A stretch of DNA of 42,248 bases, from positions 1 through 42,248 of the forward strand of contig JAIUOT010000026.1 of NCBI GenBank assembly GCA_020161015.1, written 5' to 3'. The position numbers and the translations under genes are program-made. Below are positions 1 through 42,248 of this stretch, piece after piece (position 1 is the stretch's first letter; each line of letters opens with the position of its first letter). The notes under the pieces are model-generated. The model was not told the origin of the DNA and made no database searches. It saw only the letters and a list, made by a program, of their open reading frames with translations. This DNA is from Actinomycetota bacterium (GTDB lineage Bacteria; Actinomycetota; Actinomycetes; Propionibacteriales; Propionibacteriaceae).

Positions 1-38
1 AGCTGTCGAGGATGACCAAGGAACTGGGCTTCGCCTGA
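1..38 (+). CDS. 3' end of an unidentified gene, possible antitoxin partner
   Basis: Only the last 11 codons are in the window (reading frame from base 3, ending ...TKELGFA, stop TGA 36-38). The stop overlaps the ATG of the PIN-domain gene by one base (TGATG), so the two are translationally coupled. A short DNA-binding or excisionase-like protein upstream of this kind of PIN toxin is common, but nothing in these residues proves that identity. Confidence 0.5.
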   Translation, partial: LSRMTKELGFA

Positions 39-580
39 TGGCACTCGTCGCCCTGTACGACGCGAACGTCCTCTACCCGAACACGCTCCGCGACGTCCTG
101 ATCCGGGTTGCCATGGCCGGACTCGTCCGAGCCCGGTGGACCGACGCGATCCTGGACGAGGTGTTCGAGCACCTGTCGGAGAACCGACCCAACCTGGATC
201 CCGAACGCCTGGACCGCACGCGAATGCTGATGAACAAGGCGATCCGGGACGTCCTCGTGGAAGGCTACGAGCCGCGCATGGCCCGGCTGAAGCTGCCCGA
301 CCCTGACGACCGGCACGTACTCGCCGCTGCGATCCAGGCCAAGGCCTCGATCATCGTGACCAGCAACACCAAGGACTTCCCGACCTCGGTGCTTGATCCC
401 TACGGGATCGTGGCGCAGCATCCCGATGCCTTCCTGCTCGGGTTCTGCGAAGACCACGCGCCCACGCTCCACGCCGTCATCGACGACATCGCGCGCACCT
501 GGAACGATCCCGCCGAGGTCGTGCTCGCCAGCCTGGGCGCCTCTGCTCCCGAAACTGCGGCGAGGCTCGCGTCGCTCTGA
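38..580 (+). CDS. PIN-domain protein, VapC-like toxin candidate
   Basis: This 180-residue protein has the layout of a PIN-domain ribonuclease. It has an N-terminal LYDANVLYP strand with the first acidic residue (D8), a central acidic cluster LPDPDDRHVLAAAI near residue 90, and the TSNTKDFP motif near 110-117. PIN proteins of toxin-antitoxin pairs are Mg-dependent RNases that cut tRNA or mRNA. The start overlaps the stop of the preceding gene, as in co-translated antitoxin-toxin pairs. At 180 residues it is longer than a minimal VapC (about 130), with a C-terminal helical extension after residue 130. It lies about 140 bp from the 3' end of tRNA-Leu on the opposite strand, a usual place for accessory DNA. 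The target is unknown and the partner is not in view. Confidence 0.8.
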   Translation: MALVALYDANVLYPNTLRDVLIRVAMAGLVRARWTDAILDEVFEHLSENRPNLDPERLDRTRMLMNKAIRDVLVEGYEPRMARLKLPDPDDRHVLAAAIQAKASIIVTSNTKDFPTSVLDPYGIVAQHPDAFLLGFCEDHAPTLHAVIDDIARTWNDPAEVVLASLGASAPETAARLASL

Positions 581-636
581 CCGCTCCGGCTACGTGTGAC
601 CACACCTGGTCGCGAGAGCCACTCGCATGCATCGAG

Positions 637-657
637 ATGTTGTGCATATGTTGTGCA
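637..657. repeat. Two tandem ATGTTGTGCA copies
   Basis: Two perfect copies of ATGTTGTGCA (637-646 and 648-657) lie one helical turn apart (period 11 bp) in the gap between the PIN gene and the tRNA. The spacing would suit two protomers on one DNA face, for example an antitoxin or recombinase arm site. The role is not known. Confidence 0.6.
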
Positions 658-674
658 CGGCTCCGGGAACGACA

Positions 675-707
675 GTGGCTCTGACTATCTTGCCTAGTCA
701 GAGCCAC
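675..707 (-). terminator. 13-bp perfect inverted repeat next to tRNA-Leu
   Basis: GTGGCTCTGACTA (675-687) and its exact complement (695-707) enclose a 7-base loop. On the minus strand the hairpin begins 10 bases beyond the tRNA 3' end, so it could end tRNA transcription, although no T-run follows. The arm sequence AGAGCCAC occurs a third time at 615-622. A recombination core site is an alternative reading. Confidence 0.55.
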
Positions 708-717
708 GTTCGATGAG

Positions 718-803
718 TGTCCGAGAGAGGACTTGAACCTCCACGCCCGATAAAGGGCACTAGCACCTCAAGCTAGCGCGTCTACCTATTCCGCCACCCG
801 GAC
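718..803 (-). tRNA. tRNA-Leu (anticodon GAG)
   Basis: The minus strand folds as a class II tRNA. The acceptor arm GTCCGGG pairs with CTCGGAC (one G-U pair), followed by discriminator A. The D-arm region GGCGGAATAGGTAGACGC, the anticodon stem CTAGC/GCTAG with loop TTGAGGT (anticodon GAG), a long variable arm and the T-loop GGTTCAAGTCC are all present. CCA is not encoded. GAG reads CUC and CUU codons. The discriminator A and long variable arm are leucine identity features. Confidence 0.95.
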
Positions 804-900
804 AGGTGGTGTTGCCCGGTCTCCCGGACAGCCAGAGAAGCATACCCACAAGGGGGCTTCGTTGGCGAAACGGTGGCGCAAGGTCGTGTCCGGGCAGTGG

Positions 901-912
901 CAGGATGGCCCC
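901..912 (+). promoter_or_regulatory. Candidate leaderless -10 of the M20 peptidase gene
   Basis: CAGGAT (901-906) lies six bases before the ATG at 913, and no Shine-Dalgarno precedes that ATG. The same geometry (GAGGAT-N6-ATG) recurs at 39716 before the alpha/beta hydrolase, suggesting transcription starts at or next to the start codon. Confidence 0.4.
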
Positions 913-2226
913 ATGAACTCCGTCCCCGCCGCGACCGAGGAGGTCGCGAGCCTGTGCAGCGACCTCATCCGCTTCGACACCTCCAACTTCGGCCCCGCGG
1001 GGTCCAAGGGGGAGCGGGAGGCGGCCGAGTACGTCGCTGCCCGGCTCGACGAGGTGGGCATCTCCAGCACCCTGCTGGAGTCCGCCCCGCGTCGGACCTC
1101 GCTGGTCGCGGAGTGGGCGCCCGAGGGGTGCGACACGTCCCTGCCGCCACTGCTGATCCACGGCCACACCGACGTCGTGCCCGCCGTGGCGTCCGACTGG
1201 CAGGTCGACCCCTTCGCCGGGGAGATCGTCGACGGCCACGTCTGGGGCCGCGGCGCCGTGGACATGAAGGACTTCGACGCGATCATCCTCGCCGTCGTCC
1301 GGGAGCGGATGCGTGCCGGCCGCGCCCCGCGACGCCCCGTCCGCCTGGTGTTCACCGCGGACGAGGAGGCCGGCGGCCCGCTCGGTGCCACCTGGCTGGC
1401 CAACACCCACCCGGAGCTCGTCGCGGACTGCAGCGAGGCCATCGGCGAGGTCGGCGGGTTCTCCCTCAGCGTGAACGACAAGCGGCTCTACCTCATCCAG
1501 ACCGCGGAGAAGGGCCTGGCCTGGCTCGACCTGATCGCGGACGGGACAGCCGGCCACGGGTCGATGCGCAACGACGACAACGCGATCACCTCGCTCGCGC
1601 AGGCCGTGAGCGCTGTCGGGTCGTACACCTGGCCGGTGCGCCTGCACCCGGCCCAGCGCCAGTTCCTGGACGCCGTCGAGGACGCCCTTGGCGTCGAGGT
1701 GAACGCCGGGGACGCGGAGACCACCCTCGCCCGCCTGGGGTCGATCGCCCGCATGGTCGGCGCCACCATGTCGAACACGGCCAACCCGACGATGCTCGAG
1801 GCCGGCTACAAGCACAACGTGATCCCCGGACGGGCCACCGCCGGGATCGACGGCCGCTTCCTGCCCGGCTACGAACAGGAGTTCTACGACACGGTCTCCC
1901 GCCTCATCGGGGACAGGGTGCGCTACGAGGTGTCGATCTCCGAGGTCGCCGTGGAGACCACCTTCGACGGCGACCTGGTGGACGCGATGTCGGCGAGCCT
2001 GCGCACCCAGGACCCCGACGCGGTCCCCGTGCCGTTCATCATGAGCGGCGGCACCGACGCCAAGGCGTGGTCGCGCCTGGGCGTGCGCTGTTTCGGCTTC
2101 GCGCCGCTCCGGCTCCCTCCGGAACTCGACTTCGTCGCGCTCTTCCACGGCATCGACGAGCGCGTGCCCGTCGAGTCGCTGCAGTTCGGCTGCCGGGTGC
2201 TCGACGACTTCCTCGACCGCGCCTGA
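913..2226 (+). CDS. M20 family metallopeptidase
   Basis: The 437-residue product belongs to the M20/M25/M40 dinuclear zinc hydrolases (ArgE/DapE/carboxypeptidase relatives). Metal and catalytic motifs are HGHTDVVP (H85, D87), GRGAVDMKDF (bridging Asp) and TADEEAGG (general base and metal Glu pair). A dimerisation lid follows, then C-terminal SGGTDAKAW. The protein is cytosolic: no signal peptide is seen. A GTG/TTG-initiated upstream extension is possible, but ATG 913 begins the conserved region and sits six bases after a -10-like CAGGAT. It converges with the YdeI-like gene, stops 12 bp apart. The exact substrate (dipeptide or N-acyl amino acid) cannot be told; the gene is not beside lysine or arginine genes. 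Confidence 0.9.
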   Translation: MNSVPAATEEVASLCSDLIRFDTSNFGPAGSKGEREAAEYVAARLDEVGISSTLLESAPRRTSLVAEWAPEGCDTSLPPLLIHGHTDVVPAVASDWQVDPFAGEIVDGHVWGRGAVDMKDFDAIILAVVRERMRAGRAPRRPVRLVFTADEEAGGPLGATWLANTHPELVADCSEAIGEVGGFSLSVNDKRLYLIQTAEKGLAWLDLIADGTAGHGSMRNDDNAITSLAQAVSAVGSYTWPVRLHPAQRQFLDAVEDALGVEVNAGDAETTLARLGSIARMVGATMSNTANPTMLEAGYKHNVIPGRATAGIDGRFLPGYEQEFYDTVSRLIGDRVRYEVSISEVAVETTFDGDLVDAMSASLRTQDPDAVPVPFIMSGGTDAKAWSRLGVRCFGFAPLRLPPELDFVALFHGIDERVPVESLQFGCRVLDDFLDRA

Positions 2227-2238
2227 GGCGGATCGGGC

Positions 2239-2811
2239 TCAGGCGGGACGTTCCCCGCGCGCGGCACGGTCCACGATCGACGCGATCCGTGCCGCCTTCG
2301 TCTCCGGCCTCCGGGCGAGGGCGATCGAGGCGAGCCCCATCTTCCGCGCGCTCCTCGGGAACGCGTCCCAGGCAGCGCGGGCGGCGGGCACGGCGTCCAG
2401 GGCCTCGGTGAGTTCCACGGGCTCCTCCAGCGCGTCCACCGAGTCGTAGACCGTCCACATCCCGTTGGCCTTCGCCCGCTCGATCTCGGCCAGCCCGGAC
2501 GGCTGGAGCCGGCCCTCGCGCGCCAGCTGGGCGACCCGCGCCTTGTTCGTCGCGGCCCAGGGGCTGTTCGGCTTGCGCCGGGTGAACCACAGCATGGACC
2601 GGCGCTCGTCGAGGGGGCTCGACTGGCCGTCCACCCAGCCCCAGCACAGCGCCTCGCGGATGAGTTCCTCGTAGGTCAGCTGCGTCTCGCCGGACGACGC
2701 CCGCCAGATCACCACCCACACGCCCGCCCCGCGGTCGTGGTGCGCGGCCAGCCAGTCGTGCCACTCGCCCAGGGAGGCGGGCTGGAACCGCTCCGCGTCA
2801 GCCATGGCCAT
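2239..2811 (-). CDS. YdeI/OmpD-associated family protein
   Basis: The 190-residue protein matches the YdeI family: an N-terminal block with EWHDWLAAHH, the EALCWGWVDGQ signature near 45-55, a WFTRRKPNSPWAATNK block, and a C-terminal helical segment (AAWDAFPRSARK...AARIASI). Family members occur widely in actinomycetes, and some were linked to resistance to antimicrobial peptides; the molecular role is not known. I take the ATG at 2811 because AGGAGG lies six bases upstream; ATG 2805 is the alternative, two codons in. It follows the aldo/keto reductase gene on the same strand with a 20-bp gap and may be the last gene of a uppP-led transcript. Confidence 0.88.
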   Translation of the reverse strand: MAMADAERFQPASLGEWHDWLAAHHDRGAGVWVVIWRASSGETQLTYEELIREALCWGWVDGQSSPLDERRSMLWFTRRKPNSPWAATNKARVAQLAREGRLQPSGLAEIERAKANGMWTVYDSVDALEEPVELTEALDAVPAARAAWDAFPRSARKMGLASIALARRPETKAARIASIVDRAARGERPA

Positions 2812-2831
2812 CGGGTGCCTCCTCGCGGCCG

Positions 2832-3821
2832 TTAGGGGGTGAGCGTGGGCTCGTAGCCCTCGCGCATGGCGTTGGGCCCGCCGGAGACGTCGTCGAGCGC
2901 GGCGACGATCTCCGCGGGCAGGTCGGCGTCCTCGCAGGCCAGGTAGGGCTCGAGCTGGGCGACCGTCCGCGCGCCGAGCAGGGGGGCGGTGACCCCGGGG
3001 GCGTCCCGCACCCACAGCAGCGCCACCTGTCCGGGGGTCAGGTCGAGGCCGGCGGCAGCGGTCGTCACCGCGTCCACGACCGCCCGCGAGCGCGTCTCCA
3101 GGTACGGCTCGACGAACCACGAGAAGTGCTGGGACGCCCCGCGCGAGCCGCGCGGCCGTCCGGTGCGGTACTTGCCGGTGAGGACGCCGCGCCCGATCGG
3201 CGACCAGGGGAACAGGCCCATCCCGAACGCCCGGGCGGCCGGGATCACCTCCACCTCGGCCCTGCGGGCGAGCAGGGAGTACTCGACCTGGACAGAACTC
3301 AGCGGCGTGCGTCCGGGGAACGCCGCCTGCCAGGTGGCCGCCTGCGCGGTCTGCCAGCCCACGAAGTTGCACACCCCGGCGTAGCGGACGTCCCCGGCGG
3401 CGACAGCGGTGTCGATCGCGGCCAGCGACTCCTCCAGGGGCGCCTGGCCCCAGGCGTGGAGCTGCCACAGGTCGAGGTGCTCGGTGCCGAGGCGGCGCAG
3501 CGAGCCGCGCAGGTCGGAGAGCAACGCGGTGCGCGAGGTGTCGACGACCCGCTGGCCGTCCCGGATGCCGAAGCCGGCCTTGCTGGCCAGTACGAGGTCG
3601 TCGCGCTGCACGTCGCCGGCGCGCAGCATCCGTCCGATCATGCGCTCGGCGTCCCCCGCGGCGTACGCGGCGGCGGTGTCCACCAGGCTCCCACCCGCGG
3701 CGACGAAGGACCGCAGCAGGGGACGGGCGTCCTCGAGCCGGGTCTCGCGACCCCAGGTGAGGGTGCCCAGGCCGAGCCTGGACACCTGCAGGCCGCTGTG
3801 GCCGACCGACCGTCGCTGCAT
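2832..3821 (-). CDS. Aldo/keto reductase
   Basis: This is a 329-residue NAD(P)H-dependent (alpha/beta)8-barrel oxidoreductase. The catalytic tetrad is visible: Asp and Tyr in VDTAAAYAAGDAE, Lys in LASKAGF, His in LWQLHAWG. The C-terminal LLGARTVAQLEPYL block resembles the cofactor-binding loop of the family. Overall it is closest to the YajO/potassium-channel-beta-like bacterial branch (QVEYSLL, FPWSPIGRGVLTGKYR). The physiological carbonyl substrate is unknown. The start lies 11 bp after the uppP stop, so the two are probably co-transcribed. Confidence 0.92.
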   Translation of the reverse strand: MQRRSVGHSGLQVSRLGLGTLTWGRETRLEDARPLLRSFVAAGGSLVDTAAAYAAGDAERMIGRMLRAGDVQRDDLVLASKAGFGIRDGQRVVDTSRTALLSDLRGSLRRLGTEHLDLWQLHAWGQAPLEESLAAIDTAVAAGDVRYAGVCNFVGWQTAQAATWQAAFPGRTPLSSVQVEYSLLARRAEVEVIPAARAFGMGLFPWSPIGRGVLTGKYRTGRPRGSRGASQHFSWFVEPYLETRSRAVVDAVTTAAAGLDLTPGQVALLWVRDAPGVTAPLLGARTVAQLEPYLACEDADLPAEIVAALDDVSGGPNAMREGYEPTLTP

Positions 3822-3832
3822 CCGCGCGTCCC

Positions 3833-4654
3833 CTACGGTTGCAGGACCCCGCCCAGCAGCAGCCCGGCGACGAGCGCCGCCAGCCCCAGCCGGTACCAGA
3901 CGAAGATCGAGAAACTGTGCTTGCTGACGTACTTCAGCAGCCAGTGGATGACGGCCAGGCCGATCCCGAAGGCGATCACGGTGGCCACGATCGTGGGCCC
4001 CCAGGAGAGGTTCGGGTCGTCGGGGATGTCCTTGAGCTTGAACAGCCCGGAGATGAAGACCGCCGGGACGGCGAGCAGGAACGCGTACCGGGTGGCCGCC
4101 TCGCGCTTGTAGCCGAGGAACAGTCCGCCGGCGATGGTGGCGCCCGAGCGGGAGACGCCGGGGATCAGGGCCAGCGCCTGGGCGAAGCCGAGCGCGATGC
4201 CGTCCAGCCAGGTGAGCTGGGTGAGCTCGTACCGGTTCCGGGCGACGCGGTCGGCGATCCAGAGCACGATGCCCACGCCGGCGAGCATGGCGACGGTGAT
4301 CCACAGGTTGCGCAGGCTGGTGCCGATCGCGTCCTCGAACAACAGGCCCAGGATGCCGATCGGGATCGAACCGATGATCACCAGCCAGCCGATCCGGGCG
4401 TCGGGGTCTTCGCGCGGGACGCGTCCCACCAGCGACCCCGACCAGCGGGCGATGATGCGTCCGATGTCCTTGGCGAAGTAGACGATGACGGCCGTTTCCG
4501 TACCCAGCTGGCTCACCGCAGTGAACGCCGCACCGGGGTCGTGCCCGCCGAAGAACAGCTGTCCGACGATCGACTGGTGCGCACTGGAGGAGATCGGGAG
4601 AAACTCGGTCAAACCCTGGACGATGCCCAGCACGATCGCTTCCAACCAACCCAT
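3833..4654 (-). CDS. uppP: Undecaprenyl-diphosphatase UppP (BacA)
   Basis: This 273-residue polytopic membrane protein recycles the lipid carrier of cell-wall synthesis by hydrolysing undecaprenyl diphosphate to the monophosphate. Both family motifs are present: GLTEFLPISSSAH near the N-terminus (catalytic Glu, Ser and His) and PGVSRSGATIAGGLFLG around residue 170. At least seven hydrophobic segments are seen. ATG 4654 follows GGAAGGGG. The gene is divergent from mshC with only 57 bp between them. High expression can confer bacitracin tolerance in other bacteria. Confidence 0.96.
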   Translation of the reverse strand: MGWLEAIVLGIVQGLTEFLPISSSAHQSIVGQLFFGGHDPGAAFTAVSQLGTETAVIVYFAKDIGRIIARWSGSLVGRVPREDPDARIGWLVIIGSIPIGILGLLFEDAIGTSLRNLWITVAMLAGVGIVLWIADRVARNRYELTQLTWLDGIALGFAQALALIPGVSRSGATIAGGLFLGYKREAATRYAFLLAVPAVFISGLFKLKDIPDDPNLSWGPTIVATVIAFGIGLAVIHWLLKYVSKHSFSIFVWYRLGLAALVAGLLLGGVLQP

Positions 4655-4680
4655 TCGGTTCCCCTTCCGGCTCGCAGCAC

Positions 4681-4686
4681 ACCCTA
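4681..4686 (-). promoter_or_regulatory. Candidate -10 of uppP
   Basis: TAGGGT on the minus strand fits TANNNT and lies 26 bases upstream of the uppP ATG. This leaves a short leader that contains GGAAGGGG. It nearly abuts the mshC -10 at 4699. Confidence 0.5.
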
Positions 4687-4698
4687 ACCGGTGCCCGG

Positions 4699-4711
4699 TA
4701 GGCTGCGGCCC
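4699..4711 (+). promoter_or_regulatory. Candidate leaderless -10 of mshC
   Basis: TAGGCT (4699-4704) is followed by seven bases and then the mshC ATG; no ribosome-binding site fits. The same hexamer stands seven to eight bases before hisE and tyrS. Confidence 0.6.
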
Positions 4712-5941
4712 ATGCGTGCGTGGGTGACCCCCGAACCGCCGGTGCTGCCCGGCTCCGGAAGCGGTCGCGTCCTGCTCCACGACAGCGTGACCGGGATGCT
4801 GCAACCGGCCGGCCCGCTGACCGGAGAGGCACGGCTGTACGCCTGCGGGATCACCCCCTACGACGCGACACACCTCGGCCATGCCGCGACCTACGTGGCG
4901 GTGGACCTGCTCAACCGCGCCTGGCGGGACACGGGGCTGCGGGTGCGCTTCGCGCAGAACGTCACCGACGTGGACGACCCGCTCCTGGAGCGTGCCGCGG
5001 AGACCGGCGTCGACTGGGTCGGGTTGGCCGAGGAGCAGATCGAGCTGTACCGCACGGACATGGCGGCCCTGCGGGTGCTGCCGCCGGACCAGCTCACCGG
5101 GGTGGTGGAGAGCCTGGAGACGGTCACCGACCTGATCGCCGTGCTCCGGGACGAACAGGCCGTCTACCAGGTGCCCGATCCGGTGTACCCGGACTGGTAC
5201 TTCTCGGTGACGCGGGCGAGCAACCTGATGGCCGGCACCGGGATCTCGGTGCTGGAGGCCGAGCAGGTGTTCGCCGAGCGCGGCGGCGACCCGCAGCGTC
5301 CGGGCAAGCGACACCGGCTCGACTGCCTCGTGTGGCGGCAGGCGCGTCCCGGTGAGCCCGCGTGGGACTCCTGGCTCGGGCGTGGACGACCGGGGTGGCA
5401 CGTCGAGTGCACAGCAATCTCGCTCGACGCGCTCGGCCCCGAGTTCGACGTGCAGGCCGGCGGCCGCGACCTCGCCTTCCCGCACCACCCGATGTGCGCG
5501 GCGGAGGCCCGGGTGGCCACCGGGCGGCCGATGGCGAAGGTCTTCCTGCACACCGGGATGGTGGGCCTGGACGGCGAGAAGATGAGCAAGTCGCTGGGCA
5601 ACCTGGTGTTCGTCCGGCGCCTCCTGGACGACGGGGTGGACCCCATGGCCGTCCGGCTCGTGCTGCTCGCCCACCACTACCGCGCCGACTGGGAGTACAC
5701 GCCGGAGGTGCTCGCCGTGGCACTGGAGCGCCTGCACCGCTGGCGCAGCGCAACGTCCGCGTCCGCCGGAGCCGACGCGACCGCGACGCTGGACGCCGTC
5801 CGTGCCGCGCTCCGCAATGACCTCAATGCCCCGGCCGCCCTGGCCGCCATCGACGCCTGGGCCGCAGCCGGCGGCGACGACCCGTCCGCGCCGGCGTTGG
5901 TCGCCGAGGTCGCCGAGGCGCTCCTCGGCATCCGCCTCTGA
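4712..5941 (+). CDS. mshC: Cysteine:GlcN-Ins ligase MshC (mycothiol synthesis)
   Basis: MshC joins L-cysteine to glucosaminyl-inositol using ATP, the third-last chemical step towards mycothiol, the actinobacterial thiol buffer. The 409-residue protein is a shortened cysteinyl-tRNA synthetase homologue: YACGITPYDATHLGHA (zinc Cys and HIGH-type motif), QNVTDVDDPLLERA, WHVECTAIS, AFPHHPMCAAE and KMSKSLGN (KMSKS loop). The C-terminal tRNA-binding domain of CysS is missing, and the WTPE-type N-terminus (WVTPEPP) is typical of MshC rather than CysS. Adjacency to uppP is common in actinomycetes. The start at 4712 is set by the TAGGCT -10 seven bases upstream. Confidence 0.94.
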   Translation: MRAWVTPEPPVLPGSGSGRVLLHDSVTGMLQPAGPLTGEARLYACGITPYDATHLGHAATYVAVDLLNRAWRDTGLRVRFAQNVTDVDDPLLERAAETGVDWVGLAEEQIELYRTDMAALRVLPPDQLTGVVESLETVTDLIAVLRDEQAVYQVPDPVYPDWYFSVTRASNLMAGTGISVLEAEQVFAERGGDPQRPGKRHRLDCLVWRQARPGEPAWDSWLGRGRPGWHVECTAISLDALGPEFDVQAGGRDLAFPHHPMCAAEARVATGRPMAKVFLHTGMVGLDGEKMSKSLGNLVFVRRLLDDGVDPMAVRLVLLAHHYRADWEYTPEVLAVALERLHRWRSATSASAGADATATLDAVRAALRNDLNAPAALAAIDAWAAAGGDDPSAPALVAEVAEALLGIRL

Positions 5942-6042
5942 CGCGGCGCCGCAGCGCTCTGCACCCTCGTCCCCGGTCTCCGTCCGCGTGCAGGGCTGGC
6001 GCGTCCCGAGGCCCGGCGCCTGACGCCGCGGGCCCGCCGTCC

Positions 6043-6157
6043 GTGCCGAGGGCCAGCTCTCCGTGCCGAGGGGGCCAGCTCTCCGTGCCGAGGGCCAGCG
6101 TTGGTGCCGAGGGCCAGCCCCTGTGTGCTGGCTCTCGGCCGTAAGGCTGGTCCTCGG
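6043..6157. repeat. GAGGGCCAGC repeat module, copy 1
   Basis: Four forward copies of GTGCCGAGGGCCAGC (6043, 6063 with a GG insertion, 6085, 6104) are followed by two inverted copies (6127, 6145). GAGGGCCAGC 6109-6118 can pair with GCTGGCTCTC 6127-6136 across the loop CCCTGTGT; one pair is G-U in RNA. Confidence 0.8.
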
Positions 6158-6288
6158 TGGGACGTGGGCGGTTAGGGCGATCCGGCCACGCCCTGGAGCG
6201 AGGGAGGCGGGCGCGCGAGCAGCGGCCTCGCCTCAGGAGCCCGCCTCCGTTCGCCGTCGCAGGTGTCGGGACGCCCGACCGCCCGTTT

Positions 6289-6377
6289 GGAGGGCCAGCC
6301 CTCCGCGTTGAGGGCCAGCGTTGATGCCGAGGGCCAGCCCCTGTGTGCTGGCCCTCGAACGTAAGGCTGGCCCTCGA
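6289..6377. repeat. GAGGGCCAGC repeat module, copy 2
   Basis: Three forward copies (6289, 6308, 6323) and two inverted copies (6347, 6366). Bases 6311-6377 match 6091-6157 at 61 of 67 positions, exactly 220 bp apart. The stem 6329-6338/6347-6356 is a perfect 10-bp hairpin with the same loop as copy 1. Confidence 0.8.
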
Positions 6378-6462
6378 CGCTGGCGGGCATGAGGCGCTGC
6401 GGACGTGAGGCGCCGGCGGACGGGGAGGGGCGGTCCGGGGCCTGCGGCGCTGGACCCGGGCG

Positions 6463-6624
6463 CCTGCCGTGGTGGACCCGGCCGCCGTGGTGGACCCGGC
6501 CGCCGTGGTGGACCCGGCCGCCGTGGTGGACCCGGCCGCCGTGGTGGACCCGGCCGCCGTGGTGGACCCGGCCGCCGTGGTGGACCCGGCCGCCGTGCTG
6601 GACCCGGCCGCCGTGCTGGACCCG
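6463..6624. repeat. 18-bp tandem repeat, nine units
   Basis: Nine head-to-tail 18-bp units of GCCGCCGTGGTGGACCCG. The first is slightly diverged at its 5' end, six are identical, and the last two carry GTGCTG in place of GTGGTG. The unit is a multiple of three, so open frames (VVDPAA in one, VHHGGR in another) run through it by construction; no start, signal or flanking protein supports translation. It ends about 95 bp before the hisE promoter. Such arrays commonly vary in copy number between strains. Confidence 0.9.
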
Positions 6625-6717
6625 GGGGCCCGCCGCGCTGGGTCTGGGCGGCTCGCCGCGCCGGCCCAAGCCGCCCGCCGTGCTGGACCGCGGCTGCCTC
6701 ACCCACGTGGGCACCGG

Positions 6718-6731
6718 TAGGCTGACCGGTC
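6718..6731 (+). promoter_or_regulatory. Candidate leaderless -10 of hisE
   Basis: TAGGCT (6718-6723) followed by eight bases and the GTG of hisE, with no Shine-Dalgarno. It has the same arrangement as tyrS. Confidence 0.6.
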
Positions 6732-6998
6732 GTGAGCAAAACCTTCGATGACCTGTTCGCCGAGTTGCGGCACCGGGCGGCGACCCGCCCCGAGGGCTCC
6801 GGGACGGTCCGCGCCCTCGACGCGGGCGTCCATGCGATCGGCAAGAAGGTCGTCGAGGAGGCCGCGGAGGTCTGGATGGCGGCCGAGTACCAGGGCAAGG
6901 CCGAGGCCGCGGAGGAGATCAGCCAGCTGCTGTACCACCTCCAGGTGCTGATGATCGCGCTCGGCCTCGACCTCGAAGACGTCTACGAATACCTGTGA
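6732..6998 (+). CDS. hisE: Phosphoribosyl-ATP diphosphatase HisE
   Basis: HisE hydrolyses phosphoribosyl-ATP to phosphoribosyl-AMP, the second step of histidine synthesis. The 88-residue all-helical protein has the MazG-like metal site motifs [15 protein letters not shown] and [17 protein letters not shown]. The GTG start is placed by the TAGGCT-N8 promoter. The stop (6996-6998) overlaps the GTG of hisG. As usual in actinomycetes HisE is separate from HisI, and hisE-hisG stand apart from the main his operon. Confidence 0.96.
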
Positions 6999-7870
6999 AC
7001 GGAACAGCGGTGAACGGATCCGACCTGCTCAAGATCGCGGTGCCCAACAAGGGCTCCCTCGCCGAGGCTGCCACCGGCATGCTCCGCGAGGCGGGCTACC
7101 GGCAGCGCCACGACGCCAAGGAACTGGTGCTCGTCGACGACGCCAACGGCGTCGAGTTCTACTACCTGCGTCCCCGTGACATCGCCGTGTACGTGGGGGA
7201 GGGCACCCTCGACCTCGGCATCACCGGACGCGACATGCTGCTCGACTCCGGCGCGGAGGCCGAAGAGGTGATGGCCCTGGGCTTCGGCGGCACCCGGTTC
7301 CGGTTCGCCGCCCCCGGAGGCTCGGGGATGCAGGTCGCCGACCTCGCCGGGCTGCGCATCGCCACCTCCTACCCGGGACTGGTCCGCACCTACCTGGAGA
7401 GCCACGGCGTGTCGGCGCGGCTGATCCACCTCGACGGCGCCGTGGAGAGCTCGGTGCGGCTGGGTGTCGCCGACGTCGTGGCCGATGTCGTCGAGACGGG
7501 GACGACGCTGAAGCGCGCCGGGCTGGAGCTCTTCGGCGACGCGATCCTGGAGTCCGAGGCGATCCTGATCCACCGCAGCGGCGGCGTCCCCCCGGCCGGG
7601 CTCGACCTGCTCCAGCGCCGCCTGAACGGCGTGATCACGGCCCGCGACTACCTGATGGTCGACTACAACGTGCCCCGCGAGCTGCTGGACGCCGCGTGCC
7701 GCGTCACCCCCGGGCTGGACGCGCCGACGGTCTCCCCGCTGGCCAAGGACGGCTGGGTCGCCGTGCGCGCGATGATCCCGGCGAAGGAGGCCCAGCAGAT
7801 CATGGACTCCCTGTGGGACACCGGCGCGGACGCCATCCTGGTCACCAGCATCCACGCCTGCCGCCTGTAG
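6995..7870 (+). CDS. hisG: ATP phosphoribosyltransferase HisG (long form)
   Basis: HisG condenses ATP with PRPP, the committed and histidine-inhibited first step of histidine synthesis. The 291-residue product is the long, HisZ-independent form: a bilobal catalytic region ([39 protein letters not shown]) and a C-terminal ACT-like regulatory domain (about 215-291, ending [11 protein letters not shown]). GTG 6995 overlaps the hisE stop; GTG 7010 is an alternative start five codons in. No transcription gap separates it from hisE. Confidence 0.96.
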
Positions 7871-7872
7871 CC

Positions 7873-8388
7873 GTGTCCACGCTCGGCCGCCCCAGCGCGG
7901 CGTACTCCGGTGACCGGGGGGACCCGGATCCGCAGCTCCGCGCGCTGCTGGCCGGCGCCGGCGACCACGAGGGGTACCTCACCGCCGTGGCCGCGCTGTG
8001 CACGGCCCGCTTCCTGCTCCCGGTGGTCGCCGTCGGCGACGACGGCGGGGACGGGCCCGACCCCACCCGGCACGCCCAGCTCCAGGCCGCGCAGCTCGTC
8101 GCGGCCGACGGACGGACGGCGCTGCCGGCGTTCACCGGGCTGGACTCGCTGACCGCCTGGAAGGCCGACGCCCGGCCGGTGCCGTGTCGCCTGGACGAAC
8201 TCGCCGCGTCCGCGGTCGAGCAGGGCTCGGTCGCCGTGCTGGTCGACGTCGCCGGGCCGCACCCGCTGGTGATCGAGGGCGAGCTGCTGGCAGAACTGGC
8301 ACGCGGGCGGCGCGTCGTCCGCCTCGACGACGGTGGCTGGGGGTGGCTGTACGCCGCCGATTCGTCGCCCGAGGCCTCCAACGGCTAG
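7873..8388 (+). CDS. SseB-family protein
   Basis: The 171-residue protein begins at a GTG two bases after the hisG stop. It resembles the actinobacterial SseB N-domain family: an LLAGAGDHEGYLTAVAALCTARFLLPVV opening region, a central ALPAFTGLDSLTAW motif and a PHPLVIEGELLAELA helix. The role is unknown; the gene is frequently found just before infC in actinomycetes. The infC -10 hexamer overlaps its stop codon. Confidence 0.8.
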   Translation: MSTLGRPSAAYSGDRGDPDPQLRALLAGAGDHEGYLTAVAALCTARFLLPVVAVGDDGGDGPDPTRHAQLQAAQLVAADGRTALPAFTGLDSLTAWKADARPVPCRLDELAASAVEQGSVAVLVDVAGPHPLVIEGELLAELARGRRVVRLDDGGWGWLYAADSSPEASNG

Positions 8389-8391
8389 ACT
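8386..8391 (+). promoter_or_regulatory. Candidate -10 of the infC operon
   Basis: TAGACT fits TANNNT and includes the stop codon of the preceding gene. It would start a leader of about 190 bases before infC. A -35 element is not clear. Confidence 0.5.
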
Positions 8392-8397
8392 GGCCCG

Positions 8398-8587
8398 GAT
8401 CGACTGCGCCGTGAGGTGGCAGTCCGCACAAGTGGAGTCCTGAACTCCCACCTGATCGCCCCCGGTGACAGGTCGGTACGCGCGAGGCGGTGCCACGGCA
8501 CCGTCCGTCCTTCAGGGTCTCCGCATGCGCGGGGGCCCTTCTTCGTGTGCAGCCGGTCGGCAGACGAACACCAGCCTTGGAGGACAC
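8398..8587 (+). promoter_or_regulatory. Structured infC-rpmI-rplT leader with attenuator-like hairpin
   Basis: Three stems are visible: GTGGAGT/ACTCCCAC with one bulged base (about 8430-8452), CGGTGCC/GGCACCG (8488-8494/8497-8503), and a 10-bp stem 8515-8524/8529-8538 (two G-U pairs, loop ATGC) followed at once by TTCTTC. The last has the form of an intrinsic terminator about 45 bases before infC. In Bacillus, L20 controls this operon by leader attenuation; an analogous loop here is inference. Confidence 0.6.
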
Positions 8588-9277
8588 ATCAGCACTGAAC
8601 CGCGGATCAACGATCGCATCCACGTCAACGAGGTGCGCCTGGTCGGCCCTGCCGGCGAGCAGGTGGGCATCGTGCGGATCGAGGACGCCCTGCGCCTGGC
8701 GCGGGAGGCCGATCTCGACCTGGTCGAGGTGGCCCCGATGGCCCGCCCGCCGGTCGCGAAGTTGATGGACTACGGCAAGTTCAAGTACGAGGCGGCCCAA
8801 AAGGCCCGCGAGTCGCGGCGCAACCAGACCAACACGGTGATCAAGGAGATGAAGCTCCGCCCCAAGATCGACTCCCACGACTACGAGACCAAGAAGGGTC
8901 ACGTCGTGCGGTTCCTGAAGGCCGGGGACAAGGTGAAGATCACCATCATGTTCCGCGGACGCGAGCAGAGCAGGCCCGAACTGGGCTTCAACCTGCTGAA
9001 GAAGCTCGCCGACGACGTCGCCGAGGACGGCTTCATCGAGTCGGCCCCGAAGCAGGACGGCCGCAACATGCTGATGGTGCTCTCGCCGACGCGGAAGAAG
9101 ACCGAGGCCAAGGTCGAGGTCGAGGCGGCGAAGGCCGCGAAGGCGGCCACCCGGGCCGCCGCCGCCGAGGCCGAGCGCCAGCAGGAGGCGGAACTGAGGG
9201 CGGCCGCAGCTGCGGCGGCCCAGCCGAAGAAGAAGCGGGGTCCGGCGGACAACATGGACCCGGACATCGACCTGTAG
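8588..9277 (+). CDS. infC: Translation initiation factor IF-3 (ATC start)
   Basis: IF-3 binds the 30S subunit, prevents early 50S joining and checks initiator tRNA and start codon. The conserved N-terminus [10 protein letters not shown] begins directly after ATC 8588, which has GGAGG at 8579-8583; no ATG, GTG or TTG lies nearby in frame downstream. ATC is therefore the start, comparable to the AUU start of E. coli infC that allows IF-3 to repress itself. The N-domain ([16 protein letters not shown]), linker and C-domain (KMKLRPKI-like [21 protein letters not shown]) are complete by about residue 172. A 55-residue Ala/Lys/Glu-rich tail follows, seen in other actinobacterial IF-3 proteins. The product is 229 residues. 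Confidence 0.95.
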
Positions 9278-9301
9278 GAAGAAAGAGTAAGGACACACGC
9301 T

Positions 9302-9508
9302 ATGCCGAAGATGAAGACCCACTCGGGTGCCAAGAAGCGCTTCCGGCTCACCGGCTCGGGCAAGGTCATGCACCGCCAGGCCGGCAAGATGCACCTCAAC
9401 GAGCACAAGCCGACCAGCCAGACCCGTCGTCTCGGCGGTGACAAGGTGGTGGCCAAGGGCGACGCCAAGAAGGCGCGTCGTCTCCTCGGCAGCTACAAGG
9501 CCAAGTGA
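9302..9508 (+). CDS. rpmI: Large ribosomal subunit protein L35
   Basis: Complete 68-residue L35, opening [21 protein letters not shown] and ending [13 protein letters not shown], highly basic. It lies between infC and rplT, 24 bp after infC, with AAGGA upstream of the ATG. The order infC-rpmI-rplT is conserved across bacteria and the genes share the leader above infC. Confidence 0.98.
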
Positions 9509-9545
9509 CGTCCAACCCCGATACGAAGACTGAGGAGTAACCCTT

Positions 9546-9914
9546 ATGGCACGCGTGAAGCGTTCCGTCAACGCGCAGAAGAAGCGTCGTGAGGTCCTGG
9601 ACGCCGCCTCCGGCTACCGGGGCCAGCGTTCCCGGCTGTACCGCAAGGCCAAGGAACAGCTGCTGCATTCCTACACCTACGCCTACCGTGACCGCCGCGC
9701 CCGCAAGGGCGACTTCCGGTCGCTGTGGATCCAGCGGATCAACGCGGCCTGCCGCGCCGAGGGCATGACCTACAACCGCTTCATCAGCGGCCTGAAGACC
9801 GCCGGCGTCGAGGTGGACCGCAAGATCCTCGCCGAGCTGGCCGTGAACGACAGCGGGGCGTTCGCCGCGCTCGTCGAGATCGCCAAGGCCAACCAGCCGG
9901 CCCAGGCCGCCTGA
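9546..9914 (+). CDS. rplT: Large ribosomal subunit protein L20
   Basis: Complete 122-residue L20, an early 23S assembly protein. Motifs include [52 protein letters not shown] and [15 protein letters not shown] precedes the ATG. L20 is the autoregulator of this operon in several other bacteria. A strong hairpin follows 15 bp after the stop. Confidence 0.98.
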
Positions 9915-9929
9915 GCCAACCCTTTCGGA

Positions 9930-9956
9930 CGGCCGGGCCCCCTTCGGGCCCGGCCG
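9930..9956 (+). terminator. Hairpin terminator after rplT
   Basis: CGGCCGGGCCC (9930-9940) pairs perfectly with 9946-9956 around a CCTTC loop. There is no T-run, as is common for strong actinobacterial hairpins. It probably ends the infC-rpmI-rplT transcript. Confidence 0.7.
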
Positions 9957-9987
9957 ATCCACTCCCCACTCGCCGAGGTGGAAGACG

Positions 9988-10851
9988 ATGAGCGTCGCAC
10001 CGATTGAACTCCCCGAGCCCTCACAGGCCGTCCTGAGGGCCGCCCGGGCGCTGCAGCGCCGGCAGGAGCGCAAGGAGACCGGCATGTTCCTGGTGGAGGG
10101 CCGGCAGGCCGTCCGCGAGGCCCTGCGGCTCCCGGGGGTGGTGGACGCCGTGTTCTTCCGCTGGGCATCGGCGATGGACAACATCGACCTGTTCGAGATG
10201 GCCAGGGACGCCGGCGTCGCGTACTACGGCGTGAGCGAGCAGAACCTCGCCACGCTGACCGACACCGTGACCCCGCAGGGCGTGGTCGCGGTCGCGCGGG
10301 CGATCGACGTGCCGCTGAGGACCGTCCTGGGCAAGAAGCCCAGGAAGGAAGACAAGCCGAAGAAGAAGCACCGTCGCAAGGACGTGTCGCTGGTCGTGAT
10401 CTGCGCCCAGGTGCGCGACCCGGGCAATGCCGGGACGGTGATCCGCTGCGCCGACGCGTTCGGGGCGGACGCCGTCATCCTCAGTTCCGACTCGGTCGAG
10501 GTGTACAACCCCAAGGTCGTCCGGGCGAGCGTGGGCAGCATCTTCCACCTGCCGATCGTGGTGGGTGCCGACCTGGGCGAGGCGATCGAGGCCTGCCGCG
10601 CGGCGGGGATGCAGATCTTCGCCACCGACGGTGCCGCGGGCACGGACCTGACCGACCTGGACGCCGAGCTGGACAAGCCGACCGCCTGGGTGATGGGCAA
10701 CGAGTCCTGGGGCCTGCCCGTCGAACACCTGGCCCTGGCCGACCACACCGTGGCCGTGCCCATCTACGGACAGGCGGAGAGCCTTAATCTGGCCACGGCG
10801 GCGGCAGTGTGCCTGTACGCCAGTGCCAGCGCGCAGCGCGCGTCCAACTGA
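9988..10851 (+). CDS. SpoU-type (TrmH family) rRNA 2'-O-methyltransferase
   Basis: The 287-residue protein has an N-terminal substrate-binding domain (GMFLVEGRQAVREAL) and a C-terminal SPOUT knot with the three SpoU motifs: ICAQVRDPGNAGTVIRCADAF, WVMGNESWGLP and VPIYGQAESLNLATAAAVCLY. SpoU enzymes methylate ribose 2'-OH in rRNA or tRNA with S-adenosylmethionine. Between the domains (about residues 115-133) lies a strongly basic Lys/Arg linker, probably an RNA contact. Position between rplT and pheS is usual for this 23S-type methyltransferase. The exact nucleotide target cannot be read from sequence. The ATG follows GAGGTGGAAGACG. Confidence 0.92.
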   Translation: MSVAPIELPEPSQAVLRAARALQRRQERKETGMFLVEGRQAVREALRLPGVVDAVFFRWASAMDNIDLFEMARDAGVAYYGVSEQNLATLTDTVTPQGVVAVARAIDVPLRTVLGKKPRKEDKPKKKHRRKDVSLVVICAQVRDPGNAGTVIRCADAFGADAVILSSDSVEVYNPKVVRASVGSIFHLPIVVGADLGEAIEACRAAGMQIFATDGAAGTDLTDLDAELDKPTAWVMGNESWGLPVEHLALADHTVAVPIYGQAESLNLATAAAVCLYASASAQRASN

Positions 10852-10873
10852 CCCGAAGGGGAAACCGATCACC

Positions 10874-11965
10874 GTGCCTGGAGACCAACCGGCCGACCTC
10901 TCCCAGACCGCGATCGACGCCGTGGTCGCCGACGCCCTGGCGGCCTTCGCCGCCGCGTCCACGAGCGCGGAGCTGAAGGAGGCGAGGCTCGCCCACGCCG
11001 GCGAACGCTCGCCGCTCGCCCTGGCCAACCGCGCCATCGGGACGCTGCCCGGCCCCGAGCGCAAGGACGCCGGCCAGCGACTGGGCGCGGCCCGCGCCGC
11101 GGTGAACGCTGCCCTCGCCGAACGCGAGGCGGGGATCGGCGCCGCTGAGCTCACGCAGCGCCTGGCGGCGGAGCGGATGGACGTCACGCTGCCGGTCGAG
11201 CTCGCCCCCGAGGGTGCCCCGCACCCGATCACCGCCCTGATGGACCTGATGGGCGACGTGTTCGTCGCGATGGGCTGGGAGATCGCCGAGGGCCCGGAGG
11301 CCGAGGGGGAGTGGCTGAACTTCGACGCGCTCAACATCGGTCCCGACCACCCGGCGCGCGGCACCACCGACACCCTGTTCGTCGCACCGCTGGAGAACCA
11401 CATCGTGCTGCGCACGCACACGTCACCGGTTCAGATCCGCTCGATGCTCGACCGTCCCCTGCCGATCTACGTCGTCTGCCCGGGCAAGGTGTACCGGGCC
11501 GACGAGTTCGACGCCACCCACGTGCCGGTGTTCCACCAGATCGAGGGCCTGGTGGTCGACAAGGGCATCTCGCTGGCCCACCTGAAGGGCACGCTCGACC
11601 ATCTCGCCCGCTCGATGTTCGGCGACGGCATCGAGACGAGGATGCGCCCGCACTACTTCCCGTTCACGGAGCCGTCGGCCGAGGTCGACCTGAAGTGCTT
11701 CGTGTGCCGGGGCGAGTCGGTCGGCAACCCGGACGCACCGTGCCGCACCTGCAAGTCGCAGGGCTGGATCGAGTGGGGCGGCTGCGGCGTGGTGAACCCG
11801 CGGGTGCTCGCCGCGTGCGGCATCGACACCGACACCTACTCCGGCTTCGCGTTCGGCATGGGCATCGAGCGGACGCTGATGTTCCGCAACAACGCCGCCG
11901 ACATGCGCGACATGGTCGAGGGCGACGTACGGTTCAGCCGCTCACTGAAGGGGATGGCACGATGA
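10874..11965 (+). CDS. pheS: Phenylalanine-tRNA ligase alpha subunit
   Basis: PheS is the catalytic chain of the alpha2-beta2 synthetase. The 363-residue product has the N-terminal coiled coil that contacts tRNA, class II motif 2 (TSPVQIRSML...YVVCPGKVYRAD), the FHQIEGLVVDKG strand, a Cys-rich segment CFVCRGE...CRTCKSQGWIEWGGCG and motif 3 GFAFGMGIERTLM. The GTG at 10874 is my start; it lies 12 bases after AGGGG. An ATC six bases earlier has better spacing but is a rare initiator. The stop overlaps the ATG of pheT. Confidence 0.95.
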   Translation: MPGDQPADLSQTAIDAVVADALAAFAAASTSAELKEARLAHAGERSPLALANRAIGTLPGPERKDAGQRLGAARAAVNAALAEREAGIGAAELTQRLAAERMDVTLPVELAPEGAPHPITALMDLMGDVFVAMGWEIAEGPEAEGEWLNFDALNIGPDHPARGTTDTLFVAPLENHIVLRTHTSPVQIRSMLDRPLPIYVVCPGKVYRADEFDATHVPVFHQIEGLVVDKGISLAHLKGTLDHLARSMFGDGIETRMRPHYFPFTEPSAEVDLKCFVCRGESVGNPDAPCRTCKSQGWIEWGGCGVVNPRVLAACGIDTDTYSGFAFGMGIERTLMFRNNAADMRDMVEGDVRFSRSLKGMAR

Positions 11966-14478
11966 GGGCGCCGCTGAGCTGGTTGGCAGAGCACGTCGAC
12001 CTGCCGGACGGCCTGACCGGGCGCGCGCTCGGCGAGGTGCTGATCCGCGCGGGCCTCGAGGTGGAGCGCGTCGAGGAGCTCGGCTCCGACGTCACCGGGC
12101 CGGTCGTGGTCGGCCGCGTCCTCGCCTACGCGGACGAGCCGCAGAAGAACGGCAAGACGATCCGCTGGGTGCAGGTCGACGTGGGCCCCGAGCACAACGA
12201 GCCGCACCCCGACTACCCGCAGGGCTGCCGCAGCGTGGTCTGCGGCGCGCACAACTTCGCCGTCGGCGACCTGGTGGTCGTCTCGCTCCCCGGTGCGGTG
12301 CTGGCCGGCGGATTCGCGATCGCCGCCCGCAAGACCTACGGCCACACCTCCGACGGCATGATCTGCGCCGAGGACGAACTCGGCATCGGCCACGACCACA
12401 CCGGCATCATCGTGCTGCCACCGGTCGACGACCACGGCCGCGCCCTCGAACCGGGAGACGACCCGGCAGGCGTCCTGCACCTGCGCGACGACGTGCTCGA
12501 GATCGACGTGAGCCCCGACATCGGCTACTGCCTCAGCATCCGGGGCCTGGCGCGCGAGGCGGGCCAGAACCTCGGCGTCCGGTTCACCGACGTGGTCGCC
12601 CGGACGACGCCCACCACCAGGGTGGACGGCTACCCCGTGCGGCTGGACGACGACGCGTGCCCGCTCTTCGTGGCCCTCGGCGTGTCCGGGATCGACCCGT
12701 CGCGCCCCACCCCGCGCTGGATGGCCCGCCGCCTGGTGATGGCGGGCATGCGCTCGATCTCGCTGGCCGTCGACATCACCAACTACGTGATGCTCGAGAC
12801 CGGGCAGCCGTTGCACGCCTACGACGCGTCGCTGCTGAAGGGCGAGATCGTCGTGCGCAAGGCGCGGGCGGGGGAGAGCCTGGTCACCCTGGACGACGTC
12901 ACCCGGGCGCTCGACCCCGACGACCTGCTGATCACCGACGACACCGGTCCGATCGGGCTCGCCGGCGTGATGGGCGGGCAGTCGACGGAGCTGCGTGAGA
13001 CCACCACGGAGGTGGTGATCGAGGCGGCCTCCTTCGACCCGACGACGATCTCGCGCACCCTGCGCCGCCACAACCTGCCCTCGGAGGCGTCCAAGCGGTT
13101 CCACCGCGGCGTCGACCCGGCCGCGGCGTACAGCGCCGCGCACCTGGCCGCCCGGCTCCTGGTCGAGCTGGCCGGCGGCACGCTCTCGGCGGCGGAGACC
13201 GTCGCCGGCGCGGTGCCGGCGATGCCGTCCCAGGCCATCGACGCGGACCTGCCCTCGAGGATCCTGGGCCTTCCGGTGTCCCGCGAGCGTGTGGTGGAGA
13301 TCCTGCGGGCCAGCGGCTGTGACGTCGAGATCGACGGCGACCGGCTGAGCATGGTGCCGCCGACGTGGCGTCCCGACCTGCGCGACCCCTACGACTACGT
13401 CGAGGAGGTCGGTCGCAAGATCGGCTTCGACAAGCTGCCCTCGATCGTGCCGCCGGCACCGGTGGGGCGTGGCCTCACCGCGGACCAGCGCGCGCGCCGG
13501 GCGATCGGCTCCCGCGTGGCCGCCGGCGGCTTCGTCGAGGTGCTGACGTTCCCGTTCGCCTCGGTCGAGGACCTCGACAGGATGGGCGTGCCGGACGACG
13601 ACCGGCGCCGGGCGCTCGTGCGCCTGGCCAACCCGCTCGCCGAGACCGCGCCCTTCCTGCGCACCTCGATCCTGCCCGGGCTGTTCGCCGCCGTGGGACG
13701 CAACACCTCGCGCGGCAACGACGACCTCGCCCTCTACGAGGCGGGACGGGTGTTCTTCGCCGGCTCCGGGGCGGCCACCCCCATCCCTTCGGTCGCCGGG
13801 CGCCCCTCCGCCGACGAGCTCGCGGCGATCGAGGCGGCCCTGCCGGTGCAGCCGCGCCACCTCGCGGCCGTGCTCTGCGGCCAGTGGCGACGCGCCGGGT
13901 GGCAGGGCGAGGCGGTCGAGGCGGGCTGGGCCCAGTCGTTCGCCTTCGCCGACCAGGCCGCCGCTGCCCTTGGTGCGACGCTGGAGCGTCGGCCCGCCGA
14001 CCAGGCGCCCTGGCACCCGGGCCGCTGTGCCGCGCTCGTCCTGGGAGGCGAGGTCGTCGGGCACGCCGGCGAACTCCACCCCGCGGTGGTGCGTGCCTTC
14101 GGTCTTCCGGCGCGGACGGCGGCGGTCGAGCTCGACCTCGACGCGCTCGTCCGGCTCGCGCCCGGCACGGGCTCCATCCTCCCGGTCTCGGGGCACCCCG
14201 TGGCCAAGGAGGACGTCGCCCTCGTCGTCGCCGACGGTGTCGGCGCCGGTGACGTCCGGCAGGCGCTGGTGGAGGGGGCAGGGGACCTGTTGGAGTCGAT
14301 CAGCCTGTTCGACGTGTTCACCGGCGGCCAGGTGCCGCCCGGTCACCGCTCGCTGGCCTTCGCCCTCCGCTTCCGGGCCCCGGACCGCACCCTGACCGAC
14401 GCGGAGACGGCGGCGGCGCGAGACGCGGCCGTGAGCCTGGCTGCCGAACGCTGCGGGGCCGTGCTGCGGGACTTCTAG
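11962..14478 (+). CDS. pheT: Phenylalanine-tRNA ligase beta subunit
   Basis: The 838-residue beta chain recognises tRNA-Phe and edits misacylated Tyr. Domains in order: N-terminal B1 (MRAPLSWLAEHVDLP), the EMAP/OB-fold tRNA-binding domain (about 40-160), B3/B4 editing domain (about 215-400, SISLAVDITNYVMLETGQPLHAYD), B5 DNA-binding-like domain (about 410-480), catalytic-like core and a C-terminal ferredoxin-fold anticodon-binding domain (about 745-838, starting PVSGHPVAKEDVALVV). Length is normal. The ATGA overlap with pheS couples the two subunits. Confidence 0.97.
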   Translation: MRAPLSWLAEHVDLPDGLTGRALGEVLIRAGLEVERVEELGSDVTGPVVVGRVLAYADEPQKNGKTIRWVQVDVGPEHNEPHPDYPQGCRSVVCGAHNFAVGDLVVVSLPGAVLAGGFAIAARKTYGHTSDGMICAEDELGIGHDHTGIIVLPPVDDHGRALEPGDDPAGVLHLRDDVLEIDVSPDIGYCLSIRGLAREAGQNLGVRFTDVVARTTPTTRVDGYPVRLDDDACPLFVALGVSGIDPSRPTPRWMARRLVMAGMRSISLAVDITNYVMLETGQPLHAYDASLLKGEIVVRKARAGESLVTLDDVTRALDPDDLLITDDTGPIGLAGVMGGQSTELRETTTEVVIEAASFDPTTISRTLRRHNLPSEASKRFHRGVDPAAAYSAAHLAARLLVELAGGTLSAAETVAGAVPAMPSQAIDADLPSRILGLPVSRERVVEILRASGCDVEIDGDRLSMVPPTWRPDLRDPYDYVEEVGRKIGFDKLPSIVPPAPVGRGLTADQRARRAIGSRVAAGGFVEVLTFPFASVEDLDRMGVPDDDRRRALVRLANPLAETAPFLRTSILPGLFAAVGRNTSRGNDDLALYEAGRVFFAGSGAATPIPSVAGRPSADELAAIEAALPVQPRHLAAVLCGQWRRAGWQGEAVEAGWAQSFAFADQAAAALGATLERRPADQAPWHPGRCAALVLGGEVVGHAGELHPAVVRAFGLPARTAAVELDLDALVRLAPGTGSILPVSGHPVAKEDVALVVADGVGAGDVRQALVEGAGDLLESISLFDVFTGGQVPPGHRSLAFALRFRAPDRTLTDAETAAARDAAVSLAAERCGAVLRDF

Positions 14479-14489
14479 GCACCGGTACC

Positions 14490-14528
14490 GACGGCGCGAG
14501 CGCCTCCTGCGGGAGGGCTCGCGCCGTC
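14490..14528 (+). terminator. Hairpin terminator after pheT
   Basis: GACGGCGCGAGC (14490-14501) pairs with its exact complement at 14517-14528; the enclosed GCCTCC and GGGAGG add further pairing. It lies 11 bases after the pheT stop. Confidence 0.75.
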
Positions 14529-14616
14529 TCCGTGTCCGGGGGTGCCGACGGCCCGGCCGTGGCGCCGTGGGGGCGGGCCACCACCGGGCACAGCTGCGCC
14601 ACAGAAATCGGCGATC

Positions 14617-14809
14617 GTCACCCGCGCGAGTGACCACCGGCAATTCGCTGGCGTCCCCCCACAGGTGACAACCCATTTTCGAGAACGTCCCCCAATGGGT
14701 GACAAGCCACATATTCACAACGTCCCCGAACGGGTGACCATGGCATTTCACAGAATGTCATCCGGGGGGGTGACAGTTACCCCTCGTGGGTGACCCTCTG
14801 CCGAGTGAC
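14617..14809. repeat. Array of imperfect dyads at about 35-bp spacing
   Basis: Dyads of the form GTCMCCC-N3..6-GGGTGAC begin at 14617, 14653, 14687, 14722, 14757 and 14776. Successive GTGAC cores lie at 14630, 14665, 14699, 14734, 14770, 14790 and 14805, giving steps of 35, 34, 35, 36, then 20+15. The sequence between cores is AT-richer than the surroundings and only loosely conserved (CCATTTTC, CACATATTC, GGCATTTC). The array lies upstream of the secretion operon. An operator array, a repeat family or a structured RNA are possible; none is proven. Confidence 0.75.
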
Positions 14810-14901
14810 AAGGGGTTTTGAGCCTCAGGATGCGGTCACGCTCAGGGTTTAACCACGATCAATACAACGGCCCCGTGAGGCCATCAAAGTTGGGTTCGAA
14901 G
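14810..14901. other. Non-coding spacer before the secretion operon
   Basis: The stretch is AT-richer than its surroundings, with a small GGCCCCGTGAGGCC palindrome-like element at about 14869-14882. No coding potential is seen. Confidence 0.5.
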
Positions 14902-14931
14902 TTGTTGCGTGAAAGATTCGCCGGTTAATCT
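14902..14931 (+). promoter_or_regulatory. Promoter of the secretion operon
   Basis: TTGTTG (14902-14907), an 18-base spacer and TAATCT (14926-14931) form a good vegetative-type promoter. AAAGGG (14964-14969) lies eight bases before the GTG at 14978. Confidence 0.6.
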
Positions 14932-14977
14932 CTAACCACTCATCCGACATTGGGGATATCACGAAAGGGTACGACAA

Positions 14978-15595
14978 GTGAGCAACACCACCACCGAGAC
15001 CAAGCGGCAGGGGAGCCGCAAGGTCGCAGCCATCCTCGCGGGGGGCCTCGTCCTCGGCGTGGGCACCATGGCGACGCTGGCCTCCTGGAACGACTCGGAG
15101 TACGCCAACGCGACGTTCACCGCCGGCTACTTCAACCTCGAAGGTGCCGTCGACGCCAGCCAGGCGAGCTTCTCGCAGCACTCGACCAGCGGCGCCGCCG
15201 GGGCACTGAGCTTCACCGCCCCCTTCAACAACCTGACCCCGACCGACGTCGTCGCCGCGCCGTACGCGCTCCGCCTCGCCGCCGGCACCACCAACAACGC
15301 GCAGGTGAACCTGGTGGCCTCCACCAACACCGGCACCGTGACCAACCTGACCTACGAGGTCGTGAAGACCGCCACCCCGGGCTGCACCACCAGCACCACC
15401 GGCACCCCGGTCGTCCCGGCCGGCACCGCGATCAACTCCGTGACCGGCGCCTCGTCCTTCACCCTCGCCATGGGTTCACCGACCACCACCGCCGGCGCCC
15501 CCGCCTACCTGTGCTTCAAGGTGACCGCCGGCAGCGGCCTCGCCCAGAGCCAGACCGGCAGCGTCACCTGGCAGTTCCAGGCCGTCTCGCAGTAA
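14978..15595 (+). CDS. Small exported protein with SipW-type signal peptide
   Basis: The 205-residue protein has a basic N-terminus (KRQGSRK), a hydrophobic stretch at 16-34 and then ATLASWNDSEYANATFTAG. This is the SipW-dependent type of signal, in which cleavage lies near ATLA/S rather than at a classical AXA followed by mature acidic sequence. The mature part is Thr/Ser/Ala-rich and predicted all-beta, with two cysteines (C136, C179) able to form a disulfide. TasA and camelysin are known proteins with this kind of signal, TasA being a fibre-forming matrix protein. The mature part cannot be assigned to a family by eye. The next gene encodes a matching signal peptidase. The start is GTG with AAAGGG upstream. 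Confidence 0.85.
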   Translation: MSNTTTETKRQGSRKVAAILAGGLVLGVGTMATLASWNDSEYANATFTAGYFNLEGAVDASQASFSQHSTSGAAGALSFTAPFNNLTPTDVVAAPYALRLAAGTTNNAQVNLVASTNTGTVTNLTYEVVKTATPGCTTSTTGTPVVPAGTAINSVTGASSFTLAMGSPTTTAGAPAYLCFKVTAGSGLAQSQTGSVTWQFQAVSQ

Positions 15596-15630
15596 CACCG
15601 GCCGACCCGAAGTAACCCCTATCCCGGACT

Positions 15631-15664
15631 CCCGGTCAGGTTCGCCGCCGCGAACCTGACCGGG
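15631..15664 (+). terminator. 15-bp hairpin between genes 1 and 2 of the secretion operon
   Basis: CCCGGTCAGGTTCGC (15631-15645) pairs perfectly with 15650-15664 around CGCC. It stands 35 bp after the first stop and 28 bp before the second start, with no T-run. It could partially terminate or protect the upstream mRNA 3' end, giving more substrate than peptidase. Confidence 0.7.
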
Positions 15665-15692
15665 CTTCGGCCAAACAGAGGAACCCCACACC

Positions 15693-16934
15693 ATGGCCAG
15701 TGATCGACCCCGCAGGGCCGTCGAGAGCTCGCCGTCGCGCGCCCTCAGCGGTGGCCTCGCGGCCGTCGGCCGGCGCATCGTGGATGTGCTGCTGTGGACG
15801 CTGGGCGCCCTCGGCGCCGCCAGCATCGTCGCGGCCCTCGCCGCGCACCTGTGGGGCTTCTCGATCATCCTGTTCTCCACCGGCTCGATGGCGCCGACGA
15901 TCCCCGCGGGGTCGGCTGCGCTCGTCCGGCTGGTCCCGGCCGCCGACCTCGCCGTCGGTGATGTGACCACGGTGGAGCGCCCGGGCCAGCTGCCCATCAC
16001 GCACCGGATCACCTCCCTCGAGCCGCTTCCCGGCTCGCCGTCGTCCCGCGTGATCACCATGCGCGGCGACGCCAACGCGGTCGACGACCCGGAGCCCTAC
16101 GTCATCAACGACGCCCGCATCGTGCTGGCGTCGATGCCCGGTGTGGCGACCTGGTTCGCCAACCTGCGTGACCCCCGGCTGATGGGTCTGATGACCCTCC
16201 TGGCCGGCGCCCTGGTCACCTGGGCGTTCTGGCCGCGGCAGGCACGCCGCGCCACCATCATCGCTGCCGCGGCCGTCGTCGCCGGCTCCCAGGTCCTGGG
16301 CGCCACCGAGGCGCAGGCCGCGGAGACCGAGTACCAGGTGGTGGGCCAGCACCTGGTACTCACGATCGTCTCCGACGAGGAGAAGATGTCGTCGATGGTC
16401 CCCAGGGAGCGGGTGCTCTGGCAGATCGGAGTGGACACCAGGGGTGACGAGGAGGGTGCGGTGCACATCGGGCTCGGCGTCGCCGCCGGTTCCGTCGCCG
16501 CCGACGCCCTGCGCGTCGACGTCCTCGCCTGCCCGGAGCGCTGGCAGGGCGAGACCTGCAACGGTGCTGCCGAGAGCTGGGTCAACGACACCCCCCTCGA
16601 CCAGGCCTTCCTGCCCGCCACCCACGGTGACACCCGCGAACTGGGCGTCACCCCGGCCGGTGACCCGGTGTGGGTGCAGGTGCGCGCCACGCTCGCCCGG
16701 CAGGAGGAGAACGTCAACGCCACGCTCCGGGTGGACGCCTGGGGCGCCGGCGAGGTCGTCAGTGCCGAGACCGACGGCGGAGGCAAGGGCCACGGCAACG
16801 GCCTGGCCTACACCGGCGCGGACGGCATTCCCCAGACGCTGGCCCTCGCGGGGGCCGCGATCGGTACCGGGCTGGTGGTGGCCCGGCTCGCCGGCGGGCG
16901 CCGGCGGGACGCCGACCGGGAGGTAGCGCAGTGA
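15693..16934 (+). CDS. SipW/ER-type signal peptidase fused to a sortase-signal exported domain
   Basis: The 413-residue protein has two parts. Residues 1-160 form a type I signal peptidase of the SipW/ER class: a membrane segment (about 30-60), FSTGSMAPTIPAG with nucleophile S65, THR with H104 in place of the bacterial lysine, and RGDAN with D126. A second hydrophobic segment (163-180) and a third (187-203) follow. The third is preceded by RQARR and ends in ATEAQA/AETE, which looks like an internal signal-peptide cleavage site after A209. Residues 210-365 form a predicted beta-rich exported domain with a Cys pair (C280, C289). The C-terminus has LAYTG (371-375), a hydrophobic stretch and GRRR, a typical sortase signal; class E sortases prefer LAXTG. 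The gene overlaps the next by GTGA. Confidence 0.88.
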   Translation: MASDRPRRAVESSPSRALSGGLAAVGRRIVDVLLWTLGALGAASIVAALAAHLWGFSIILFSTGSMAPTIPAGSAALVRLVPAADLAVGDVTTVERPGQLPITHRITSLEPLPGSPSSRVITMRGDANAVDDPEPYVINDARIVLASMPGVATWFANLRDPRLMGLMTLLAGALVTWAFWPRQARRATIIAAAAVVAGSQVLGATEAQAAETEYQVVGQHLVLTIVSDEEKMSSMVPRERVLWQIGVDTRGDEEGAVHIGLGVAAGSVAADALRVDVLACPERWQGETCNGAAESWVNDTPLDQAFLPATHGDTRELGVTPAGDPVWVQVRATLARQEENVNATLRVDAWGAGEVVSAETDGGGKGHGNGLAYTGADGIPQTLALAGAAIGTGLVVARLAGGRRRDADREVAQ

Positions 16935-19900
16935 GGAGGGGTCTGCGCTACCTCCCGGCTTCCCCCAGGAAGGGACGCCGGCGGATCGCCGCGCTCGGAC
17001 TCGGCGTGCTGGCCGCGCTGTCCCTGACCTGGCAGCAGCAGGCCACGCTGGCCAGCTACGTCGACGTGGAGTTCGCCAAGGCCAGCTTCAGCGCGGCCAC
17101 CCTGGACGCCATCGCGCCGACCTTCACCACGACCGCCGCGACCGCGACCGCCTCCTGGGACGCGGCGGACGGCGACTGGGCGACTCCGGACTACGTGCTC
17201 ACGGGCGCGACGACCTCCACCGGCGGCAACGCCGCCCAGGTCTACGCCGGCCCGGACCTGACCGCCACCCAGACCGTCGGCGGGACGTCCACCACCGCAG
17301 CCCTCGACCTCACCGACATCTCCGCCGGCGGCACCCACGCGTGCGGCATCGCCCGCGGGCAGGCCTACTGCTGGGGCACCAACGCCAACGGCGCGCTCGG
17401 CCTCGGCTCCACCACCTCGACGAACACGCCCACCGCGGTCGGCGGCGCCCTGGCCGGCAAGACCGTCTCCGACGTCAGCGCGGGCACCGACCACACCTGT
17501 GCGGTCGCCGAGGGCGTCGCCTACTGCTGGGGCAACGTCGGGAACGGACGGACCGGCACCGGCGCGGGCGCCAACCTGACGACGCCGACCGCCGTGACGG
17601 CGTCCGGCGTGCTGGCCGGCAAGAAGGTCACTGCGATCTCTGCCGGCGGCTCCCACACCTGCGCCGTCGCTGCGGGCGCGGCCTACTGCTGGGGCCTCAA
17701 CACCAACGGCCAGCTCGGCGACTCCAGCACCACCCAGCGCACGGCCCCGGTGGCCGTGACGGCGTCCGGGGTGCTCTCCGGCCGCACGGTGACCGGGATC
17801 TCCGCGGGCAACGCCCACAGCTGCGCGGTGGCCGACGGGCTGGCGTTCTGCTGGGGCCTGAACACCAACAGCCGTCTCGGCGACGGCTCGACGACCCAGC
17901 GCACGGCCCCTGTGGCCGTCACGGCCACCGGCGTGCTGGCGGGACGCACCGTGACCGCGGTCTCCGCGGGCAACGCCCACAGCTGCGCGGTGGCCGACGC
18001 CCTGGCGTTCTGCTGGGGGCTCAACACCAACGGACGCCTCGGCGACGGCACGACGACCCAGCGCTCCACCCCGGTGGCCGTGGTCGGGACGGTCGCCGCC
18101 GCGGGATCGGTCACGGCCGTCTCGGCCGGCAACACGCACTCCTGTGCGATCGCCGACGGTGCCGCCCACTGTTGGGGGGCCGGTGGCTCCGGGCAGGTGG
18201 GCAACGGCTCCACCACCGCGAGCGTCACGACGCCGGTCGCCGTGACCGCCAGCGGCGTCCTGTCCGGGCGCACCCTCACCTCGATCAGCGCGGGCACCAC
18301 CTTCACCTGCGCGACCGGGGCGACCCCCGGCGCCTGCTGGGGCCTGGGCACCAGCGGCCAGCTCGGCAACAAGGCCTCCTCGACCTCCACGACCCCGGTC
18401 ACCGTCGCGATCACCGGCCCGGTGTGCGCGGACGGGTCGGTGCGCCTCAGCGCCACCGACTGCTCGCTCGCGCAGGGCACCGACTACTGGGGCCGGCTCG
18501 GCTACGGCATCGGCACGTGGACGGCCCCGAACAGCGGCTGGGTGAAGGCGACCACCAAGATCCGGGACGCCGTCAGCCCGTCCGCCACCGCGAAGACCAG
18601 CACCTCGCTCACCCTGGGCTGGGACGCGGTCAGCGAGCTGTCCCAGTCCTACGCCGAGTACACCGTGCAGCGGTCCACCAGCTCCAGTGGCTCCAGCCCG
18701 GTCACCGTCTACAAGGGCGGGCTCCGCTCCGTCCTCGACCGCGGTGGGCTGCCCAAGCGCACCACGACCGTCGACGTCGGCCTGGTCAGCGCGGGCGGCG
18801 ACCACAGCTGCGCGATCCTCGAAGGCGCGGCCTACTGCTGGGGCGACAACACCAACGGCGAGCTGGGCACCGGCTCCACCACCGCCTCGACCTCCCCGAC
18901 GGCCGTGGTCGACACCGGCGTGCTCGCAGGCAGGACGGTCACCTCGATCTCCGCAGCCATGGACAACGGCGGCGACAACGGCGAGCACACCTGCGCGGTT
19001 GCCGACGGCGGCGTCTACTGCTGGGGCCTCAACACCAACGGCGAGCTGGGCGACGGCACGACCAGCCAGCGCACCTCTCCGGTCCAGGCCGGCACGATCA
19101 CCGATGCGGTCCAGGTGACCACCGGCTACATGCACTCCTGCGCACTGACCGGTGCCGGCCAGGTGTACTGCTGGGGCGACAACACCCGCGGGCAGCTCGG
19201 CGACGGCAGCACCACCCAGCGCAACAGCCCCGTGCTCGTCCAGGGCGTGCTGGCGGGCAAGAACGTGACCGAGATCTCGGCCGGCGCAGCCCACACCTGC
19301 GCGGTCGCCGACGGCGCCTCCTACTGCTGGGGCTCGAACGTGTCCGGCCAGCTGGGCATCAACTCCAGCGGCTCCGGGACGAACAGCAGTGTCCCCGTCG
19401 CCACGCTGACCAGCGGAGTGCTCAATGGCCAGACTGTCACCGAGGTCGCCGCCGGCGAGGCACACACCTGCGTGATCGCGGGCGGCAAGGCCTACTGCTG
19501 GGGCTACAACAACAACGGCCAGCTGGGCAACAGCAGCACCGCGCTGAGCACGGTCCCCGTGGCCGTGAACACATCCTGGACCGCGGGCGCCGGCCTCAGC
19601 AGCCTGACCGCGGGGATGTACCACACCTGCATCGTGGCCTCCGGCAAGGCGTACTGCTGGGGCGACAACGCCAACGGCCAGGTCGGCGACGGCAGCACCA
19701 CCGACCGCACCGCCCCCGTCGCGGTGACCGCGAGCGGCGCACTGTCCGGCACCGTGAGCCAGGTCAGTGCAGGTGAGCTGCACACCTGCGCGGTTTCCGG
19801 CACCTCGGCGTACTGCTGGGGCTCCAACACCAACGGCCAGGTCGGCGACGGCAGCACGACCCAGCGGAGCGCCCCGGTCGCCGTCCAGACGGTCGCCGGA

Positions 19901-20047
19901 GCGCCCTGCGCCACCGGTGCCTCCCTGATCACCCCGTCGACCTGCTCGCTCGCCCCGGGCACCACCTACTACTACCGGGTGAAGTTCACCGTCGACGGCG
20001 CGATCACCACGACCAGCGACTGGGTCGGCATCAAGACCAGCAGCTAG
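16931..20047 (+). CDS. Secreted two-propeller RCC1/FnIII protein
   Basis: The 1038-residue product starts at a GTG overlapping the previous stop. It opens with a basic SipW-type signal ([15 protein letters not shown], then [18 protein letters not shown]), matching that of the first operon gene. A FnIII-like segment (about 70-126) is followed by seven RCC1 blades (about 127-496). A Cys pair C499/C511 precedes [15 protein letters not shown], the expected last strands of FnIII. A second FnIII start (about 555-616) leads to seven more blades (about 617-990), Cys pair C993/C1005 and [18 protein letters not shown]. Each blade repeats H[TS]CA...YCWG..N.G.LG, giving a likely disulfide per blade. RCC1 propellers bind proteins in other systems; adhesion or ligand binding here is inference. 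No sortase signal is seen at its own C-terminus. Confidence 0.88.
17320..19890 (+). repeat. Coding repeats of the RCC1 blades
   Basis: Fourteen units of about 150-165 bp encode the propeller blades in two groups of seven. Neighbouring units, especially between 17690 and 18100, are nearly identical in DNA, for example the recurring CAGCGCACGGCCCC. This makes the region prone to recombination and to assembly error. Confidence 0.85.
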
Positions 20048-21345
20048 GCACCCAGCGCCGCAGCGGCGGCCCTCGCCGCGCCGGGGAGGGCCCCGGCGAT
20101 GCGGTCGAGGACGGCGTCGTCGTGCGCGGCGGACAGGAACCACGCCTCGTAGGCCGACGGGGGCAGCGCCACGCCCGCGTCCAGCATGGCGTGGAAGAAC
20201 GCGCGGTAGGCGCCCACGTCCTGGCGTTGGGCGGACGCGTCGTCGAGCACCGGCCCGGTGACGCCCCAGAAGACGCTGAACAGCGAGCCGGCCCGCTGGA
20301 GACGGTGGGGGACGCCGGCGGCATCCAGTGCGCTGGCCACCGCGGCGGACAGGCTGGCCGACGCCGCGTCGACGGCCGCGTACACGGCATCGTCGGCGAG
20401 GCGCAGCGTGGCGATCCCCGCGGCGGTGGCCAGCGGGTTCCCCGACAGGGTGCCCGCCTGGTACACCGGGCCGACCGGGGCCAGCAGGTCGAGCAGGTCC
20501 GCACGACCGCCGATCGCCGCCAGCGGCAGGCCCCCGCCGACCACCTTGCCGAACGTGAACAGGTCGGGGGTGACCGCCCCGCCCTCGAGCCCCCACCAGC
20601 CGGCGCGCGAGACACGGAAGCCGGTGAGCACCTCGTCGTAGACGAGCAGCGCCCCGTGGGCCGCGGTGAGCTCGCGGAGCAGTTCGTTGAACCCCGGGAC
20701 CGGCGGCACCACGCCCATGTTGGCGGCCGCCGGCTCGGTGATCACGGCTGCGATCTCCGTCCCGCGCGCGGCGAACACCTCGCGGAGCGCGTCCGCGTCG
20801 TTGTAGGGCACCACGAGCGACTGGGCCGTCGCCGCGGCGGGGACCCCGGCAGAACCCGGGAGCCCGGCGGTGATGACGCCGGAGCCCGCCGCGGCGAGCA
20901 GGGCGTCGGAGTGGCCGTGGTAGCAGCCGGAGAACTTCACCACGAGGTCGCGCCCGGTGGCGCCGCGGGCCAGGCGCACCGCCGTCATGCAGGCCTCGGT
21001 GCCCGTGGACACGAACCGGACCTTCCGCGCCAGCGGCACCCGCTCGCGGACGAGTTCGGCCAGCTCGGCCTCGGCGAGGGTGGGGGCGCCGAACGACAGT
21101 CCCCGCGCCGCCGCTGCCTGGACCGCCGCGACCACCTCCGGGTGGGCGTGGCCGAGGAGGGCGGGGCCCCACGAGCCGACCAGGTCGAGGTACTCGCGTC
21201 CCTCCACATCGACGATGCGGGCGCCTTCGGCCCGGGAGACGAAGACCGGCGTGCCGCCCACGGACCCGAAGGCCCGCACCGGCGAGGACACCCCACCGGG
21301 GATGACGGCCCGCGCGCGGTCGAAGGCCTCGGCGTTCCCGCTCAT
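20044..21345 (-). CDS. hemL: Glutamate-1-semialdehyde 2,1-aminomutase
   Basis: HemL converts glutamate-1-semialdehyde to 5-aminolevulinate, completing the C5 route begun by HemA. The 433-residue class III PLP enzyme shows [31 protein letters not shown], the aspartate-containing [10 protein letters not shown] and the Schiff-base lysine in [15 protein letters not shown] 21345 overlaps the hemB stop (ATGA). Its own stop shares the CTAG palindrome with the stop of the RCC1 gene on the other strand, so the two convergent genes have no space for a terminator. Confidence 0.96.
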
Positions 21346-22322
21346 CGCAGCCACCCGGCGAGTTCGAGCGCGGCGTAGGTGAGCACGATGTCGGCCCCGG
21401 CCCTCACGATCGCCGTCGTGGCCTCCAGGAGGGCTGCGTCGCGGTCGATCCAGCCCCGCTCCGCCGCGGCGGCGATCATCGCGTACTCCCCGGAGACCTG
21501 GTAGGCGGCCACCGGCACCCGGGACCACGCCGCCACGTCGGCGAGGACGTCCAGGTAGTGCCCGGCCGGCTTCACCATCAGGATGTCCGCGCCCTCGAGC
21601 TCGTCCAGGGACGCTTCCAGCCTGCCCTCCCTGCGGTTGGCCGGGTCCTGCTGGTAGGCGCGGCGGTCGCCGACCAGGGACGAGCCGACGGCCTCGCGGA
21701 ACGGGCCGTAGAACGCCGACGCGTACTTGGCCGCGTAGGCGAGGATGCCCACGTCGGTGAACCCGGCGAGGTCGAGGCCGGCCCGGATGGCGGCCACCTG
21801 GCCGTCCATCATCCCGGAGGGGGAGACGAAGTGCGTCCCCGCGACCGCCTGGGAGACGGCCTGTTGCACGTACAGCTCGACGGTGGCGTCGTTGGCGACC
21901 GTCCCGTCCGCGGCCAGCACGCCGCAGTGGCCGTGGTCGGTGAACTCGTCGAGGCAGGTGTCGGCGACGATCACGAGGTCGTCGCCGACCTCGGCACGGA
22001 CGGCGGCGATCGCGCGGTTCAGGATCCCGGACTCCGCGTAGCCGGCCGAGCCCGTGGCGTCCTTGTCGTCGGGCTCGGGCACGCCGAAGATCACGATGCC
22101 GCCCAGCCCGGCGCCGACCGCGCGGGAGGCCTCCGCGCGCACCGAGTCCAGCGTGTGCTGCACGACACCGGGCAGCGAGCCGATCGGACGCGGCTCCGCG
22201 ATCCCGTCGGCGACGAAGACCGGCAGCACCAGTTGCGCGGGCCGGACGCGGGTCTCCGCGACCAGGCGCCGGACGGCGGGGGTGCTGCGCAGCCTGCGCG
22301 GGCGACGGACGGGAGGGATCAT
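21342..22322 (-). CDS. hemB: Porphobilinogen synthase (5-aminolevulinate dehydratase)
   Basis: HemB condenses two 5-aminolevulinate molecules into porphobilinogen. The 326-residue product has both substrate-binding lysines ([13 protein letters not shown] and [12 protein letters not shown]) and the metal loop [13 protein letters not shown]. That loop keeps two of the three cysteines of zinc enzymes, the middle one being Asp, a mixed type seen in actinomycetes. AGGAG lies upstream of the ATG. It is divergent from the HAD phosphatase gene; the 136-bp gap holds a small stem CCCACC/GGTGGG (22348-22363) in the presumed hemB leader. Confidence 0.96.
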
Positions 22323-22446
22323 CGGGACTCCTTCTGGCGGGACAGGACCCACCACGAGGTGGGGGACCTCCATTCTCCGCCATCCGGGGAGGCCGCCGTT
22401 CGCCGGCCGTCCACCGGCGGTTGCACTCCCGTCCGCCCACCGGTGC

Positions 22447-22458
22447 CAGACTGGGGCC
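22447..22458 (+). promoter_or_regulatory. Candidate leaderless -10 of the HAD gene
   Basis: CAGACT (22447-22452) lies six bases before the ATG at 22459 with no Shine-Dalgarno, the same geometry as other leaderless candidates in this window. Confidence 0.4.
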
Positions 22459-23244
22459 ATGGCCCATCGCAGCGTGCGCAACATCGAATGCTTCCTCACC
22501 GACATGGACGGCGTCCTCGTCCACGACGAGCAGCCGGTGCCCGGGGCGATCGAACTCCTCCAGCGCTGGGTGGACACCTCCCGCCGCTTCCTGGTGCTGA
22601 CCAACAACTCCACCTACACCCCGCGGGACCTCGCGGCGCGGCTCGCCCGCTCGGGCCTGCCGGTTCCCGAGCAGAACCTGTGGACGTCCGCGATGGCCAC
22701 CGGCGCGTTCCTGAAGAACCAGCCGGGGGAGAAGTCCGCCTTCGTGATCGGCGAGGCCGGACTGACCACCGCCCTGCACAGCGCCGGGTTCGTGCTCACC
22801 GAGACCGAACCCGCCTACGTCGTGCTCGGGGAGACCCGCAACTACTCGTTCGAGGCGATCACGACCGCCATCCGGCTGATCAACGCCGGGGCGCGGTTCA
22901 TCGTCACCAACCCCGACACCACCGGTCCCTCGCCCTCGGGCGTGCTGCCGGCCACCGGCGCGGTGGCGGCGATGATCACCGCGGCCACGAACCGGCAGCC
23001 CTACGTCGTCGGCAAGCCGAACCCGATGATGTTCCGCTCGGCCATGAACCGCATCGAGGCGCACTCGGAGACGACGGCGATGATCGGCGACCGCATGGAC
23101 ACCGACATCGTGGCCGGGATGGAGGCGGGGCTGCTGACGGTGCTCGTGCTGTCCGGTGTCACTGCGCGCGAGGAGATCGAGACCTACCCCTACCGGCCCA
23201 GCCTCGTGCTCGACTCGGTGGCCGACCTCGTGCCCCTGCTGTAG
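22459..23244 (+). CDS. HAD-IIA (NagD-like) phosphatase
   Basis: The 261-residue protein is a HAD hydrolase of subfamily IIA. Motif I is [13 protein letters not shown] (nucleophile Asp and acid/base Asp), motif II VLTNNST, motif III the lysine of [10 protein letters not shown], motif [21 protein letters not shown]2-type cap lies between motifs II and III. Relatives act on small phosphates such as nucleotides, p-nitrophenyl phosphate or phosphoglycolate; the substrate here is unknown. It is the only plus-strand gene among the hem genes, and its stop is one base from the stop of hemCD. Confidence 0.92.
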
Positions 23245-23245
23245 G

Positions 23246-24868
23246 TCAGGACGGGTCGCCCAGCGCGGCGAGCACGGCCTCGACGAGGGCGGACGCCTCC
23301 GGCCGGGCCGCGACGGCACGCACGTCCAGCCCGCACGCCGTCGCGGCAGCGGCCGCCGACGCGCCGAGGGCGACGACGCCCGGGCCGGGCAGCCCGCAGG
23401 CATCGACGGCGGCGCGGACCACCGAACCGGCCGTCACCACGAGGGCGGAGAACCGGCCGTCCCGCCACCCCCGCACCACGTCGTCGGGCAGGGGTTCCGC
23501 GACGGTGGCGTAGACGCCGACGGGACGGACCGTCCAGCCCTTCGCGGCCAGGCCGGCCGCGGGCTCCGCCGACGGCTCCTGCGCGCCGGGCAGCAGCACC
23601 CGTCCCGGGCCGTCGGGGAACGCCTCGACCAGCGCGGCCCCGCCGCCGGGGTCGGCGACGAGGTCGGGCTCGATCCCGGCCGCGCGCAGGGCGTCCGCCG
23701 TGGCCGGCCCGACGGCAGCCACCCGGGTGCCCGCGAGGGCGGGCCCGGCGGCGAGGGCGTCCACGGTGTGGGCGGAGGACACGACCACCCAGTCCCAGGG
23801 CTCCTCCAGCGCGGCCTCGAGCGGCTCGCGCGGCAGGTCGACGATGGTGGTGAACGCGGCGACCACCACGTCCGCGCCCGCGGCGCGCAGCGCGTCCGCC
23901 GTGCCACGCGGCGCTCGCCGGGGCACCAGGACCCTCCGCCCGTCGAGGGGACGGGGCCTGGCGGCGCCGAGGTCGGCCACCCCTGCTGCGCCGGCGTCGA
24001 GCAGGCCGCCGGCCACCCGCCGCCCGAGCTCTTCGGCCGCCTCGGAAGAGACCTCGGCCTCGCCGCGCTCGAGGAGCCGTCGCGAGCCGTCCACGGCCAC
24101 GACGGTCGCGACCAGCGTGAGCCGGCCGTCCTCGACCGTGGCGTGCGCGGCGACCGGTGCCGCGCACCCGGCCTCCAGCCGGGCCAGCACCGCCCGCTCG
24201 GCCACGGCGGCGAACCGCGTGGCCGGGTCGTCGAGAGGGGCGAGCGCAGCCACGACCTCAACGGCGTCCGCGCGGCACTCCACGGCCAGGGCGCCCTGCG
24301 CGGGCGCCGGCAGCATGTCGGTGAACCCGAACAGCTGGGTGATCGCGGCCTGCAGGCCGAGTCGCCGCAGGCCGGCGGCGGCGAGCACCACCGCGTCGAG
24401 GTCCTCGTGCACCCGGCGCAGCCGGGTCTCCACGTTCCCCCGGATCGCGAGCACCTCGAGGTCGGGGCGCAGCGCGAGCAGCTGCGCGGCCCTGCGGGGC
24501 GACCCGGTCCCCACCCGGGCGCCACGCGGTAGCGTGGCGAGGGTCAGGCCGTCGCGGGCGCACAGCGCGTCGGAGGCGTCCTCACGCGGCGGCACCGCGG
24601 CCAGCAGCAGCCCGTCTGCGGCCGCGGTGGGCAGGTCCTTGAACGAGTGGACGGCCAGGTCGGCGTCCCCGGTGAGGACGGCGGCCCGGACCGCGCCGAC
24701 GAACACCCCCACCCCGCCCAGTCCGGCCAGCGGCGCGGTGCTGACGTCGCCGTGCGTGACCACCTTGACCAGTTCCACCTCGTGGCCCCGCGCGCGCAAC
24801 GCGTCCGCGACGTGACCGGACTGCGTCCACGCGAGTGCCGACCCGCGCGTGGCCAGCCGCAGCCTCAC
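23246..24868 (-). CDS. hemCD: Fused hydroxymethylbilane synthase / uroporphyrinogen-III synthase
   Basis: One 540-residue reading frame carries two successive enzymes. Residues 1-300 are HemC, which links four porphobilinogens: [40 protein letters not shown], and the dipyrromethane-binding cysteine C235 in LEAGCAAPV. Residues 311-540 are HemD, which closes and isomerises the ring to uroporphyrinogen III: a two-domain layout with VLVPRR near the start, [12 protein letters not shown], and [12 protein letters not shown]. No stop or frameshift separates them, and a Pro/Arg-rich linker joins them. GTG 24868 overlaps the cpfC stop. Fusion could pass the unstable hydroxymethylbilane directly to HemD. 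Confidence 0.94.
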
Positions 24869-25929
24869 CGCGGTGCGTCCTTGGCCAGGCCGGGGACGGT
24901 GGGCAGCTCGCGGCGCGGGTTCGCGCAGCACGAGCCGAAGCAGAACTGGCCCTCCGCCGGCTCCGGGGAGCCCGTCGCGAGCTCGTCCGCGATCCGTCCG
25001 GCGAGGGCGGCGACGAACGCCGGGTGGGTGCCCACCGTCGGTGTGCGCACCAGCCGGACGCCGAGCTCGTCCGCGGTCTGCCGCGCCTGCGTGTCGAGGT
25101 CCCAGATGACCTCCATGTGGTCGGAGAGGAAGCCGATCGGCACCAGCACGACGTCGGTCACCCCCTCGGCGGCGTAGGCGGAGATCGCGTCGTTCACGTC
25201 CGGCTCCAGCCAGGGCACCGACGGCGGGCCGCTGCGGGACTGGAAGACGAGGCCCCACGCCGGGCGGACGCCCGTGGCCTCGGCGATCCCGTCGACGACG
25301 CGCGCGGCCACCCAGCGGTGCTGGGACTCGTACGCGTCCCCGTGCGGGCCCGACGCGCGGGCCGCGGCGGTCGGCACCGAGTGGGTGGTGAACACCAGCC
25401 GTGTGGTGGGCGCGGCCAGGTCGGGGCCACCGGCGACCGCGGCGAGCAGCAGCGCCGTGATCGTGCCGGAGAAGGCGGGCAGGTCGAAGAAGGGCGGCAG
25501 CTTGCGCACCTCGAGGTCCACGTCGGCGCCGGCGAGCGCGAGGCCCAGGTCCTCCCGGTACTGGCGGCAGCTGGAGTAGCCGGAGTACGCGGCCGTGGCG
25601 ACGGCCAGCGCGCGCCGGTGCCCCCGGCCGGCGAGTTCCGCGAGCACGTCGGCGACGAATGGCGCGGAGTTGCGGTTGGCCAGCACCAGTTCCACTTCCA
25701 CGCCAAGCGAGGCGAGGGCGTCGGCCAGGGCCTCCCGCAGTGCACGGTTCTGGGCGTTGATCGGGCTGACCCCGCCCAGCGTGAAGTAGTGGACGCCGAC
25801 CTCGCGCAGCCGCTCGCGCGGGATGCCGCGCCCTGCGGTGACCCGCTCCAGGAACGGCACGACCTCGTCCTCGGCCTCCGGGCCGCCGAAGCCGAGCAGC
25901 ACGACGGCGTCGTAGGCCGCTGCGCTCAC
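24865..25929 (-). CDS. cpfC: Coproporphyrin III ferrochelatase
   Basis: CpfC (HemH) inserts iron into coproporphyrin III in the route used by Gram-positive bacteria. The 354-residue product has VVLLGFGGPE, NRNSAPFV, the FTTHSVP histidine motif, and QSRSGPPSVPWLEPD. Cysteines C121 (SSCRQY) and C330/C334/C335 (FCFGSCC) match the [2Fe-2S] ligand set known in actinobacterial ferrochelatases. The GTG start overlaps the chdC stop. It sits directly after chdC and cgoX, whose products act just after and just before it. Confidence 0.95.
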   Translation of the reverse strand: MSAAAYDAVVLLGFGGPEAEDEVVPFLERVTAGRGIPRERLREVGVHYFTLGGVSPINAQNRALREALADALASLGVEVELVLANRNSAPFVADVLAELAGRGHRRALAVATAAYSGYSSCRQYREDLGLALAGADVDLEVRKLPPFFDLPAFSGTITALLLAAVAGGPDLAAPTTRLVFTTHSVPTAAARASGPHGDAYESQHRWVAARVVDGIAEATGVRPAWGLVFQSRSGPPSVPWLEPDVNDAISAYAAEGVTDVVLVPIGFLSDHMEVIWDLDTQARQTADELGVRLVRTPTVGTHPAFVAALAGRIADELATGSPEPAEGQFCFGSCCANPRRELPTVPGLAKDAPR

Positions 25930-26597
25930 CGCAGCACCCGCGGCAGGTCGGCGGCCGTGATGCGGTGGCCGGTGAAGAACGGCACCTCCAGGCGCACGTG
26001 GCGGCGCGCGCCGGACGCGCGCAGGTGGCGCATGAGGTCGACCAGGTCGGTGAGCTCGTCCGCCTCCAGCGCCAGAAGCCACTCGTAGTCGCCCAGGGCG
26101 AAGGCCGCGACGGTGTTGCTGGCCACCTGCGGGTAGTCCCTGCCCAGGCGGCCGTGCTCGGCCAGCAGTTCCCTCCGCTCGGCCTCCGGCAGCAGGTACC
26201 ACTCGTAGGAGCGGACGAACGGGTAGACGGTCAGCCAGTGCCGCGGTTCGACGCCGGTCAGGAACGCGGGGGCGTGGTCGCGGCTGAACTCGGCCTGGCG
26301 GTGCACCCCGTAGCCGGACCAGGCCAGGTCGACGCAGCCGCCGAAGGCCTCGCGCTGGAACAGGCGCTGGGCCTCCTGGAGGTCGGAGGCGGACTCGCCG
26401 TGCAGCCAGACCAGCACGTCGGCGTCGGCGGGCATGCCGTGCACGTCGTAGAGGCCCCGGGTGGTGATGCCCGTGGTGGCGAGGTCCTCCACCAGGTCGC
26501 GGGTGGCCTCCGCCACCTCGTCGGGGATCGGCTCCCGCCGGGCGAAGACGGAGTAGGAGGTGTAGGCCAGCAGTCCTGCGCCGGAGTTCTCGCTCAT
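25926..26597 (-). CDS. chdC: Coproheme decarboxylase (HemQ)
   Basis: ChdC uses hydrogen peroxide to remove two propionate carboxyls from coproheme, giving heme b. The 223-residue protein is in the chlorite dismutase-like family, N-domain YTSYSVFARRE and C-domain RHWLTVYPFVRSYEWYLLP. By spacing, Y125 is the catalytic tyrosine, H108 the distal and H148 the proximal histidine of the actinobacterial type. The ATG overlaps the cgoX stop and its stop overlaps the cpfC start. Placement with cgoX and cpfC confirms the coproporphyrin-dependent branch. Confidence 0.95.
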   Translation of the reverse strand: MSENSGAGLLAYTSYSVFARREPIPDEVAEATRDLVEDLATTGITTRGLYDVHGMPADADVLVWLHGESASDLQEAQRLFQREAFGGCVDLAWSGYGVHRQAEFSRDHAPAFLTGVEPRHWLTVYPFVRSYEWYLLPEAERRELLAEHGRLGRDYPQVASNTVAAFALGDYEWLLALEADELTDLVDLMRHLRASGARRHVRLEVPFFTGHRITAADLPRVLR

Positions 26598-28009
26598 GGT
26601 GCGACCCTAGCCCGGCTTCCGGCATGGTCGAGCGCGAGGGCGGCCTGGCGCCGACCGTCCGCCACGCAGTCGGGCACGCCGACGCCGCGCAGCGCCGACC
26701 CGGCGATCCGCCACGCGGGGAGTCCGGCCAGGCCCTCCTCGGCAGCGGTGACCCGGGCCGGGTGACCGACGGTGTAGGTGGGCATCATCGACGGCCATCG
26801 GGCGATCCGGGTGAGCAGCGGCTCGCCGCGCACGCCGATCACCTCGGCCAGGTGCGCGCCGATCCGTGCGGTCAGGACCTCGTCGCCGGCCCGCGCGATC
26901 TCGCCCAGGCGTTCGGGCACGAATGCCCGGATCAGCACCGTTCCCTCCGGCGCCCGCCCGGCCCACTTCGCCGAGCTCACCGTCACGCCGCTGATGGGGG
27001 CCGGATCGGCCTCCAGCCACCCGTGGGTTTCCAGAGGTTTGCCGAACGCGTCGGCGGGGTACGCGAGGGACACCACGGTGGAGGTGGCCAGTGGCACCTC
27101 CGACAGCGCGCTCGTCGCTGCCGGTGCCGGCCCCGCCAGCAGCGCGGCCGAACTGGCCACCCCGCCGGCCAGCACCACGGCGTCCACGGTGGCGGTCGTC
27201 CCGTCGCCCAGGTCGGCCTCCGCGCCGCCGCCGGCCGTGGGCCGCAGCGAGACCACCGACGTGCCGGGACGCAGGTCCGCGCCGAGCGTCCCGAGGCGCT
27301 CGACGAGCGCGTCCACGAGCGTGCCGAGACCCCCGCGGAGCGTGCGGAACGGCGAGCCGCCGGCCCGACCGGCCGCGCGGGCACGGCGTCCCTGCGCGAG
27401 AGCGGCGAGCATCAGGCTCCGCGAGGCCGCCTCGTCGGCGCGCAGCGACGGCAGGACGGCGTCGAGGCTCAGCTGGTCGACACCGGCTCCGTAGATGCCG
27501 CCCACCATCGGGTCGGCGAACCTCCGGACGATCCCGTCGCCCAGGCGGGCGCGCAGGAACGCGCCGATCGCCACGTCCTCGCCGTCGCGCAGCTGGCGGG
27601 AGAGCACCAGGTCGAGGCCGGCCCGCAGCTTGTCGAGCGGCGAGAGGATCCCGGTGGTGACGAACGGCCACAGCCGCGTGGGCAGCACCATGCCCATGCC
27701 GGCCGGCAGCGGTCGGAGCCGTCCGCGGGCGCGCAGGGAGACGCTGCGGGTGCCGCTGGTGCCGATGACATCGCCGTCGATGCCCAGTTCCGCGGCCAGG
27801 CGCAGCGCGGCCGGCCGGTAGCTGACGAAGGAGTCCGGGCCGTGCTCCACCACGAGGTCGTCGATCCGTTCGGTGTGCAGCTTCCCGCCCCAGCGCGTGT
27901 CGGACTCGACCACGAGCACCTCGGCGGGCGGGCGTCCGTCGGCGCCGGAGGCCGCCTCCCACGCCGCGGCCAGCCCGGTGATGCCGCCCCCGACGACCAG
28001 CAGCCTCAC
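26594..28009 (-). CDS. cgoX: Coproporphyrinogen III oxidase (HemY/CgoX)
   Basis: CgoX, formerly annotated as protoporphyrinogen oxidase HemY, oxidises coproporphyrinogen III to coproporphyrin III with FAD and oxygen. The 471-residue product has the N-terminal dinucleotide-binding motif LLVVGGGITGLAAAWEA, the following SDTRWGGKLHTERID and VEHGPDSFVSYRP, and the C-terminal GLPAWRIAGSALRGVGVPDCV FAD-contact region. The GTG start overlaps the stop of the radical SAM gene. Assignment to the coproporphyrin route rests on the cpfC and chdC neighbours. Confidence 0.94.
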   Translation of the reverse strand: MRLLVVGGGITGLAAAWEAASGADGRPPAEVLVVESDTRWGGKLHTERIDDLVVEHGPDSFVSYRPAALRLAAELGIDGDVIGTSGTRSVSLRARGRLRPLPAGMGMVLPTRLWPFVTTGILSPLDKLRAGLDLVLSRQLRDGEDVAIGAFLRARLGDGIVRRFADPMVGGIYGAGVDQLSLDAVLPSLRADEAASRSLMLAALAQGRRARAAGRAGGSPFRTLRGGLGTLVDALVERLGTLGADLRPGTSVVSLRPTAGGGAEADLGDGTTATVDAVVLAGGVASSAALLAGPAPAATSALSEVPLATSTVVSLAYPADAFGKPLETHGWLEADPAPISGVTVSSAKWAGRAPEGTVLIRAFVPERLGEIARAGDEVLTARIGAHLAEVIGVRGEPLLTRIARWPSMMPTYTVGHPARVTAAEEGLAGLPAWRIAGSALRGVGVPDCVADGRRQAALALDHAGSRARVAP

Positions 28010-29145
28010 GGGGTGGTCCGGGGGACGTAGGGGCACAGCGGGTCGGACTCCAGCGGGTCGCCGGTCCAGGCGTAGGCCCGGGCCCGCGAGCCACCGCACC
28101 AGTCGTGGAACTCGCACACGCCACACCGGCCGGCGAACCGGTCCGGGTCGCGCAGGGCGCGCATCAGTGGCGCGTCCCGGTACAGGGTGACCAGCGAGGT
28201 GTCCTTCACGTTGCCGACCACCTCCGGGAGGAAGCCGGACGGGCACACGTCGCCCTGGTGGGAGATGAACACGATGCCGTTGCCGTCCCTGATCCCGAAC
28301 GCTCGGGCCATCGGGAGTGCCTCGACCTCCTGCTTCGTCCGGCCCGCCCGCAGCAGCGGCGCGGCCATCAGCCGGCGGAAGTGCATGGCCTCGGTCGTCT
28401 TCACCCGGAACGGCGCGTCCCGGTTCACCTGTGCCGCCCACAGCAACCACCGCTCGGCGTCGCCGGGGGAGAGCTCCGCGAGCTCGCTGCCGCGTCCGAT
28501 CGAGATCAGGAAGAACAGGCTCCACTGCATGAGCGTGTGCCGGCTGAGCAGCTCGTACACCGCGGGCAGATCCGCCGCCGTCGTGGCGGTGACGAGGGTG
28601 TTCACCTGCACCGGCAGGCCCGCCTCCGCGGCGAGGTCGAGGGCCTCGATCGTCGCGTCGAACGTGCCCGGCACCATGCGGACGCCGTCGTGGAAGGCCG
28701 CGGTCGACCCGTCCAGCGACAGCGAGATCGCCTGGATGCCGACCTCCTTCATCCAGAACAGGCGCTCACGGGTGAGCAACCGGGTGACGGCGGGGGCGAG
28801 CGAGACGCCGATGCCCCGGGCGGTGGCCGCGGCGACCAGCTCGGGCAGGTCGGCGCGCATCAGCGGGTCGCCGCCGGTCATCACCACGTGCGGCAGGGCC
28901 TCCCCGGCGGCGGTGGCGAAGCCCAGCATGTCGTCGAGGACGGCGATCGCCTCGGCCGTGCTCAGTTCGCCGGGCGCGGGCTCGGGCATCGCGGTGGCGC
29001 GGCAGTGGCGGCACGCGAGGCCGCAGGCGTTGGTGAGTTCCCAGTAGACGATCATCGGCGCCCGGTTGTACGCCCAGCCGTCCGGCTTCACCGAGCCGAT
29101 GCCGTGAGTGTGGGCGGGACGGCTCTTCGTGGCCGGGTGCGGCAT
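28006..29145 (-). CDS. Heme-cluster radical SAM/SPASM protein (AhbD/NirJ-like)
   Basis: The 379-residue protein has the radical SAM cluster motif in ELTNACGLACRHCRA (C41, C45, C48) and GGDPLMR. A C-terminal SPASM-type region with further cysteines (GDVCPSGFL, CGVCEFHDWCGG, DPLCPY) probably holds a second Fe-S cluster. It resembles the TIGR04053-type heme-biosynthesis proteins, relatives of AhbD, which decarboxylates coproheme anaerobically, and NirJ. It lies between hemE and cgoX; its stop overlaps the cgoX start and one base separates it from hemE. The reaction has not been read from sequence. An oxygen-independent alternative to ChdC is a reasonable guess. Confidence 0.88.
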   Translation of the reverse strand: MPHPATKSRPAHTHGIGSVKPDGWAYNRAPMIVYWELTNACGLACRHCRATAMPEPAPGELSTAEAIAVLDDMLGFATAAGEALPHVVMTGGDPLMRADLPELVAAATARGIGVSLAPAVTRLLTRERLFWMKEVGIQAISLSLDGSTAAFHDGVRMVPGTFDATIEALDLAAEAGLPVQVNTLVTATTAADLPAVYELLSRHTLMQWSLFFLISIGRGSELAELSPGDAERWLLWAAQVNRDAPFRVKTTEAMHFRRLMAAPLLRAGRTKQEVEALPMARAFGIRDGNGIVFISHQGDVCPSGFLPEVVGNVKDTSLVTLYRDAPLMRALRDPDRFAGRCGVCEFHDWCGGSRARAYAWTGDPLESDPLCPYVPRTTP

Positions 29146-29146
29146 G

Positions 29147-30189
29147 TCAGTGCTCCTGCTCGAGGGGGATCGCGTGCACCAGCTCCACGAGCCGGGTGAG
29201 CACGTCGGGGTCGGTGGACGGCGGGACGCCGTGGCCGAGGTTGAACACGTGGCCGGGGGCGGTGGCGCCTCGGCGGACGACGTCGCGCGCCGCCGCCTCC
29301 AGGACCGGCCACGGGGCCTCCAGCAGCGCCGGATCGAGGTTGCCCTGGAGCGGCACCGCGCCGCCGAGCAGGGCGTTCGCCTCGTCCAGCCCGATGTCGG
29401 CGGCCACGCCGACCACGTCGGCGCCTGCGGCCAGCAGGTCGGGCAGCAGCTCGCGGGTGGCGGTGCCGAAGTGCACCCGGGGGACGCCGAGGTCGGCGAC
29501 GGCGGAGAACACCGCCGCGGAGTGCGGCTGGACGGCGCTGCGGTACTCCGCCGGCGACAGCCGGCCCACCCAGGAGTCGAACAACTGGAGGGCCACGGCC
29601 CCTGCCTCGGCCTGCGCGCGGAGGAACGCCGCGGTCATCCCCGCGACCCTGGCGAGCAGCCGGTGCCACGTGGCGGGATCCTCGGCCAGCAGGGCCCTGG
29701 TGGCGGGCAGCGCCCGGTCGGGGCGTCCCTCCACGAGGTAGGACGCGAGGGTGAACGGGGCGCCGGCGAAGCCGATCAGAGGGACGCGGCCGAGGCGCTC
29801 GACGCTCGCCGCGACACCCTCGCGCACCGGAGCGAGCGCGGCCGGGTCGAGGTCAGGGAGGGCGTCCACGTCTGCGGCGGTACGGACGGGGGCGTCCAGC
29901 ACGGGCCCGACGCCGGCCACGATCTCGACGCCGATCCCGGCCAGCCGCAGCGGGACGACGATGTCGGAGAAGAAGATGGCCGCGTCCACGTCGTGCCGGC
30001 GCACGGGCTGGCAGGTGATCTCCGCCGCCAGTTCCGGTGTCAGGCACGCCTCGAGCATCGAGGTGCCCTCGCGGAGCGCCCGGTACTCCGGCAGCGACCG
30101 GCCGGCCTGCCGCATGAACCACACCGGGCGGCGTCCCGACGGTCGTCCGGCGTAGGCCGCCAGCAGGGGTGCCGGAGGAACGGCCCCGC

Positions 30190-30193
<4 letters not shown>
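29147..30193 (-). CDS. hemE: Uroporphyrinogen decarboxylase
   Basis: HemE removes four acetate carboxyls from uroporphyrinogen III to give coproporphyrinogen III. The 348-residue TIM barrel has [52 protein letters not shown], and the C-terminal [14 protein letters not shown]. The GTG start overlaps the hemA stop. It is the second gene of the operon, and its substrate is made by the HemD half of the fusion protein. Confidence 0.97.
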
Positions 30194-32545
<2,352 letters not shown>

Positions 32546-32600
32546 ACACTCCCTGGGCTTCCTCCCCGCTGCGCTCCTGCCAGCTCCCTGGGGACCCCGC

Positions 32601-33755
32601 ATGAGCGTCACCGCAGCCAAGGGCTTCCTCGCCGCCGGCGTCACCGCGGGCATCAAGGCGTCCGGCCGTCCCGACCTCGCCCTCGTGGTGAACGAGGGCC
32701 CGGACGCGCACGCCGCCGCGGTGTTCACCTCCAACCGGTTCACCGCAGCACCCGTGGTGTGGAGCAGGCAGGCGATCGCCGACGGCCGCCTGGCCGCCGT
32801 GGTGCTGAACTCCGGCGGGGCGAACGCCTGCACCGGCTCGGCCGGCCTGGCCGACGCCCGCCAGATGGCCGAGTGGACGGCGGCCGAGGTCGGGTGCGCC
32901 GCAGCGGATGTGGCCGTCTGCTCGACCGGCCTGATCGGCGTCCGGCTGCCGATGGACGCGGTGCTCACCGGCATCGAGCTGGCGTCCCAGGACCTCGCCC
33001 ACACCGGCGGCCCCTCGGCCGCGGAGGCGATCCGCACCACCGACACCGTCTCGAAGGAGTCCATCCACACCTCCCCGGACGGCTGGACGATCGGTGGCAT
33101 GGCCAAGGGGGCCGGCATGCTCGCCCCCGCGCTCGCCACGATGCTCGTGGTGATCACCACGGACGCGGTTGTCCCTGCCTCGGGGCTCGACGAGGCCCTG
33201 CGCACCGCCACCGGGTTCACCTTCGACCGCACCGACTCCGACGGCTGCATGTCCACCAACGACACCGTGATCCTGATGTCGTCCGGCGCCTCCGGGGTCA
33301 CGCCCGACGCCGCGGAGTTCTCCGAGGCGCTCACCGGCGTCTGCGCGGACCTCGCCCGGCAGCTCCTGGCCGATGCCGAGGGCGCCGCGCACGACATCGA
33401 GGTGCGCGTGGAGGGTGCGGCCAGCGAGGCGGACGCCCTCGCGGTCGCCCGGGCGATCGCGCGCAGCAACCTGTTCAAGTGCGCGATCTTCGGCAACGAC
33501 CCGAACTGGGGGCGCGTGCTCGCCTCTGCCGGCACCGTCCCCGCCGAGTACGACCCCGAGCACGTGGACGTCGCCTTCAACGGCGTCCGGGTGTTCGTCG
33601 ACGGCCAGCTCGGTGCCGACCGCTCCGAGGTCGACCTCACCGCGCGGGAGGTGCTCGTGGAGGTGCACCTGCACGCCGGTGACGCGTCCGCGGCGATCTG
33701 GACCAACGACCTGACCTACGACTACGTCAAAGAGAACGCGGAGTACTCGACATGA
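32601..33755 (+). CDS. argJ: Bifunctional ornithine acetyltransferase / N-acetylglutamate synthase
   Basis: ArgJ recycles the acetyl group from N-acetylornithine to glutamate and can also make N-acetylglutamate from acetyl-CoA. The 384-residue precursor self-cleaves at the conserved threonine in [14 protein letters not shown] (cut before Thr). Other motifs are [33 protein letters not shown] and [12 protein letters not shown] 55-bp gap separates it from argC, the only real gap in the operon; its stop overlaps the argB ATG. Confidence 0.96.
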
Positions 33756-34630
33756 TCGATGCGGGGGACAAGGCGGCCATCCTGATCGAGGCCCTGCCCT
33801 GGCTGGAGGACTACGTCGGCAAGACCGTCGTGGTGAAGTACGGCGGCAACGCGATGGTCGACGACGACCTCAAGCGCGCGTTCGCCCAGGACATCGTGTT
33901 CCTGCGGATGGTGGGCGTGAAGCCGGTCGTCGTGCACGGCGGCGGGCCGCAGATCTCCTCGATGCTGGCCCGGCTGGGCATCGCCAGCGAGTTCCGCGGC
34001 GGCCTCCGGGTGACCACGCCCGAGGCCATGGATGTCGTCCGGATGGTGCTGATGGGCCAGGTGAACCGCGAACTCGTCGGCCTGCTCAACGCCCACGGCC
34101 CGCTCGCGGTCGGGCTCTCCGGGGAGGACGCCGGCCTGCTGATCGCCGAGCGCAAGGGGATCGAGCTCGACGGCGAGCAGATCGACCTCGGCCTGGTGGG
34201 CGAGGTCGCAGAGGTGAACCCCGGCGCCGTCCTCGACCTGATCAACGCCGGCCGCATCCCTGTGGTGGCGACCGTGGCCCCCGACGAGGAGGGCCAGGTG
34301 CACAACGTGAACGCCGACACCGCGGCCGGGGCCCTGGCCGCGGCCCTCGGCGCCGAGCGCCTCGTCGTGCTCACCGACGTGGCCGGCCTGTACGCGGACT
34401 GGCCCGCCTCGACAGAGGTGATCCGGGAGATCGACGCGGACGCCCTCGCCGCGCTGCTGCCCAGCCTGGCGTCCGGGATGATCCCGAAGATGGAGGCCTG
34501 CCTGGGCGCCGTCCGCGCCGGGGTCACCCGGGCCACCGTCATCGACGGCCGGGTGCCGCACTCGCTGCTGCTCGAGATCTTCACCGACGAGGGCATCGGC
34601 ACGATGGTCACTCCGGGGGCCCGGGCATGA
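33752..34630 (+). CDS. argB: Acetylglutamate kinase
   Basis: ArgB phosphorylates N-acetylglutamate, usually the arginine-inhibited step when ArgJ recycles acetyl groups. The 292-residue product shows [46 protein letters not shown] and the C-terminal GTMVTPG. An N-terminal helix (about 1-25) is present, as in the arginine-sensitive hexameric form. Start and stop overlap the neighbouring genes (ATGA). Confidence 0.97.
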
Positions 34631-35849
34631 GCGTCGCGACGGCGACCGGCAGCCAGGCCGACCTGACCGCCCGCTACGCCCACGCCCTGATGAACACCTT
34701 CGGGCCGCCGAAGCGGGTGTTCGTCCGGGGCGAGGGCGTGCACCTGTGGGACGCGGACGGCACCCGCTACCTCGACCTGCTGGCCGGACTCGCGGTGAAC
34801 GCGCTCGGCCACGCGCACCCGCAGGTGCTCGGAGCCATCTCCGCCCAGCTGTCGACGCTCGGGCACGTGTCGAACTTCTTCGCCACCCCCACGCAGATCG
34901 CGCTGGCCGAGCGGCTCGCCGGGTTCGTGACGGCGAACGCGCCCGGCCTGGAGGCCCGGGTGTTCTTCACCAACTCCGGCACGGAGGCGAACGAGGCCGG
35001 CTTCAAGATCTCCCGGCGCACCGGACGCACCCGGCTGGTGGCCATGGAGGGCGCGTTCCACGGACGCAGCCTCGGCGCCCTCGCGCTCACCGCGAACCCC
35101 GCCTACCGGGAGCCCTTCGAGCCGCTGCCCGGCGAGGTCGTGTTCGTGCCCTACGGCGACGCGGACGCGCTGGCCGCCGTGGTCGACGAGGCCGTGGCAG
35201 CCGTGGTCATCGAGCCGATCCAGGGCGAGAACGGCGTCGTCGAGCCCCCGTCGGACTTCCTCGCGCGTGCGCGCGCGATCTGTTCAGCATCCGGAGCGCT
35301 GCTCTGGCTGGACGAGGTGCAGACCGGGATCGGGCGGTGCGGTGACTGGCTGGCCAGCACGGCCTCCGGCGTCACCGCGGACATCGTCACCTTCGCCAAG
35401 GGCCTGGGCAACGGCTTCCCCGTCGGCGCCTGCGTCGCCACGGGCGCGGCCGCGTCCCTGTTGGGGCCCGGCTCCCACGGCACCACGTTCGGCGGCAACC
35501 CGGTGGCGGCCGCCGCCGGCCTGGCCGTGCTCGGCATCATCGAGCGGGACGGGCTGCTGGCGCGGGCCGTCGAGGCCGGCGACCGGCTGGCGGCCGGGAT
35601 CCTCGCGCTGGGACACCCGCAGGTCGTCGGCGTGCGCGGCCGCGGGCTGCTGCGCGGCGTGCTGCTGGCCGACCCCGTCGCGCCCGCCGTCGCGGAGGTA
35701 GCGCTGGAGGCGGGGTTCGTGATCAATGCGCCCCGCCCGCACGTGCTGCGCCTCGCCCCGCCGCTGGTCATCTCCGACACCGACCTCGACTCCTTCGTGG
35801 CGGCCCTGCCCGGGCTCCTCGACGCGGTGGGCACGGCCGGGGGACGGCC

Positions 35850-35853
<4 letters not shown>
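34627..35853 (+). CDS. argD: Acetylornithine aminotransferase
   Basis: ArgD transfers the amino group of glutamate to N-acetylglutamate semialdehyde. The 408-residue class III PLP enzyme has [60 protein letters not shown], and the Schiff-base lysine in [18 protein letters not shown] overlaps on both sides place it between argB and argR; the argF gene normally found after it is missing. Confidence 0.96.
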
Positions 35854-37743
<1,890 letters not shown>

Positions 37744-37747
37744 GAGC

Positions 37748-38413
37748 TCAGTCGGCCGCGGACGGCCTGGCGACGCCGTGCTCGAAGGCGATCACGACCA
37801 GTTGAGCGCGGTCGCGCGCGCCGAGCTTGGACAGCAGCCGGCTGACGTGGGTCTTGGTCGTGGCGTAGCTGATCACCAGCCGCTCGGAGATCTCGGCGTT
37901 GCTCAGCCCCGCGGCCACCGCGCGCAGCACGTCCAGTTCCCGGTCGGTCAGGCCCTCGAGCCGGCGGGATGGCGGCGCGACCGGGGCGGTTCGCCGGAAC
38001 TCCTCGATGAGGCGCCGCGTGGCCCTCGGCGCCAGCAGCGCCTCGCCGTCGGCGACCGTCTTCAGGGCATCCAGCAGGCGCTGCGGCTCGGTGTCCTTGG
38101 GCAGGAAGCCGCTCGCGCCGGCCCGCAGCGCCGCGAACACGTTCTCGTCGTGGTCGAACGTCGTCAGCACCAGGATGCGGGTCCCGGCCGCCGCGGGGTC
38201 CCCGACCAGGCGGCGGGTCGCCTCGAGCCCGTCGATGCCCGGCATGCGGATGTCCATCAGCAGCACGTCGGGGTGGCGTTCGCGGACGAGCGCGAGAGCG
38301 GCCAGCCCGTCCGCTGCCTCGCCGACCACCTCGAACCCGGGCTCGTGCCTCAGCAGCACGGCGAGCCCGCTGCGCACCAGCGCCTCGTCGTCGGCGATCC
38401 CGACCGTGATCAT
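37748..38413 (-). CDS. NarL/LuxR-type response regulator
   Basis: The 221-residue protein has a receiver domain with acidic pocket IADDE, phosphoacceptor D54 in VLLMDIRMPG, and the conserved lysine in GFLPKDTEP. A LuxR-type helix-turn-helix follows (LTDRELDVLRAVAAGLSNAEISERL...TTKTHVSRLLSKLGARDRAQLV). It overlaps the kinase stop by ATGA and is its partner. The target is not known; the divergent hydrolase gene beyond the kinase is the nearest candidate. Confidence 0.95.
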   Translation of the reverse strand: MITVGIADDEALVRSGLAVLLRHEPGFEVVGEAADGLAALALVRERHPDVLLMDIRMPGIDGLEATRRLVGDPAAAGTRILVLTTFDHDENVFAALRAGASGFLPKDTEPQRLLDALKTVADGEALLAPRATRRLIEEFRRTAPVAPPSRRLEGLTDRELDVLRAVAAGLSNAEISERLVISYATTKTHVSRLLSKLGARDRAQLVVIAFEHGVARPSAAD

Positions 38414-39564
38414 CGTCCAGCCTCCTCCGGCCGCGGGAGCTCCGCGGCCACCTCGTACCCGCCGCCGGCACGGTTGCCGGCGCGGAACCGGCCGCCCCAG
38501 ACGGCGACCCGCTCCCGCATCCCGACCTGGCCGGTGCCCTCGCGGGTGTGGGCGGGCGCGCCGCGCCCGTGGTCGGCGACCGAGAGCACGAGCCGGTCGG
38601 GCTCGTAGCGCACCTCCACCTCCGCCCGGTCGGCCCCGGAGTGCTTCACGACGTTGGTGAGCGACTCCTGGAGCACCCGGTACGCGGTCAGGCCGAGGGA
38701 CTCGGTGAGCGGCCACGGCTCGCCGGTCCGGGTCACGGACACCCGCACGCCGGCGTCCGCCGAGCGCCCCACGAGGTCGTCCAGGTCGTCCAGGCCGGGC
38801 GAGGGCGCGGCGTCGTCCTCGGGGTTGCGCAGGGCGCCGAGGATCTGGCGCACCTCCTGCAGCGACGCCCGGCTGCGCTCCGCGATCGCCAGCAGCGACG
38901 AGCGGGCCTCCTCCGGGTCGGACAGCGCCACCCGCGCACCGACGCCGGCCTGGAGCGCGATCACACCCAGGGAGTGGCCGACGACGTCGTGCAGGTCCCG
39001 CGCGATGCGCAGCCGCTCCTCGCTGACCGCCATCCGGCTGGCCTCCTCCTGTGCGCGCTCGGCCAGCTCCGCGCGCTCGGCGAGCAGGCGCGTGGACTCG
39101 GCGTGGGCCCGCGCGCCCCAGCCCAGGGCGAAGGCTCCGATGAACAGGGCGAGGTTCGTCGCGAACTCCGGCCACCCCATCCGTCCCGGCAGCGCGGCGA
39201 CCGCGACCAGCAGGACGCCGCAGAACGCTGCCGCGACCGCTGTCGCCCCCCGGCCGGTGCGTGCCGCGACGGTGTAGGCGCCGAGGAACAGGCCGGTCCC
39301 GATGACGGCCGTGCCGTGGCCGAGCAGCAGCAGGCTGAACACCGCCGCTCCGGCGACGAGCAGCACCGGCAGCGGTGCCCGCCGCCGCAGGGCGTAGGGG
39401 AGGGAGGCGAGCAGAACCAGGCCCAGGTGCACCGGGTCGGCGGTCAGCGAGCCGGCCGCGGCGATCGTCGCGAGCGATGCCCCCAGGAGGGCGAGCGCGA
39501 GTGCGCCGTCGAGGACCCAGGGCCTCGCGGCATCGATTCGCTGGAGGGCACGCCAGATGCTCAC
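38410..39564 (-). CDS. NarL-family sensor histidine kinase
   Basis: The 384-residue kinase has four to six N-terminal membrane segments (about 18-150) with very short loops, so it probably senses a signal in or at the membrane. A linker coiled coil (155-182) leads to the HisKA_3 dimerisation domain with phosphorylated H192 in RIARDLHDVVGHSLG, and a HATPase_c domain with HGRGAPAH and GQVGMRERV. GTG 39564 begins MSIWRALQRI-like sequence. It is followed by the response regulator. Relatives include LiaS- and DesK-like sensors. Confidence 0.93.
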   Translation of the reverse strand: MSIWRALQRIDAARPWVLDGALALALLGASLATIAAAGSLTADPVHLGLVLLASLPYALRRRAPLPVLLVAGAAVFSLLLLGHGTAVIGTGLFLGAYTVAARTGRGATAVAAAFCGVLLVAVAALPGRMGWPEFATNLALFIGAFALGWGARAHAESTRLLAERAELAERAQEEASRMAVSEERLRIARDLHDVVGHSLGVIALQAGVGARVALSDPEEARSSLLAIAERSRASLQEVRQILGALRNPEDDAAPSPGLDDLDDLVGRSADAGVRVSVTRTGEPWPLTESLGLTAYRVLQESLTNVVKHSGADRAEVEVRYEPDRLVLSVADHGRGAPAHTREGTGQVGMRERVAVWGGRFRAGNRAGGGYEVAAELPRPEEAGR

Positions 39565-39715
39565 CCGCCAAGCATCCCGTGCCCCGCCGAGGCCGGACAA
39601 CGGTCCCGGGACGGAGGCCGGCGTCCATCCCGGGACGGATGCCGCGCCGCTGTCCACCCCGGGATGCACGGCGAAGACCACGCCCTGGCCGGACGCGGCG
39701 CCCGCCGGCGCTGGC

Positions 39716-39727
39716 GAGGATGGGCCC
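39716..39727 (+). promoter_or_regulatory. Candidate leaderless -10 of the hydrolase gene
   Basis: GAGGAT (39716-39721) lies six bases before ATG 39728. The stretch AGGATGGGCCCATG closely resembles AGGATGGCCCCATG before the M20 peptidase gene. Confidence 0.4.
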
Positions 39728-41206
39728 ATGACCTCGGACAGCTCCTCCCCGCACGATTCCCTCGGCCTGCCGCGCCCGCTGCGCGCCGGGCTCGCCGTCC
39801 TCGCCGGCGCCGCGTCCGGCCTCGCCTTGGCCTGGTACGAACCGCGCGGGCCGGTCACGGCCGTCCAGGCCGTCGCGCTGATGGGCGCCAGCCTGGCCGT
39901 CGGGGTGCTGGGGGGCCGGCTCACCCGCTCGCGGTGGGCGGCGCTGGCGATGCCGGCGGCCCACGTCCTCGCCTTCGAGGTGGCGCGCCAGGGCTCCGGC
40001 CTGCCCAGCGCCGGTCCGGTGGTGCTCGACTCCGCCTTCGGCGTCGTCGCGTTCCTGCTCGGCCGCGTCGTGCCGTGGTCGCTCGCCGGGGTGCCGATGG
40101 CCCTCGGCGCCGCCTGGGGCCGGCGGCGGGTGCCGGCGCGGGCCCCGTGGGCCCTGGCCGCGGCGACGACGGCCACCGCGCTGCTGGCCGGCTGGCTGCT
40201 GCTTCCACCGACCGCGGCCCCCGTCGGGCGTGACGTCGCCCCCGGGGGCGGGTTCGCCGAACTCGAGGAGGTGACCCTCGGCGGCCACTCCCAGTGGATC
40301 CAGGTCCGGGGGACCGACCCGGGCAACCCGGTGCTGCTCTACCTCAGCGGCGGGCCGGGCCAGAGCGACCTCGCGTTCTCCCGCGTCCTGCTCGAGCCGC
40401 TGCTGGCCGACGTCACGATCGTCGGCTGGGACCAGCGCGGCACCGGCAAGTCCTACCCCTCCCTCGACGCCGCAGGGCTCAGCCTCGACCGGGCGGTCGA
40501 CGACGTCGTCGAGCTCGCCCGGCACCTGCGCGACCGCTTCGGGGGGCGACCGATCCACCTGCTGGGCGAGTCGTGGGGGAGCCTGCTCGGGGTGCTCGCC
40601 GTCCAGCGGGCTCCTGAGCTCTTCGCGTCCTACATCGGCAGCGGGCAGATGGTGGACGTCCTGGAGACCGACCGCCGGATCTACGCCGACCTGGTCGCCG
40701 CGGCCGGGACGGCCGGGGACGGCGCGCTCGTGGCGGAGCTGGCACAGCTCTCCCCGCCGCCGTACCCGAGCGTGTTCGACTACGGGCGGATCATGACGCT
40801 CTACCCGATGCTCGAGGGCGCGTACACCCCGCCGCGGGAGTACCGGGAGCGCGCGGCCGCCGGCGGCGTCGGCCCGCTCGGGGTGCTCGGCCAGGAGTAC
40901 GGCCCGATCGAGAAGCTGAACGTCGTGCGCGGCCTGCTGGACATGTTCTCGGTGATGTACCCGCAGCTCCAGGAGGTCGACCTCCGCCGGGAGGCGCCGC
41001 GGCTGGAGGTGCCGGTCTTCATCCTGTGCGGTGACCACGAGCTCGCCGCCCGGACCGACCCCGCCCGGGCCTGGTTCGACCGGCTCGAGGCGCCGGCCAA
41101 GCGCTGGTACCAGCTGCCGGACGCGGGCCACTCGGTGGCCTTCGAGCAGGCCGGCGAACTGCGCCGCATCCTGCGCGAGGACGTCCCGGGCGCCGCGACC
41201 CGCTAG
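39728..41206 (+). CDS. Membrane-anchored alpha/beta hydrolase
   Basis: The 492-residue protein starts with about 165 residues holding four or more hydrophobic segments. A proline-iminopeptidase-like alpha/beta hydrolase follows (about 175-490): oxyanion region YLSGGPGQSD, GWDQRGTGKSYP, nucleophile elbow GESWG (S282), acid D436 in CGDHELA and H468 in DAGHSV. The catalytic domain is extracytoplasmic or cytoplasmic depending on segment number, which I cannot fix by eye. It is divergent from the kinase gene, about 160 bp apart, and could be regulated by that two-component system. Peptidase S33 relatives cleave N-terminal residues or small esters. Confidence 0.9.
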   Translation: MTSDSSSPHDSLGLPRPLRAGLAVLAGAASGLALAWYEPRGPVTAVQAVALMGASLAVGVLGGRLTRSRWAALAMPAAHVLAFEVARQGSGLPSAGPVVLDSAFGVVAFLLGRVVPWSLAGVPMALGAAWGRRRVPARAPWALAAATTATALLAGWLLLPPTAAPVGRDVAPGGGFAELEEVTLGGHSQWIQVRGTDPGNPVLLYLSGGPGQSDLAFSRVLLEPLLADVTIVGWDQRGTGKSYPSLDAAGLSLDRAVDDVVELARHLRDRFGGRPIHLLGESWGSLLGVLAVQRAPELFASYIGSGQMVDVLETDRRIYADLVAAAGTAGDGALVAELAQLSPPPYPSVFDYGRIMTLYPMLEGAYTPPREYRERAAAGGVGPLGVLGQEYGPIEKLNVVRGLLDMFSVMYPQLQEVDLRREAPRLEVPVFILCGDHELAARTDPARAWFDRLEAPAKRWYQLPDAGHSVAFEQAGELRRILREDVPGAATR

Positions 41207-41253
41207 GCGCGCGCCGTCCCCGGTCCCGTCCGGAGTCCGGGCCCGCTCTGATC

Positions 41254-41267
41254 TAGGCTTACGCAGC
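41254..41267 (+). promoter_or_regulatory. Candidate leaderless -10 of tyrS
   Basis: TAGGCT (41254-41259), eight bases, then the GTG of tyrS. It is identical in hexamer and spacing to hisE. No T-box leader is present. Confidence 0.6.
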
Positions 41268-42248
41268 GTGAATGCCGTACTCGACGAACTGACCTGGCGG
41301 GGCTTCATCGCCCACTCCACCGACCCGGACGCGCTGTCGTCCGCCTTCGACGCCGGACGGGTGAGTTCCTATGTCGGCTTCGACCCCACGGCGCCCAGCA
41401 TCCACATGGGCAACCTGGTCCAGCTGATGCTGTCGCGGATCCTCCAGTCGGGGGGCCACCGCCCGTTCCTGCTGGTGGGTGGCTCGACCGGCCTGATCGG
41501 TGACCCGAAGCAGAGCTCGGAGCGCAACCTGAACCCCAGGGAGCTCGTCCACGAGTGGGTGGAGAAGATCCGGGCCCAGGTGAGCCGGTTCGTCGACTTC
41601 GACGGGCCCGACGGGGCGGTCGTGGTCAACAACTACGACTGGACCAGTGAGTTGTCGACCCTCGACTTCCTGCGCAACATCGGCAAGCACTTCAGCGTGA
41701 ACCGGATGCTCGACCGGGAGGTGGTGAAGGCGCGCCTGGAGTCGGGGATCTCGTACACGGAGTTCTCCTACGTGCTGCTGCAGTCGCTGGACTTCCTCGA
41801 GCTCTACCGGCGCCACGGCGTCATCCTCCAGACAGGGGGCTCCGACCAGTGGGGCAACCTGACCGCGGGGGTGGACCTGATCCGACGGGCGGAGGGCGCG
41901 AAGGTGCACGCCCTCGCCACGCCGCTGCTCACGAAGGCCGACGGGACGAAGTTCGGCAAGACCGAGTCGGGGACGATCTGGCTCGATCCCGCGATGACGA
42001 GTCCCTACGCGTTCCACCAGTTCTTCCTGAACGCAGAGGACGCGATGGTGGTGCAGTACCTGAAGATCTTCACCCGCCGCAGTGCGGAGGAGATCGAGGA
42101 CCTCGCCCGGCAGACCGCGGAGGCACCGCACCTGCGGGCCGCCCAGCGTGCGCTCGCCGACGACATCACCGACCTGGTGCACTCGCCGGCCGAGCGGCGC
42201 GCTGCGGCGGCCGCGGCCGCGGCGATCTTCGGCAGGGAGGAGCTCGCC
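41268..42248 (+). CDS. tyrS: Tyrosine-tRNA ligase, 5' part
   Basis: The first 327 codons of TyrS are present; the frame is open at the window edge. It is a class I synthetase with SYVGFDPTAPSIHMGNL (HIGH-type motif), GGSTGLIGDPKQSSERNL, tyrosine-binding QTGGSDQWGNLTAGVDLIRR and the KMSKS loop as KFGKTESGTIWLD. The start GTG AAT GCC follows TAGGCT-N8. The C-terminal S4-like RNA-binding domain lies beyond the window. Confidence 0.95.
   Translation, partial: MNAVLDELTWRGFIAHSTDPDALSSAFDAGRVSSYVGFDPTAPSIHMGNLVQLMLSRILQSGGHRPFLLVGGSTGLIGDPKQSSERNLNPRELVHEWVEKIRAQVSRFVDFDGPDGAVVVNNYDWTSELSTLDFLRNIGKHFSVNRMLDREVVKARLESGISYTEFSYVLLQSLDFLELYRRHGVILQTGGSDQWGNLTAGVDLIRRAEGAKVHALATPLLTKADGTKFGKTESGTIWLDPAMTSPYAFHQFFLNAEDAMVVQYLKIFTRRSAEEIEDLARQTAEAPHLRAAQRALADDITDLVHSPAERRAAAAAAAAIFGREELA

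What the first reader, a model, noticed from the sequence alone, without database searches (positions are those of the whole stretch)
15693..16934. Signal peptidase fused to its own exported, sortase-type domain
The Ser65-His104-Asp126 peptidase part is followed by a signal-peptide-like segment (RQARR, hydrophobic run, ATEAQA/AE), a beta-rich domain, then LAYTG, a hydrophobic stretch and GRRR. LAXTG is the preference reported for class E sortases. One reading is a polyprotein: the peptidase cuts after A209 and releases a domain that a sortase links to the wall. Another is that the peptidase itself is wall- or membrane-tethered at both ends, placing it at the assembly site.
Basis: partly seen in the sequence, partly recalled or inferred. 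Interest (0 to 1): 0.75.

Follow-up and report, generated by a model that had tools for sequence, protein, structure and literature searches.

The report
Signal peptidase fused to wall-anchored protein
One gene encodes both a specialised protein-trimming enzyme and a separate surface protein that seems destined to be cut off and fastened to the cell wall, a pairing that recurs across many soil and water bacteria.

Summary
Window 15693-16934 encodes a 413-aa protein with four parts: a SipW-type signal peptidase; an internal signal-peptide-like segment ending AQA|AE; a predicted beta-sandwich; and LAYTG + hydrophobic stretch + RRR. It is no artefact: six other genomes of the genus carry it at 64-79% identity, and 64 of 79 distinct loci of a named-genome scan (biased towards fusions) share the architecture. 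In a class-wide draw of 394 genomes, 5 have it as one ORF and 6 as a separate neighbouring gene. The separate genes in five Microbacterium loci and on an Arthrobacter plasmid begin with an ordinary-looking signal peptide and end in LxxTG. The -3/-1 alanines and LxxTG are conserved. The genome has one detected sortase, class E. Best reading: a polyprotein whose C-terminal half is released by a signal peptidase and wall-anchored by SrtE, within a TasA/camelysin-like operon. The passenger may be a remote TasA relative, so a wall-bound base or assembly factor for SipW-exported subunits is plausible. Cleavage, anchoring and function are inferred, not shown.

The parts
15693..16934 (+). 413-aa fused protein: SipW-type signal peptidase + exported, sortase-sorted passenger
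   Evidence: One ORF without internal stop; homologues over its whole length in six other genomes of the genus
15693..16235 (+). Peptidase half (res. 1-181): TM helix 20-54, catalytic S65/H104/D126, second TM 161-179 ending WAFWP
   Evidence: TIGR02228 E 1.2e-10, 41.5 bits (below cut-off 51.85), NF046067 SipW E 4.2e-5; AF2 model helices; Foldseek hit to human signal peptidase complex 7p2q_A at rank 10, E 1e-3; invariant residues
16236..16319 (+). Internal signal-peptide-like segment (res. 182-209), RQARR + hydrophobic + ATEAQA; predicted cut after A209
   Evidence: A207 and A209 invariant in 12 diverse rows including a stand-alone protein; 50/59 and 44/59 in the 63-row set; not of SipW type
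16320..16802 (+). Passenger beta-sandwich (res. 210-370) with invariant W243, C280, C289
   Evidence: AF2 block means of pLDDT 88-98 over the first 150 residues of the passenger model; invariant columns; no Pfam match at E 0.1 for the window's own passenger
16803..16931 (+). Sorting signal: LAYTG, hydrophobic stretch, RRR tail (res. 371-413)
   Evidence: Conserved LxxTG; some relatives match LPXTG/LAXTG anchor models, the window's own tail does not (E 0.1 Pfam, E 0.01 NCBIfam)
14978..15595 (+). Upstream SipW-dependent-type protein, 205 aa, presumably TasA/camelysin-like
   Evidence: TIGR04088 35.2 bits, above cut-off 19; weak PF12389 camelysin and TasA matches below cut-off
16931..20047 (+). 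Downstream 1038-aa RCC1-repeat protein, GTG start overlapping the stop of the fusion gene (GTGA), SipW-type N-terminus
   Evidence: RCC1 repeats, PF00415; SipW-type signal profile 50.2 bits
15631..15664 (+). 15-bp hairpin between the SipW-substrate gene and the fusion gene
   Evidence: z-score -5.97 for the intergenic stretch; predicted stems also in the 110 bases before the peptidase start of 13 other loci, no shuffles made there

Best explanation
The gene makes a membrane-threaded polyprotein. The N-terminal half is the operon's dedicated SipW-type signal peptidase, which trims the neighbouring TasA/camelysin-like and RCC1 SipW-type proteins. After its second membrane helix the chain is back in the cytoplasm (RQARR) and re-enters the membrane as an internal signal peptide. 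That is cut after AQA (A209), freeing the second half: a perhaps TasA-related beta-sandwich that class E sortase then fixes to the cell wall through LAYTG. The wall-bound product probably serves as base, nucleator or assembly factor for the SipW-exported subunits, as TapA and CapP do in Bacillus. Shown here: architecture, conservation, operon, presence of srtE, separate-gene forms. Inferred: topology, the cut, the anchoring, the role. Open: whether the cutter is the attached SipW-type peptidase (about 1 in 3 in my view) or another type I peptidase of the cell.
For: (a) 64 of 79 distinct named-genome loci hold both halves in one ORF; six of these 64 are the same-genus genomes. (b) The same passenger is a separate gene in 5 Microbacterium loci and on an Arthrobacter plasmid, with its own signal peptide (four AWA|AP, one ASA|AP; ANA|Q) and LATTG, LPATG or LADTG, and a separate ORF in 6 of 12 matched genomes of a 394-genome class draw: it need not stay joined to the enzyme. 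In that draw, 11 of 11 loci picked by the passenger profile (own not re-run) have a peptidase match in or beside it. (c) -3/-1 Ala conserved in fused forms and a stand-alone one while the hydrophobic core drifts. (d) LxxTG conserved; class E sortase over cut-off in 50 of 50 genomes tested (49 fused loci plus L121) and matched in all 7 fused genomes of the genus, one partial. (e) Longer ORFs (SipW-type protein + peptidase + passenger, or peptidase + passenger + SipW-type protein) make sense mainly if the chain is cut. (f) The passenger profile matches a TasA-like protein beside another peptidase (93% probability, E 3.6e-7); TasA fibre 8aur is Foldseek rank 2 (E 2.2e-4, TM 0.42).
Against: No experiment. 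AxA is only modestly above a composition-preserving shuffle. The junction is not of SipW type (nor does any fused ORF match the SipW-signal profile at E 0.01 at its junction), which speaks against cutting by SipW. The passenger is absent from 8 peptidase loci of the same genus (one of them, L079, lies in a genome that also has the fused gene), 7 of which keep SipW-type neighbours, so it is not needed for a SipW operon. TasA kinship is remote: against 38 neighbouring SipW substrates the profile comparison gives 3.8% probability, E 0.011; the Foldseek TM-scores are low and a staphylococcal adhesin ranks first. The window's own tail reaches no anchor model. Class E sortase is found in most genomes of the genus with or without the fusion, so its presence only permits the pathway.
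Confidence: 0.66

Rival explanations
1. The chain stays uncut: the peptidase is held by its own helices and its C-terminal domain is covalently joined to the wall, parking the enzyme at the wall-membrane interface.
For: One continuous ORF with no ATG, GTG or TTG codon between residues 168 and 213 of the window protein; the sorting signal alone would suffice for linkage.
Against: Conserved -3/-1 alanines at the junction; the same passenger occurs as a separate protein; several species of the genus lack it while keeping the peptidase.
Confidence: 0.15
2. The passenger is cut free and wall-anchored but has no link to filament assembly; the fusion is only an accident of a tightly overlapping operon.
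For: Genes of this operon overlap (GTGA) and are joined in several different ways; the passenger is absent in part of the genus.
Against: By motif, 54 of the 64 fused loci and 5 of 5 split loci have a SipW-type gene within the fetched stretch (no false-positive control for the motif), and the passenger may be remotely TasA-like.
Confidence: 0.14
3. The C-terminal half is a membrane-bound helper domain for the peptidase (substrate presentation), and LAYTG is not used.
For: In 11 of 11 loci picked by the passenger profile in a class draw, a peptidase match lies in or beside it.
Against: LxxTG is among its best-conserved features, class E sortase was found in 50 of 50 genomes tested, and a close peptidase relative occurs without the domain (L064, 71% identical).
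Confidence: 0.05

Closest known systems
SipW / TasA / TapA system of Bacillus subtilis (and SipW-TasA-CalY-CapP of B. cereus)
   Same: Dedicated signal peptidase in an operon with its beta-rich, self-assembling substrates. TapA (its gene overlaps sipW) and CapP (wall-located by its C-domain) are assembly factors (PMC10151520 and PMC13082335, passages read).
   Different: Here the extra protein is fused to the peptidase, carries a sortase signal, and its signal segment is not of the SipW type of its neighbours. The B. cereus system is described as sortase-independent.
Class E sortase substrates (LAXTG proteins such as chaplins of Streptomyces coelicolor)
   Same: LAXTG sorting signal; class E sortase in the genome (PMC5148588, abstract and passages).
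   Different: Those are, from recall, separate proteins with their own N-terminal signal peptide; here the signal lies inside a peptidase fusion.
Signal-peptidase-like SipA of Streptococcus pyogenes pilus assembly
   Same: A signal-peptidase-like protein needed for sortase-built surface fibres (PMC4049620, title and start of abstract in a search listing only).
   Different: Our peptidase keeps Ser-His-Asp in all 63 aligned fusions and sits beside SipW-type substrates.
Clostridium perfringens sipW-bsaA operon
   Same: sipW beside a putative sortase gene (srtB) (PMC7395162, passages).
   Different: There the sortase was not needed for BsaA polymers and BsaA has no predicted LPXTG; no fusion is mentioned in the passages read.

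Membership tests
SipW/ER-type signal peptidase (S26B) | Catalytic Ser and His (not Lys), with Asp | tested here: met
SipW/ER-type signal peptidase (S26B) | Family profile score over curated cut-off | tested here: inconclusive
   TIGR02228 41.5 bits vs cut-off 51.85, E 1.2e-10; all 63 aligned rows match at E 0.01
SipW/ER-type signal peptidase (S26B) | Operon with SipW-dependent-type substrates | tested here: met
   TIGR04088 above cut-off upstream; SipW-type N-termini in 68 of 79 loci by motif
Bacillus SipW equivalog (NF046067) | Score over 190 bits | tested here: not met
   23.2 bits
Sortase-anchored surface protein | LxxTG + hydrophobic stretch + basic tail at C-terminus | tested here: met
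   Window 371-413; 53 of 65 by a strict rule; the 12 misses are itemised in the full report
Sortase-anchored surface protein | Curated anchor model match | tested here: not met
   Window protein matches none; relatives do: PF00746 in 10 of 68 (E 0.1), NF058582 in 9, TIGR01167 in 3 of 63 (E 0.01)
Class E sortase pathway | Class E sortase in the genome | tested here: met
   252.9 bits vs cut-off 160, only sortase found at E 1e-3
Class E sortase pathway | Covalent attachment to the wall | not testable with these tools
   Needs wall fractionation
TasA/camelysin family (passenger) | SipW-type signal peptide | tested here: not met
   Profile score 2.7 bits at the junction
TasA/camelysin family (passenger) | Sequence or fold kinship | tested here: inconclusive
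   93% vs one TasA-like protein, 3.8% vs 38 operon substrates; Foldseek TasA fibre rank 2, TM 0.42
Self-processing polyprotein | Cut between the halves, by the attached enzyme | not testable with these tools
   Site conserved, enzyme identity open

The most novel reading that the evidence does not exclude
A self-processing bacterial polyprotein. A SipW-type signal peptidase cuts its own C-terminal, TasA-like passenger out in cis. Class E sortase then fixes that passenger to the wall, where it is the covalent base of a strand-exchange (TasA/camelysin-type) filament. This would be a hybrid of two fibre systems so far treated as separate, with enzyme, anchor and in some species the filament subunit made as one chain in fixed ratio.
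Probability: 0.25. Interest if true: 0.82.

Novelty: new variant of a known kind. Interest (0 to 1): 0.6.

Why it matters
The TasA/CalY filament system of B. cereus is described as sortase-independent (PMC13082335, passages). A widespread actinobacterial version in which the dedicated signal peptidase and a sortase-anchored, perhaps TasA-related protein are one gene product would tie the two pathways together. It would also give directly testable predictions in culturable genera (Plantibacter, Mycetocola, Leucobacter, Microbacterium). The one such protein whose public annotation I saw (WP_160679752.1) is named only 'signal peptidase I', so the second half goes unseen there.

Tried and rejected
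Rejected: assembly or frameshift artefact (six other genomes of the genus have the full ORF). Rejected: that the second half is a sortase or carries a named domain (Pfam at E 0.1 gave only the LPXTG anchor and four scattered families in 1-2 of 68 rows; NCBIfam matches outside the peptidase are anchor, surface-protein or C-terminal signal models). Rejected as a general rule: internal translation start (37 of 63 fused loci have no in-frame ATG/GTG/TTG in the linker, 26 have one or more; none at residues 168-213 in the window, the nearest being ATG at 164 and 167). Weak: AxA enrichment by shuffling; passenger profile against neighbouring substrates; PDB sequence search with the passenger profile gave only two unrelated chains at E 0.29 and 0.35. 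The full-length model (pTM 0.56) is too uncertain between domains to judge cleavage in cis. Not possible: second structural aligner.

Literature: five searches combining SipW with Actinobacteria/TasA, with fused/LPXTG, with camelysin/Micrococcales, with sortase, or 'SipW-dependent' with Microbacterium, one combining signal peptidase, LPXTG motif, fusion and Actinobacteria and one with polyprotein and self-cleaving (10 of 23 papers listed) gave no title or start of abstract on such a fusion. Only open-licence papers are held; of the papers listed there I read passages of three. PMC5148588 came from a class E sortase search.

By eye only: C-terminal SipW-like passengers on peptidases of L020, L022-L024, L027, L096 (1929-3170), L121, L147 and L148. 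They do not reach E 0.01 with my SipW-signal profile; L025 does weakly (E 0.0024).

Full report
What is there. Window 15693-16934 (+) is one open frame of 413 codons. Residues 1-181 resemble ER-type/SipW signal peptidases: TIGR02228 E 1.2e-10 (41.5 bits, under its 51.85 cut-off) and NF046067 E 4.2e-5. Foldseek with the AF2 model of the full protein lists the human signal peptidase complex at rank 10, E 1e-3. After the second membrane helix come RQARR, a hydrophobic run and ATEAQA|AE, then about 160 residues of predicted beta-sandwich (block means of pLDDT 88-98 over the first 150 residues of the passenger model), then LAYTG, a hydrophobic stretch and RRR. Topology by the positive-inside rule (general knowledge): active site outside, RQARR inside, passenger outside, RRR inside.

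Setting. Upstream (14978-15595) is a 205-aa protein with a SipW-dependent signal (TIGR04088 35.2 bits, cut-off 19). Downstream, with GTGA overlap, is a 1038-aa RCC1-repeat protein. Both flanking proteins score well on a SipW-signal profile made from other loci (77.8 and 50.2 bits); the fusion's junction does not (2.7 bits). The genome has one sortase detected by PF04203, of class E, and three matches to Peptidase_S26 (PF10502) over cut-off on other contigs, which I take to include the housekeeping signal peptidase. Titles of the closest named records include Propionicimonas sp. and Propionibacteriaceae, so the window very likely belongs to Propionicimonas or close kin.

Conservation in the genus and family. 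Among 96 genomes (own included), six others of the genus have the protein over its whole length at 65-79% identity in the genome search, 64-79% in the alignment; their sorting motifs read LAYTG, LAHTG, LAYTG, LANTG, LAYTG, LAFTG. In 198 family genomes, 18 match the passenger profile at E 1e-3. Ten of these are strong (E below 1e-60) and all ten are fused: the window, the six, and G031, G050 and G228 of other genera. The other matches are weak (E 2e-6 or worse) and were not examined. Eight peptidase loci of the genus lack the passenger (L064, L079, L081, L092, L101, L102, L104, L116); L079 lies in the genome of G018, which also has the fused gene. L064, whose peptidase falls inside the fused group on the tree, ends in the same EVAQ as the window protein and is followed directly by an RCC1-type gene, as if the passenger had been lost from inside the gene; no passenger was found elsewhere in that genome, G022.

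Survey. A named-genome scan found 302 relatives, of which the best 80 were kept; ranking by likeness to a fused query favours fusions, and six of the 80 are the same-genus genomes already counted. L068 and L069 are duplicates, leaving 79. Of these, 64 hold peptidase and passenger in one ORF (63 by profile, L119 on reading), 5 (all Microbacterium) hold them as two overlapping or adjacent genes, and 10 lack the passenger. They span Propionibacteriaceae, Microbacteriaceae, Micrococcaceae, Brevibacterium, Nakamurella and Micromonospora. A draw of 394 genomes of the class, searched with the passenger profile, is less biased: 12 match at E 1e-8. Five are one ORF (the window, L140, L141, L144, L145; in L141 only part of the peptidase is matched), six are a separate ORF beside the peptidase (L139, L142, L143, L146, L147, L148), and one (L149) is itself a TasA-like protein beside a peptidase. 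An Arthrobacter plasmid also has the split form, the two genes overlapping by 14 bases. On a quick peptidase tree, split loci nest among fused ones in two places; three labels need 5 changes against 14.5 in shuffles. The root, and so gain versus loss, is not known.

The junction and the sorting signal. In 12 diverse passengers including a stand-alone one, the invariant residues near the predicted cut are the -3 and -1 alanines. In 63 fusions A207 is Ala in 50 and A209 in 44 of 59 ungapped rows while 208 varies; L371, T374 and G375 hold in 56, 59 and 62 of 63, and 372 is A in 35 and P in 24. AxA within 16 residues after the core: 60 of 65, 47.1 expected from shuffles, so composition explains much of it. 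A strict LxxTG + hydrophobic + basic rule is met in 53 of 65. The 12 misses: I or V for L (L077, L083, L089, L094, and L128, which also runs off its contig), S for T (L071, L135), a longer tail (L085), a contig end (L109), a stop near a contig end with no sorting signal (L093), and two triple ORFs in which the motif lies inside (L095, L107). Some relatives match curated anchor models (PF00746 10 of 68 at E 0.1; NF058582 9, NF058583 5, TIGR01167 3 of 63 at E 0.01), the window protein itself none. Class E sortase is over cut-off in 25 of 30 genomes of the genus, and all 7 fused ones have a match, one cut by a contig edge and under the cut-off. It is over cut-off in 50 of 50 genomes of the survey tested, 49 of them with the fusion. 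As class E sortase is common here with or without the fusion, its presence permits but does not prove the pathway.

Longer chains. A Pseudarthrobacter plasmid ORF joins a SipW-type protein, the peptidase and the passenger. Zimmermannella faecalis L107, and L095 (which holds an ambiguous base), join peptidase, passenger and a SipW-type protein. Other peptidases seem by eye to carry a SipW-like passenger directly. Such chains are hard to understand unless they are cut.

What the passenger is. No Pfam family describes it. Its profile matches the TasA-like L149 protein (hhalign 92.9%, E 3.6e-7; HMM 36.8 bits, none of 2000 shuffles reported), which itself matches NF046066 TasA weakly (E 1.5e-4, 21.3 bits against a cut-off of 450). 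Against 38 aligned operon substrates the match is not significant (3.8%, E 0.011), though seven individual neighbours pass HMMER's inclusion threshold, best E 1.3e-5. Foldseek places a TasA fibre second (E 2.2e-4, TM 0.42) behind a staphylococcal adhesin; the TM-scores are low. I call it a possible distant TasA-like beta-sandwich, not a member.

Mechanism. I favour a polyprotein cut at A209, with the passenger anchored by SrtE and acting as base or assembly factor for the SipW-exported subunits, by analogy with TapA and CapP (passages). LAXTG as the class E signal is from PMC5148588 (abstract and passages). The cutter is open: the site reads as an ordinary type I site, so I give the attached peptidase about one chance in three. 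The passenger is dispensable for SipW operons as such: 7 of the 8 passenger-less loci of the genus keep SipW-type neighbours.

Novelty. Searches of the held open-licence papers listed nothing on a SipW-sortase-substrate fusion; most subscription papers, and preprints, are not held. It is a new variant of the SipW/TasA kind.

Noticed in passing
window 15631-15664: A perfect 15-bp hairpin without a T-run between the SipW-substrate gene and the fusion gene (z -5.97). Predicted stems (longest run 6 to 18 pairs) also lie in the 110 bases before the peptidase start of 13 other loci of the genus, without shuffle controls; perhaps control of the subunit-to-enzyme ratio.
   Followed up: partly
window 16931-20047: A 1038-aa RCC1-repeat protein with a SipW-type N-terminus follows the fusion gene; long SipW-type ORFs follow the peptidase in several other loci of the genus.
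   Followed up: no
L107:4897-6684, L037:5272-7119, L095:2274-4103: Triple ORFs joining SipW-type protein, peptidase and sorted passenger in different orders.
   Followed up: partly
L147:1435-2040 and L148:772-2097 (coordinates on the reverse complement): LPDTG-bearing passenger ORFs with no visible signal peptide, following an ORF that by eye joins the peptidase to a SipW-like protein.
   Followed up: partly
L078:2743-4047 and 5821-7182: Two tandem copies of the fused gene, with SipW-type neighbours, in one Glaciihabitans MAG.
   Followed up: no
L153, L154, L155 (own genome contigs C54, C37, C38): LAVTG-type anchor model matches in very long open frames (2632, 4985, 2860 aa); only the first is over the cut-off, and at this loose threshold the model also rings in 11 of 14 control genomes; possible further sortase substrates.
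   Followed up: no
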